Source of the DNA: Desulfonatronum sp. | Lineage (GTDB): Bacteria; Desulfobacterota; Desulfovibrionia; Desulfovibrionales; Desulfonatronaceae | DNA length: 52,101 nt | Direction: 5' to 3' | NCBI GenBank assembly: GCA_011049455.1 | Contig: DSBL01000131.1 | Span: 1 to 52,101 of the forward strand | In this document: piece after piece, positions 1-52,101 of the stretch | Layout: each line of letters opens with the position of its first letter | Numbering within the stretch: the stretch's first letter is position 1 | Made by a program: the position numbers and the translations under genes | The notes under the pieces: model-generated | What the model was told of the DNA's origin: nothing | Databases searched by the model: none | Seen by the model: the letters and a program-made list of their open reading frames with translations, nothing else

Positions 1-53
1 AATTCATCACGTTCCTCTTGGCTCAGTGAAAATCGATACTTGATCTTAGGCAT
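1..53 (-). mobile_element. IS630-family transposase, 5' end only
   Basis: An ATG at 53-51 on the minus strand opens a frame that runs off the left edge and reads MPKIKYRFSLSQEERDE. This resembles the N-terminal start of IS630/Tc1-mariner-type transposases, just before their helix-turn-helix. A GGAG-like site lies immediately upstream of the ATG. Only 17 codons are visible, so it cannot be told whether the element is intact. The sequence between here and about 115-150 probably includes the left end of the element, but no inverted repeat can be proved from one end. The family call rests on recognition of a short peptide. Confidence 0.6.
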
Positions 54-262
54 GGTCTCCTCCGTTTTTTCTGACCATACCTGATTTTTTCTAACATTTC
101 AAGCGTGACATGACACTAGTGGATCGGCGTCAAGCGTCATTCGCACATTTTTTTTCAAATCAATATCGCATGTGGGGAAAGGTTTTGGTTTCGTCTATCA
201 ACGCGCAACGTTTCAAAAGCTGGTCGTTTTTTGCGTGGGCGTACGCTGAAACGCGCCCGAAC

Positions 263-754
263 TCAGCGCTTCATGTTCACATACTGCAGCGGCACGTCAA
301 AATCCTGCTCGTCCATCAGCTTGATCACGGCCTGCAGGTCGTCGATCTGCTTGCCCGTGACCCGCACCTGTTCATCCTGGATCGCGGCCTGGACCTTGAG
401 CTTGGCCGCCTTGATCAGCTTGACGATCTTCTGGGCCGTGTCCTTGGAAATGCCCTCCCGGATGAGCACGTCGGCCTTGACCCGGCCCTGGCTCGTGGCC
501 TCGTGCTCCTTGAACTCCAGACTCTTGGGATCCACCTTGCGCCGGACGCAGTGCGTCTTGAGCAGGTCCGTCACGGCCCTGAGCTTCATCTCGTCGCCGG
601 TGACCACGCGCAGGACCTTGTCCTTCTTGTTCAGTACCAGCTCGGTCTTCACGTTGCGGAAGTCGAAGCGCGTATCCAGTTCCTTGCGCACGTTGTTCAC
701 GGCGTTGTCCACTTCCTGAAAATCCACCTTGCTCACGATGTCAAAAGAGGACAT
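263..754 (-). CDS. yajQ: YajQ/UPF0234 family nucleotide-binding protein
   Basis: This 163-residue protein has the full length and both ends expected of YajQ: it starts [19 protein letters not shown] and ends with the family's PLQYVNMKR-type tail. The family folds as two ferredoxin-like domains. Members bind RNA or nucleotides in vitro, and some act as cyclic di-GMP receptors that work with a transcription factor; which applies here is unknown. The ATG at 754 is preceded by GGAGTAGGA. It lies 90 bases downstream of secA on the same strand and may be co-transcribed with it. No GGDEF, EAL or partner regulator gene is in the window. The family call is firm, the molecular role is not. Confidence 0.93.
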
Positions 755-844
755 TTGTTCCTACTCCGTTACTGTTTTGTTCATTTCAGCCACCGGCACC
801 ATTGTGCACACACCCCTGTCCCTGGCGGGCCGCACCCTCGCCCG

Positions 845-3349
845 TCACCGGCCGCAGCACTTCTTGTACTTCCTTCCGCTGCCGCAGGGACAGGGGTCGT
901 TGCGACCCACCTTGGGCTGGTCCCGGCGCACCGGCTGCTTGGCCTGGGCCGCCTGCCCGGCGCCGGAATACTGCAGTTGCTGAGTCTTTTCCTCGTGCTG
1001 AAATTGCTCCTCACGGACCACGTTCAGCCGCAGATGGCAGAGGTTGCGCAGGGTATGCTCCTTGATCAGATGGAGCATGGTTTGGAAGAGCTCAAACCCC
1101 TCACGTTTGTATTCCTGCTTGGGGTCTTTCTGACCGTAGCCGCGCAGGCCGATGCCCTCGCGCAAGCCGTCCATGTTCAGCAGGTGTTCCTTCCAGTCCC
1201 GGTCCAGGCTGTCCAGCAGAAAATAACGCAAAATTTCCGGGTAGTGCTGACCGGCGTCCGCCTTCAACTTTCCAAGCGCGCCGCGGATCAATTCCCCGGC
1301 CTTTTCCTGATCCGGCAGGGCGTCTCCGGGTAAAGCATGGACCCGGCCCAGGCCGAAAACCTCCTCCAGCCGGGTGCGCACCTCCTGTTGAGCCTCTTCG
1401 TCCGGGTCCTTGACGTGCATGGGCGTGTAGATGTCCTCCACCAGGTCATCCACGAAGGCTTCGGTCATCTCCTCCAGGTTCTTGCTGGCCATGATCTCCC
1501 GGCGCTGGGTATAGATCACCTCGCGCTGCTGGTTCATCACGTTGTCAAAATCCAGCAGCTGCTTACGGATCTCGAAGTTGTGAGCCTCCACCCGGCGCTG
1601 GGCGTTCTCGATGGCCTTGGAAACCATGCGGTTCTCAATGGCCTCCCCTTCCCGCAACCCCAATTTCTCCATCAATCCGGCGATGCGGTCCGAACCGAAC
1701 AGGCGCAGCAAATCATCGTCCAGGGCCAGGTAAAACCGGGAGCTTCCCGGATCGCCCTGGCGGCCGCTGCGGCCGCGCAGCTGGTTGTCGATGCGCCGGC
1801 TCTCGTGGCGCTCCGTGCCGATGATGTGCAGCCCTCCCAGATCCACCACGTCCTCGCCCAGGACAATATCCGTGCCGCGGCCGGCCATGTTCGTGGCAAT
1901 GGTCACCTGACCGCGTTCTCCGGCGAGGGCCACAATCTCGGCCTCCTTCTCGTGGTTCTTGGCGTTGAGCACGGAATGCGGCACCCCGTGGCGCTTGAGC
2001 AGCTTGGAAACCACCTCGGACTTCTCGATGGACACCGTGCCCACCAGCACGGGCTGACCCTTACGATACAGATCGTTGATTTCCTGGGCAATGGCCTTGT
2101 ACTTGTCATCCTGGCATTTATAGATCATGTCCGGATGGTCGGCCCGGATCATGTCCTTGTGCGTGGGGATGGCGGCCACGTCCAGGTTGTAGATCTCCTT
2201 GAATTCCACCGCCTCGGTGTCCGCGGTGCCGGTCATGCCCGCCAGTTTGTCGTACATCCGGAAATAGTTCTGAAAGGTGATAGAGGCCAGGGTCTGGTTC
2301 TCGGCCTGGATCTTGACGTGCTCCTTGGCCTCCAGGGCCTGGTGCAGGCCGTCGCTGTAGCGCCTGCCGGGCATGGTCCGGCCGGTGAACTCGTCCACGA
2401 TGACCACCTGGCCGTCGTTCACGATGTAGTCCACGTCCCGCTTGAAAAGCTGATGCGCCTTCAGGGCCTGCAGGATATGGTGCTGGAAACGGATGTTCTT
2501 GGGGTCATAAAGATTGTCCAGCTCCAGCAGTTCCTCGCAACGGCCCACCCCCTCCTCGGTAAGCAGCACGCTGCGCATCTTCTCGTCCACGGTGAAGTCC
2601 CGCTCCTTCTTCAGCTTGGGGATCAGGGCGTTGATGTGTATATACAGGCCCGTGGAATCCTCGGCCGGTCCGGAAATGATCAACGGCGTACGCGCCTCGT
2701 CGATGAGGATGGAGTCCACCTCGTCCACGATGCCGTAAAACAGGTCTCTTTGCACCAGATGGTGCAGGTGGAACTTCATGTTGTCGCGCAAATAGTCGAA
2801 GCCGAATTCGTTGTTCGTACCATAGGTCACATCCGCATTGTACGAAGTCTGCCTTTCGGCGTCGGTCAGGCCGTGTAAGATCACGCCCACCTCCAGCCCC
2901 AGAAAGCGGTAGATTCGACCCATCCATTCCGAATCACGCCTGGCCAGGTAGTCGTTGACCGTGACCACGTGCACGCCCTTGCCCGCCAGGGCGTTGAGCG
3001 CCACCGGCAGGGTCGCTGCCAGGGTCTTGCCTTCGCCGGTCTTCATTTCCGCAATCTTGCCATGGTGCAGGACCATCCCGCCGATCAGCTGGACGTCGAA
3101 ATGGCGCATCTTCAGGGCCCGCCAGGAGGCTTCACGCACCAGGGCGAAAGTTTCGGGCAGCAGGTCGTCCAGGGGCCTGCCTCCGGCCGCTTGGTCCTTC
3201 CACTCTTTGATTTTGACCGGAAAATCCTCATCGCGCAGACCGCGCATCTGTTCCTCCAGGCTGTTGATCCGCTCCACCTGGGGTTTGAGGCGCTTCAGGT
3301 AGCGCTCGTTCTTGGATCCGATGACTTTGCGCACAATGAAATCAAACAT
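845..3349 (-). CDS. secA: Preprotein translocase ATPase SecA
   Basis: SecA drives proteins through the SecYEG channel by ATP hydrolysis at the inner membrane. The 834-residue sequence shows Walker A MKTGEGKT at about 102-109, the DEVD motif at 209-212 followed by [15 protein letters not shown], the second helicase lobe with GRGTDI, and a C-terminal zinc-binding tail with Cys820, Cys822, Cys831 and Cys832 (CxCx8CC) that in this family contacts SecB and lipid. Length is slightly below the E. coli protein (901), mostly through a shorter linker before the zinc tail. The ATG at 3349 has GGGAG upstream. It lies 40 bases after the Fe-S subunit gene on the same strand, probably in one transcript. Confidence 0.98.
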
Positions 3350-3389
3350 CCGTCACTCCCATGCAATCCTTTGAAATCCTTGTTGTCCG

Positions 3390-4652
3390 TTATTTTTTGG
3401 CGCGAGACGACACCCCGGCACAGAGACCAGGGGAGTCCCAAACACGCTCACCGAACCATACGCATCCTTCTGCCGGCCCCAGCAAATCCAGCCAGTGGGT
3501 CACGACCACGTTATCCGGGGCCGAAGCCGCAAGTTGCAGCACGCAACCGCTGCATCCCGTCACCACACGCCGAATTTCCGGATCAGGCACGTTTTCCCAG
3601 TACCATTTGCCCACCCTGGCGGACAATTCCGGGGCCGAGAGGCGCAACACTCCGCCCAGGCCGCAACACGCGCCCTTTGCACTCGTACAAAAACCAGAGC
3701 CGAGAATTCCCCGCAGCAGCATTTCGTCTGGATCATGTCCACGGTCAAAGCGTTGAGCGTGGCAAGGGCGGTGATACAGCACCCGGGACTCGTCGATGCG
3801 CACGAAATCGCCGGGATCAAGCAAGGCGCTTAGCGGGCGCACAGCCTGACTCCATAACCGCGATTCCGCCTCGTCCACGAACAGTCCGGGCTCGTCTGCA
3901 TAGCCGCGCAATGCCGCGTCGCATGTGGCGCATATGGTCGCCACGGCTGGCCGACCCAGTAAACGCCATAAGGCAATGTTCGTGCGGCAGGCATCAAGCC
4001 GTGGGCCGGTCAATCCTGCCTGACCCAGGGTGAAACCGCAACAACTCCAGTCCAAAACAACCTCGTCCGCCGACCCTAAAAGCGTCTGGGCGGTTTGCGT
4101 CCACCAGGGTTTGGCCCAGCGGGCCACGCACCCCGGAAAAAGCACTGTTGGCCCTTGAAGACGCGCCGCGCGCGGCAGGCCGCGGATTACGGCCGACATC
4201 CGCGGCCTGTCGGCCAGGGATTTCAGCCCGGCAAAGGCGGAACCCGGCGCAAGCCGTTGGGGCAGCAAACAGGTCCCCAGGCCGAGATGCGGCCAGATCC
4301 ATCGCGCCTGTGATATCCAGACCCGCCAAACCCAGGATTGCCAACCAGGCTGTTCGGCCTTGAGCCGGCGCAGCGTCCTGGGCAGATTGCGCCCTTGCGG
4401 GCAGACCTGGGCGCATTGTTCGCACCCCAGGCACAGACCCAGCAGCTGGCGTGCCGTTGCCGGATCCCCCAACTCGCCCTGCTCCAGGGCTTTGTCGAGC
4501 AAAAAAGCCTTGCCCCGGGGGCTGAGCTCCTCCTGATGCGTGGCAATAAACAGCGGACATACTTCGAGGCAGCGGCCGCACAGAATGCACTCGCGCTCCT
4601 TGTCGGCGACCGTTCCCGCGCGCCGTGATTTTTGATTATCGTGGGTCGCCAT
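3390..4652 (-). CDS. Fe-S subunit of a 2-hydroxyacid (lactate/glycolate-type) oxidase, two 4Fe-4S clusters plus CCG domains
   Basis: The 420-residue protein carries two ferredoxin-type cluster motifs, Cys22/25/28/32 and Cys74/77/80/84, then two cysteine-rich CCG modules with CCG at about 204-206 and 329-331. This is the architecture of GlcF-like and heterodisulfide-reductase-related subunits that take electrons from a flavin partner. The partner is encoded directly upstream: the FAD subunit's stop lies 6 bases before this ATG, so the two are translationally close and should form one complex. In Desulfovibrio such pairs have been linked to D-lactate oxidation. Substrate cannot be read from sequence; glycolate or another 2-hydroxyacid is equally possible. 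The position next to secA is probably incidental. Confidence 0.85.
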   Translation of the reverse strand: MATHDNQKSRRAGTVADKERECILCGRCLEVCPLFIATHQEELSPRGKAFLLDKALEQGELGDPATARQLLGLCLGCEQCAQVCPQGRNLPRTLRRLKAEQPGWQSWVWRVWISQARWIWPHLGLGTCLLPQRLAPGSAFAGLKSLADRPRMSAVIRGLPRAARLQGPTVLFPGCVARWAKPWWTQTAQTLLGSADEVVLDWSCCGFTLGQAGLTGPRLDACRTNIALWRLLGRPAVATICATCDAALRGYADEPGLFVDEAESRLWSQAVRPLSALLDPGDFVRIDESRVLYHRPCHAQRFDRGHDPDEMLLRGILGSGFCTSAKGACCGLGGVLRLSAPELSARVGKWYWENVPDPEIRRVVTGCSGCVLQLAASAPDNVVVTHWLDLLGPAEGCVWFGERVWDSPGLCAGVSSRAKK

Positions 4653-4658
4653 CCGGCT

Positions 4659-6047
4659 TCAGTATGCCTTCCCGGGATTCATGATGCCGCAGGGATCAAA
4701 GGCCTTCTTGATCAAGACGAACAAACCCCGCTCCACCGGTCCCACTTGGCGTTCCAGATATTTTCGTTTGGTCAGTCCCAGTCCGTGCTCCCCGGACAGC
4801 ACGCCGCCCAGACGCAGCACCAGGTCCAGAATCTGGTCGTGGGCCGCGGCCGCGGCCCGGCTCTGACGCTGGTCATCACGGTCGAACATGATGTTCGTAT
4901 GAATGTTGCCGTCGCCCAGATGTCCGAAGGTCAACACGGACACCTCGTGGCCGCGGCCGACTTCTCGGATCCCGGCAATGCCCTCGGCCACCTTGCTTCG
5001 GGGCAGGGTCACGTCCTCGCTGATCTTGTCCGTGCCCAGGCGAAACGAGGCCGGGTTGATCAGCCGCCGATATTCCCAAAGCCGGTCCTCTTCGGCGGGA
5101 TCCCGAGCCTCGACCAGAAAGCAGGGGCCGACGCCCTCCAGTGCCCGGCGTGTCAGAACCAGCTCTTCGCGCAGCCCTTCGGGACGGCCGTCGTGTTTGA
5201 GCAGCAGCAGCGCGTTTGTGTTTTGCGGCCACGGCGCGGCAACAACCCGGGCCACGCAGTCCAGCGTCTCCCTGGGCATCAACTCCATGGCCACGGGCAG
5301 TATCCCGGCCTGGAACACTGCGGCCGAAGCGGCCAGGGCCTGCTCCAGGGAGCCGAACCCGACCATCAGCGTGGACTGGGCCGGGGGCAAGGGCAGCAGC
5401 TTCAAGGTCAACTTGGTGAAAAAGGCCAGGGTCCCGGCCGAACCCACCAGCAGCCGGGTCAGATCCAGGCCGGCCACGTTTTTGTGGGTCCTCGCTCCCG
5501 TATGGATAAATTCCCCGCCGGGGAGCACGGCCTCGATCCCCAGGACGTAGTCCCTGGTTACGCCGTATTTTACCGCGCGCATTCCGCCGGCGCAGGTGGC
5601 CGCGTTCCCGCCCAGGGTGGAAAAACGCGCGCTGGCCGGATCCGGCGGATAGTACAGGGCCCGATTTCTCAACATGGCCTGAAAATCGCCCGTGACCACG
5701 CCCGGCTCCACTTGGGCCGTGAAATCCTCTTCGTTGATTTCCAGGATGCGATCCAGCCCCAGACAGGACACCACCACCCCGCCGCCTTGAGGCACGCATC
5801 CGCCCACCACATTTGTCCCTCGGGCTCGAGGGAACACGGGTATCCGTTCCTGTTGCGCCCAGCGCAGCAGTTCCCGAACCTGGCCAGGTTCGCGGGGACG
5901 GACCACGGCCCAGGGCAAAGCAAAAAGGCGGCTGGCATCCGTTCCGTAAACGCACGCCCTCTCCGGCGCGTCCAGATAGTCCTCCCCCGGAAAAAGCGAT
6001 TGCAAAAAAAATTGCTGCCGGCCGGTCAAGCCGTTGGAGTCAGGCAT
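4659..6047 (-). CDS. FAD-binding 2-hydroxyacid dehydrogenase (GlcD/D-lactate dehydrogenase type)
   Basis: This 462-residue flavoprotein oxidises a 2-hydroxyacid to the 2-oxoacid and passes electrons to the Fe-S protein encoded 6 bases downstream. The N-terminal half is a PCMH-type FAD-binding domain with the RARGTNVVGGCVPQGGG region near 90-110. The C-terminal half is the FAD-oxidase domain, with the conserved HLGDGNIHTN (metal/substrate site) and SGEHGLGLTKRKYL near the end. Length matches GlcD (about 460-500). No lactate permease, phosphotransacetylase or acetate kinase gene lies beside it, unlike the lactate cluster I remember from D. vulgaris, so this may be a second paralogue. Substrate assignment (D-lactate or glycolate) is inference. 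Confidence 0.88.
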   Translation of the reverse strand: MPDSNGLTGRQQFFLQSLFPGEDYLDAPERACVYGTDASRLFALPWAVVRPREPGQVRELLRWAQQERIPVFPRARGTNVVGGCVPQGGGVVVSCLGLDRILEINEEDFTAQVEPGVVTGDFQAMLRNRALYYPPDPASARFSTLGGNAATCAGGMRAVKYGVTRDYVLGIEAVLPGGEFIHTGARTHKNVAGLDLTRLLVGSAGTLAFFTKLTLKLLPLPPAQSTLMVGFGSLEQALAASAAVFQAGILPVAMELMPRETLDCVARVVAAPWPQNTNALLLLKHDGRPEGLREELVLTRRALEGVGPCFLVEARDPAEEDRLWEYRRLINPASFRLGTDKISEDVTLPRSKVAEGIAGIREVGRGHEVSVLTFGHLGDGNIHTNIMFDRDDQRQSRAAAAAHDQILDLVLRLGGVLSGEHGLGLTKRKYLERQVGPVERGLFVLIKKAFDPCGIMNPGKAY

Positions 6048-6264
6048 AAATCGTAAGGCGCAAGATCAAGGGTTGCGGATTGACAAAAACATGGTCGGAG
6101 CTCAATGCCATGAGCATGCGGTCTTCCGCGCTGTTTTGGACACGGGCCTTTCAAAAGCCGCGCGGCAAGGCAAGATGTGAAAGTGATGGACCGAAGCGTA
6201 TCTTGCATGCGAGAGACTGTCATGCACCCGACGCAACGCAGCCAGCGTTTCCAACAAACTGATT
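6048..6264. other. Non-coding gap with a TGCATG/CATGCA inverted pair, candidate dispersed repeat
   Basis: This 217-base gap between glcD and smpB has no credible gene. Near 6209-6231 a TGCATG is followed by CATGCA, a small inverted pair, in a stretch with the look of short intergenic repeats found in multiple copies in related genomes. No T-rich run marks a clear terminator for smpB. It must contain the promoter for the oxidase genes if they are not read from smpB; I could not pick out a convincing -35/-10 pair. Confidence 0.3.
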
Positions 6265-6720
6265 CTACTCTCCGCGGGCCAGGTCCCGCTCCACAGCGCG
6301 ACGCTTGAGGTCCTCGCGCTGGTCGTGGGTCTTCTTGCCCTTGGCCAGGGCCAATTCCACCTTGGCCCGTCCGCCCTTCCAGTACAAGCGCAGCGGCACC
6401 ACGGTCAGCCCCTTTTGCGCGGTCTTCCCGGTCCAGGCGTTGATCTGGTGTTTGTGAAGCAACAGTCTGCGTTCCCGTTCCGGCTCATGACCCGTGTGCA
6501 CGGCATGGACGTAGGGCGAAATGTACAGTCCCACAAGCACGGCCCCGTCGCCGGCAAACCGGACATAACTGTCCTTGAAGCTGACCTTGCCCTCGCGCAG
6601 GGATTTCACCTCGGAGCCCATCAGGGCCATGCCCGCCTCCAGAGTTTCCAGAATCTCATACTCATGTCTGGCCTTTTTGTTCTGGGCAATCAGCCGTGAG
6701 CCTGCGATCTTTTGCCCCAT
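6265..6720 (-). CDS. smpB: SsrA-binding protein SmpB
   Basis: SmpB binds tmRNA and brings it to stalled ribosomes for trans-translation. The 151-residue protein begins MGQKIAGSRLIAQNKKARHEYEILE and contains the family's GxxLxGxEVKSLR segment and a basic C-terminal tail (KKTHDQREDLKRR). A TTG three bases upstream is in frame, but GAGGG sits 6 bases before the ATG at 6720 and only 3 before the TTG, so the ATG is preferred. That ATG overlaps the ptsI stop as TGATG, so translation is probably coupled to ptsI. No tmRNA gene (ssrA) was seen in the window. Confidence 0.96.
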   Translation of the reverse strand: MGQKIAGSRLIAQNKKARHEYEILETLEAGMALMGSEVKSLREGKVSFKDSYVRFAGDGAVLVGLYISPYVHAVHTGHEPERERRLLLHKHQINAWTGKTAQKGLTVVPLRLYWKGGRAKVELALAKGKKTHDQREDLKRRAVERDLARGE

Positions 6721-8498
6721 CAATAGCCCTCGTCCAGCAGGGAGGAATAGAACATCAATTCATGGGGATGTTGGCGAAATATGCTGTCCTTGACCAGCTT
6801 ATTGTTTCGGCTCACGGTCCGGCTGGCCAGGACCTGCTTGAGTAGATCCTTGCAGTCCTCCATGGACGCCTGACGAATGATATGCTTGGTCACTGGAATC
6901 GCTTGGGGATTCATGCTCAGGCAGTCCACCTGCATGCCCATGAGCACGGGGATGCAATACGGATCAGCAGCCATCTCCCCGCAAAGGCTGACCTCGATCC
7001 CGGCCCTGTGACCGGCATCCACCACGTACTTGATCATCCGCACCAGTGCCGGGTGCAGAGGCTGATACAAATAGGAGACATGGGAGTTGGTCCGATCAAT
7101 GCCCAGGCTGTACTGGATCAGGTCATTGGTGCCGATGCTGAAAAAATCCACCTCCCCGGCCAGGATATCCGCCGTTAGCATGGCTGAAGGCAGTTCGATC
7201 ATGATGCCCACGGGCATTTTCGGATTGTACTTCAGCCCCTGCTTTTTCAATTCCGCCTGAACAGAGCCCATGAAGGCCTTGACCCTCAGCAATTCACCCA
7301 ACCCCGAGATCATGGGGAACATCAAGGAGATATTTTCATGCACGCTGGCTCGCAGGATGGCCCGCAACTGGACCCGGAACAGATCCTGATGGTGCAGACA
7401 GAAACGAATGGCCCGCAGGCCCAAAGCCGGGTTGGCCTCGTCCAGCGGCCCAAAATGAGAAATGAATTTGTCCGCGCCCACGTCCAGAGTACGGATTACC
7501 ATTTTCCCCGGATGAATCATGGAGGCCAGGTCGCGATACTCATCCAGCAACTGTTCCTCGTCAGGCATATTGATTCTGTTCAGGTAGGAATACTCGGTGC
7601 GATAAAGGCCGATGCCTTCCCCCCCGTTGCCCAGCACCGAGGAAATTTCCTCCAACAGCTCGATGTTCGCGAACACCTTGACCTGATACCCGTCGATGGT
7701 CTCAGCGGGCAGATGGCTGGATCGGATAATCCTGGCTTGGTAATCCTCGAATTGGTATTTTAAATCCGTAAATTCGGACAGTTCCTCCTCATCCGGTTCA
7801 ACATAGATTCTTCCCTGCAAGCCATCGATGATGATCAACTGTCCGTCCTGGATGAAATCTTCCAGTTCGGCGACGCCCACGATGGCCGGAATCTGCAAGG
7901 CCCTGGCAAGGATTCCCGAGTGGGACGTCTTGCCGCCGGTCACCGTGGCAAACGCCATGATCTTGCCCACTTCCAGCTCCACGATGTCCGCGGGACTCAA
8001 GTCATGGGCCAGCAGAATGACTCTCGAGTGGATGGATTTTATCCCTGAGTTTGTCCCGCCCCACAAATGTTGCTGCACTCGTCCGGCCACCACGCGCACG
8101 TCCTGAATCCGTTCGCGGATATAAGCGTCCTCAAGGGTCCGGAAAACACTTTCAATATCTTCCACGGATTTTTCCAAAGCCCACTCCGCATTGAGCTGCA
8201 TTCGGCGTATGTAATCCTTGGTCGACTCCAGCAGTTTCGGGTCCTGAAGCATCATAATGTGCGAATCGATTATTCGAGCATGCTCCATGAGTTCCGACGG
8301 CACGCGGGTTTGAATACGTTCCAGTTCCTCCAAAGCCCTTTGAAAAGCCTGCTCCAGACGCGACACTTCCTTGTCCAGCTCTTCGACCGGGATGGTTTGT
8401 CTGGGCATATTGTGGATGTGCCCCCGGTTCAGAAAAAAAGCGCGCCCCACGGAAATCCCCGTGGAAACGGGAATCCCTTGAAGAATGGTTTCAGCCAC
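6720..8498 (-). CDS. ptsI: Phosphoenolpyruvate-protein phosphotransferase, PTS enzyme I
   Basis: Enzyme I transfers phosphate from PEP to HPr. The 592-residue protein has the phospho-histidine motif GGKTSHSGILARA near 190, the PEP-binding signatures in the TIM-barrel half (SIGTNDLIQYSLGIDRTN) and the CGEMA motif near the C-terminus. Length is typical (570-600). The start is GTG at 8498, overlapping the ptsH TAG stop (TAGTG), so HPr and EI are translated together; the ptsI stop in turn overlaps smpB. EI and HPr are catalytically complete by motif. No EIIA, EIIB or EIIC gene is nearby, so the phosphate acceptor beyond HPr is not visible here. Confidence 0.96.
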   Translation of the reverse strand: MAETILQGIPVSTGISVGRAFFLNRGHIHNMPRQTIPVEELDKEVSRLEQAFQRALEELERIQTRVPSELMEHARIIDSHIMMLQDPKLLESTKDYIRRMQLNAEWALEKSVEDIESVFRTLEDAYIRERIQDVRVVAGRVQQHLWGGTNSGIKSIHSRVILLAHDLSPADIVELEVGKIMAFATVTGGKTSHSGILARALQIPAIVGVAELEDFIQDGQLIIIDGLQGRIYVEPDEEELSEFTDLKYQFEDYQARIIRSSHLPAETIDGYQVKVFANIELLEEISSVLGNGGEGIGLYRTEYSYLNRINMPDEEQLLDEYRDLASMIHPGKMVIRTLDVGADKFISHFGPLDEANPALGLRAIRFCLHHQDLFRVQLRAILRASVHENISLMFPMISGLGELLRVKAFMGSVQAELKKQGLKYNPKMPVGIMIELPSAMLTADILAGEVDFFSIGTNDLIQYSLGIDRTNSHVSYLYQPLHPALVRMIKYVVDAGHRAGIEVSLCGEMAADPYCIPVLMGMQVDCLSMNPQAIPVTKHIIRQASMEDCKDLLKQVLASRTVSRNNKLVKDSIFRQHPHELMFYSSLLDEGY

Positions 8499-8782
8499 TA
8501 CTGCACCTCTTCAAAACGATTCAAGAACAGCTGCTCCAGCTGCTCCAGCGCAACCTGGGCGTCCTCGCCCTGAGCCCTGATTTCCACGTTGCATCCGGGG
8601 CCTAAAGCCAGGGTCAAGATGTCCAGTATGCTTTTGGCATCCACTTCCTGTTCCTGACTGCACAAGGTGATTTTGGAAGTAAACCTTTGTGCTTCCCGAG
8701 CCAAGCGGGCGGCCGGGCGGGCGTGCAGGCCCAGCTCGTTGGCCACGCACACCCGCCGAGTAACGACATCAAGTGATTCCAT
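8498..8782 (-). CDS. ptsH: Phosphocarrier protein HPr
   Basis: The 94-residue protein has the active-site motif ELGLHARPAA with the phosphorylated histidine at about 21, and the region around the regulatory serine reads VDAKSILDILTLALGPG. The usual SVMGLL context is altered to SILDIL, though the serine itself is kept. It receives phosphate from EI, encoded immediately downstream with overlapping stop and start. The ATG at 8782 has GAGG about 10 bases upstream. Whether the serine is regulated by an HPr kinase cannot be said, because no hprK is in view. Confidence 0.95.
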   Translation of the reverse strand: MESLDVVTRRVCVANELGLHARPAARLAREAQRFTSKITLCSQEQEVDAKSILDILTLALGPGCNVEIRAQGEDAQVALEQLEQLFLNRFEEVQ

Positions 8783-8807
8783 GAACGGTACACCTCAGAC
8801 AATAAAT

Positions 8808-8829
8808 TTGCGGGGACCTGAACCCGCAA
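8808..8829 (-). terminator. Weak hairpin between the EIID gene and ptsH
   Basis: TTGCGGG at 8808-8814 pairs with CCCGCAA at 8823-8829 around an 8-base loop. Read on the minus strand the stem is followed by ATTTATTG, which is only partly T-rich. It could be a weak terminator or attenuator that partly separates ptsH-ptsI-smpB from the upstream EIID gene, or an mRNA-processing structure. Confidence 0.3.
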
Positions 8830-8928
8830 TCACATGCTCCTCCCACATTCATCCGCACATGATTTGCGGGGATGTTCACCTTGGCAATCATAGACTCGCT
8901 CCCGATCAATCGCGCACCACCTTGACCT

Positions 8929-9690
8929 TCATGACGCCAGAAGGCTCCAGGCAGCCCAATACCCAAAAAAAGCAAGCGCCAGCCATGTCCGGGACATTCG
9001 CAGGCGCATGGAGCAAAACGCTCCGACGATCACGGCAACGCTCCAGTGCGCCCATTCCCACCCGGAACCCAGCATCGGCCAAAGATGGAGCCAGACCAGG
9101 GCCAGCAGTCCGGCATTGACCATCTTGATCCGCTGCCCCCAATTGATCAGGTTCCATTTTTTCAAGCGATTCAAAAAAGCAATGCCCTCGCGCAGGCCTC
9201 CGACAAAAGTCGCCAGTTTGAATATCTGCAAGGTCACGAAACAGGCAGTCAGCCACAACCAAGCCGCCGGGGTCCATCCATTGATCACCAGCAAGACCAG
9301 AACCAGGGAAAAAAGGACCAAAGCCCCGCCCCCGAAAAAAGAATCGCCCACCGCGGACAGCGTATATGTTGTCGTGGTCTTCACCCGGTGCAACATGTTC
9401 GCGGGCAGAACGCCGCGAGCAATATCGCGCTCCACGGACAAAAAAATTCCCACCAGCAGGGGCGTCCAATACGGATGGGTGTTGTAATGCTGCAGGGCGC
9501 GTCGCCGGGCCTGTTGACGGGCCTTGTCCCGTTGGTGCAAAGCCCGCAGTCCGGGTTCCAAAGCTAGAGCCAGGCCGACATTCTGCATGCCCCTGGTGTT
9601 GAAATTGGCGCCCACCAGGTAGGAACGCAAAAAGCACCGAGCCGCTACACGAAAACCCAGGGCTGAAGTGCTTCGCACGGGAGCGGTCAT
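8929..9690 (-). CDS. PTS mannose/fructose/sorbose-family EIID component
   Basis: The 253-residue membrane protein has the EIID signatures: a FLRSYLVGANFNTRGMQNVG segment near 20-40, the NTHP motif (family FFNTHP, here HYNTHPYW) and several hydrophobic helices in the second half. EIID pairs with EIIC to form the sugar channel of mannose-class PTS systems. Here no EIIC is adjacent. A longer frame extends 42 codons upstream, but the ATG at 9690 overlaps the rsmI stop as ATGA and fits the family start, so it is used. The protein lies 146 bases upstream of ptsH. It may work with subunits encoded elsewhere, or it may be a remnant with a regulatory role. Confidence 0.85.
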   Translation of the reverse strand: MTAPVRSTSALGFRVAARCFLRSYLVGANFNTRGMQNVGLALALEPGLRALHQRDKARQQARRRALQHYNTHPYWTPLLVGIFLSVERDIARGVLPANMLHRVKTTTTYTLSAVGDSFFGGGALVLFSLVLVLLVINGWTPAAWLWLTACFVTLQIFKLATFVGGLREGIAFLNRLKKWNLINWGQRIKMVNAGLLALVWLHLWPMLGSGWEWAHWSVAVIVGAFCSMRLRMSRTWLALAFFGYWAAWSLLAS

Positions 9691-10547
9691 ATTCGCTTTC
9701 CCGGGGAAAAACGGTCCGGACTGGCGACAATGCGGGCATAGAGTTCCTTGGAGGACCATCCCGAGACCCGGGCCGCGGCACGAACAGCGATTTCCCGGGG
9801 CAAGCCCGCTTGGCATTCCTCAAGAAGAATTTGTTCCACGCTCTCTTCCGGTGTTTTCGGTTCATGCTCTGGAGGACCGATAATCACGGTCATCTCGCCG
9901 CGAGGATCCCAAACAAGATCAGCATGGTTCTCCAGTTTATCAACAAGAAGCTGCTCGTGCTTCTTGGTCAATTCGCGGGCCAGACAAAGCTCCCTGGGAC
10001 CGAGAGTCTCCGAAGCGATGGCCAGGGTAGAGGCCAGCCGGGAATTGCGTTCAAAAAAAACCAGGGTGGTGGGAATTCCAGTCCAGGTGGAAAAAAGACG
10101 CTTTTTCTCGCCCGCCTGCCTGGGAAGAAAACCAAAAAAAGAAAAGGGACACGGAGGCAGGCCGGAAGCGCATAAGGCCGCAACCGGAGCGCAAGGGCCT
10201 GGAATGGGGGAAACAGGAAATCCCGCTTCACGGCAGGTTCGAACCAGTCTATACCCCGGATCGCCAATCACCGGCGTCCCGGCGTCGGAAATCAAGGCAA
10301 CATTGCTCCCTGTTTCCAGAGCACGAAGCACTGCGGGAATGCGTTCCTGTTCGTTATGTTCAAAAAAACTGCAAAGGCGCCCCTGGGGATGAATTCCGTG
10401 CCGCTGAAAAAACAATCCCGCCCTGCGGGTATCCTCGGCCAGGATCAATTCCGCCTGGTTCAGCATCTCCCCTGCCCTGGGACTTAAATCACCAGGGTTG
10501 CCAAGGGGCGTGGCAACGACCCACAGCCTGGGGGAACTCAAAGGCAT
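9687..10547 (-). CDS. rsmI: 16S rRNA C1402 2'-O-ribose methyltransferase RsmI
   Basis: RsmI methylates the 2'-O of C1402 in the 30S decoding centre using S-adenosylmethionine. The 286-residue protein starts [25 protein letters not shown], and the SAM-binding loop LISDAGTPVIGDPG sits at about 85-98, both diagnostic of this tetrapyrrole-methylase-fold family. The ATG at 10547 has GGAG ten bases upstream. The conserved WVVATPLGN begins nine residues in, so a later start is impossible and the frame truly overlaps the end of yraN by 59 bases. Its own stop overlaps the EIID start. Confidence 0.97.
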   Translation of the reverse strand: MPLSSPRLWVVATPLGNPGDLSPRAGEMLNQAELILAEDTRRAGLFFQRHGIHPQGRLCSFFEHNEQERIPAVLRALETGSNVALISDAGTPVIGDPGYRLVRTCREAGFPVSPIPGPCAPVAALCASGLPPCPFSFFGFLPRQAGEKKRLFSTWTGIPTTLVFFERNSRLASTLAIASETLGPRELCLARELTKKHEQLLVDKLENHADLVWDPRGEMTVIIGPPEHEPKTPEESVEQILLEECQAGLPREIAVRAAARVSGWSSKELYARIVASPDRFSPGKRI

Positions 10548-10893
10548 CTGTGATATGCTCCAGTCTGGCGCCTTGGCCTGTATCCACCACCGCGATCAGG
10601 TCAAAGCGGCAGGGCTTTTCCCACCATTGGCGGAGGCTGAGAAACCGGCTGGCAGCCTTGAACAGCCGGATGACTTTCGCCCGATTTACGCTTTGGGCCG
10701 GAGAAACCATGGCCGGCTCGGCCCTGGTGCGGACCTCGACAAAAACCACGGTTTCGCGGTGCAGGCAGATGATATCCACTTCGCCGGCCTTGCAGCGCCA
10801 ATTGCGTTCCAGAACGACGTAGCCGGACTTCTCCAGAAAACGAACCGCAGCATCCTCGCCTGCACGGCCCCTGTTCAGATGCCCGGCAGACAC
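10489..10893 (-). CDS. YraN/UPF0102 family endonuclease-like protein
   Basis: The 134-residue protein has the conserved YraN core: [25 protein letters not shown], then [21 protein letters not shown], the Holliday-junction-resolvase-like D-ExK nuclease pattern. Function is unproved in most species. The start is a GTG at 10893 with AGGAG five bases upstream. It overlaps rnhB by 19 bases at its start and rsmI by 59 bases at its end. The last about 20 residues, inside the rsmI overlap, are unlike the family and probably poorly constrained. The link with rnhB is common in many bacteria. Confidence 0.92.
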
Positions 10894-11504
10894 AGACGCT
10901 CCTGGGACATACGCTTTTGCCCTTGGGCAATGACGCCGCGAAACGTTCGCCGGTGAATCGCGCAGGGACCCAACCGCTGCAACGCCTCACGGTGCGTTGC
11001 CGTGGGATATCCCTTATGACCGGCAAGATCATATCCGGGATAACGCCTATCCAAAAAAAACATCAGCCGATCGCGAAAACACTTGGCCAGGATTGAGGCC
11101 GCAGAAACCGCCGGAACCAGAGCATCGGCCCGGGCCAAGGCCTGTTGCGGCAAATCCAGAGGCAAGGGATGCACGCCATCGACGATCAGGGCCTCCGGGG
11201 CCGTCTTCAAGCCGCGTACGGCTCGGCACATGGCCAGAAGAGAAGCCTGAAGGATATTCACGGCCTCGATCTCCCTGGGCCAGGACAGGCCCAGAGACCA
11301 AGCCGCGGCCTGTTTGCGGATCCTTACGGCCAAGCGGCTTCTTTGCCTTGCCCCGATCTTCTTGGAATCCGTCAGTCCGGTCAATTCATAGCTGGAAGGC
11401 AGAATGACCGCAGCCGCAACCACCGGACCGGCCAGACACCCTCGTCCGGCCTCATCCAGTCCGGCAACCAGCCAATGGCCCTGGGACGCTCCCCAGCCAG
11501 CCAT
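10875..11504 (-). CDS. rnhB: Ribonuclease HII
   Basis: RNase HII cuts RNA in RNA/DNA hybrids and single ribonucleotides embedded in DNA. The 209-residue protein carries AGLDEAGRG with catalytic Asp17 and Glu18, Asp109 in ALIVDGVH and Asp145 in CFRDRLM, the DEDD set of the family. [18 protein letters not shown] near 160-180 is also typical. The ATG at 11504 has GAGG five bases before it. It begins 8 bases after the rplS stop and runs into yraN. Confidence 0.97.
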
Positions 11505-11512
11505 CAGCCCCT

Positions 11513-11866
11513 CTATTGCACCCAGGACGTCTTGGACTTGATGCGGCTGGCCTTGCCTTTGAGTTTGCGCAGATAAAAAATCCTTCCCCGGCGAACCTTG
11601 CCCTCGCTGACCAACTCAATGCGTTCGATAAAAGGAGAGTGCAGGGGAAAAATCCGTTCCACTCCAATTCCGTCGGAAATCTTGCGCACCGTGAAGGAGG
11701 CATTGGTCGTGCCGCGATGCCGACACAGGACTACGCCCTCAAAGGTTTGAATGCGTTCCTTGTCCCCTTCCAGGATGCGCACGAAAACCTTTACCGTGTC
11801 CCCGGCCTTGAATTCGGGGATATCCATGCGCATCTGCGGATATTCAATTTTCTTGATGAGATCCAT
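11513..11866 (-). CDS. rplS: 50S ribosomal protein L19
   Basis: The 117-residue protein matches L19 along its length: [34 protein letters not shown], then [36 protein letters not shown]19 sits at the interface of the two ribosomal subunits. The ATG at 11866 has GGAG upstream. It follows trmD by 78 bases, completing the classic rpsP-rimM-trmD-rplS order, here with the KH-protein gene between rpsP and rimM. Confidence 0.99.
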
Positions 11867-11944
11867 GGCTTATCGTCTCCTTCATGTATCCAAAATCAGT
11901 GAAAAATATTGTCATCCGTCCCTAAAGACCGCCCCAACGAAGGA

Positions 11945-13234
11945 TCATCCGGAATCCCCCAGCAGCCTGTCCACGATAATGGCCGCAGCGGAGCGTACGG
12001 AAAGATGATTATAGGCGCTGTAAAACCGAATCGGGCGCAATACTCCGGCGCAACGCTCCAAAACCTCCGATGCAAGACCGTGGCCGGTGCCCAGGACCAA
12101 AAGCACGGGCTTGGCATGCAATGCTTCGCGAACCTGGGCGACCGTCATGGTTGCGGTCGCATACGAAGCCGCGCTGGTGCCCACAAGCAGGGGTTCTTGT
12201 CCCGTTTGCTCCCGCACGCCTGCAACGGCGTGGTCCAGGCTTTCCACCAAGCGCACCAGGGCGAGGGCGTCCGCTCGATCAACATTGCCTTCCCTGCCCG
12301 GACCATTGGTCCAGTGACGCACCAGCCGCTCGCCGAGACGGCGTTGGTCCTGCAACGGCGTACAGACATAGTAGCCGCCCATGTCGTAGGTCCGAGAAAC
12401 GCGTGCAATATCGTGAATATCCAGGTTTGTCAAAGAGACAGTGCCAATTTGGCCATGCTTGTTCAACACCGGGGCGTGAACAAGAGCCAGATGACAATTT
12501 TTGGAAATACGACAACGGGTCAAATTCAAACGCCGCAAAACGACCAGGTCCGAAGCGGACAAGGGCGCTTCGTGAAGCAGTTCGGGCCGACAATCCAAGG
12601 TGTCGGCCAGGGAGCCCTCTCGCCGCCAAGCTGCGATTTTCGCATGATCCCCGGACAGCAACACCTCCGGGACCCCGCAGCCTTCGAACTCTTCCGGCCT
12701 GGAGTAATGGGGGTGTTCCAGAACTCCCCGGGCAAAGCTCTCATCCGCCACGGATTCGTCGTGACCCAAAAAACCGGGCAATAATCGCGCTGCGGCCTCC
12801 AGCAAATGCAAGGCCGCCGTTTCCCCGCCATTAAGCACCACATTGCCCACGCTCACGGTTTCAAGGTGAAACAGATCCTCCAGCCTGGCGTCAATCCCTT
12901 CATAGCGACCACAGATCAGGGTCAACGACTGTTCCCGGGAGAACCGGACGGCCATAGCATGATCCAATGGCCGGCCCTTTGGAGAGAGCAGCAGAATTTT
13001 TCCTGTCGATTCAAGACTGCGCAGGGCCGCGGCCAAGGGCGGCAGGGTCATGACCATGCCTGGACCGCCACCATATGGTCGATCGTCGACACTGCGATGA
13101 CGATCCAGCGTAAAATCCCTGGGATTGATCAAGCGCACCTTGACCATACCCTGGTCAACGGCCTTGCCCAGCAAACCACAACAAAGCGCGGAATCGAAAA
13201 ATTCCGGGAAGATGGTCACAATGTTGAAAATCAT
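11945..13234 (-). CDS. trmD: tRNA (guanine37-N1)-methyltransferase TrmD fused to a second SPOUT-type RNA methyltransferase domain
   Basis: Residues 1 to about 225 are TrmD, which makes m1G37 in tRNA: DDRPYGGGPGM at 51-60, the knotted SAM-binding segment LICGRYEGIDARLED at 106-120, and HYSRPEEFEGCGVPEVLLSGDHAKI. Residues about 245-429 are a separate domain of the Methyltrn_RNA_4 type (SPOUT-like), with LGTGHGL near 381 and YNHLSVRSAAAIIVDRLLG at the end. In other phyla this second domain is an independent protein encoded next to trmD. The residue aligned with the E. coli catalytic Asp169 (in EDSF) is Glu165 here (DESF). The target of the second domain is unknown. The ATG start fits the family; its ribosome binding site is weak. 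Confidence 0.95.
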   Translation of the reverse strand: MIFNIVTIFPEFFDSALCCGLLGKAVDQGMVKVRLINPRDFTLDRHRSVDDRPYGGGPGMVMTLPPLAAALRSLESTGKILLLSPKGRPLDHAMAVRFSREQSLTLICGRYEGIDARLEDLFHLETVSVGNVVLNGGETAALHLLEAAARLLPGFLGHDESVADESFARGVLEHPHYSRPEEFEGCGVPEVLLSGDHAKIAAWRREGSLADTLDCRPELLHEAPLSASDLVVLRRLNLTRCRISKNCHLALVHAPVLNKHGQIGTVSLTNLDIHDIARVSRTYDMGGYYVCTPLQDQRRLGERLVRHWTNGPGREGNVDRADALALVRLVESLDHAVAGVREQTGQEPLLVGTSAASYATATMTVAQVREALHAKPVLLVLGTGHGLASEVLERCAGVLRPIRFYSAYNHLSVRSAAAIIVDRLLGDSG

Positions 13235-13256
13235 GACTCAAAAACTTCTTCAACAC

Positions 13257-13790
13257 TCAAGTGAGATACAATTCAAGCAAGCCGGGCGGCGGATCGATCC
13301 GGACTGCATTGTTTTCCAGGTCAATCTCCAAAACCAGTCGTTCATGGGCCGGAAAAAGCACTTCGCGCCCTTGCTCGGTTTGTATGGACCACAACTCCTG
13401 CCCTCCGGCCTCGCTCACCGCCTGGATGCGACCGAGCAACACCCCGGACGGCAGAAAAACCTTGGCGTCAATCAGTTCACGCTGGTAAATCTCACCCTCT
13501 TGCCTGGTCGGCATGTCCGCTTCCCGCGCCAGGAGCTCCCCGCCCCGCAACAGCTCGGCCTCGTGCCGCCCCGTGACTTGCTCAAGGGTGATCAGCACTT
13601 TGGAGTTGTGCACGCGCCAGGACTGGACACGCACCCGTCGCGGCCGGGCTTGTGAATTGATACGCAGATATAGCCTGGCAACGTGGTCAAAAAAATCAGG
13701 GGAGTCCACGTACGATACAATGCTGAACTCCCCGGCCAACCCATGGGGCTTGATCACCTTGCCGACAACTATCAGCGGCTGTCTGGACAT
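13257..13790 (-). CDS. rimM: 16S rRNA processing protein RimM
   Basis: RimM assists 30S assembly by binding S19 and the 16S 3' domain. The protein (177 residues from the ATG at 13790) starts VVGKVIKPHGLAGEFSI and ends with a PRC-barrel containing GRIQAVSEAGGQELWSIQTEQGREVLFPAH. A TTG three codons upstream would give 180 residues; the ATG is chosen as the normal start, though its Shine-Dalgarno is weak (GAG about 10 bases upstream). It lies between the KH gene and trmD, 22 bases before trmD. Confidence 0.96.
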   Translation of the reverse strand: MSRQPLIVVGKVIKPHGLAGEFSIVSYVDSPDFFDHVARLYLRINSQARPRRVRVQSWRVHNSKVLITLEQVTGRHEAELLRGGELLAREADMPTRQEGEIYQRELIDAKVFLPSGVLLGRIQAVSEAGGQELWSIQTEQGREVLFPAHERLVLEIDLENNAVRIDPPPGLLELYLT

Positions 13791-13883
13791 GAATAACAAC
13801 GCTCGTCGCGCAAGCGCTCACAGGGTCTGCCCGGCGGACCACACCCCAAAAACCACGTCTGATTGCCGACTGATCTCATGGCG

Positions 13884-14114
13884 TTACTCGATGATTTCCA
13901 GGATGATCCGCTTCTGGGCCTTGCTGGAAGCAGCCCCGAGAATCGTGCGCAAGGCCTTGGCGGTTCGACCCTGCTTGCCGATGACCTTGCCCAGATCTTC
14001 CTTGGCCACCTTCAATTCCAGGACCGTGGCTTGCTCGCCTTCCACCACCGTGACGTGCACCTCTTCCGGATGATCCACCACTGAGGTGGCGATGTATTCG
14101 ATGAGTTCCTTCAT
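13884..14114 (-). CDS. khpA: KH-domain RNA-binding protein KhpA (YlqC family)
   Basis: This 76-residue protein begins [21 protein letters not shown] and holds one KH domain with the GxxG loop in [16 protein letters not shown]. It binds RNA; in Gram-positives its partner is KhpB, with roles in cell division and sRNA biology, while the role in deltaproteobacteria is not settled. The longest open frame would add 40 unrelated residues, but GGAGG eight bases before the ATG at 14114 and the family length fix this start. The rpsP-khpA-rimM order is widely conserved. Confidence 0.96.
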
Positions 14115-14261
14115 CTTGCGCGCCTCCACTGCTCGACTCTTTCCGCAGGGCATGCCGCGGTACGCCGGAAAATACGCCCTAACTCCTTGCAAGGGTGAGC
14201 ATCTGTCGCCTTTTGAATTCAGGCCTGCAGCCAAAGCAGCCAGGGAATCGTCGAGGAGCCG

Positions 14262-14516
14262 CTAGACAGCCTGACTGCTTGCTTCCGCCTTGATCAATAA
14301 GGATTTTACCATATCCGTGGGCTTGGCACCCTTGGCCATCCATTCTTGAACCTTGTCCATGTCGATCTTTATTTCAGCGGGCTTTTTCATGGGATTGTAG
14401 TACCCCAAATAGTCCAAAGCCCGGCCGTCCCGTCGCGATTCGCTGTTCATAGCCACCACCCGGTAAAAGGGTTTTTTCTTCGAACCCATCCGGGTCAGTC
14501 GAATTTTCATCGCCAT
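14262..14516 (-). CDS. rpsP: 30S ribosomal protein S16
   Basis: The 84-residue product starts [25 protein letters not shown], then has [13 protein letters not shown], which is diagnostic for S16, an early assembly protein of the 30S subunit. The longest frame would extend 41 codons upstream into the ffh-rpsP gap; the ATG at 14516 has GAGG nine bases upstream and is used. A second ATG two codons later is possible but farther from the site. Gap to ffh is 119 bases, enough for a promoter, though none stands out. Confidence 0.98.
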
Positions 14517-14635
14517 TGATTCTGTCCTCTCTTGTTTTTCGTTGTCTGTTGATTGTTTGCGATTGTCTGCTTCCTGCCTGCGGCAATATGTCCCTTGGCA
14601 TGGTCCGCGGCAGGCACCAGGCACCTGAAAATCGA

Positions 14636-16027
14636 TCATCGTCGCTTTTTTTTGCGGCGCTCCTTCTTTTTCCGGCGGGGCATCGCCGCAGGCAGGCCGG
14701 GCCCCCCGGGCGCCTTGAGCGCGCCAGGTCCCGCAGTCATCACTTTTTTCATCATTTTCTGCATCTGCTCAAAATTCTTCAACAACAGATTCACATCCTG
14801 GACCTGCACCCCGCTGCCCTTGGCCACGCGCAATTTCCGACCGGCGTTCATCAGTTTTGGAGTCTGACGCTCCGCCGGGGTCATGGAATTGATGATCGCC
14901 TCCATCCGGCCCATTTCCTTTTCCGGAACCTTCATTTCCCCCAACTGTTTGCGCAAGTCGCCCATGCCCGGAATCAGTTTAAGCATTCCTTCCAGAGAAC
15001 CGAGTTTGCGCAACCGGCGCATCTGGATACGGAAATCCTCCAGGTTGAACTCCGCCTTTTTAAGCTTCTTCTCCAGAGCTGCTGCTTCTTTCTGATCAAT
15101 GGATCCCTGGGCCTTTTCAATCAAGGAGAGGATATCGCCCATGCCCAGAATCCGGGAAGCCACCCGATCCGGATGAAAGGCCTCCAGGTCGCCGACCTTC
15201 TCGCCCATGCCCACGAACTTGATGGGCTTGCCGGTCACGGACTTGATGGACAAGGCGGCTCCGCCCCTGGCATCGCCCTCCATCTTGGTCAGAACAATGC
15301 CGGTCAAATCCAGTACGTTGTCAAAAGCCACCGCGACATTGACCGCGTCCTGGCCGGTCATGGCATCGGCCACGAACAGGATTTCCCCGGGCGTACAGGC
15401 AGCCTTGATGGCCGCCAGTTCGTCCATGAGCACCGTGTCAATGGCCAGCCGCCCAGCGGTGTCCAGCAGGAGCACGTCATGTCCACATTTCTCAGCTTCG
15501 GTCCTGGCCTGCAGGCAAATATCCACGGGGTTCATTCCGGCTGAGGAGGCGAACGCCGGAACATCCAGTTGGGCGGCCAGTTTGTGCAGCTGGTCAATGG
15601 CCGCTGGCCGGTATACATCCGCCGGAACCAAATAGGGACTGCGTTTCATACGCCGCAAATGCAAAGACAGTTTGGCCGCGGTGGTAGTTTTTCCAGAACC
15701 CTGCAAACCCACCAGCATGATCAAAACCGGCGGTTTGCCCTGCAACTGCAGACCGAGATGCGTCCCTCCCAGGAGCTGGACCATCTCCTCATGCACGATC
15801 TTGACCACCTGCTGGCCTGGAGTCAGGCTGGCCAGGACGTCCTGGCCCATGGCCCTGTCCTTGACCCGCTCCACAAAATCCTTGACCACCTTGAAATTGA
15901 CGTCCGCTTCCAAAAGCGCCAGGCGCACCTCGCGCAGGCCTTCCTGGATGTTCTTCTCATCCAGGCGGCCATGGCCGCGGATCTTCTTGAAAACGGCCTG
16001 AAGCCTGTCAGCAAGGCTGTCGAACAT
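14636..16027 (-). CDS. ffh: Signal recognition particle GTPase Ffh
   Basis: Ffh binds 4.5S RNA and signal sequences and targets membrane proteins to FtsY and SecYEG. The 463-residue protein has the N domain, the GTPase G1 motif GLQGSGKTT near 108-116, [19 protein letters not shown], and a methionine-rich M domain from about 300, ending in a long basic tail ([14 protein letters not shown]). The ATG at 16027 ([10 protein letters not shown]) is the family start; the frame is open 12 codons further up without support. No gene for the SRP RNA was found in the window. Confidence 0.97.
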
Positions 16028-16678
16028 GGGGCAACCATCCAAAGGCAAAATTGATAAATCCAAAACGTATCTAACTATCTGAGAGAGTTAACGGAGTCAA
16101 TAATCGGATCAGAATCCCTCAGGGCGCCGTCAAAGTCCCTTTCCCTGGGTACATGAGGAATTTGTCCCAAACAAGCTGCACTTTGCTTTTCAGTGTTGGC
16201 GCACTGTCTGACCGAGCCGGACTTTGTCAGTCCAAACGATTGCCTTGCGCATCCACCGCAATGTTTGGTGGAATCACGCAATCGTTTGGACATCCGAAGC
16301 CGGCGAGGGAGTTTGCGACAGCGCTGAAAAGCAAAGCGCAGCCGTTGAACAATGGACTGGATCGAAGGAGACAAACTCCTAATAGTCCCCTTTTCCCTTG
16401 TTTTGACCAGAAAATGCCAAACCGTCCCGGCTTTCGCACTCATGCCACTGGACAACACAACAAAGCAACGAGTAATTGTCCGAAGGCGCGTGCGTCTCCG
16501 GCGAAAGGCTGAAAACCTTTCCAAATGACGATCTTTGAGCAGTCGGTGACCGCAAGCTGTTGTAAAAACGTGAAACTGCAACCCAGGGAGCAGACTCAAG
16601 AAACAACGTTGAAAGCAACGCAGGCAGCCGGGTTTTTCCGGCCTGATCCATGAATTATCAACCCCAGGCGGAGCAGGA
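16028..16678. other. 650-base non-coding region between ffh and icd (divergent)
   Basis: No convincing gene is present; the one long minus-strand frame (16075-16770) overlaps the icd start, has no family resemblance and is rich in Arg, Ser and Cys, as expected from reading a structured non-coding stretch. The region must hold the promoters for both ffh and icd. It contains the large imperfect palindrome described separately at 16175-16342 and, outside it, fainter mirrored segments (AGGAATTTGTCCC near 16156-16168 and an AGGAG-TTTGTCTCC complement near 16365-16379), suggesting an older, longer element that has decayed. Confidence 0.5.
16175..16342. repeat. Large imperfect palindrome, possible MITE or structured RNA
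   Basis: The left arm (16175-16243) and right arm (16278-16342) are complementary over about 65 bases. Two blocks pair perfectly: CTTTGCTTTTCAG at 16181-16193 with CTGAAAAGCAAAG at 16324-16336, and TCCAAACGATTGC at 16231-16243 with GCAATCGTTTGGA at 16278-16290. Between them the arms are diverged and differ by a few bases. The centre holds a smaller CCACC...GGTGG hairpin. Neither end has a U-run, so it is not a simple terminator. The pattern (perfect ends, degenerate middle, non-coding) fits a miniature inverted-repeat element or a long-hairpin RNA. Confidence 0.7.
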
Positions 16679-17830
16679 ATGCAGGAGCATGTATATTTTA
16701 TCGAAGGCGACGGCATCGGGCCGGAAGTGTTCGCCGCGGCCCGCCCGGTCATCGACGCGGCCGTTGCCAAGGCCTACGCCGACAGCCGTAAACTGAAATG
16801 GATTGAACTTCTGGCCGGGGAAAAAGCCCACGCCGCCACAGGCGAATATCTTCCCCAGGCCACCCTGAACACCTTGCAACAGGCCGAATTGGCCCTTAAG
16901 GGGCCCCTGGCCACGCCTGTTGGCAAAGGGTTTCGCAGTCTGAACGTGACCCTGCGTCAGACCCTGGATCTGTACGCCTGTATCCGGCCGATCCGCTATT
17001 TTCAGGGCGTCGCATCCCCGGTCAAGCGTCCGGAACTGGTAAACATGGTTGTGTTCCGGGAAAACACCGAGGATGTCTACGCCGGCATTGAATGGGCCGC
17101 GGGCAGCCCGGAGGCGGCCCGTCTGATCGCTTTTCTGCGCGACGAAATGCACGCTGTGGTCGATCCGAGCGCGGCCATCGGCATCAAACCCATGACCGCC
17201 AAAGGAAGCAAGCGCCTTGTCCGCCGGTCGATCACCTTTGCCCTGGACCAGGGTCGGTCCAGCGTGACCCTGGTGCATAAGGGCAACATCATGAAGTTCA
17301 CCGAAGGCGGATTCCGTTCCTGGGGCTATGCGGTAGCGGCCCAGGAGTTCGCCGAGCAAACCGTGACCGAGACTGAACAAGACGCTGCCCCCGGCAAGCT
17401 GGTCATCAAGGACCGGATCGCCGACGCCATGTTCCAGGAGGTTCTTTTGCGGCCGGAACAATACGACGTCATCGCCACGAGCAACCTCAACGGCGACTAT
17501 CTTTCCGACGCCCTGGCCGCCCAGGTCGGCGGCCTGGGACTGGCGCCTGGCGTGAACATGAGCGACACCCTGGCCTTTTTCGAAGCAACCCACGGCACGG
17601 CTCCGGGCATCGCCGGCAAGGATCTGGCCAACCCCGGCAGCCTGATTCTGTGCGGGGCCATGCTCTTGGATCATATCGGCTGGCACGAGGCAGCCGATAT
17701 GATCCACACGGCCATGCACAAGACCATTGCCGCCAGAAGCGTCACCCAGGATCTGGCCACGCAAATTCCAGGAGCTTGCGCCGTGGGCTGCCGTCAATTC
17801 GGAGAGCTGATCGCCCAGCACCTGGCATAA
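16679..17830 (+). CDS. icd: Isocitrate dehydrogenase, cofactor site looks NAD-type
   Basis: The 383-residue enzyme oxidatively decarboxylates isocitrate to 2-oxoglutarate. The substrate site is intact: Ser87, Asn89, Arg93 and Arg103 match E. coli Ser113, Asn115, Arg119 and Arg129, and NLNGDYLSDALAAQVGG is conserved. The residues that set NADP preference in E. coli (Lys344, Tyr345, Val351, Tyr391, Arg395) are Gly310, Ile311, Ala317, Gln357 and Thr361 here, closer to NAD-type enzymes. The N-terminus is about 25 residues shorter than in E. coli. The ATG at 16679 has a GGAG about 5 bases upstream. It is followed 59 bases later by ald on the same strand. Confidence 0.95.
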   Translation: MQEHVYFIEGDGIGPEVFAAARPVIDAAVAKAYADSRKLKWIELLAGEKAHAATGEYLPQATLNTLQQAELALKGPLATPVGKGFRSLNVTLRQTLDLYACIRPIRYFQGVASPVKRPELVNMVVFRENTEDVYAGIEWAAGSPEAARLIAFLRDEMHAVVDPSAAIGIKPMTAKGSKRLVRRSITFALDQGRSSVTLVHKGNIMKFTEGGFRSWGYAVAAQEFAEQTVTETEQDAAPGKLVIKDRIADAMFQEVLLRPEQYDVIATSNLNGDYLSDALAAQVGGLGLAPGVNMSDTLAFFEATHGTAPGIAGKDLANPGSLILCGAMLLDHIGWHEAADMIHTAMHKTIAARSVTQDLATQIPGACAVGCRQFGELIAQHLA

Positions 17831-17889
17831 CCCGAAACCTGCCGCGTGCCAGGAGGGATCCTCGCACCGGCACAGCACTGGAGGAGATC

Positions 17890-19002
17890 ATGATTGTCGG
17901 CGTACTCAAGGAAATCAAGCCGGAGGAAAGTCGCGTCTGCATGACCCCGGCCGGCGTTGAAGTTATGCGCATGAACGGCCATACCGTGCTCTTGGAACAG
18001 GGCGCCGGAGTGGGCAGCGGCTTCCCGGACGAGGCCTATGCCAAGGCCGGCGCGGAATTGATCGCCTCGCCCGAACAGATCTACGCCCGGGCCGAAATGA
18101 TCATGCACGTGAAGGAACCCCTGGAATCCGAATACGGATTGATCCGTTCCGAACAGATCATCTTCACCTATCTGCATCTGGCCGCGGAGGAAAAACTGAC
18201 CAAGGCCATGCTCGACAGCAACTGCATCGGCATTGCCTATGAAACCATTCAGAAAACGGACCGCTCCCTGCCCCTGCTCACGCCCATGAGCGAAGTGGCC
18301 GGGCGCATGGCCATCCAAGAAGGCGCGAAATTCCTGGAAATCCCCTATGGCGGCCAGGGCGTGCTCCTGGGCGGCGTACCCGGAGTGGATCCAGGCACCG
18401 TGGTCATCATCGGCGGCGGCGTGGTGGGGACCAATGCGGCGAAGATGGCCTGCGGCCTGGGCGCCAAGGTCTATGTGCTGGACATGAACCTGGACCGCCT
18501 GCGGTATCTCAGCGACGTGATGCCGGCCAACTGTTTTTTGCGCATGTCCACTCCGGCCACCATCCGGGAACTGTTGCGCCAGGCCGACCTGGTTGTCGGA
18601 GCCGTGCTCGTGGCCGGGGCCAAGGCCCCGAAACTGGTGACCACCGGGATGATCAGGGAAATGAAAAAAGGATCGGTCATGGTGGATGTAGCCATTGACC
18701 AAGGCGGCTGCTTCGAATGCTCGCGCCCCACGACCCATTCCAACCCTGTATTCCATCAAGACGACGTTGTGATCTACTGCGTGGCCAACATGCCAGGAGC
18801 CGTGGCCAAGACCTCGACCTTGGCCCTGACCAACGCCACCCTCCCCTATGCCGTGGAAATAGCCAACAAAGGCTGGCAGCGCGCGGCGCGAGAAAACAGG
18901 GAAATCAAACCCGGCTTGAACATTGTCGCTGGAAAGGTGACGTGCAAGGGCGTGGCCGATGCCTTCAACCTTGACTTTACGGAACCCGACAGAATTTTAT
19001 GA
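17890..19002 (+). CDS. ald: Alanine dehydrogenase
   Basis: The 370-residue enzyme interconverts L-alanine and pyruvate with NAD+ and ammonia. It starts [26 protein letters not shown], has [14 protein letters not shown] in the middle, the Rossmann motif [21 protein letters not shown] near 174-195, and the late [23 protein letters not shown] signature. The open frame extends upstream into icd, but GGAGGAG just before the ATG at 17890 and the family N-terminus fix the start. Pairing with icd suggests a transcript linking carbon and nitrogen metabolism; alanine dehydrogenase is a common fermentative or pyruvate-generating step in sulfate reducers. Confidence 0.98.
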
Positions 19003-19347
19003 CAAATTGCAAGGGCGGTTTACAAACCGGGATTTTGTCAAACACCATGCCGGCCCGACCTTTGACGGAGTCCCGGGCCCACAAACCGCCCCTGCTTGAA
19101 TCCCCGGCAAAAAAAGACTAATGATCTTTTCTTCGGCTTTTTGTATTTCTTAGATCATCATTGCATGGAGCTTGCTCAATGGAAGAAGGCGGCAGTACCC
19201 GACAGTCACAACCTCCCTCAACCATGCCCGGTGGTTTGCAGCAAACGCCGCGGTCAGAAGGCGGGCCTTGCGTGCTTTAAGCCCGCCCTGATCCAGTAGG
19301 GTATCTCCCGGCGCGTTCGTTGTTGATCATGGGCCTGGAGGTACACC
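19003..19347. other. 345-base gap between ald and mgtE with two hairpins
   Basis: After the ald stop, GGGCGGTTT (about 19013-19021) is repeated in inverse as AAACCGCCC (about 19083-19091), a 9-base pair set with a loop of roughly 60 bases, followed within 20 bases by an A-rich then T-containing stretch; it may contribute to ending the icd-ald transcript. A second hairpin, GGCGGGC at 19260-19266 with GCCCGCC at 19281-19287, lies 60 bases before mgtE in its leader and could affect its expression. I could not fit the magnesium M-box consensus. A 67-codon frame at 19096-19299 has no recognisable features and is not called. Confidence 0.35.
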
Positions 19348-20724
19348 ATGAAAGATCCCGACATTCTCGCCAAATTGCGCGATTATCTTGACGCTGGCGA
19401 TCCCAATGCCTTGCGGGATTATGCCGAGTCCGTCCACCCTGCGGACTTGGCCGATTCCCTGGAAGACTTCTCCCCGGACGACGCCTCCCGCGTTTTTGAA
19501 TCCCTGTCCCCGCAATTCTGCGCCGAGGTTCTGGGGCTTTTAGACCCGGATCTGCAGGTGCCGGTGGTGCTTCGCCTTTCGGACGTGCGACTGGCGGAAA
19601 ACATCACCAACATGTTCTCCGATGACCGGGTGGACCTGCTCCAAAGGCTGCCCGAAGAACGTCAGCAATCCGTGTTGCGGCTGCTGGCCAAGGCGGAACG
19701 CGAGGACATCATCAAGCTCGGGTCCTACGAGGAGGGCACGGCCGGGGCTATCATGACCTCGGACTACGCCGTGCTCAAGCCAGAACTCACGGCCCGGCAT
19801 GCTTTGGATAAGCTGCGCCTGGAAGCTCCGGACAAGGAAACCATCTACTACACCTATGTTGTGGATCAACAACGGCGGCTGCTGGGTTCGGTTTCATTAC
19901 GGGATCTGATTCTGGCCAACCCGGAAAAGAGGGTGGAGGCGATCATGCGCCGCGATCCGATCCGGGCCAATGTCGCCGACGATCAGGAAAACGTGGCCCG
20001 GACCATGGCCAAGTACGACGTCCTGGCCCTGCCCGTAACCAACGGCAACGACTCTTTGGTGGGCATCATTACCTTTGACGACGTGCATGACGTCATTGAG
20101 GAGGAAGCGTCCGAAGACTTTCACCGCATGGGTTCCATTGCCGAGGGCTTTGGCCCTTCGGCCTCGGAACTCAGTGGTTTCAAGATCGCGGACCTGTACT
20201 ATCTTTTTTTGAAGAGGGTCCCGTGGCTGCTGGCCCTGGTTTTCGTGAACATCTTTTCCGGCGCGGGCATCGCCTTTTTTGAGGACACCATCCAGTCCGC
20301 GGTGTCCCTGGTCATATTCCTGCCCCTGCTCATCGGCAGCGGCGGCAACGCCGGATCCCAGGCCGCCACATTGATGGTCCGCGCCCTGGCCACCGGCGAG
20401 GTCCATCTCAGGGATTGGTTCAAGCTCTTGGGCCGGGAAGTCATTATCGCCCTGGCCATTGGCCTGTGCATGGGCTTGGCCGTGTCCATGATCGGCATTT
20501 TCCGGGTTGGTCCGGACGTGACCGTGGTTGTGGCCATAAGCATGGTCACCATCGTGCTGATGGGCAGCTTGATGGGGATGTCTCTGCCCTTTCTCCTGAC
20601 CCGGTTGCAACTGGACCCAGCCACGGCCAGCGCTCCATTGATTGCATCGTTGGCCGATATTGCCGGAATCCTGATCTACTTCGGCATCGCCACGTGGTAC
20701 CTGGGATTACAGGCCGGGATGTAG
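19348..20724 (+). CDS. mgtE: Magnesium transporter MgtE
   Basis: MgtE is a Mg2+ channel whose cytosolic domains sense magnesium and gate the pore. The 458-residue protein shows the N domain of helical repeats (residues about 1-125), a CBS pair (about 130-255, with IMTSDYAVLKPELTARHAL and LPVTNGNDSLVGIITFDD), then five hydrophobic helices from about 285. The first ends near the FLPLLIGSGGNAGSQAATL signature that lines the ion path. GGAGG lies just before the ATG. The gene meets msbA tail to tail with only 4 bases between stops, leaving no room for a separate terminator. Confidence 0.97.
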   Translation: MKDPDILAKLRDYLDAGDPNALRDYAESVHPADLADSLEDFSPDDASRVFESLSPQFCAEVLGLLDPDLQVPVVLRLSDVRLAENITNMFSDDRVDLLQRLPEERQQSVLRLLAKAEREDIIKLGSYEEGTAGAIMTSDYAVLKPELTARHALDKLRLEAPDKETIYYTYVVDQQRRLLGSVSLRDLILANPEKRVEAIMRRDPIRANVADDQENVARTMAKYDVLALPVTNGNDSLVGIITFDDVHDVIEEEASEDFHRMGSIAEGFGPSASELSGFKIADLYYLFLKRVPWLLALVFVNIFSGAGIAFFEDTIQSAVSLVIFLPLLIGSGGNAGSQAATLMVRALATGEVHLRDWFKLLGREVIIALAIGLCMGLAVSMIGIFRVGPDVTVVVAISMVTIVLMGSLMGMSLPFLLTRLQLDPATASAPLIASLADIAGILIYFGIATWYLGLQAGM

Positions 20725-20728
20725 AAGG

Positions 20729-22495
20729 TCAGTTCATCTGCTGCTGATCGTAAAGTTTTCTGTAGACCCCGGAAGTCAAATACAGCCGGTCGTGGTTCCC
20801 GGCCGCGGTGATCTGACCGGCCTCGAACAGCAAAATGCTCGAGGCCAGGCGAATGGTGCTGAAACGATGGGCGATGATCAACACCGTCTTGTCTTTGATC
20901 AATCCGCCCAAGGCGTGCTGGATCATTTCCTCGCTGGTGGCGTCCAGGGATGATGTGGCTTCGTCTAAAATCAAAATCGGCGCATTGCGCAAAAACGCCC
21001 GGGCCAAAGCCAGGCGCTGCTTCTGCCCGCCGGAAAGGCGCATTCCCTTCTCTCCGACAAGGGTGTCGTAGCCTCTTGGTAAATCCGAAATGAACTCATG
21101 GGCAAAAGCCCGCTGCGCGGCGCGTTCCACCTGCTCCATCGTGGCCTCCTGGTTGCCCACCAGGATGTTGCTGCGGACCGTGTCGTTGAATAAAACCGGG
21201 TCCTGGGGCACAATGGATATGGCCCGCCTCAGCTGCTCCTTGCGCAAACGCCGCACGTCCAGGCCGTCCACCATGATCCTGCCGGCCGAAACATCATAGA
21301 ATCTCGGTATCAGATTGGCGAAGGTGGTCTTCCCGGCGCCGCTTGGTCCCACCAAGGCCACCACCTCGCCCGGTGCAATGGTCACGGTGATGTCCCGCAA
21401 TACCGGAATGCCCGGCTCATAGGCGAAAAAAACCCGTTCAAAGGCAACCTCGCCACGCACCTTTTCCAGGGGCAATGATTCCGGATCCGCTGGGTCCGGA
21501 ACGCTGTCCTCCGCGGCCAGGATATATTCCAGGCGATCCAGGGAAGCTTCTCCTTTGCGGATTTCATTATGGATTCGACCCAGCTTTTTAACCGGTTCGT
21601 AGGACATGTACAGGGCGAACAGCAAAGGCAGGATCTGCTCCAGGCTGATGCCTTTGGACGCGGCGTAAAACACCGTGGCGGCAACACCGAAGGAGGCGAT
21701 GATTTCAATGGTCGGAGAAAGGATGTGCGAATACTTGACCACCTTCATGCTCCAGGAAAAAAGCTTGCGCACCGCCTCCTCAAACTTGGTGATTTCCCTT
21801 TTTTCCAGATTAAAGGCGCGAACCTCCTTGGACGCCGTCAGGTTCTCGTTGAGAATGGAGGTTAAATCCGCGGTCTGCGCCAAAAACAAATGGGCCCTGT
21901 GCAACAGTTTTTTGCCGACGATCCGCACCGGAAGGATGCACACCGGAATCAACAGCAACATGCCCAGAACAAACCATAGCTCCTGCTGCTTCAAGGACAG
22001 ATAGGCCACCGCGCCCATGGCCCCGACAAGCGTCAGGGGTTGCTTGATCAAGTCATTGGCCACGCTGGTCACCACGCCCTGCAACTGCCCGGTATCGTTG
22101 ATCACCCTAGCCAAAAGGTCGCCGCTGTTGTTCTTCTGATAAAAATCCAAAGGCAGACTTTGCAGTTTGGAAAAAACCCGCACTCGAATCGCCTCCAGGA
22201 CCTTGCCCCCGCAGTAGTGAATCAGGTAGACATTCAAAAAGCCGCTGATGCTCCGCAGGAGAAAAACCGCCGGGATAAACGCTGTAACTGCCAGCAGCAC
22301 GGACATGGACGGAGGCTGATCACCGAAGATAATCGGAAAGACCCGGTCAGCCATGAAAGGCAGACCAAAACCGCTGGCCACGCCGAATATGATCCCTGAT
22401 GCCAAGGCTGCGGCAAACTGCATGCGCACTGTCTTGAGCAAGGCGAAATAAGGCAAAAAGCGCTTGATCAACCCGCTGTTCGCTCTTTTTTTCAT
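20729..22495 (-). CDS. msbA: Lipid A export ABC transporter MsbA
   Basis: MsbA flips lipid A core across the inner membrane. The 588-residue half-transporter has a six-helix membrane domain (to about 320) and an ATPase domain with Walker A GPSGAGKTT, Q-loop SIVPQDPVLFNDTV, signature LSGGQKQRLALARA and Walker B ILILDEATSSLD. A TTG one codon before the ATG is in frame; the ATG at 22495 with AGGA about 8 bases upstream is preferred. The gene is divergent from the heptosyltransferase gene (42 bases apart), and with waaA makes a small lipopolysaccharide cluster. A general multidrug role cannot be excluded by sequence alone. Confidence 0.92.
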   Translation of the reverse strand: MKKRANSGLIKRFLPYFALLKTVRMQFAAALASGIIFGVASGFGLPFMADRVFPIIFGDQPPSMSVLLAVTAFIPAVFLLRSISGFLNVYLIHYCGGKVLEAIRVRVFSKLQSLPLDFYQKNNSGDLLARVINDTGQLQGVVTSVANDLIKQPLTLVGAMGAVAYLSLKQQELWFVLGMLLLIPVCILPVRIVGKKLLHRAHLFLAQTADLTSILNENLTASKEVRAFNLEKREITKFEEAVRKLFSWSMKVVKYSHILSPTIEIIASFGVAATVFYAASKGISLEQILPLLFALYMSYEPVKKLGRIHNEIRKGEASLDRLEYILAAEDSVPDPADPESLPLEKVRGEVAFERVFFAYEPGIPVLRDITVTIAPGEVVALVGPSGAGKTTFANLIPRFYDVSAGRIMVDGLDVRRLRKEQLRRAISIVPQDPVLFNDTVRSNILVGNQEATMEQVERAAQRAFAHEFISDLPRGYDTLVGEKGMRLSGGQKQRLALARAFLRNAPILILDEATSSLDATSEEMIQHALGGLIKDKTVLIIAHRFSTIRLASSILLFEAGQITAAGNHDRLYLTSGVYRKLYDQQQMN

Positions 22496-22537
22496 CAATA
22501 TTTTCCTGCTTCTTCAGCTTTTCCGGTCAAGTCGCGT

Positions 22538-23491
22538 ATGCCCCAACCAACCATTTTGATCATCAAGCCCTCCTCCCTTGGTGACATTGTCCACGGCCTG
22601 CTTGTGGCCAACATGATCAGAGAGGGATGGCCCAAAGCCGCCATTCACTGGGTCAGTGGAAACGTTTTTGCCCCAATTGTCCGGGCCTGCCCCGTGGTGG
22701 ACGAGGTGCTGATCTTTCAGCGCAATGCCGGCGCCCGGGAGTTTATGCGTCTGATCCGGGAAATCCGGCAGCATCACTATGACTACGTCCTGGATTTCCA
22801 AGGACTGGTCCGCACCGGCCTCCTCACGCTATGCGCCAGGGCCGACAAAAAAATCGGCCGCCGCGACGCCCGCGAAGGCTCGCGCTATTGTTACGGTCAA
22901 CGCATCTCCCTGCCGCATACGGGCCGCAAATCTCACGCCGTGGACATTCTCGCCGAATTCCTGCCCGCACTGGGTCTGCCGCGCTACGTCGCTCCCCATC
23001 TGCCCATGCGCATTCCCCAAGGCTATACAGCACACGGTCCGTATTTCAACCCGATCCTGATCTTTCCGGCAAGCCGGCGACCGGATAAAAACTGGCCTTT
23101 TTATCCGGATCTGACCATCGCCTTATGCCGCAACATGCCGGACAACCAAATGATCTGGGCCGGCGCCGAAACCATGCCCTGCCCCCATGCCCATGGCCTG
23201 CAAAATTTCACCAACCTTACCGCCGCAACCACCCTGCCGGAACTTCTCGCCCTGCTTGCCCAGGCCCGATTGGTGGTGGGCAACGACAGCGGCCCCCTGC
23301 ATTTGGCCGCGGCCTTGGGCATCCCGACCCTGGCGCTCTTCGGTCCAACGGACCCCAGTCAATACCGGCCCTATCCTGGAGACGACCGTCAAAATCATGT
23401 TCTGCAAGCACCGAAGGGAGGGTTTGAAAACCTCTCCGCCACGGCGGTTCTGAACCAGATCCTAAAACTTCTGCCCAAAAATTGCTTTTGA
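22538..23491 (+). CDS. Glycosyltransferase family 9, LPS heptosyltransferase (WaaC-like)
   Basis: The 317-residue protein starts ILIIKPSSLGDIVHGLLVANMI, the GT9 N-terminal loop, and has the ADP-heptose-binding end VVGNDSGPLHLAAALGIPTLALFGPTDPSQYRPY. GT9 enzymes add heptose to Kdo-lipid A (WaaC) or to the first heptose (WaaF). The KPSSLGDIVH sequence favours the WaaC (heptosyltransferase I) branch, but I would not fix the step. It stands opposite msbA, and waaA lies convergently downstream, so the three serve inner-core LPS assembly. The ATG lies at 22538; no strong ribosome binding site is visible. Confidence 0.9.
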   Translation: MPQPTILIIKPSSLGDIVHGLLVANMIREGWPKAAIHWVSGNVFAPIVRACPVVDEVLIFQRNAGAREFMRLIREIRQHHYDYVLDFQGLVRTGLLTLCARADKKIGRRDAREGSRYCYGQRISLPHTGRKSHAVDILAEFLPALGLPRYVAPHLPMRIPQGYTAHGPYFNPILIFPASRRPDKNWPFYPDLTIALCRNMPDNQMIWAGAETMPCPHAHGLQNFTNLTAATTLPELLALLAQARLVVGNDSGPLHLAAALGIPTLALFGPTDPSQYRPYPGDDRQNHVLQAPKGGFENLSATAVLNQILKLLPKNCF

Positions 23492-23589
23492 CAAAACTGC
23501 TCACTTTCCACGCTGATCACAATGCCCCTGCAGCACCCATCTCGGGTCCCCATTGCTTTCAACCTGGAAAATGTCGATTACGAACCCAA

Positions 23590-23610
23590 CCCCGGGCATG
23601 ACAGCCGGGG
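23590..23610. terminator. Small GC hairpin between converging heptosyltransferase and waaA genes
   Basis: CCCCGG at 23590-23595 pairs with CCGGGG at 23605-23610 around a 9-base loop in the convergent gap. Neither side is followed by a T-run, so it is at best a weak or Rho-assisted transcript end. Confidence 0.25.
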
Positions 23611-23628
23611 AGGCTGGCACAGTGGAAG

Positions 23629-24945
23629 TCAATGCGTGTCTTTGTCCAGGACATTCTGCAATATTGCAAAGGTTCGTTCAGTCGCTCCTCTGCCCGACTC
23701 ATGCCATTTCTTTGCCCTGAGACCCTGTTCCTGCCGGACGTGAATATCGCGCAGCAACGCCGCTGTCCAAGTCGACAACTCCCCCTCGTTGCGCACCTGG
23801 ATCGCGGCCTTGTTCTCCAGCATCGATTGCACCACGGCTTGAAAATTCTGCATGTTCGGCCCAAAGAGCACGGATTTACCCAGCGCCGCAGCCTCAATGG
23901 GGTTTTGGCCTCCTTGATGCGGTCTCATGCTCTTGCCCACGAACACCACGTCAGCGACCTGGAGCAGGCTCACCAACTCTCCCGTGGTATCCGCCACCGT
24001 CACGTCCACGGCTCCAGCCGCAGCGCCGTCCGTACGGAAATGCACGGAAACGCCGGATGAAGCCAAAATCTGGCGCAACACCCTGCCACGCTCAGCGTGC
24101 CTGGGCACGAGAAGCAACTTGCATGACAAACCCAAGAGCAACAGCTTTTTTCGAACCCGAAGCAGCATCTCCTCCTCGCCGGGCCAGGTGGACGCCCCGG
24201 CCAGGACCAGAGGGGCTGCCTCGGTTTTGTCGGGAAGAAAAAAACCCAGTTCACGTCGGAGTCTTGCCAATTGATCCTCGGTGAAAATCGGTTCCGGAAC
24301 AAAATCCAGCTTCAGGTTTCCGCTGACCGACACCTTGTCCTCGGGTGCGCCAAGGTCCAAGAACCTGTCCCGATCCGCTTCGGATGCGGCGACAATCCTG
24401 GACATCATGCTGAAGACCATGCGCAGGCAACGCGGTGTTTTGCGCCAGCGCCAGTGGGAGCGCTCGGACATCCGGGCGTTGATCAGAAAAACAGGCACGT
24501 TGCGAACCTTGGCCTGATGCAGGTGTTCCGGCCAGACCTCCGCTTCCATGAGAAGACATGCGTCCGGCCTGACTCTTTTCCAGGCGGTTCGGCTGAAAAG
24601 CCAAAAGTCCAGGGGAAAATAGGCCAGAAAGACGAGGTCGTGGAAAAACTCCCGCCGGGCCAGAGCGTAAGCCGTGCTGGTGGTCGTGGTCAGGACGATT
24701 TCGATCCGGTGGTCATGTTCTCGCAGCCGACGGATCAATGGCCTGAGGGCCAAAATCTCGCCCACGCTGACCGCATGGACCCAGACCCGGCGCCCATGCG
24801 CTGTTTTAGGGGGAAGCCCGTTCCAAAAGCCTAATCGTTGAGCAAAATGTCCGGCATACCCGCCCCGGCGCAGCATTCGAGGCACGTAAAAAGGCAGTGT
24901 CAAAAGTAAGGCCGGGATGAAAAGCAGTCGATACAAAAGAATCAT
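23629..24945 (-). CDS. waaA: 3-deoxy-D-manno-octulosonic acid transferase
   Basis: WaaA (KdtA) transfers Kdo residues from CMP-Kdo to lipid A precursor. The 438-residue protein has one N-terminal membrane anchor (LLYRLLFIPALLLTLPFYV), the GT30 region VWVHAVSVGEILALRPLIRRLRE near 55-75, LLMEAEVWPEHL near 125-135, and the C-terminal donor site with GGQNPIEAAALGKSVLFGPNMQNF. It begins 10 bases after the upstream aminotransferase gene stop and is probably co-transcribed with it. How many Kdo units it adds cannot be told from sequence. Confidence 0.95.
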   Translation of the reverse strand: MILLYRLLFIPALLLTLPFYVPRMLRRGGYAGHFAQRLGFWNGLPPKTAHGRRVWVHAVSVGEILALRPLIRRLREHDHRIEIVLTTTTSTAYALARREFFHDLVFLAYFPLDFWLFSRTAWKRVRPDACLLMEAEVWPEHLHQAKVRNVPVFLINARMSERSHWRWRKTPRCLRMVFSMMSRIVAASEADRDRFLDLGAPEDKVSVSGNLKLDFVPEPIFTEDQLARLRRELGFFLPDKTEAAPLVLAGASTWPGEEEMLLRVRKKLLLLGLSCKLLLVPRHAERGRVLRQILASSGVSVHFRTDGAAAGAVDVTVADTTGELVSLLQVADVVFVGKSMRPHQGGQNPIEAAALGKSVLFGPNMQNFQAVVQSMLENKAAIQVRNEGELSTWTAALLRDIHVRQEQGLRAKKWHESGRGATERTFAILQNVLDKDTH

Positions 24946-24955
24946 GCGCCAAGCA

Positions 24956-25900
24956 TCACAACGGCGTCCCGTTTTCCAGCAAATCTTGAAGCAGAAATTG
25001 ACGCATCCGCTTGCTTATCGGGCCTGGCCGGGCGTCATGGATAGGTTTTTTATTATAACGCACCACGCTTAAAGCATCAATGGTCGTGCCCAGCAGGATA
25101 ACTTCACGTGCCAGGTACAAGTCGTCTTCCCGGACCTGGCGAAAAATCACCGGAACCTCGCCTTTGACCGCGTCCAGGGCACGCATCAGGGTCGTACCGG
25201 TCAAAGCGTTGTTCAACTCCGGCACAACCAGCCGGCCCTGGCCGTCCACCAAGCAGATATTCTCCACAATGCCCTCGGCCACAAAACCTTGATCGTCAAA
25301 ACACAGGGAATAATCCCAGCCACCCTGTTTAGCCTCGCGTTTCATAAGCACATTGGGCAGGTAGTTGACGCTCTTGATCTTGGCCAACAATCCTTTTTTG
25401 GCGGGAAGGGAGCAACGCGACGCCGTGGCTCCCTTTTGGTAAACTGATTCCGGCCTGGGATGCAGTTTATAGGCCACGATATACACACTGGACGCAGGGC
25501 ACTCCTCGGGGTCAATACCGAATCCGCCCGGCCCCCGGCCCAAAAGCACCCGCACCATGCCCTGCTCCTGGTTTGCGGCGCGGGCCACGTCCAGAACCAT
25601 CTCCTTCAATTCCTTCCAGGGACATGGCGGTTCCAAAAAAATGGACTGGGCCGAAAAAATCAAGCGATCAAAATGGGCGTCCAACTGGTAGAGTTTGCCG
25701 CTGACGAACTTCATGGTTTCGAAAACACCGTCGCCGCGATGCACCAAGTGATCGTCCAGGGGCAGGAGCATCAATGCCGGATCCGTGCCGATCACGCCCA
25801 CCCGATGGTCGTAGTAGGCGTAAATCTCTGCCGCGCCGGATCTGGGCGCCTTCAGGAGCATATTCAGATACGCATTCGCGTCTTCAGCAATAGGAAGCAA
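24956..25900 (-). CDS. Class IV PLP-dependent aminotransferase (branched-chain aminotransferase or ADC lyase-like)
   Basis: The 314-residue protein has the fold-type IV pattern: GDGVFETMKFVSGKLYQLDAH near 57-76, the PLP lysine Lys176 in IKSVNYLPNVLMKREA, and GFVAEGIVENICLV with the glutamate that holds the pyridine nitrogen, then TGTTLMRAL. The family includes branched-chain amino acid aminotransferases, D-amino acid aminotransferases and 4-amino-4-deoxychorismate lyase; the motifs here do not decide among them. The start is TTG at 25900, with GGAG seven bases upstream; the next ATG (residue 14) lacks a site. It lies upstream of waaA, without obvious functional link. Confidence 0.85.
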   Translation of the reverse strand: MLPIAEDANAYLNMLLKAPRSGAAEIYAYYDHRVGVIGTDPALMLLPLDDHLVHRGDGVFETMKFVSGKLYQLDAHFDRLIFSAQSIFLEPPCPWKELKEMVLDVARAANQEQGMVRVLLGRGPGGFGIDPEECPASSVYIVAYKLHPRPESVYQKGATASRCSLPAKKGLLAKIKSVNYLPNVLMKREAKQGGWDYSLCFDDQGFVAEGIVENICLVDGQGRLVVPELNNALTGTTLMRALDAVKGEVPVIFRQVREDDLYLAREVILLGTTIDALSVVRYNKKPIHDARPGPISKRMRQFLLQDLLENGTPL

Positions 25901-26097
25901 TGTCCTTCTCCAATCCTCTTCGAGTTTTCATTGTTTCAGGCCACCGTCCATACAACAAACAATGGCCGGCAAAAACGTCTTGCTTGGGGCGTTAAAAAAA
26001 CCTCGCTGACCAAACACAACAAAATACAAACCCGCAATGTTCTTTGGATTTGCCAAGGCTTGTGTTGTTTTACGGCAACCCAGCCTGGAAGAGCTCC

Positions 26098-27132
26098 TCA
26101 ACGGTCCGCGCCTGGGATCAAACCCCGCTGCACCAACACCTCGGCGATCTGCACCGCGTTCAGGGCCGCGCCCTTGCGCAGGTTGTCCGCGACGATCCAC
26201 AGGTTCAGGCCGTTGGCAATGGTTTCATCCTCACGAATCCGGCCCACGAACGTCAAGTCTTCTCCTGCCGCATGAATGGGCATGGGGTAAATTTTCTCCC
26301 TGGGGTTGTCCAGGACCTTGATCCCCGGTGCCTGGCTGAAAATCACCCTGGCCTCGGCAGGGGAGATCTTCCTTTCCGTCTCCACGTTGACCGACTCGCT
26401 ATGGCCGTAAAACACCGGCACACGCACAGCGGTGGCCGTCAAACGAATGGTCTCGTCGCCCATGATTTTTTGGGTCTCCAGTACCATCTTCATCTCTTCC
26501 TTCGTATAGTCGTTGTCCAGGAAGACATCGATATGCGGCAGGCAGTTGAAGGCGATCTGATATGGATAAACCGCCGCTTCCGGCTCCTGCATGTTGAACA
26601 TCTGACGGATCTGGGTCTCCAACTCCTGGACGGCCTTTTGCCCCGTACCGGACACGGCCTGGTAGGTGGAGACCACGACCCGTTTGATCCTGCCCGCGTC
26701 ATGCAGCGGCTTGAGCACCACCACCATCTGGATGGTGGAACAGTTGGGATTGGCGATAATGCCTTTGTGCCAGGACAAATCGTCCGGGTTCACCTCCGGG
26801 ACCACCAATGGAACCTCAGGGGCCATGCGCCAGGCGCTGGAATTATCCACCACCACGCAACCGGCCCTGGCCGCAATGGGCGCGAACTTCTCGGACGTGC
26901 TCCCGCCCGCGGAAAACAGGGCCAAATCCATGTCCTGAAATGAGTTTTCGTTCAGCTCCTCCACCACCAGTTGGCCGTCCCGAAAGGGTACTTCCTGTCC
27001 CGCGGAACGGGACGAGGCCAATGCCCGCACCTGGGTGGCCGGAAAGTCCCGCTGTTCCAGGGTCTTAAGCATTTCCCGGCCCACGGCGCCGGTGGCCCCG
27101 ACCACGCCGACCCGCAATTGTCCTGATTTCAT
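26098..27132 (-). CDS. asd: Aspartate-semialdehyde dehydrogenase
   Basis: Asd reduces aspartyl phosphate to aspartate semialdehyde with NADPH, feeding lysine/diaminopimelate, threonine and methionine synthesis. The 344-residue protein has the NADP loop VGATGAVGREML at 11-22, the catalytic Cys131 in ANPNCSTIQMV, and VSTYQAVSGTGQKAV downstream. AAGGAG is 8 bases before the ATG at 27132. The gene lies just after metF on the same strand (87 bases), consistent with a shared methionine connection. The 200 bases after its stop hold nothing I can name. Confidence 0.98.
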   Translation of the reverse strand: MKSGQLRVGVVGATGAVGREMLKTLEQRDFPATQVRALASSRSAGQEVPFRDGQLVVEELNENSFQDMDLALFSAGGSTSEKFAPIAARAGCVVVDNSSAWRMAPEVPLVVPEVNPDDLSWHKGIIANPNCSTIQMVVVLKPLHDAGRIKRVVVSTYQAVSGTGQKAVQELETQIRQMFNMQEPEAAVYPYQIAFNCLPHIDVFLDNDYTKEEMKMVLETQKIMGDETIRLTATAVRVPVFYGHSESVNVETERKISPAEARVIFSQAPGIKVLDNPREKIYPMPIHAAGEDLTFVGRIREDETIANGLNLWIVADNLRKGAALNAVQIAEVLVQRGLIPGADR

Positions 27133-27219
27133 TCTATTTTCTCCTTAATCATGATGTGTATTCTATCGCTTTCGGATGGGTCTCTATTCGTGTTTTTCGC
27201 GTCCTTCGCAGTTCACTCT

Positions 27220-28116
27220 TTATCTGTCGGACTTGTCTGCCAACTCCTCCGCCAGTTCCATGATTCGCAAACATCCGTCCGCCCGGTTCATGGTATACAG
27301 GTGTACCCCAGGCACGCCCTTGTCCAACAAATCGCGAATCTGCGCTGCCGCTTGGGCCATGCCCACCTTCTGAACCGCCTCGTCACCGCCCTGAACATCG
27401 GCCTGTTCCAGCCGGGCCAGGAATGGACCGGGCAGACGTGCCCCGCACAGTGAAGTGATCCGCTGAATGACCTTCAAACTGAAGATGGGCATAATCCCCG
27501 GCAAAATGGGCTTGGTGATGCCGATTTCCCTGGCCCTGGCCACGAAATCCCAATACCGCTGATTATCGAAAAACAACTGGGTCACGGCAAATTCGCCGCC
27601 CAGGTCCAGCTTGTGTTTCAAAAACAACAAATCCTGCTCCAGGCTGACCGCCTCCGGATGCCCTTCAGGGTACCCGGCCACGCCGATGCCCATGTCCGGA
27701 TAGCCTTTCCGGATGAACTCCACCAGATTACAGGCATGGCGAAACCCCTCATCCGAGGGTGTGAACGTGGTTTCGCCCTTGGGTGGATCACCTCGCAGAG
27801 CCATAACGTTCTGGACGTCGGCCTGGGTCAGGTCGTCCAGAAAAGCCTTGAGCCCCGCCGCTGAAGCTCCCACGCAAGTCAGATGAGCCATTGGTTCCAG
27901 GGCATAATCCCGCTTGAGTCTGGTAACGATTTCCAGAGTCGAGGACTGGGTGCTCCCTCCGGCGCCGTAGGTCACGGAAACGAATAAAGGATCCAGAGAA
28001 CGCAATTCCTGTACGGTGTCGAAGAACCTCGGCCACAATGCCTTGTCCTTGGGTGGAAAAAATTCCAGGGAAAGCCTGGACCGTTCCGCTTTTCGCAATA
28101 AATCGCTGATTTTCAC
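27220..28116 (-). CDS. metF: Methylenetetrahydrofolate reductase
   Basis: MetF reduces 5,10-methylene-THF to 5-methyl-THF for methionine synthesis, or in anaerobes for the methyl branch of the Wood-Ljungdahl route. The protein has SLEFFPPKDKAL near the start, SVTYGAGGST, and the late TQLFFDNQRYWDFVARAREIGITKPILPGIMPI block. The open frame begins with TTG at 28122, but GGAG touches that codon; the GTG at 28116 with GGAG six bases upstream is preferred, giving 298 residues (KISDLLRKAERSRLSLEFFPP). Typical of the short bacterial form without a C-terminal regulatory domain. No zinc-finger partner (MetV) is adjacent. Confidence 0.95.
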   Translation of the reverse strand: MKISDLLRKAERSRLSLEFFPPKDKALWPRFFDTVQELRSLDPLFVSVTYGAGGSTQSSTLEIVTRLKRDYALEPMAHLTCVGASAAGLKAFLDDLTQADVQNVMALRGDPPKGETTFTPSDEGFRHACNLVEFIRKGYPDMGIGVAGYPEGHPEAVSLEQDLLFLKHKLDLGGEFAVTQLFFDNQRYWDFVARAREIGITKPILPGIMPIFSLKVIQRITSLCGARLPGPFLARLEQADVQGGDEAVQKVGMAQAAAQIRDLLDKGVPGVHLYTMNRADGCLRIMELAEELADKSDR

Positions 28117-28201
28117 AAACAACTCCAGTAATCATGTTTCGTCAATATTTTTAGTGCGTTTCGGGTGTGTTTTGTGGTTCCAATGTATATACGCCTAAAG
28201 G

Positions 28202-28219
28202 GTTTCCGGATGGAAACTA
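28202..28219 (-). terminator. Short hairpin at the pilC stop codon
   Basis: GTTTCC at 28202-28207 pairs with GGAAAC at 28212-28217 around a 4-base loop, directly overlapping the pilC TAG. On the minus strand it is followed by CCTTTAGG, only a short T-run. It might modestly reduce read-through into metF. Confidence 0.25.
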
Positions 28220-29422
28220 CATAATGGTTTCGCCAATCTGAAAGATAGGCAAATACATGCTCACCACCAACCCACCGACAACCACTCCCAAAAAAACGAT
28301 CATCATCGGCTCCAGCAACGAGGTCAATGTTTCCACCGCCACATCGACTTCGTTGTCGTAGAAGTCCGCGACCTTGGACAGCATGTGATCCAGGGAGCCG
28401 GTGGACTCTCCGATGGCGATCATCTGAATGACCATGGGCGGAAAAACGCCCGTGGCCTCCAAGGGATCGGCCAAGGTCTGCCCCTCGGCAATGCTCTTCT
28501 TGGCCTCCAGAACGCCCAGTTCAACGGTCTTGTTGCCCGAGGTCCTGGCCACGATGTCCAGAGCGTTCAAGATCGGCACGCCGCTGGAAACCATGGTCGA
28601 AAGGGTCCGGCTGAACCTGGCCACGGCCACCTTGCGCAACAAGGGGCCGAAAACTGGCAGGGTCAAAAGCCAGAAGTCCGCCATGATCTTGACCCGCTCA
28701 ATCCGATACAAACGTTTGGCGACCACTGCGAAAACAACCACGCCCCCGATCATCCAAAGGAAATTGTCCTGGGTAAAACGGCTCAGATTGATCACGATCT
28801 GGGTGGGCAGGGGCAAGGCCGCGCCGAAATCCGCAAACATGGTCTCAAAGGTGGGGATGACGAAAATGAGGATAATGGCAATAACGGCCACGGCCACGGT
28901 GACCACCACGGCCGGATAGACCATGGCCGACTTCACACGGGCCTTCAGTTTGGCGGCTTTTTCCAGATACTCGGCCAGGCGCAATAAAATGATGTCCAGG
29001 ATGCCCCCGGTTTCGCCGGCATTGACCATGTTTGCGTACAGGTCAGTAAAGACCTTGGGATGCTTGCGCAAGGCCTCGAACAGAGAGCTGCCGCCTTCGA
29101 TGTCGTTGCGCACGCTGTACAAAATGCGCCGCAACATCTTGTTCTCGGTCTGTTCGCACATGATCTGCAGAGACTGGAGAATGGGCACCCCGGCATTAAT
29201 CATGGTCGAAAACTGGCGGCTGAAAATGACCATGTCCCGGTCCGTGACCTTGCCTTCCAAAAAGGTCCCTTCCAAGATGTCCTTGGGTTTGGGCTTGACC
29301 TTCAGCTGCGTGAACCCTCTGCGGCGCAAAGCCGCATCGGCCATTTCCAGGGTGGGGGCGTCAAAATCGCCCTTGACCCTGCGTCCGAGTCGATTTCGAC
29401 CTTTATAGACAAATATGGACAT
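28217..29422 (-). CDS. Type IV pilus / type II secretion inner-membrane protein PilC (GspF family)
   Basis: The 401-residue protein has two T2SF domains (FSRQFSTMINAGVPILQSL and FSRTLSTMVSSGVPILNAL are the paired signatures) and three main hydrophobic spans, including YPAVVVTVAVAVIAIILIFVI and the C-terminal EPMMIVFLGVVVGGLVVSMYLPIF. It forms the membrane platform for the pilus assembly ATPase. The frame opens 7 codons upstream and would overlap the Nudix gene; the ATG at 29422 with AGGA eight bases before it is preferred. No pilB, pilT, pilD or pilin gene is in the window, so it is an orphan here. PilC versus GspF cannot be decided from this gene alone. Confidence 0.9.
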   Translation of the reverse strand: MSIFVYKGRNRLGRRVKGDFDAPTLEMADAALRRRGFTQLKVKPKPKDILEGTFLEGKVTDRDMVIFSRQFSTMINAGVPILQSLQIMCEQTENKMLRRILYSVRNDIEGGSSLFEALRKHPKVFTDLYANMVNAGETGGILDIILLRLAEYLEKAAKLKARVKSAMVYPAVVVTVAVAVIAIILIFVIPTFETMFADFGAALPLPTQIVINLSRFTQDNFLWMIGGVVVFAVVAKRLYRIERVKIMADFWLLTLPVFGPLLRKVAVARFSRTLSTMVSSGVPILNALDIVARTSGNKTVELGVLEAKKSIAEGQTLADPLEATGVFPPMVIQMIAIGESTGSLDHMLSKVADFYDNEVDVAVETLTSLLEPMMIVFLGVVVGGLVVSMYLPIFQIGETIM

Positions 29423-29439
29423 AAAGTGTTCCTGATCAA

Positions 29440-29835
29440 TCAACCAGGGAGAGGAACAGCCGCCAGTCGAGCCACGACATCCTGGTCCGCCTCGAGAAAG
29501 TCAAGACCATTGCGGCCCGGGATGATCCAGGCCATGGCTTGGCCCTCCAGCGGAGTCGGCCAGCCCTGAAACGCGGATACCCAAAAAAAGAAAAGCTGGA
29601 CGTCCAAATTCGGGTAACGGTGTGTTTTTTCTTGCCACAGGAAAAAAGACGTGGCGGTGATGGATAGTTCCTCTTGCAGCTCTCGCACCAAGGCCTGCTC
29701 CAAGGTTTCGTCAAGCTCTGCCTTGCCGCCGGGGAACTCCCACCATCCGGCCATGTGTTTTCCCCTGGGACGTTGCACGGCCAAATACCGACCGCCATCC
29801 CAAATAATTCCGGCAACGACCCTGACTGGCACCAT
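29440..29835 (-). CDS. Nudix hydrolase, MutT-like
   Basis: The product contains a full Nudix box, GGKAELDETLEQALVRELQEEL, and the preceding GWWEFPGGK typical of MutT-type enzymes that hydrolyse 8-oxo-dGTP, with HRYPNLDVQLFFFWV after it. The longest frame starts with TTG at 29895; the ATG at 29835 (MVPVRVVAGIIW) has GGAG nine bases upstream and gives 131 residues, the usual MutT size, so it is used. pilC starts 17 bases after its stop. 8-oxo-dGTP as substrate is inferred from similarity; related Nudix enzymes use other nucleotides. Confidence 0.85.
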   Translation of the reverse strand: MVPVRVVAGIIWDGGRYLAVQRPRGKHMAGWWEFPGGKAELDETLEQALVRELQEELSITATSFFLWQEKTHRYPNLDVQLFFFWVSAFQGWPTPLEGQAMAWIIPGRNGLDFLEADQDVVARLAAVPLPG

Positions 29836-30040
29836 GGCATGCGGCTCCATCTGTTGCGCACTGACTAGCGCAAAATGCCTCGATTGGCCAGACAAAACGT
29901 GTCAACAACCGAGGCTGAATCAAACGCCCCCGGAATGTTCATCCGTGGTGGAGAATACATGCTGAATTTGATGTGCCCAAGCCATTATCATAAAAAATTC
30001 ACGCCCCCGGGCGCTGCAATCTTGTCCGAAAGCCTGTGCA

Positions 30041-30069
30041 TTGACGATACTGAAAAGAGAGTCTAGAAA
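30041..30069 (+). promoter_or_regulatory. Sigma70-type promoter for tRNA-Arg
   Basis: TTGACG at 30041-30046 and TAGAAA at 30064-30069 are separated by 17 bases. Transcription would begin about 7 bases on, near 30076, just before the tRNA 5' end at 30078. Confidence 0.6.
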
Positions 30070-30077
30070 AAAAAGAT

Positions 30078-30154
30078 GCGCCCGTAGCTCAGCCGGATAG
30101 AGCGTCGGACTTCGAATCCGCAGGCCGGGAGTTCGAATCTCTCCGGGCGCACCA
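30078..30154 (+). tRNA. tRNA-Arg (anticodon TCG)
   Basis: A complete cloverleaf: acceptor GCGCCCG pairs with CGGGCGC, D-arm GCTC/GAGC, anticodon loop CTTCGAA giving anticodon TCG (reads CGA and, by wobble, other CGN codons), T-arm with GTTCGAATC, and an encoded ACCA end at 30151-30154. The anticodon stem has one mismatch at its outer pair by my reading. It has its own promoter and terminator and stands alone, not in a tRNA cluster. tRNA genes are frequent integration sites, but no integrase or direct repeat of the 3' end was found in this window. Confidence 0.95.
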
Positions 30155-30161
30155 AAAAATC

Positions 30162-30196
30162 AAGGAGTTAGGTATCAACACGTAACTCCTTTTTTT
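30162..30196 (+). terminator. Intrinsic terminator after tRNA-Arg
   Basis: AAGGAGTTA at 30162-30170 pairs perfectly with TAACTCCTT at 30183-30191, followed by a T-run to 30196. On the opposite strand the same hairpin is followed by GATTTTTTGG, so it may also act on transcripts from the right. Confidence 0.9.
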
Positions 30197-30394
30197 ATTC
30201 CAACAACGATTGTCAAAAAAATCGCGACCCTATTCATCCTGCAAAGCAACATGATTCCTGTCCAGAAGACAGACAAAAAACACCTTGGGTACCTCTGTCG
30301 TGGTCCAAGCATCGGGACCTTGCTAATCCAACCGGTCCTTTATGACCTGACATCCATCCGCTCCGAATTCTCTTCGCGTTCCAACAATTCAGGG

Positions 30395-31816
30395 TCATTG
30401 CTTTTTCCGCATGGCCCGCTGCAACTCCGCGCCCAGGACGCCCAGCTCCTTCTCCTGGGGTGAGTGGCCCCTCCAATCCTCGCTGTGGTTCGCTTCCGCC
30501 AACGCCAGGGATATTCTTCGTTTGTCCATGTCAATCACGTCAATGGTTACGGCAATCGTGTCGCCGGACCTGGCTTTGAACACGGCTTCATTCTCGCCGC
30601 TCTCCAGGCGTGAACCGGGAAGCAACCCGACCACTCCCGGCTCCAGCCTGATGAACAGACCGAAACTTTCCCGCTTTTCCAGGACGCCTTGCACCACCTG
30701 GCCTTTGGTGTACCGCTCGGCCAGCCCTTCCCAAGGATCGCCCTCGGCGTCGCGCATGGACAATCCGATGCGCCGTGCGTCCAAATCAATGGTCTTGATC
30801 ATCACCGGCACGTTGTCCCCGGATGTCATAACTTCTTCAGGTCTGTGCACCCGCTTCAGGTAGCTCATCTCGCTGACGTGCACGAGACCTTCAATGCCCG
30901 GAGCGATCTCCACGAACGCCCCAAACGGGGCCAAGCGAGTGACCGTGCCCTGGACAATGTCGCCGACCTGGTACTTTCCGGACACCTCATCCCAGGGATC
31001 GCGCAGAGCCTGCTTCATGGACAGCTCAATTCGCACCCGACCCTTACCCTGGTCCTCCATTTTCAAAAACTTGACCGTGACCGTATCCCCCGGCGCCGCA
31101 ACGTCCTCGGGGGCAAGAGCCCTGGACCAGCTCAGCTCGGAAATGTGCACCAACCCTTCCAGCCCGGGCGCGATCTCCACGAACGCCCCAAACGGGGCCA
31201 AACGAGTGACCGTGCCCTGGACAATGTCGCCGGGTTTGGCTTGTTTCATGAACGCGGCCAGGGATTCAGCCTGATCCCGGTCCAACAACGCCCTTCTGGA
31301 AACAACGATATTGCGGCCTCGCTCCTCAATGCGGGTGACCAAAAAAAGGAGGGTTTCCCCGACCAAAGCTTCCGGATCGACCACGGGCCGGGAATTCACT
31401 TGGCTCAATGGACAAAAGGCAGTCTTGCCCTGAACGCTCACCCGAAAACCGCCCTTGCAGGTTTCCTTGATCCGGCCTTCCACGGGAATGCCGCCTTCCA
31501 TGGCATCTTGCAATTGCTCCGCACCGCCTTCGCCACTCATGGTGCGGGCCAGTCGAACTTCACCGGCCTGTCGGGAAACCACGAAAAGCTCCACTTCGTC
31601 GCCTTCTCGCAGGGAAAAGCCGCCGTCTTTGTCCGCCAGTTCATTCTTGTCCACCACCGCATCGATCTTGGCGCCGGTATCCACGTAGACCAATTCCTCG
31701 CCCACAGTGATGACCCGGCCCGTGATTCGGTCTCCCACGCGAAGCTCGGGCTTGGGCTCCATCTCCGAGGCCGCGAAAAGTTCGGCAAAACTCTGTTCCA
31801 TGCTTTCATCAGACAT
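30395..31816 (-). CDS. Five-domain S1 RNA-binding protein (ribosomal protein S1-like)
   Basis: The 473-residue protein is built of five S1 (OB-fold) domains at about 25-93, 108-176, 193-268, 282-355 and 369-440, preceded by an acidic start. Ribosomal S1 normally has six domains in E. coli (557 residues), while four- and five-domain forms occur elsewhere, so this may be S1 itself or a paralogue. Domains 3 and 4 share the 20-residue core DIVQGTVTRLAPFGAFVEIA exactly, and the DNA beneath is nearly identical (see the repeat entry). The ATG at 31816 has AGGAG eight bases upstream. It is followed by a 240-base gap to the tRNA with no gene. Confidence 0.85.
   Translation of the reverse strand: MSDESMEQSFAELFAASEMEPKPELRVGDRITGRVITVGEELVYVDTGAKIDAVVDKNELADKDGGFSLREGDEVELFVVSRQAGEVRLARTMSGEGGAEQLQDAMEGGIPVEGRIKETCKGGFRVSVQGKTAFCPLSQVNSRPVVDPEALVGETLLFLVTRIEERGRNIVVSRRALLDRDQAESLAAFMKQAKPGDIVQGTVTRLAPFGAFVEIAPGLEGLVHISELSWSRALAPEDVAAPGDTVTVKFLKMEDQGKGRVRIELSMKQALRDPWDEVSGKYQVGDIVQGTVTRLAPFGAFVEIAPGIEGLVHVSEMSYLKRVHRPEEVMTSGDNVPVMIKTIDLDARRIGLSMRDAEGDPWEGLAERYTKGQVVQGVLEKRESFGLFIRLEPGVVGLLPGSRLESGENEAVFKARSGDTIAVTIDVIDMDKRRISLALAEANHSEDWRGHSPQEKELGVLGAELQRAMRKKQ
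30903..30964 (-). repeat. 62-base direct repeat inside the S1-domain gene, copy 1 (copy 2 at 31170-31231)
   Basis: The stretch 30903-30964 and the stretch 31170-31231 differ at one base out of 62. They encode the same part of S1 domains 4 and 3. Because even third-codon positions agree, recent duplication or gene conversion between the two domains is more likely than selection on protein sequence alone. Confidence 0.9.
31170..31231 (-). repeat. 62-base direct repeat inside the S1-domain gene, copy 2
   Basis: Second copy of the repeat at 30903-30964, in the same frame and orientation, 267 bases apart and within S1 domain 3. Confidence 0.9.
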
Positions 31817-31956
31817 GACGTATGCTCCTTATGACAGGCAGATGGTGTGCTCACAAACGAGGTGCAAAGATGAGTTTTGCCCCGGGGTATATGCAAACCA
31901 GGTTATCAATCGCTTGAAACCGCTGACAAAAGCCGCGGCGGTCCTCTCCTTCATGC

Positions 31957-32805
31957 TCAACCTTGGGCAAACAAGGCCTTGATCGCCTGCACATGCTCCA
32001 GAAGGGCGATCATGATCTGTTCCACCTTGTCGTGGTCCAGTTGGAGCCGGCCCATGACCGCCTCTGAAATCCGGTATTGCATCCCGTCCAGGCCCTGTCC
32101 CATTCCGGTAAGCCTGGCAATGGCGTCGCCGGCGTGCACCAGGTCCAATGCCGGGTTCGGACGCGGACAGTCTTCCGGTTGCAGTCGATAGCGGACCACG
32201 TCAACGATCTCGCCAGGCAGGTTCCAGAACCGCAGCAATTCAGCCCCAACTTCCACATGATCCGTGCCCAGGACGCGGCATTCCGCCGACTCAAAAGAAA
32301 CCCCTTCCTGCTCGGCTAGCTGGACGACTTCTTCGCCGTGCTCGCCCAGAAACTGGTCCAAAACGATCTTGCCGATATTGGCCAACAACCCGGCGGTAAA
32401 CGTATATGCCGGCGCCTTTATGCCGCATTCCACGGCCACCAGTTCCGAGGCAACGGCAATGGCCAGGGAATGATCCAAAAGCGCGTCTTGTGGCAGATCA
32501 TAGCCTGGTTGTTCCCCGCTGATACGCGGTAAAACCGCGACCGTGAGCAGCACCTGGGTCACCCGCTTGGCGCCCAAGCGAACCACTGCGTCGCGCAGGG
32601 TGGAGATGGGATGCACTGCTCCGAAATATGCGGAATTAACCAGGCGCAAGATGTTCGCCGTGATACCCGGATCATGTTGCATGACCTGGGCCAGCCTGCC
32701 CAGGTCCACCTCGGAATCGCGCAACAATTCCATGGCCTTTTGAACCGATGCCGGCAGGACCGGAAGCTGCCCGATCCGGGTCAGGATGATCTCGCGTTTC
32801 TTCAT
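31957..32805 (-). CDS. HDOD-domain signalling protein
   Basis: The 282-residue protein is nearly all one HDOD domain: LPVLPASVQKAMELLRD near the start, LAQVMQHDPGITANILRLVNSAYFG near 35-60, and LLANIGKIVLDQFLG where HD phosphohydrolases have LLHDIGK. The HD dyad is lost (Ala-Asn), so it should bind partners rather than hydrolyse. HDOD proteins act in chemotaxis, motility, virulence or stress control. The longest frame would add 65 residues by reading through cheD in another frame; the ATG at 32805 with AAGGA upstream overlaps the cheD stop as ATGA. It is thus translationally coupled to cheD. Confidence 0.9.
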   Translation of the reverse strand: MKKREIILTRIGQLPVLPASVQKAMELLRDSEVDLGRLAQVMQHDPGITANILRLVNSAYFGAVHPISTLRDAVVRLGAKRVTQVLLTVAVLPRISGEQPGYDLPQDALLDHSLAIAVASELVAVECGIKAPAYTFTAGLLANIGKIVLDQFLGEHGEEVVQLAEQEGVSFESAECRVLGTDHVEVGAELLRFWNLPGEIVDVVRYRLQPEDCPRPNPALDLVHAGDAIARLTGMGQGLDGMQYRISEAVMGRLQLDHDKVEQIMIALLEHVQAIKALFAQG

Positions 32806-33275
32806 AGAAAATGTTCCTTGCCCCGGGAGCGGATGACGACTTCGCCGGAATCCACATACAACCGAACGGTTCTGGGGATGGCGCCGCCGAGATCGCTGGC
32901 GGCCAAGCTCATCCCGTTGAACTCCAAAAGTCGCAGCAAGGCCTTCTGGTTGCGCTCTCCCGTGTTGAACGGGTGAGGCACGTTCAGCGTATATCCGCAC
33001 CCCACCGCCTTGAGCACAAGGCGCTCCCGGAGCGCCCCCAGGGCGAACATGCTTCTGATCATGGCCGGAATGCCGGTGGTCACGAACATGAAGGGATTTG
33101 CCTCAGCCTTGTTCTTATCCGTGGGCTGGGGCAGGAGACAATGAATCAATCCGGCCACCCGGGTGCGCGGATCATATGCGGTCAGCCCCAGGCAAGACCC
33201 CAGGGAATGAGTCGTCAGGATCACGCCGTGCTGATTGGAAACCTTCATGTCTGAAATACGAACATCAATCCGCAT
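32802..33275 (-). CDS. cheD: Chemoreceptor glutamine deamidase CheD
   Basis: CheD deamidates glutamines on chemoreceptors and in many species is controlled by CheC. From the ATG at 33275 the protein is 157 residues with catalytic Cys28 in HSLGSCLG, His45 in GLIHCLLP and Thr21/22, the triad positions of the Thermotoga enzyme. The frame stays open 26 codons upstream without support. Its stop overlaps the HDOD gene start (ATGA). No receptor, cheA, cheB, cheR or cheC gene lies nearby, so this is an orphan cheD paired with an HDOD protein. Related sulfate reducers often keep separate che clusters, which may supply its targets. Confidence 0.92.
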   Translation of the reverse strand: MRIDVRISDMKVSNQHGVILTTHSLGSCLGLTAYDPRTRVAGLIHCLLPQPTDKNKAEANPFMFVTTGIPAMIRSMFALGALRERLVLKAVGCGYTLNVPHPFNTGERNQKALLRLLEFNGMSLAASDLGGAIPRTVRLYVDSGEVVIRSRGKEHFL

Positions 33276-33675
33276 ATGCTCAAACCTTGTCCGACAGGCC
33301 GAAACCAAGCTATATCGTGAAAAATATTGGTTTACCTGGGCTGAATCCAGCAACAGACCGGGACGACTGTTTAAAAAATATTACCAAAGGCTCAATCAAT
33401 CCTGGCAAAAAACAAAAATCAAATCATCATCTGCTAAAGCCCTTGATACGACAATTCATCGGAATGAAGCAAGGACGGAAAGGTTTACCCACCAGGCCTG
33501 CTTATGCGGTCAATTTTGCGTGCAAAACTCGACCCGGTGGGGTGGTAAGTCATGACTCCCCCCCACTGTCCGCTCTGTCAATCTTGCCTCTGACAGACGG
33601 ATTGATTATATGTATTCATCATCGAATTTGGCGCTTGTGAACAATACCGTGAATTATCAGGAGGTATAACCAATC
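33276..33675. other. 400-base non-coding region between cheD and htpX (divergent)
   Basis: No credible gene. It must contain promoters for cheD-HDOD leftward and htpX rightward. A CCCTTGATA near 33440 resembles a heat-shock (sigma32) -35 element, but I could not find a matching -10 at the right distance. A CTGTCA/TGACAG pair near 33577-33597 could form a small hairpin in the htpX leader. A run of eight C lies near 33559. htpX has a strong GGAGG just before its ATG at 33676. Confidence 0.4.
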
Positions 33676-34566
33676 ATGAAACGCATTGCTTTGTTTTTAA
33701 TGACAAATATCGCCATCATTCTGGTGCTCAGCATTGTCCTGCGTATTTTGGGTGTGGACAGGATCCTCGATGAAAGCGGTGTGGGCCTGAACTATGCCAA
33801 TCTGCTCGTCTTTGCGGCGGTTTTCGGATTCGGCGGGTCCTTTATCTCCCTGGTCATGTCAAAATGGATGGCCAAACGCATGACCGGGGCCCAGGTCATC
33901 ACTTCCCCCCGCAGCCAAACGGAAACATGGCTCGTGGAAACCGTCAAAAACCAAGCCACCCGGGTCGGGATCGGCATGCCCGAGGTGGCCATTTTCGACT
34001 CCGCGGCTCCCAACGCCTTTGCCACGGGGATGAGCCGGAACAACGCCCTGGTGGCCGTGAGTACGGGGCTCTTGCGGAGCATGAACCAGGATGAGGTGGA
34101 GGCTGTCCTGGCTCATGAAATAAGCCACGTGGCCAATGGCGACATGGTCACCCTGACTCTGATCCAAGGGGTGGTGAACACTTTTGTGATCTTCATTTCT
34201 CGAATCGTGGGCCATTTCGTGGACCGGGTCATTCTTAAAAACGAGGAAGGTCACGGCATCGGCTTTTTCGTGGCCACCATCGCGGCGCAGATTGTTTTCG
34301 GCATTTTGGCCAGCGTGGTCGTACTTTGGTTCAGTCGCCAACGGGAATACCGGGCTGATGCGGGAGGATCCAAGCTGGCTGGACGGGAAAAAATGATCTC
34401 TGCCCTGGAAAAACTGAAAAAAGGCCTTCAGGAACCACTACCGGACCAAATGTCCGCCTTCGGCATCAACGGCAAACCCGATGGACACGGTCTAAAACTG
34501 CTGTTCATGAGCCATCCGCCCTTGGAAGACCGCATCGCCGCCTTGAAGGGCCAATCTCATCCTTAG
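33676..34566 (+). CDS. htpX: Membrane-bound zinc metalloprotease HtpX
   Basis: HtpX degrades misfolded membrane proteins and belongs to the heat/envelope-stress response. The 296-residue protein has two N-terminal membrane helices ([18 protein letters not shown] and [22 protein letters not shown]), the zinc motif HEISH at 147-151, two further helices near 155-215, and [14 protein letters not shown] with the third zinc ligand. Length and order match E. coli HtpX (293). GGAGG precedes the ATG, and a strong terminator follows 14 bases after the stop, so it is probably monocistronic. Confidence 0.97.
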
Positions 34567-34579
34567 GCAATTGATCTCG

Positions 34580-34615
34580 GGTCCGTCCCGCATCCACGGG
34601 ACGGACCTTTATTTT
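34580..34615 (+). terminator. Intrinsic terminator after htpX
   Basis: GGTCCGTCCC at 34580-34589 pairs with GGGACGGACC at 34598-34607, an uninterrupted 10-base stem with an 8-base loop, followed by TTTATTTT. Confidence 0.93.
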
Positions 34616-34673
34616 CGGCGGCATTCCCCAACAGCGGCCGACAACTTCCGCATGAACCAAACCGGACTCGCTC

Positions 34674-35525
34674 ATGCTCACCCATTCATTTTGCCACGTC
34701 CCGGGCATCGGACGCATCAGAGAGCAAAAAATGTGGAACGCGGGAATCCATCGCTGGGACAACGCCCTGCGCTCTAACGCATTCTGCCCCTGCCGGCTGT
34801 CCCACGCCGCACGCGCTGTTCTGACCGAGTCCCCGGATCGCTTGTCCAAAGGCGACACATCCTGGTTTGTCCAAAAATTGCCTCAAGAGGAAACCTGGAG
34901 GCTCTGTTCACACTTCGCCTACCGCGCCGCTTTCGTGGACATCGAAACCACCAGTGGCCCAGGGCCGGTGAACATCACCACCATTGCGCTTTTTGACGGC
35001 AAGACCGTGCGAACCTATGTCCAGGGGCGCAATCTGGAAGCATTCTGCGACGACATTCTGGACTATCCTCTCATGATTACATTTAACGGACGCTGCTTTG
35101 ACGCTCCGATCATCGAGCGGGAACTGAAAATTTCCCTGCCCGCCCACGTTGATTTGCGCTTTTTGCTCAAATCCGTGGGTGTCAAAGGCGGCCTCAAGGC
35201 CTGTGAACGTCGGTTGGGCATGGACCGTGAGGAACTGGACGGTCTGGACGGTTATTTCGCGGTGCTGCTCTGGCAGGAATATGAAGCCAGGGGCGACGAG
35301 CAGGCCCTGGAAACACTACTGGCCTATAACGCAGCGGACGTCCTCTCCATGCCCATACTCCTTGAGCATGCCTATGCGGCCAAATTGGAGCAAACGCCTT
35401 TCACCCACTTGCCCAGGTTGCGAGCAGCCAAGGCCGACAACCCGCATCAAGCCCATTCCAGCGTGATCAAACGCATCCGCAAACGCTTCGGAATTCGATT
35501 TCTGCCGAAGATGGCTGCTGAATAA
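34674..35525 (+). CDS. Ribonuclease H-like DEDD exonuclease domain protein (YprB/COG3359 type)
   Basis: The 283-residue protein has a C-terminal exonuclease-like domain: AFVDIETTSGPG with Asp89 and Glu91, ITFNGRCFDAPIIERE with Asn138 and Asp143, and YNAADVLSM with Asp222, the DEDD acidic set. The N-terminal part (GIGRIREQKMWNAGIHRWDNAL) resembles the small helical lead-in common to this family. The substrate (DNA or RNA) and role are unknown. The start at 34674 fits that lead-in; no clear Shine-Dalgarno. It is separated from htpX by a strong terminator and meets metG tail to tail (41 bases). Confidence 0.85.
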   Translation: MLTHSFCHVPGIGRIREQKMWNAGIHRWDNALRSNAFCPCRLSHAARAVLTESPDRLSKGDTSWFVQKLPQEETWRLCSHFAYRAAFVDIETTSGPGPVNITTIALFDGKTVRTYVQGRNLEAFCDDILDYPLMITFNGRCFDAPIIERELKISLPAHVDLRFLLKSVGVKGGLKACERRLGMDREELDGLDGYFAVLLWQEYEARGDEQALETLLAYNAADVLSMPILLEHAYAAKLEQTPFTHLPRLRAAKADNPHQAHSSVIKRIRKRFGIRFLPKMAAE

Positions 35526-35566
35526 GCACCAATAAAATAATCAACGCAAATTTTTACAAAGGCCTG

Positions 35567-37513
35567 CTACGAAACCCTGCTCCCGGGCGGCACCTGCTTT
35601 GAAGGCCCCAGCAGTTGCAATCCCTCCGGGGCATGCACGGCCAGGACCATGCCCTGGGACGTAACCCCGCGCAATTTACGGGGCTTGAGATTGGCCACAA
35701 CCACCACCTGCCTGCCGATCAGCGCGTCTACGCTCCAATGCTGGGCAATCCCGGCCACAATGCTGCGCGCCTGATCCTCGCCCAAATCAATCCCCAGATG
35801 CAGCAATTTGTCCGCGCCCTGGACCGGCTGGGCCGAAATCACCGTCCCGACGCGCAGATCCAGTCTCTGGAAATCCTCGAAATCCAGTAATTCCGCCGTG
35901 TGGAAAGACGTGACGGGAAACGCTTCAGCCTTGCCCTGTCTTGCCGCTGCGGCTGGAACACCCGCAGCTTCCGGGGTTTTGAGTTCCACCCGCGGAAAAA
36001 GATTGGACGCCGCTGCCACTTTGGTCTGCGGCTCCAACAGTCCCCAATGCAAAAGTTCATCGGCCAGATGGCGCCACTGTTGGGCTGGCCTTTCCTCTCC
36101 CAACTGGGCCAGCATGGCCTCGCTTTCTTCGGGCATCACCGGCCAAAGATGCACGGCCACCTTGCGCATGCCCTCCAGGAGGGTGTACATCACCGTGCCC
36201 AGCTCTTCTTGCCGTTTTTGCTTGAACAACGCCCAAGGTTGAGACGCGTCCACATATTTGTTCAAGATTCGCACCAAAGTCCACAAGGCTTCCAGGGCCA
36301 TGGAAAACTGGAAGCGCCCAAACAATTCTTGATAATTCTCCAGGCATTCCGCGGCCAATACATGGACTTCCTCATCCTCCACGCGAATCGGCCCTGGTTC
36401 GGGCACCCGACCGTCAAAATATTTCCGGGTCATACTTAAAACGCGGCTGAACAGATTACCCAAATCATTGGCCAAATCCGCGTTGAATCGATTCACCAAG
36501 GCGTCCTCGGATACACTGGCGTCGTGGCCGAACTGCATTTCTCGAAGCAAGAAATAACGAAACGCACCCCGGCCGTAGGTCCGGGCAAAATCCAACGGGT
36601 CCACCACATTGCCCAGGCTCTTGCTCATCTTGGTGTCCTGGACCAGCCAGTAACCGTGCACATTCAGATGCCGATACAGGGGCAGACCCGCGGAAAGCAG
36701 CATGCACGGCCAAAAAATGGCGTGAGGCTTGAGAATGTCCTTGGCCACGAGGTGTTGAGCCTCGGGCCAGAATGTCCGGAAGCGCTCACCGTCCGGCCAC
36801 TCCAGGGCAGTGACGTAGTTGAGCAGGGCGTCGAACCAGACATAGGTCACATAATTCCGGTCAAACGGCAGCTCAATTCCCCAGGACAAACGGCTCTTGG
36901 GCCTGGAAATACACAAGTCGCCCAAATCCTCCCGCAACAGGCCGAGCACCTCGTTGCGATACCTTTCCGGCCGGATGAACTCCGGATTCGCTTCGATGTG
37001 CTTGCGCAAGGGTTCCAGGTATTTGGACATCCTGAAAAAATAGTTCTTCTCCTTGATGAATTCCGGAGCCTGAAGATGGTCAGGACACAGGCCTTCCTTG
37101 AGTTCTTTTTCCGTATAGAACCGTTCGCAGCCAAAGCAGTAATAACCGCCGTATTCGCCATGGTAGATGTCCCCACGGTCAAAGACGAGCTGCAAAAACT
37201 GCTGAACCCTGGAAACGTGGCGGGCTTCCGTGGTGCGGATGAAATCGTCGAAGTCAACGCCCAGCTCCTTCCATAGGGTTTGAAACCGGGCACTGATGAC
37301 GTCCACATAGTCCTGGGGAGCAGTATGCCGGTGCTGGGCCGCTCGAACAATCTTGTCGCCGTGTTCATCGGTGCCGGTCAGAAAAAAGGTTCTCTTGCCC
37401 ATCAGCTTTTGAAAACGGATCATGGCATCCGCCACCGTGGTGGTGTAGGCGTGGCCGAGATGGGGATCGGCATTGACATAATATATGGGCGTAGACAAAA
37501 AAAAGGGTTTCAA
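35567..37513 (-). CDS. metG: Methionyl-tRNA synthetase with C-terminal tRNA-binding domain
   Basis: The 648-residue enzyme has HLGH at 18-21 (the HIGH motif), a zinc-type insert (CFGCERFYTEKELKEGLCPDH), KMSKSLGN near 300, the anticodon-binding helices, a proline/alanine-rich linker, and a final EMAP-like tRNA-binding domain (FEDFQRLDLRVGTVISA onward, about 545-648). The start is a TTG at 37513 with GGAGG eight bases upstream. It follows the ricT-like gene by 27 bases on the same strand; alaS and recA precede that, so translation and repair genes share the block. Confidence 0.97.
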   Translation of the reverse strand: MKPFFLSTPIYYVNADPHLGHAYTTTVADAMIRFQKLMGKRTFFLTGTDEHGDKIVRAAQHRHTAPQDYVDVISARFQTLWKELGVDFDDFIRTTEARHVSRVQQFLQLVFDRGDIYHGEYGGYYCFGCERFYTEKELKEGLCPDHLQAPEFIKEKNYFFRMSKYLEPLRKHIEANPEFIRPERYRNEVLGLLREDLGDLCISRPKSRLSWGIELPFDRNYVTYVWFDALLNYVTALEWPDGERFRTFWPEAQHLVAKDILKPHAIFWPCMLLSAGLPLYRHLNVHGYWLVQDTKMSKSLGNVVDPLDFARTYGRGAFRYFLLREMQFGHDASVSEDALVNRFNADLANDLGNLFSRVLSMTRKYFDGRVPEPGPIRVEDEEVHVLAAECLENYQELFGRFQFSMALEALWTLVRILNKYVDASQPWALFKQKRQEELGTVMYTLLEGMRKVAVHLWPVMPEESEAMLAQLGEERPAQQWRHLADELLHWGLLEPQTKVAAASNLFPRVELKTPEAAGVPAAAARQGKAEAFPVTSFHTAELLDFEDFQRLDLRVGTVISAQPVQGADKLLHLGIDLGEDQARSIVAGIAQHWSVDALIGRQVVVVANLKPRKLRGVTSQGMVLAVHAPEGLQLLGPSKQVPPGSRVS

Positions 37514-37540
37514 ACCAATACACCTCCACGATGGGATTGT

Positions 37541-38734
37541 TCAGGATTTATCAGTCTTTTTCTGGGTTTTCCCAGAGGCTCGGTTCTGCTCCCGCGTGGA
37601 TGACTTGGCCTTGTGCTGAGATCTGTTGCGGGAAGCGTGCGGTCGCCGCTTGGTTTTGCGTGAGCCGGTCTTGCCCTCTTTCTTGGTTTTGCCCCGAAAG
37701 CCTCGTCCGGAATCTTTTGCTTGACTCGATTCGGATTTCAACGATTCGTCCCTGACTGCTCGAGAGTCTACCTTCGGTTCCTCGGAAAAAGGCTCCTGAG
37801 GGAATGCGGACGTTTTTCCAAGAAAACCATCTGCCAGCTGGCCTGATCGGGTTATCGCCGGTTCCACAACCCTGGCCTTGACCTGGGGGTCAGGCGTGAC
37901 CGTGGAAGCGGTCCGTCCTGGGCCAACAAGTGTAAACCATTCCTCAAGATCGATTTCTCGTTCACCCTCGGACTCCAGCCAGACATTCAAGGTACGACGG
38001 AAATAATTGGCCCTGATAACCTTGGCGGAACCAAGGGCCGTGGAAAATTTCTTGCCGATCTTGGGGCATTGGGCAAGAAACTCCTCGTAATTGGCTTGTT
38101 CATAGCTCAGGCAGCATAATAAACGATTACAAACTCCTGAAATTTTTGCCGGATTTAAAAAAAGATTCTGCTCCTTGGCCATCTTGATGGTTGAGGGAGC
38201 AAAGTGCCGCAGGAACCGCTGACAACAGACCAGTTGGCCGCAGTTGCCGATGCCACCGACCATCTGGGTTTCATGCCGGGCCCCGATCTGACGCAGCTCG
38301 ATCCTCGTCCGGAACGCACGGACCAGATCCTTGACCAGTTCCCGGAAATCGATCCTGTTCGGGGCCGTAAAAAAAAAGAGGATTTTGCTTCCGTCGAACA
38401 GCACGACCACGTCCACCAGCTTCATGTCCAGTGCACGTTCCTGGATGCATCGACGACAAAGCACATAGGCCTTGCGTGACAAATCCCGGTTTTCCCGGTC
38501 TCTGTCCAAATCTTCCGCCGTGGCTGCTCGAAAAATATCAGGAAGCTCCAGGACGGGCTTGTCCTGATCGGATAAGGGCTCAGGCATGGGGGAAATCCGC
38601 TCCACCCTGCCCATGTGCAAATCACCTTCCACATGGACCAGGGCATGATCACCCACGGCCATGACATAGGCCCCGGAGTGATAAAAATACAGCCTGTTTC
38701 CAACGGGAATTCGCACGGCAAGAATATGGCTCAT
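37541..38734 (-). CDS. PSP1-domain protein, RicT/YaaT-like
   Basis: The 397-residue protein has a PSP1 domain (about 1-270) with cysteines set as in Bacillus RicT: NCGQLVCC at 164-171 and GVCNRLLCC at 200-208, plus CRRC at 93-96. RicT with RicA and RicF binds 4Fe-4S clusters and directs RNase Y to some mRNAs; no RicA, RicF or rny gene is near. Residues from about 295 on are disordered and rich in Lys, Arg and Ser, probably nucleic-acid binding. The longer frame adds 23 residues overlapping alaS; the ATG at 38734, 10 bases after the alaS stop, is the family start. Confidence 0.87.
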   Translation of the reverse strand: MSHILAVRIPVGNRLYFYHSGAYVMAVGDHALVHVEGDLHMGRVERISPMPEPLSDQDKPVLELPDIFRAATAEDLDRDRENRDLSRKAYVLCRRCIQERALDMKLVDVVVLFDGSKILFFFTAPNRIDFRELVKDLVRAFRTRIELRQIGARHETQMVGGIGNCGQLVCCQRFLRHFAPSTIKMAKEQNLFLNPAKISGVCNRLLCCLSYEQANYEEFLAQCPKIGKKFSTALGSAKVIRANYFRRTLNVWLESEGEREIDLEEWFTLVGPGRTASTVTPDPQVKARVVEPAITRSGQLADGFLGKTSAFPQEPFSEEPKVDSRAVRDESLKSESSQAKDSGRGFRGKTKKEGKTGSRKTKRRPHASRNRSQHKAKSSTREQNRASGKTQKKTDKS

Positions 38735-38744
38735 GATGGATCCA

Positions 38745-41384
38745 TCAACTTGCAAGCAGATTCGCGGCCTGTTCCAGCACTTTGGGGATCCCTGAGGGAT
38801 CACCGCCCCCGGCTTGAGCCATGTCCGGCCTGCCCCCGCCGTTGCCTCCCACCAGGGGCGCCAATTTTTTCACCAGCTCCGAGGCTGTAAAACGGTGGTG
38901 CAGATCCCTGCTCACCGAAACAATGAGCATGACCTTGCCCTCGTTTTCCGCAGCCAGGACAATCACCCCGGTGTCCATCCTGGAACGCAAATCGTCCATC
39001 AGTTCCCGCAAGGCCTTGACGTCGGCCACATCCGCCCGAGCAGCCAGCAGGCGGGTGCCGTTCACATTCCGGACCTGTGTCGCAAGATTCTGGCCTCGGC
39101 CGGACATCAGCCGACATTCCAATGTTTCATTTTGTTTTTGCAGTTCCCGAACCTGATTGAGCAGGGAATTGATCTTGATGGTAAGATCCTGAACAGGAAT
39201 CTTGAGCATCTGGGACGCCTTTCGCAGCAAGGCTGACTGCTTTCGATAATGCTCCAAAGCCTTTTCTCCTGCCAGAGCCTCGATCCTGCGGACCCCGGCG
39301 GCAATGCCGGATTCGGAGAGAATCACAAAGGAACCGGCCTGGCCCGTGGTCCGCAGATGGGTGCCGCCGCAAAGTTCCGTGGATACTCCCGGCACTTCCA
39401 CCACACGCACCTCTTGGCCATATTTCTCACCGAAAAAAGCCAATGCCCCCCTCTTTCGAGCCAATTCCGGGGTGGTCACAGCCACATCCAGCGCGATGTT
39501 CGCCAGAATGGTCCGATTCACCTCGTCTTCCACAAAACGCAGCTCCGTGCCGTTCATGGCCGCGGTATGGGTAAAGTCGAAACGCAGCATATCGGGAGAA
39601 ACCAAAGACCCTGCCTGGCGCACATGATCGCCCAGGACCTTGCGCAGGGCCGCCTGCAACAAATGGGTGCAGGTATGGTGACGGGCCGTGTCCAGTCGCT
39701 GGTTTTCGGCCACACGCAGGTCTGTTTCCTGATCCAGAAAAATTTCACCCTCTTTGATCTGTATGCGATGGGCCACCAAATCGGCGCTGACCTTGAGCAC
39801 ATCGGTGACTTCCGCCTTGCCCGAAGGCGTTGTCGCCTGGCCGCGATCCGCGGTCTGCCCCCCAGAGGCAGCGTAGAACGGCGTCTTGGCCGTGATCATC
39901 CAGCCCTGGTCCCCGGCCTGGAGAACCTCATGACTTTCGCCTTGATCGTCGGTCAAGGCCGTGATTCGACTTATGATCTGAAAATCGTCGTAGCCCACGA
40001 AGCGGGATGTCAGGCCAGCTTCCAGGAACGACCCGAAAAGCACGGCCGGATCAACTTCACCGCTGCCCTTCCAGGCCTTTTTGGCCCTGGCCTTCTGCTG
40101 GGCCATGCACTGCTTGAAGCCGGCCTCGTTTACGCCGAACCCGTGCTTTCCGGCCACGTCATGGACGATGTCCAGGGGGAAGCCGAAGGTATCGTAGAGT
40201 TTGAAGGCGGTCTCACCGGAAACGTCGCTCTCCTTGTTCGCCGCCAGCCGGTCCAGTTCATCGGCCAGCAGTTTCAGACCCTTGTCCAGGGTCTGGCCGA
40301 ATCGCTGCTCTTCCTGGCCCACCACCTTGACCATGAAGGACAAGTTTTCCAGCAGTTCGGGATAGGTACTGCCCATGCGCCGACACACATCCTCACAGAT
40401 CAGGTGCAAAAACGGCTTGGTTAAACCCAAAAGCCGACCAAAGCGATAGGCCCTGCGGATCAAGCGGCGCAACACGTACCCTCGGCCTTCGTTGGAGGGC
40501 ACGATGCCGTCGGCCACGAGAAAGGCCACGGACCTGCTGTGGTCGGCGACCACGCGCATCGCCGTGTCCGTATCGGGATGTCCACCGTAGTTTTTGTTGG
40601 AAAGCTTGCCGATGTGGGCGATAAGCGGGGTGAACAGATCGGACTCGAAGTTGGAATATACGCCCTGGCACACCGCGCTGATCCGCTCCAGCCCCATGCC
40701 CGTGTCTATACTCGGCCGGGGCAAGGGATGCAGCGTTCCGGCGGAGTCCCGTTCATATTGCATGAACACCAGGTTCCAGATTTCCAGGAACCGGTCGCAA
40801 TCGCATCGGCCAATGCCGCAGCTTGGACCGCAGGACATAGCCTCGCCCTGGTCGATCAGGATTTCCGAGCACGGTCCGCACGGACCGGTATCGCCCATGG
40901 ACCAGAAATTGTCCTTTTCGCCCAGGCGATAAATCCGTTCTGGGGACAGACCGGCAATTTGCTCCCAAAGCCCGACGGCCTCGTCGTCGTCCTGGAACAC
41001 CGTGGCATAGAGACGTTCCTTGGGCAATCCCATTTCCTCGGTCAGGAAACGCCAGGCAAAATCAATGGCCTCGGCCTTGAAATAGTCGCCAAAAGAAAAA
41101 TTGCCCAGCATCTCGAAAAACGTATGGTGCCTGGCGGTGCGTCCGACGTTTTCCAAATCATTGTGCTTGCCGCCCACGCGCAGGCATTTCTGGGAGCTTA
41201 CGGCCCGTTGAAAGGCACGCGTTTCCAGCCCCAGAAAAACCCGTTTGAATTGGACCATCCCCGCGTTGGTGAACAGCAAGGTGGGGTCCTCCCGGGGCAC
41301 GAGGGAGGAACTGGGCACGATTTCATGTCCGTTGTTGGCAAAAAATTCCAAAAAACGCTGCCGAATGGTTTCTGCTGTGATCAC
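38745..41384 (-). CDS. alaS: Alanyl-tRNA synthetase
   Basis: The 879-residue enzyme covers all domains: the class II core with [18 protein letters not shown], the editing domain with [19 protein letters not shown] and [15 protein letters not shown] (zinc ligands), and the C-terminal coiled-coil/DHHA1 region with [15 protein letters not shown]. The start is a GTG at 41384 with GGAG eight bases upstream. It follows recA by 123 bases and precedes the ricT-like gene by 10, so read-through from recA is plausible. A recA-alaS order is common in bacteria, often with recX between; recX is absent here. Confidence 0.98.
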
Positions 41385-41507
41385 GAAAAAGGCTCCTCAA
41401 CCGGGTGGGTATGGGTGAAACAATGCATTATCTCGACCTCATGAACACTTCTCGCCACGTTCCAAGTCGCCATCAAGATCAAAATCATCATCAACATCGA
41501 GGCTGCA

Positions 41508-42569
41508 TCACTGCGCTGTTTCATCCTGCCTGGTCGCGCCAGCGGCGGGTGGCTCGATCACGCCCAGATGTTGCAACAACTGGCTCTCCATGCTTTGCCG
41601 CAGATCCGGATTCTCGCGCAAAAATTCCCGCACATTCTCGTATCCTTGACCCAGTCGCTCTGAACCGAAAGAAAACCAGGACCCGCTTTTATCCACGATC
41701 TTGTGCTCCACGGCCAGCTCCAGAATCTCACCCTCCCGGGAAATGCCCGTGCCGTACATGATGTCGAAAATCGCCTCCCGAAAAGGCGGCGCGACCTTGT
41801 TCTTGACCACCTTGACCCGAGCCTTGATCCCGATGGACTCGTCCCTGTCCTTGATGGTCTGAATCCGGCGTATATCCAAACGAACCGAGGCATAGAACTT
41901 CAAGGCGTTGCCGCCCGGAGTCGTTTCAGGGCTGCCGTAGCCCACCACGCCGATTTTCATCCGGATCTGGTTGATGAACAGTACCGAGGTTTTGGATTTA
42001 TGAATGGTGGCCGTAAGCTTGCGCAGGGCATGAGACATCAACCGAGCCTGGGAGCCCACCTGGGTTTCGCCCATGTTGCCCTCCAATTCGGCCTGGGGGA
42101 TCAAGGCCGCCACGGAGTCAATAACGATCAGGTCCACCCCGCCTGAACGCACCAGCATGTCCGCGATATCCAACGCCTGCTCGCCATAATCCGGTTGGGA
42201 GATAAGCAATTCATCCGTTTTCACGCCCAAACGGCGGGCATAGGTCACATCCAATGCGTGCTCCGCGTCAATAAACGCGGCCACCCCGCCTTTCTTTTGG
42301 GTCTCGGCAATAATGTGCAAGGCCAAGGTCGTCTTGCCCGAAGATTCCGGTCCATAAATCTCAGTGACCCGGCCCCGGGGAATGCCGCCGATGCCCAAAG
42401 CCAAGTCCAAACCAATGGATCCGGTGGGGATAGCCTCAATAGCCTGATGAGCATCATCGGACAGACGCATCACCGAGCCCTGACCGTATTTGCGCTCAAT
42501 GGTGGTCAAAGCTGTTTGCAACGCCTCGCGGCGGGCATCCTGGGGTTCGACAGCGGGTTTGCGGGCCAT
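41508..42569 (-). CDS. recA: Recombinase RecA
   Basis: RecA catalyses strand exchange and triggers LexA self-cleavage. From the ATG at 42569 ([10 protein letters not shown]) it is 353 residues, with Walker [10 protein letters not shown] at 73-81, [28 protein letters not shown] near 210-240, and an acidic/polar tail. The frame is open about 129 codons further upstream, and another ATG lies 2 codons earlier, but AAGGAG is six bases from 42569 and touches the earlier one, so 42569 is chosen. No recX follows. Confidence 0.98.
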
Positions 42570-42654
42570 GATCATCTCCTTGGATGCAGGGTCAATGCAT
42601 GAACGAAAGTCTAAAAATATACCAAAAGACATATTCATGAGCAACAGTATCTTT

Positions 42655-42671
42655 CTGTAAAAATCGCACAG
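42655..42671. promoter_or_regulatory. Possible LexA-like box upstream of recA
   Basis: CTGT at 42655-42658 and ACAG at 42668-42671 form a palindrome with a 9-base spacer, one longer than the E. coli LexA box, about 86 bases upstream of the recA start. LexA motifs differ among deltaproteobacteria and I do not know this group's consensus, so this is tentative. Confidence 0.2.
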
Positions 42672-42768
42672 GACCTGATTGTCGCTCGCAAGCACAGCCT
42701 GAACCGGCGTTTTAAAATTGCCTGACTGACTGCATTGCCACCAGGCATGTCCTTGGATAACATGACGT

Positions 42769-43902
42769 ATGAACCGCAAATACACCGCCCTGGCGCTCTT
42801 TTCCGGAGGTCTGGACAGCATTTTGGCCATGAAGACCGTTGCCTCCCAGGGTCTTCGCGTGCTCGGCCTGCACTTCTGCTCGCCCTTTTTCGGCCATCCC
42901 CGGAAAATCAACCACTGGCGGATCGAATACGGCCTGGAAATCGAATCCGTGGACATTCACGAGGAATTCGTCTCCCTGCTGCGCACCGGCCCTCGTTTCG
43001 GCTACGGCAAGGTGCTCAATCCTTGCGTTGACTGCAAAATCTTGATGCTGACCAAGGCCAAGACTCTTCTGCCCGAGTTTGGCGCGCGGTTCATTGTTTC
43101 CGGCGAAGTTCTGGCCCAGCGCCCCATGTCTCAACGCCGGGACGTCATGAATCTGATCAGCAAGCAGGCACAGGTTCAGGATATCCTGCTCCGCCCGCTT
43201 TCCGCCCTGCGTTTGAAACCCACTTCCATGGAGGAAGAAGGCTTGGTGGACCGCTTGCAACTGCACGGTATTTCCGGACGCGGGCGAAAGGATCAATTGC
43301 TCCTGGCCGAAGCATTCGGCCTCCAAGAAATCCCTACGCCTGCCGGAGGATGCCTGCTGGCGGAAAAAGAGTCTGCCAAGCGTTTCTGGCCGGTGATGGC
43401 ACGACTTTCTGAACCAAACGCGCGGGACTTCAGGCTGTGCAACGTCGGACGTCAATACTGGAACGGGGCGCATTGGCTGGTGGTGGGCCGAAATCACTGC
43501 GACAATGAATGCTTAAAAGAGATGGCCGGCAAGAACGACCTGCTTTTCAAGGCCGCTGATGTTCAAGGCCCCCTTGGTCTTGGACGCCAAAGACCAGACA
43601 ACGTCTGGGATGAGGCGGTCATCCATATGGCCGCCTCCTTTGTGGCCGGGTTCAGCGAAAAGCACCATGCCGCTGAAACGGCCGCTCGCGTCCGGGTCAC
43701 GCTGTCCAGTCGTCAGTGGATTATCGAATGTGACCCGGATGCACGTACCCGGGCCAAGGAATTTTGGAGCAAGATTGCTTGGAGCCAGGCGCAAACGGAA
43801 AAGAAAAAACGCATGGCCGAACAAGACCGAATTCAGGAATTGACGAAAAAAACCGCGGCAATTTTTTCATTGGAAAACGAATCCAAAGCGTTTTCCCCTT
43901 GA
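42769..43902 (+). CDS. PP-loop ATPase with C-terminal NFACT-R-like domain, tRNA thiouridine synthase-like
   Basis: The 377-residue protein starts with an adenylating PP-loop, [13 protein letters not shown] (motif at 12-17), as in MnmA and ThiI. Cys86 and Cys89 (NPCVDC) and Cys195 (PAGGCL) match the cysteines used for sulfur transfer in these enzymes. From about 225 the chain changes to an RNA-binding-like domain of the NFACT-R type ([37 protein letters not shown]). It is usually annotated as a tRNA thiouridylase-like protein, but it is not MnmA proper, and the tRNA position is unknown. It runs divergently from recA (about 199 bases apart). Confidence 0.8.
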
Positions 43903-44023
43903 CGAACAATCCGACTGCTATTCTGACCGGGTTGCCACGACAGCCGTACCTGATCTTGACAATAAGCACCCGGGAAAAACGAACGGTTGTTGACAATTCA
44001 AAAAAACTGGTGCCGGACAAGGG

Positions 44024-44989
44024 CTAGAAAAACAACCTGAATCGAATCAAGCGTTTTTCCAGAAGATAGTTCAAGATCGGTTCGCGACCTTGCAGAACAA
44101 CCCGCCTGGACGGAGTTTCCTGCACCAACAGCAGAGGCACGCCGCGATAACCGCTGTTGCGCAGGAATATGCCGCCTTTGCGTGTGGAATCGACAACGTT
44201 GGCGGAAATCTTCACGTCCGGAACTGACGCTTGCTCAATATCCAAAACAGCCTGAAACACATTCCCTGAAGTCCGGGACTGGTCAAGCAACGCCGAAAGC
44301 TTGCGCTGGTCGTCCGGACGGGTGTCCAGTGGCACAAAATTCCACTGCCCTGCTTGCGGTGGATGGACCGCCAGACTGGCAAGCACGTGGGTGCAGAAGG
44401 GGCAGTGCAAACTGAAAAAATAGTACAATTGCGGACCGGATGAAGGTGCATCGTGCAGGGTGAACAACACGGTTTCCTGCAAATCCGGAGTTTTTTCAGG
44501 AAACAGAAACAATGCCTGAGAGACAAAACCCGCTGTCCAGACGGCCACGCCCAGGATCACTCCAGCCAGGGAGCGACGTGCCCAGCTATAGGACAAAAGA
44601 ATCAAAAACAGTGTCGCTCCAACCGCATAACAGAGGATACAGCTTTCCTGAATTCCGAAACGCTGAAAACCGAGTATCCCGCCATCAAAAGCCAAGCCGG
44701 CCGCCAACAAAATCCCCACGGACATCCACAGCCACGACTTTTCCAGCCGCTTGTCAAAAAAAAGCAGTCCGGCCAGGATCCAGAAAAAAACTGCGCCAAG
44801 GCCGATAAACACTATCTCGCCGTATCTGACGAAAGTACCGACCACTGCGCAACCGGTCGTGGGGCACAAACCTCCTCTGCCGGTTTGCTGCAACCAGTAT
44901 TCCAGGCTGAGGGCCAGGGCGGCGGTCACGCTCAAAAAAACCGGCAGCCAAGATGCAAAATGCTTCTTCATGTATTCACCAAGGTTCAT
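44024..44989 (-). CDS. Vitamin K epoxide reductase (VKOR) family protein with fused thioredoxin-like domain
   Basis: The 321-residue membrane protein has a VKOR bundle (about 10-165) with the active CXXC at Cys117-Cys120 (ESCILCYAVG) and the shuttle pair Cys42 and Cys47, then a thioredoxin-like domain with HCPFC at 195-199. Bacterial VKOR homologues reoxidise DsbA-like proteins using quinones, so this should make disulfides in the periplasm or fold c-type cytochromes. The fused domain would be its own DsbA. The ATG overlaps the shikimate kinase stop (ATGA). In an anaerobe with many periplasmic cytochromes such a system is plausible. Confidence 0.88.
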   Translation of the reverse strand: MNLGEYMKKHFASWLPVFLSVTAALALSLEYWLQQTGRGGLCPTTGCAVVGTFVRYGEIVFIGLGAVFFWILAGLLFFDKRLEKSWLWMSVGILLAAGLAFDGGILGFQRFGIQESCILCYAVGATLFLILLSYSWARRSLAGVILGVAVWTAGFVSQALFLFPEKTPDLQETVLFTLHDAPSSGPQLYYFFSLHCPFCTHVLASLAVHPPQAGQWNFVPLDTRPDDQRKLSALLDQSRTSGNVFQAVLDIEQASVPDVKISANVVDSTRKGGIFLRNSGYRGVPLLLVQETPSRRVVLQGREPILNYLLEKRLIRFRLFF

Positions 44990-45624
44990 GCTTTTTCAAG
45001 TCCTGCGAAAGAACCGGACGAATCAGAAAGCACAGCCCCCACTCCGGGCACGCGTTGAGCAAGCCAGGGGCAAAGCCGTTCCAGGGTCTCTTGCAGGGAG
45101 CAACCTTCCATGTCCAGGATCAACTCCGCGGCAGCACGATACAGCGGCTCCCGTTCAGCGTAGAGCTGTTCCAGGCTTTGTCCCGGTCGCCGGGCCAGCC
45201 CCCGTCCCTGCCCGTCCTCGACCCTGGCGCTTACGGTATCCGCGCTGACTTGCAGGTAAATCACCGGTCCAAGGACTTTCAGTCTGTTGATGGCCGCAGG
45301 CCCATAGATCACGCTGCCGCCTGTGGAAATCACCGTACGCCGCAGCCACAACTCTGAAACCAATTTCTCTTCAGCCCGTAAAAATTCTTCCAGGCCAAGA
45401 CCGTCCACCAGATCCTGCAAAGCACATCCCCAGTGAGCTTCCAGCAGCCTGTCCGTGTCCAGATGAGCCCATTGCAAACGTTCGGCCAATGCTCGGCCAA
45501 CCGTTGATTTTCCGGCTCCAGCCATGCCGATCAGACTGATGCAGGGAATGGTTCGCGGAGTGTCCCCGATATGTGTACGTTGAGTATGAGGAGGAAAGGC
45601 GGGCACGAGCTGATGAGGGGTCAT
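44986..45624 (-). CDS. Shikimate kinase
   Basis: The 212-residue protein has Walker A GMAGAGKST at 33-41, LDTDRLLE with the shikimate-binding aspartate, FLRAEEKLVSE (family FRxxE), STGGSVIY (GGG-type loop, last Gly replaced by Ser), and the lid-arginine segment RRPGQSLEQLYAEREPLYRAAA. It phosphorylates shikimate in aromatic amino acid synthesis. It is about 35 residues longer than E. coli AroK at the ends. Its ATG overlaps the livF stop, and its stop overlaps the VKOR start, so it sits in a translationally coupled chain with unrelated genes. Gluconate-kinase-like specificity is unlikely but not excluded. Confidence 0.87.
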   Translation of the reverse strand: MTPHQLVPAFPPHTQRTHIGDTPRTIPCISLIGMAGAGKSTVGRALAERLQWAHLDTDRLLEAHWGCALQDLVDGLGLEEFLRAEEKLVSELWLRRTVISTGGSVIYGPAAINRLKVLGPVIYLQVSADTVSARVEDGQGRGLARRPGQSLEQLYAEREPLYRAAAELILDMEGCSLQETLERLCPWLAQRVPGVGAVLSDSSGSFAGLEKA

Positions 45625-46334
45625 CCCCCGAGATAAGCTTTTTTAATCTCCGGGTGGTCCATGAGTTCACTGCAGAAGCCTTGCAAACGCAATCGTCCGG
45701 CTTCCAGAAGATAGGCTCGCCGGGCAAATTTCAACGCCATGCGGGCGTTCTGCTCCACCAAAAGAATGGTCGTCCCTTCTTTGTTGATTTCCTCCAGGGA
45801 TTCAAACACGCGCTTCATGAGCAACGGGGCTAGACCCATGGACGGCTCATCCAGAAGCATCAATTGCCGACCGCTGATAAACGCACGTCCCACGGCCAGC
45901 ATCTGCTGCTCGCCGCCGGACAAAGTTCCGGCCTTTTGGTCCTTGCGTTCGTTCAGCCGGGAAAAAATGGCAAAAACACGCTCGAGGTCACGTCCCACCA
46001 TTCCTTTATCCTTGCGCGCAAAGGCGGCCAACCTGAGATTCTCAAGAACGGTAAGATTTCCGAAAAGACGACGGCCTTCGGGAACGTGAGAAATGCCGAG
46101 CTCGCTGACCACCTTTTCAGGAGGATATGTCAGCATGTCCTTGCCCATGAAGGTCATGACCGTGCCCGGCTCCACCTCCTCGAGGCGGGAGATTGACCGC
46201 AGGGTCGTGCTCTTGCCGGCCCCGTTGGCCCCGATGATGGTTACGATCTCACCTTCTTCAATGGTGAAGTCAAGACCCTGCAGGGCCTTGATCTTGCCGT
46301 AGGACACTCTCAGATTTTTAACGGTGAGCAACAT
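45621..46334 (-). CDS. livF: Branched-chain amino acid ABC transporter ATPase LivF
   Basis: The 237-residue ATPase has Walker A GANGAGKSTTLRS, signature LSGGEQQMLAVGRA and Walker B LMLLDEPSMGLAP, and the short form and C-terminal end (HPEIKKAYLGG) typical of LivF. It pairs with LivG to energise LivH-LivM. Its ATG overlaps the livG TAA (TAATG), and its stop overlaps the aroK start. Last gene of the transporter set. Confidence 0.95.
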   Translation of the reverse strand: MLLTVKNLRVSYGKIKALQGLDFTIEEGEIVTIIGANGAGKSTTLRSISRLEEVEPGTVMTFMGKDMLTYPPEKVVSELGISHVPEGRRLFGNLTVLENLRLAAFARKDKGMVGRDLERVFAIFSRLNERKDQKAGTLSGGEQQMLAVGRAFISGRQLMLLDEPSMGLAPLLMKRVFESLEEINKEGTTILLVEQNARMALKFARRAYLLEAGRLRLQGFCSELMDHPEIKKAYLGG

Positions 46335-47107
46335 TATGCAACCACCTTCTCCTCTCCCAAATACGCCTCGATCACCTTGGGATTATTTTGAATTTCTTCA
46401 GGCGTCCCCTCTGCGATGACCTGACCGAAGACCAAGGTCTGGACTCGGTGACACAATTCGGAAACAACCTTCAGCCGATGTTCGATCAAAAAAACAGCCG
46501 GCTTCAGCGTCTCGTGCATTTTCCGGACAACCTCGATCATGGCCAGCATCTCCTCCGGAGTCATCCCCACTGTGGGCTCATCCAGAAAGAGCAGCTTGGG
46601 CTTCGTCACTGCGGCCCGCGCCATTTCCACCCTCCGGGCCGCGCCGTAGGGCAAGTCCGTGGGCCAATGCGAGGCGAATTGCTCTACGCCGAACATCTTC
46701 AAGGAGGCGAAGGCTAACTCCTCGACTTCGGCTTCCTCGCGGATACGCTTGGGAGTCTGCAGAAAAGCGCCCGCAAGTCCATAGGTAAATTTTGAATAGC
46801 AAGCCATTTTAACGTGTTCGAGCACGGTCATATGCCTCCACAACCGCATTTCCTGAAACGTTCTGGCCAAGCCAAGGGACGCGATACGGTTGGGCGCATG
46901 GCCTGTGACGTCCTGGCCGTTGAAAACGATTCGTCCCTCGGTGGGGCGATAGATGCCGGTGATCAGATTGAATACCGTGGTTTTTCCGGCCCCGTTCGGC
47001 CCGATAAGACCTACGATCTGGCCGGGCTCGATGGCCAGGTTGTATTCATTCACGGCCCGGAGCCCGCCGAAATTGTGGCTCATATTGGAGACTTCAAGCA
47101 ATGGCAT
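46334..47107 (-). CDS. livG: Branched-chain amino acid ABC transporter ATPase LivG
   Basis: The 257-residue ATPase has Walker A GPNGAGKTTVFN, the LivG-type signature LPYGAARRVEMARA in place of LSGGQ, Walker B LLFLDEPTVGMTP and the tail IQNNPKVIEAYLGEE. The ATG at 47107 has GGAG upstream, 19 bases after livM; its stop overlaps livF. Confidence 0.96.
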   Translation of the reverse strand: MPLLEVSNMSHNFGGLRAVNEYNLAIEPGQIVGLIGPNGAGKTTVFNLITGIYRPTEGRIVFNGQDVTGHAPNRIASLGLARTFQEMRLWRHMTVLEHVKMACYSKFTYGLAGAFLQTPKRIREEAEVEELAFASLKMFGVEQFASHWPTDLPYGAARRVEMARAAVTKPKLLFLDEPTVGMTPEEMLAMIEVVRKMHETLKPAVFLIEHRLKVVSELCHRVQTLVFGQVIAEGTPEEIQNNPKVIEAYLGEEKVVA

Positions 47108-47126
47108 GAAAGCGTTCTCCCGGTGT

Positions 47127-48413
47127 TCAGCCGCGTGGCTTGAGCAGGTTGTGGATATTGAATTCCTTGAAGGAGATCAGCCCCCGGGGCCGGAAGATCA
47201 TCACCAAAATGAGCAGCAGGGGGATGATGATCCATTTGAGAATCTCCAGCGGCCGCAATGCTTCGCCAAGCAGGCTGATGGACACCGCGCCGACGATGGA
47301 GCCGTAGACCGAATTCAGTCCTCCAAAATAAACCATGGCCAGCACTTCGGCCAGTTTCTGGATGCCGAAAGTGGAAGGGTTCACAAAGCGCAGCACGTGG
47401 GCGAAAAGGCCACCGGCCACGCCCGCCCAGAATGCGGCAAACATGAAGGCGATGATCTTTGTCTTGCGAGTATCCACGGTCATGGCTTCAGCGGCGATTT
47501 CGTCGTCCCGCACCGCATTCAAAGCCTTGCCCATGGTCGAGGTCACGAAATTGTTGATCACCCACACGCCAAACACCACGATAATGAAGACCATGGGCAG
47601 GCTGGACCAGTCCGGTTGACCTGAAAGCCCCCTGGGACCGCCCAGAAACTCAAGATTCTCCAGGACGCTTTTGATGATGAACGTAAAGGCCAAGGAGATG
47701 ATCGCCAGATAGTCGCCGCGCGTCTTGAACGAGGGGATGGCAATGACCAGTGCTCCCAAGGCGGACACGAGTCCCGTGAAAAAAAGCCCCAACGGGAAAA
47801 ATACGACAGCATAGTCCGAGGTCATCATGGCCGGCCCGAAAAGCTGGTCGTTGACAAACAGCCCCACGGTAAACAGGGATGCCGCGTAGGCGCCAAGAGC
47901 CATGAACCCGGGGTGGGAACAGGAGAACTCCCCCATGTAGCCGTTGATGACGTTCAGGCTCAAGGTCAGCAGAATGGAGATGAGCATCATCTTCAGCATG
48001 ATCATGCGGTAAGCGTTGACGTCCGCCCAAAAGTGAAACACGGCATACAACACCGCCAGATGGACCAGCGCGGTCACGACAAGCGGCATCTTGTAAAGAA
48101 TTCGGGAAACGAGGTTGAATACCGGTGCGCCGATCTTGGCCGTGATGCAAATCGGCAGAATGTTCATCAGCAGTACATACCCCAGAGCACCGGGGATAAG
48201 CGCAGGCTGCTTGAGAAAAACCAAAAAGCCGAACAAGACGGGGATCCTTGGCATTCCAAGTGATTGAGCCATTGACAGGCCCACCGCTCGCTCCAGGATG
48301 ACAGCGACCAACGCGCCGCAGAACCATGCCAGCAGTGGTACGTTGGCGAAGAACCGTCTGACCAGTTCCAGACTTCCGCGCGGATGGCTTGCCGTTGATG
48401 TGGTTTGGTGCAT
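47127..48413 (-). CDS. livM: Branched-chain amino acid ABC transporter permease LivM
   Basis: The 428-residue permease has an N-terminal extension of about 140 residues with additional hydrophobic spans, then the canonical LivM core starting at LISILLTLSLNVINGYMGEFSCSHPGFMALGAYAAS, and the cytoplasmic EAA-like loop (GKALNAVRDDEIAAEAMTVDTRKTKI). E. coli LivM also has a long N-terminus. It forms the membrane channel with LivH, whose gene ends 42 bases upstream. Confidence 0.95.
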   Translation of the reverse strand: MHQTTSTASHPRGSLELVRRFFANVPLLAWFCGALVAVILERAVGLSMAQSLGMPRIPVLFGFLVFLKQPALIPGALGYVLLMNILPICITAKIGAPVFNLVSRILYKMPLVVTALVHLAVLYAVFHFWADVNAYRMIMLKMMLISILLTLSLNVINGYMGEFSCSHPGFMALGAYAASLFTVGLFVNDQLFGPAMMTSDYAVVFFPLGLFFTGLVSALGALVIAIPSFKTRGDYLAIISLAFTFIIKSVLENLEFLGGPRGLSGQPDWSSLPMVFIIVVFGVWVINNFVTSTMGKALNAVRDDEIAAEAMTVDTRKTKIIAFMFAAFWAGVAGGLFAHVLRFVNPSTFGIQKLAEVLAMVYFGGLNSVYGSIVGAVSISLLGEALRPLEILKWIIIPLLLILVMIFRPRGLISFKEFNIHNLLKPRG

Positions 48414-48455
48414 GTTTGCGTCCTTGCGAATGCGTTTGAGCCGATGCCTGAAAAA

Positions 48456-49385
48456 CTACAGCCTGAGCCGAGCGCTGTAGGGTTCCCCGAAAAGTCCATG
48501 GGGCCTGAAGACGAGAATGAAGAGAATGATGCTGTAAGCGATCAAGTCCCGCAAGGTGGAAGGAAAAATCGTGGCCACGAAAATCTCTATGAAGCCGATC
48601 AGAAATCCCGCAATACAGGCGCCCATGATCGAGCCTCGTCCGCCGAGGATTGCCGCGACAAAGGACTTCCAACCGAACAGGATGCCCATGCTCGGATCAA
48701 GAATAGGGTAGGCCATGCCGTACATGATGCCCGCAACGGCGGCCAGGGCCGAACCAATGGCGAAGGTCAGCGCCGCGATGGCGTTGATGGAAATGCCCAT
48801 CAATGGAACCACGGCGTAATCGTACGCCATTGCCCGCATGGCCATGCCCCATTTGGAATGCTGCACGAACTGATGCAGCGCGATCATCAGGGCGATGGAC
48901 ACGAAAACGATCATGATTTTGATGTTGGTCACGGACACGCCGCCCACGGTGTAGGCGGTGGTCGGGATCAGACTGGGGTAAAGCACCCGCTGGGCGCCCA
49001 TGATGGAAAGGACCGTGGTCTGCAAAATGATGCCGATCATCAACCCGGTTATGGCCGCGGAGGCCCGTGGCGCGCCGCGCAGGGGTCGATAGCCGATGCG
49101 CTCCACAAGCATGCCCAGACATGAAGTGAAAAGCATCGCCAAAACAATGGTCAGGACCAGAATCAGCCAGTTGGGCAAAACCACGATGCCGGCCGCACTT
49201 AAGGCGACAAGACCTGTGGTAAGGACAAATCCGATATATGTGCCGACCATGAAGATGTCGCCGTGGGCAAAGTTGAAAAGCATCAAGATAGAGTAGACCA
49301 TTGAGTAGCCCAGGGCGATAAGTGCGTAGAAACTGCCCCACTGCAGGGCGTTGACCACGTTTTGGAAGAAAAAGGTAAGGTTCAT
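48456..49385 (-). CDS. livH: Branched-chain amino acid ABC transporter permease LivH
   Basis: The 309-residue permease starts MNLTFFFQNVVNALQWGSFYALIALGYSMVYSILMLFNFAHGDIFMVG, the classic LivH N-terminus, with about eight hydrophobic spans and RAMAYDYAVVPLMGISINAI in the coupling loop. A longer frame begins 5 codons upstream (GTG-like region); the ATG at 49385 with GGGAG eight bases upstream is used. It lies after a terminator-like hairpin downstream of livK. Confidence 0.95.
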   Translation of the reverse strand: MNLTFFFQNVVNALQWGSFYALIALGYSMVYSILMLFNFAHGDIFMVGTYIGFVLTTGLVALSAAGIVVLPNWLILVLTIVLAMLFTSCLGMLVERIGYRPLRGAPRASAAITGLMIGIILQTTVLSIMGAQRVLYPSLIPTTAYTVGGVSVTNIKIMIVFVSIALMIALHQFVQHSKWGMAMRAMAYDYAVVPLMGISINAIAALTFAIGSALAAVAGIMYGMAYPILDPSMGILFGWKSFVAAILGGRGSIMGACIAGFLIGFIEIFVATIFPSTLRDLIAYSIILFILVFRPHGLFGEPYSARLRL

Positions 49386-49484
49386 GCGGCTGTCTCCCAT
49401 ACCCGCGGACCAGACCTAGGGAAAATTCTCCCCGTGCCTTATCCGTCGACGGACCCTGTCATCCGCCGGTAACATCTGCCCGTG

Positions 49485-49517
49485 CAAAAGAAAGGCGGGG
49501 AGTCTGAACTCCCCGCC
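49485..49517 (-). terminator. Intrinsic terminator/attenuator between livK and livH
   Basis: GGCGGGGAGT at 49494-49503 pairs perfectly with ACTCCCCGCC at 49508-49517 around a CTGA loop; on the minus strand it is followed by TTTCTTTTG. It should reduce transcription of livHMGF relative to livK, fitting the need for excess binding protein. Confidence 0.85.
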
Positions 49518-49540
49518 GGACCAAATCCAAATGAACGGAC

Positions 49541-50749
49541 TTATGGACAAACAGATTCGTAAAAGCTGAATTGTCCCTCATCGTCGATCTTCACCACCAC
49601 CGCGCACTTGATCGGGTCGCCGTCCGGGGTAAAGGTCATCTCACCGGTAATGCCGTCAAAATTCGTGACGGCTCCCAAGGCGTTCTTCACCGCTTCGCGA
49701 TCGTTGGCCAAATTCCCGGTCAGACCTCCGGTGTCCTTGATAGCTTGGAGCATGATGTTCACGGAGTCCCAAGTCAAGGCGGCCACGTCATCAGGGGTTT
49801 TGCCGTAAACAGCCTGGTAGCCTTCAATGAAGTCCTTGGTTGCACCGGTGGCGCCGGCTGCGGCGTAGTGGGTGGAGAAGAAATGTCCCTTGCAGTCGTC
49901 GCCGCAGAGTCCCATCAGGTCGCCCGACCCCCAGGAGTCACTGCCCATGATCGGCTTGTCCCAACCAAGAGCGCCGGCCTGCTTCACGATCAACGGCACC
50001 TCGTTATAGTATTGGGGAACAAAAAGGACATCCGGGTTGGCGCGGATGATATTGGTCAGCTGCGCGCTGAAATCCACGTCCTTGGTGGTAAAGGTCTCAA
50101 AGGCCACCACGGAGCCTGGACCGTGAAGTTCTTCAAAGGCCTTTTTGAAGTACTCCGCCAAGCCCTTGGGATAGTCCGAGGCAATGTCGTAGAGCACAGC
50201 GGCCTTTGTCGCGCCGAACTCATCGGTCACAAAATTTGCGGCCACCGGCCCCTGGAAGGGATCCAAAAAGCAGCCCCGGAAGACATAGGGACGATTGAGG
50301 GTCGCATTGGGGTTTGTCGACCAGGGGCTGATCATAGGAGTTTTGTAGTTGTCGGCCACTCCGCCGGCAGGAACGGCCTGCTTGGAGGCCTGGGGGCCGA
50401 TGATGGCAAGGACTTCATCCACGGTGATCAGCTTGGTGGTCGCCGCAACCGCGGACTCGGCCTTGGATTCGTTATCGTCATAAATAAATTGGAGTTTGTA
50501 CTTCACTCCTCCGACTTCCAGACCGCCAGCCTCATTGACCTGTTTGAGAATCATTTCCGCGGCGTTCTTGCTGGATTCGCCCACATCCGGAATGTCCCCG
50601 GTCAGGGGGATGGGAAATCCGATTTTGATGACATTTTCCACGGCTTTTTTAGGCGCATCCGCCTGCTCTTTTTCGCCGCAACCGGACAAGACCATGGCCA
50701 AAAGAAAAACCACGGTCAACGACATCAACCCAACCAGTGACTTCTTCAT
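49541..50749 (-). CDS. livK: Branched-chain amino acid-type substrate-binding lipoprotein (LivK/periplasmic binding protein type 1)
   Basis: The 402-residue protein has a lipoprotein signal peptide (MKKSLVGLMS then a hydrophobic stretch) with lipobox LSGC and acylated Cys24, then a type I periplasmic binding fold: IKIGFPIPLTGDIPDVGESSKNAAEMILKQVNEAGGLEVGG and VDEVLAIIGPQASKQAVPAG. It captures substrate for the LivHMGF permease encoded downstream. Leucine/isoleucine/valine is the default; other amino acids, amides or urea are possible for this family. GGAGG just before the ATG at 50749. First gene of the operon; no clear promoter was found in the 200 bases upstream. Confidence 0.93.
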   Translation of the reverse strand: MKKSLVGLMSLTVVFLLAMVLSGCGEKEQADAPKKAVENVIKIGFPIPLTGDIPDVGESSKNAAEMILKQVNEAGGLEVGGVKYKLQFIYDDNESKAESAVAATTKLITVDEVLAIIGPQASKQAVPAGGVADNYKTPMISPWSTNPNATLNRPYVFRGCFLDPFQGPVAANFVTDEFGATKAAVLYDIASDYPKGLAEYFKKAFEELHGPGSVVAFETFTTKDVDFSAQLTNIIRANPDVLFVPQYYNEVPLIVKQAGALGWDKPIMGSDSWGSGDLMGLCGDDCKGHFFSTHYAAAGATGATKDFIEGYQAVYGKTPDDVAALTWDSVNIMLQAIKDTGGLTGNLANDREAVKNALGAVTNFDGITGEMTFTPDGDPIKCAVVVKIDDEGQFSFYESVCP

Positions 50750-50952
50750 ACGCTCGCCTCCTCAAATAATGTTATCCATGATACATGGAGATGGGGAAGA
50801 CCAATAGACGATCTTTTTCCAAAAAAAAAGCCCTTTCCCAAGGTTAATCGTCATCACCATTGCTGGATTTCCCATCTACGTCAAAATAATGTCAGCGTGG
50901 CTTTTGTAATCCAGCCAGATCACAATTGAAAGATTTTTTACCGCATATAATA

Positions 50953-51816
50953 TTACAAGGAAGACGCAGTCCAAACAAGGGCCGCCCATTCTTCCCGGGT
51001 CAACCGAAAAGGAGCGGGCAGGGCTTGATCCTGGTAGGTTTTCTCGATCCTGGCCACTTGATCAACAAGGATGCCCGACAATACCAAGCATCCGGCCGGC
51101 TCCAACCGTGAAACAAGGTCGGCAGCCATTCGCGCCAACGGCCCCGCCAGGATGTTGGCCAGGATCAAGCCGAAACGTTGTCCGCTCTCCAGCACTTCCA
51201 GACCGCCTCGACGAATTTCCAAAAGCCCCTCGACATCATTCAGACGTTGATTTTCCAAGGCGTTGTCCACAGCTACAGGGTCGATGTCCAGTCCCAATCC
51301 GGACAAACCCAGTTTCGCGCAAGCCAAAGACAGGATTCCCGTCCCCGTTCCCAGGTCCAGAAAACGCGTTTGTGGAGTGATCATGGATTTTTCCCACAAC
51401 CGAGCCACAGCCTCCAAACACAAGGCCGTGCTGGCATGATGCCCCGTGCCAAAAGCCATTTTGGGCTGAATGACAATGGGAATCAAACCGCGGACATCAT
51501 CGTGGCCGCCCCGCCATGGAGGCAAAATCACAAAGGTCTCCCTGATGCGCACCGGAACGAAGAATTCCTTCCAGGACTCGCTCCAATCCCGGCCTTCAAA
51601 AGGGACCACCGTGCACTGCGCCCGCGGCCACTGTTTTTTAATGGCTCCACTCAATTCCTTGGCTGCCTGTTCAGTGTCCAAGTAGACGATGTACCTGGTT
51701 GTATCGGCCTTTGCCGATTCCACCTCCCAGCCCCAGGAGACCTGTTCAGACAAAAATGCGGTGAATACATCATCGTCTTGGTTTGCGATAAGACAATCAA
51801 AACGCAAAAGTCTCAT
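50953..51816 (-). CDS. prmA: Ribosomal protein L11 methyltransferase
   Basis: PrmA trimethylates L11 using S-adenosylmethionine. The 287-residue protein has the N-terminal recruitment domain with DWSESWKEFFVPVRI, the flexible link PKMAFGTGHHASTALCL, motif I LDLGTGTGILSLACAKLG and ILANILAGPLARMA, all typical. The ATG at 51816 fits family length, but the ribosome binding site is weak. The gene lies between the liv operon and the IS5-type element; a strong hairpin lies upstream. Confidence 0.95.
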   Translation of the reverse strand: MRLLRFDCLIANQDDDVFTAFLSEQVSWGWEVESAKADTTRYIVYLDTEQAAKELSGAIKKQWPRAQCTVVPFEGRDWSESWKEFFVPVRIRETFVILPPWRGGHDDVRGLIPIVIQPKMAFGTGHHASTALCLEAVARLWEKSMITPQTRFLDLGTGTGILSLACAKLGLSGLGLDIDPVAVDNALENQRLNDVEGLLEIRRGGLEVLESGQRFGLILANILAGPLARMAADLVSRLEPAGCLVLSGILVDQVARIEKTYQDQALPAPFRLTREEWAALVWTASSL

Positions 51817-51870
51817 GGTCGGGGATTGCCTTGGGATCCTCGCGGGGCAAAAGGATCAAGCATGGTCGGA

Positions 51871-51910
51871 AGAAAAAGATGATCGCAAGGCCTTTTTCTT
51901 GCGATCATCT
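51871..51910 (-). terminator. Intrinsic terminator upstream of prmA
   Basis: AGATGATCGCAAG at 51877-51889 pairs perfectly (13 bases) with CTTGCGATCATCT at 51898-51910. Reading leftward it is followed by TTTTTCTTCC, so it ends minus-strand transcripts entering from the right. It may be the terminator of a gene now separated by the insertion sequence. Confidence 0.8.
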
Positions 51911-51987
51911 CCTGGAAAAAGAAACGTTCATGACAAAAACGGCAACTCCCTGCGCAAGGGTTGCCGGAAAGGGGGGATTCTTAGAGC

Positions 51988-52101
51988 TTATCCGTAAATA
52001 ATGCCGACCTTTCTATAGGTGATTATCGCAGCGGCCATGTGCAACAAAGCCATATAGGTATCGCTGAGCTTCTCGTAGCGAACCAGAATTTTGCGAAAGC
52101 G
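51988..52101 (-). mobile_element. IS5-family transposase, 3' end only
   Basis: The minus-strand frame entering from the right edge reads 37 residues to a TAA at 51988-51990, with RYEKLSDTYMALLHMAAAII, the characteristic C-terminal helix of IS5-type (DDE) transposases. The stop lies next to GAGCTTATCCGTAAATAA, which could include the terminal inverted repeat, with the element end near 51981-51990 (TTA or CTTAGAG target context). Completeness cannot be judged. Confidence 0.7.

Follow-up and report, generated by a model that had tools for sequence, protein, structure and literature searches.

Why is the tRNA methyltransferase TrmD of a Desulfonatronum species continued, in one reading frame, by a second domain of the SPOUT type, and what may this domain do? 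We analysed the gene within a stretch of 52,101 nucleotides (contig DSBL01000131.1 of assembly GCA_011049455.1), referred to below as the window. The sequence-only reading had placed a frame of 429 residues at 11945-13234. Coordinates and length stand as given, while the strand had to be corrected: the gene lies on the minus strand, with its ATG at 13234 and its stop ending at 11945, and an internal stop interrupts the plus-strand reading of the interval, which does not encode this protein.

The fusion gene and its two domains

The features of the locus are as follows.

11945..13234, minus strand: trmD-Tm1570 fusion gene, 429 residues plus stop; whole-chain match to PDB 8b1n (phmmer E 1.5e-102)
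12569..13234, minus strand: TrmD part, residues 1-222, tRNA m1G37 methyltransferase by TIGR00088 and NF000648, both above cut-offs
12500..12568, minus strand: linker, residues 223-245, poorly conserved (identity 0.24-0.43 to 24 relatives)
11948..12499, minus strand: Tm1570 SPOUT domain (PF09936, COG4752), residues 246-429; PF09936 E 8.7e-68, 3dcm phmmer E 1.9e-41 over query residues 245-429
13257..13799, minus strand: rimM, directly upstream (PF01782 and PF24986)
11513..11866, minus strand: rplS (ribosomal protein L19), directly downstream (PF01245, E 3.6e-46)

Read along the minus strand, the gene order is ffh, rpsP, a KH-domain protein, rimM, the fusion gene, rplS, rnhB, a UPF0102 protein and a TP_methylase protein. 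The assembly (95.21% complete) has a single match to PF01746 and a single match to PF09936, and both are the fusion gene. Near this run, window positions 6720-9816 of the same strand hold PTS genes, namely an enzyme I protein (PEP-utilisers) and a mannose-family IID component; the short frame between them is HPr-like as judged by eye.

The N-terminal half exceeds the NCBIfam equivalog cut-offs for TrmD (TIGR00088, 245 bits against 195; NF000648, 277 against 220), with the Pfam domain PF01746 at residues 23-217 (E 5.8e-52). Arg154 and Asp169 are the catalytic residues reported for TrmD (PMC5372744). The place of the former is R150 here and is Arg in all 80 other loci compared; the place of the latter is Glu165, and among the same 80 loci, a set chosen by likeness to the fusion protein, 54 have Glu and 26 have Asp. 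A loss of TrmD catalysis, suspected from this Glu, was rejected since Glu is the commoner residue in these loci and is also present in the active enzyme of Calditerrivibrio nitroreducens; judging by the alignment, it is a common conservative variant. A separate observation concerns residue 131 (window 12842-12844), which is Asn here, against Asp in 79 and Glu in one of the 80 loci. The seven proteins read within the genus have Asn (three) or Gly (four), and 17 other relatives with the site have Asp in 15 cases, Asn in L133 and Glu in L134; Asn is also found in the unfused L151. The residue at this place in C. nitroreducens, Asp134, is listed among those of the TrmD dimer interaction (PMC11187310).

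After about residue 245 a second SPOUT domain follows in the same frame, just as the sequence-only reading had proposed. PF09936 covers residues 247-426 along nearly its whole profile (positions 2-182 of 182; 228 bits against a cut-off of 22.6), and the two motifs pointed out earlier, LGTGHGL and YNHLSVRSAAAII, are present from residues 381 and 408 respectively. Sequence matches of the fusion protein or its second domain by phmmer are 8b1n, 8ri0 and 3dcm, the last being the SAM-bound Tm1570 protein of Thermotoga maritima. The predicted model of the full chain has a mean pLDDT of 85.3, with weak places at residues 56-58 and 405-409. Its best fold match is 8b1n (Z 31.7 over 422 residues), which is also the top match of the whole chain by sequence, and the SAM-bound 8ri0 is likewise a fold match; the second domain of the model (residues 243-429) has the fold of 3dcm, with Z 28.1, an rmsd of 1.6 A over 186 residues and 41% identity. 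This match to a SAM-bound structure and the conserved SAM-site residues described below speak against a lack of the SAM-binding loop and the putative knot in residues 240-429, the result that would have refuted the sequence-only reading.

Conservation was read from 81 Tm1570 domains, of which 40 are fused and 41 free, after removal of four identical rows. Eleven residues are identical in all 81 (H274, D275, R278, W308, R320, G382, T383, G386, H410, R414 and R423), and the putative active-site residues are equally conserved in fused and free domains. Neither N409 (N in 74 of 81) nor Ser412 (S in 73 of 81) is strictly kept. COG4752 has been described as carrying an Arg where TrmH-type 2'-O-ribose enzymes have their catalytic Arg, along with a conserved Ser (PMC1829167), and by our own motif reading this Arg would be R278. 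The SAM contacts given for the C. nitroreducens homologue, Ala357, Ile402 and Asn409 (PMC11187310), align to A355, I402 and N409. Because R278 and the SAM positions are kept, and because the C-terminal half is nearly as conserved as TrmD (identity to the 24 relatives 0.49-0.73 and 0.51-0.75, respectively), the Tm1570 half looks, on its residues, like a working enzyme.

The TrmD-Tm1570 fusion is an architecture already known, with a solved crystal structure, and the gene is ordinary for its bacterial group. DVU0836 of Desulfovibrio vulgaris, LI0220 of Lawsonia intracellularis and a protein of the deltaproteobacterium MLMS-1 were described in 2007 as fusions of TrmD and a COG4752 SPOUT domain (PMC1829167), and 66 proteins with the TrmD-Tm1570 architecture were counted in 2024 (PMC11187310). 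Our protein is likened to DVU0836 and LI0220 by this description of a shared architecture; Desulfovibrio is among its nearest named relatives. The fusion protein of C. nitroreducens was studied in vitro, and its crystal structure is 8b1n; it is a homodimer with G37-dependent methylation of tRNA and with SAM-bound structures (PMC11187310). When G37 of the tRNA was changed, the activity dropped to a level described by the authors as "no activity", yet was at least twice the control (PMC11187310). It shares with our protein the domain order, the length (433-436 residues there) and a match along nearly the whole chain, at 39% identity over 422 aligned residues. The two differ in SGNH there against SGDH here, and in Asp134 there against Asn131 here; the whole-chain rmsd of 14.7 A between the model and 8b1n may reflect a different angle between the domains.

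Spread and origin of the fusion

The fusion gene is conserved and not a product of chance, because the search for relatives gave a match in all 25 other genomes and one frame spans both domains in 23 of the 24 loci read, the match in G216 being split between two contigs. The 25th relative, G203, has only a piece of the gene at a contig start. Among the named relatives that carry the fusion are Solidesulfovibrio alcoholivorans, Desulfovibrio sp. DV and a Desulfovibrionales MAG, which most likely places the source organism within Desulfovibrionales. In relatives of Desulfovibrio, the Tm1570 domain is fixed to TrmD.

On the scale of the phylum the picture is wider. Among 197 genomes, for which a completeness of at least 90% was requested, 193 have PF01746 and 128 have PF09936. 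The fusion, as a single frame with both domains, is verified in 13 of the 128 (G000, G171, G088, G025, G156, G061, G196, G112, G184, G037, G071, G097 and G121), and two more (G143 and G164) are likely fused by frame length alone. The sequence-only reading had described the second domain as a free protein encoded beside trmD in other phyla. The free neighbour is indeed found, whereas its confinement to other phyla does not hold, as in only these 13 of 128 genomes of the same phylum was the fusion verified, with two more likely. Adjacency could be counted in 93 of the 128 genomes, those among the trmD places listed, with 35 outside the count: 91 of the 93 have Tm1570 directly behind trmD and on its strand, with the PF01746 and PF09936 matches 37-362 bases apart. 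In the other two, G069 and G095, the matches lie on different contigs. A long open frame as a sufficient sign of fusion is refuted by G113, G152 and G192; in this set of loci (L149, L151 and L152) the PF09936 frame is open for 432-441 codons and trmD lies in another frame.

The 81 domains were also placed in a quick tree supported by SH-aLRT only, with 27 open forks and with long branches at L160, L014 and L009. On it the fused or free label changes at least five times, three of them forced by well-supported branches; each change may be a gain or a loss of the fusion. Of the fused rows, 31 from around the window's order group together and six of one other family (f27) make up a second group, with three (L093, L008 and L009) standing apart from both. 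One of these, L009, comes from a contig titled uncultured Clostridia, and its trmD-Tm1570 fusion on a long branch may have arisen separately, been transferred or come in through faulty binning. Beside the first group stand four free rows (L151-L154) in which trmD and Tm1570 are neighbours in different frames, which fits the path proposed in PMC11187310, from neighbours through overlap to fusion. We infer that the fusion arose from a long-standing neighbourhood of the trmD and Tm1570 genes.

Possible role of the Tm1570 half

With the architecture known, one more copy tells little; the question of weight is which substrate the Tm1570 domain has. Among the titles and abstracts listed by the literature searches, with subscription journals mostly outside their coverage, none assigns the domain a substrate, and PMC1829167 (2007) and PMC11187310 (2024) give it as unknown, in line with what the sequence-only reading had stated. 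That the family performs 2'-O-ribose methylation of RNA is a prediction in print (PMC1829167, PMC11187310), and from the likeness of Tm1570 to TrmJ, structurally its closest relative, a 2'-O site in tRNA has been guessed (PMC11187310).

We give a probability of about 0.73 to the reading of the fusion protein as a dimeric two-domain enzyme, with m1G37 made by one half and a predicted 2'-O activity of the Tm1570 half at another site. The protein would be a two-domain RNA methyltransferase, probably double-knotted, and a homodimer. Its TrmD half, the sole TrmD-family protein found in the assembly, would make m1G37 in tRNA; a homodimer acting in this way is the likeliest picture, as for the C. nitroreducens homologue. 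The knot of the Tm1570 half would bind a second SAM, and this half is most likely a ribose 2'-O-methyltransferase of RNA; its site probably lies in tRNA, at a position that is probably none of 18, 32 and 34. Its activity and substrate class are what we infer. The incomplete conservation of N409 and Ser412 and the whole-chain rmsd to 8b1n weigh against the reading, and so does a published result: the isolated half of the homologue has near-background activity on tRNA-Leu(CAG), at 18% +/- 9%, which its authors find comparable to the control lacking SAM (PMC11187310).

The same result favours a second half that is a non-catalytic helper, stabilising TrmD dimers or aiding tRNA binding; the authors themselves suggest that the Tm1570 half aids substrate binding and the stability of the complex (PMC11187310). 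The Asn or Gly at residue 131 in all seven proteins of the genus, at the place of the dimer-interaction residue Asp134 of the homologue (PMC11187310), would partly favour such a role as well. The isolated TrmD half of C. nitroreducens, however, elutes as a dimer and keeps 86% of the activity (PMC11187310), which also weakens the suggestion of the sequence-only reading that the second domain tunes TrmD dimerisation. Moreover, the change at residue 131 occurs without the fusion too, most other fused proteins keep Asp, and the putative active site shows the same conservation whether the domain is fused or free. A mere helper is accordingly quite unlikely in our judgement.

Another alternative is that the Tm1570 half replaces a known tRNA 2'-O-methyltransferase (TrmH at 18, TrmJ at 32 or TrmL at 34), now or in the lineage where Tm1570 arose. 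The likeness to TrmJ speaks for it (PMC11187310), and so does Thermotoga maritima, the sole carrier of PF09936 among 14 control genomes, which has no match to the TrmJ, TrmL or TrmH families; this is what replacement would predict there, and it counts against our view that sites 18, 32 and 34 are improbable. The genome studied here, in contrast, carries TrmH-, TrmL-, TrmJ- and RlmB-like proteins. One best protein each was found for TIGR00050 (TrmJ/YjtD, positions 4-231 of 233), TIGR00185 (TrmL, 2-149 of 154), NF008295 (TrmH, 2-174 of 230) and TIGR00186 (RlmB, 7-233 of 240), all under the curated cut-offs. The sequence-only reading had suggested a second site on the anticodon arm of the same tRNA, and the target may lie there; but the known 2'-O sites of that arm, 32 and 34, have a TrmJ-like and a TrmL-like protein of their own in this genome.

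Co-occurrence in the 197 genomes points the same way. TrmJ is found in 99 of the 128 genomes with PF09936 and in 55 of the 69 without it (Fisher p 0.86), TrmL in 60 of 128 and 11 of 69 (p 1e-5), and TrmH in 26 of 128 and 2 of 69 (p 5e-4), all with genomes treated as independent and kinship ignored. A stricter TrmJ count, in which four weak rows (G047, G109, G132 and G150) are dropped, gives 95 of 128 against 55 of 69 (p 0.48). PF09936 occurs together with all three families in 19 of the 197 genomes. The E-value limits were 1e-10 for TrmJ and 1e-30 for TrmL and TrmH; the curated cut-off was reached in 124 of the 154 genomes counted for TrmJ, 4 of 71 for TrmL and 1 of 28 for TrmH, so that modification sites are assigned here by likeness. 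Replacement predicts fewer of these enzymes beside Tm1570, and equal or larger numbers are seen, which lowers it to very unlikely; as a main reading it was rejected on this co-occurrence. Judging from these family matches, Tm1570 is probably no stand-in for TrmJ, TrmL or TrmH, and the co-occurrence argues, without settling it, that its target differs from the three standard tRNA ribose sites.

The target may also lie outside tRNA. The second half could methylate rRNA and be joined to TrmD only through the shared ribosome and tRNA maturation of the rpsP-rimM-trmD-rplS run. The neighbours ffh, rpsP, the KH protein, rimM, rplS and rnhB are in keeping with this, as is the fact that RlmB-type enzymes are SPOUT 2'-O enzymes able to act on rRNA. 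That fused rows occur at several points of the tree would instead favour a shared substrate, and we regard an rRNA target as unlikely. A bolder form of the tRNA reading, also held only as a minor possibility, is that the Tm1570 half 2'-O-methylates a site to which no known bacterial enzyme has been assigned, while the tRNA that receives m1G37 is still bound, and that the recurrent fusion reflects selected coupling. If true, one enzyme would set two marks in a single binding event. A simpler organism in which to seek the mark made by free Tm1570 is T. maritima, where the domain, fused in our protein, has its own gene, which shares 7 nucleotides with trmD (PMC11187310).
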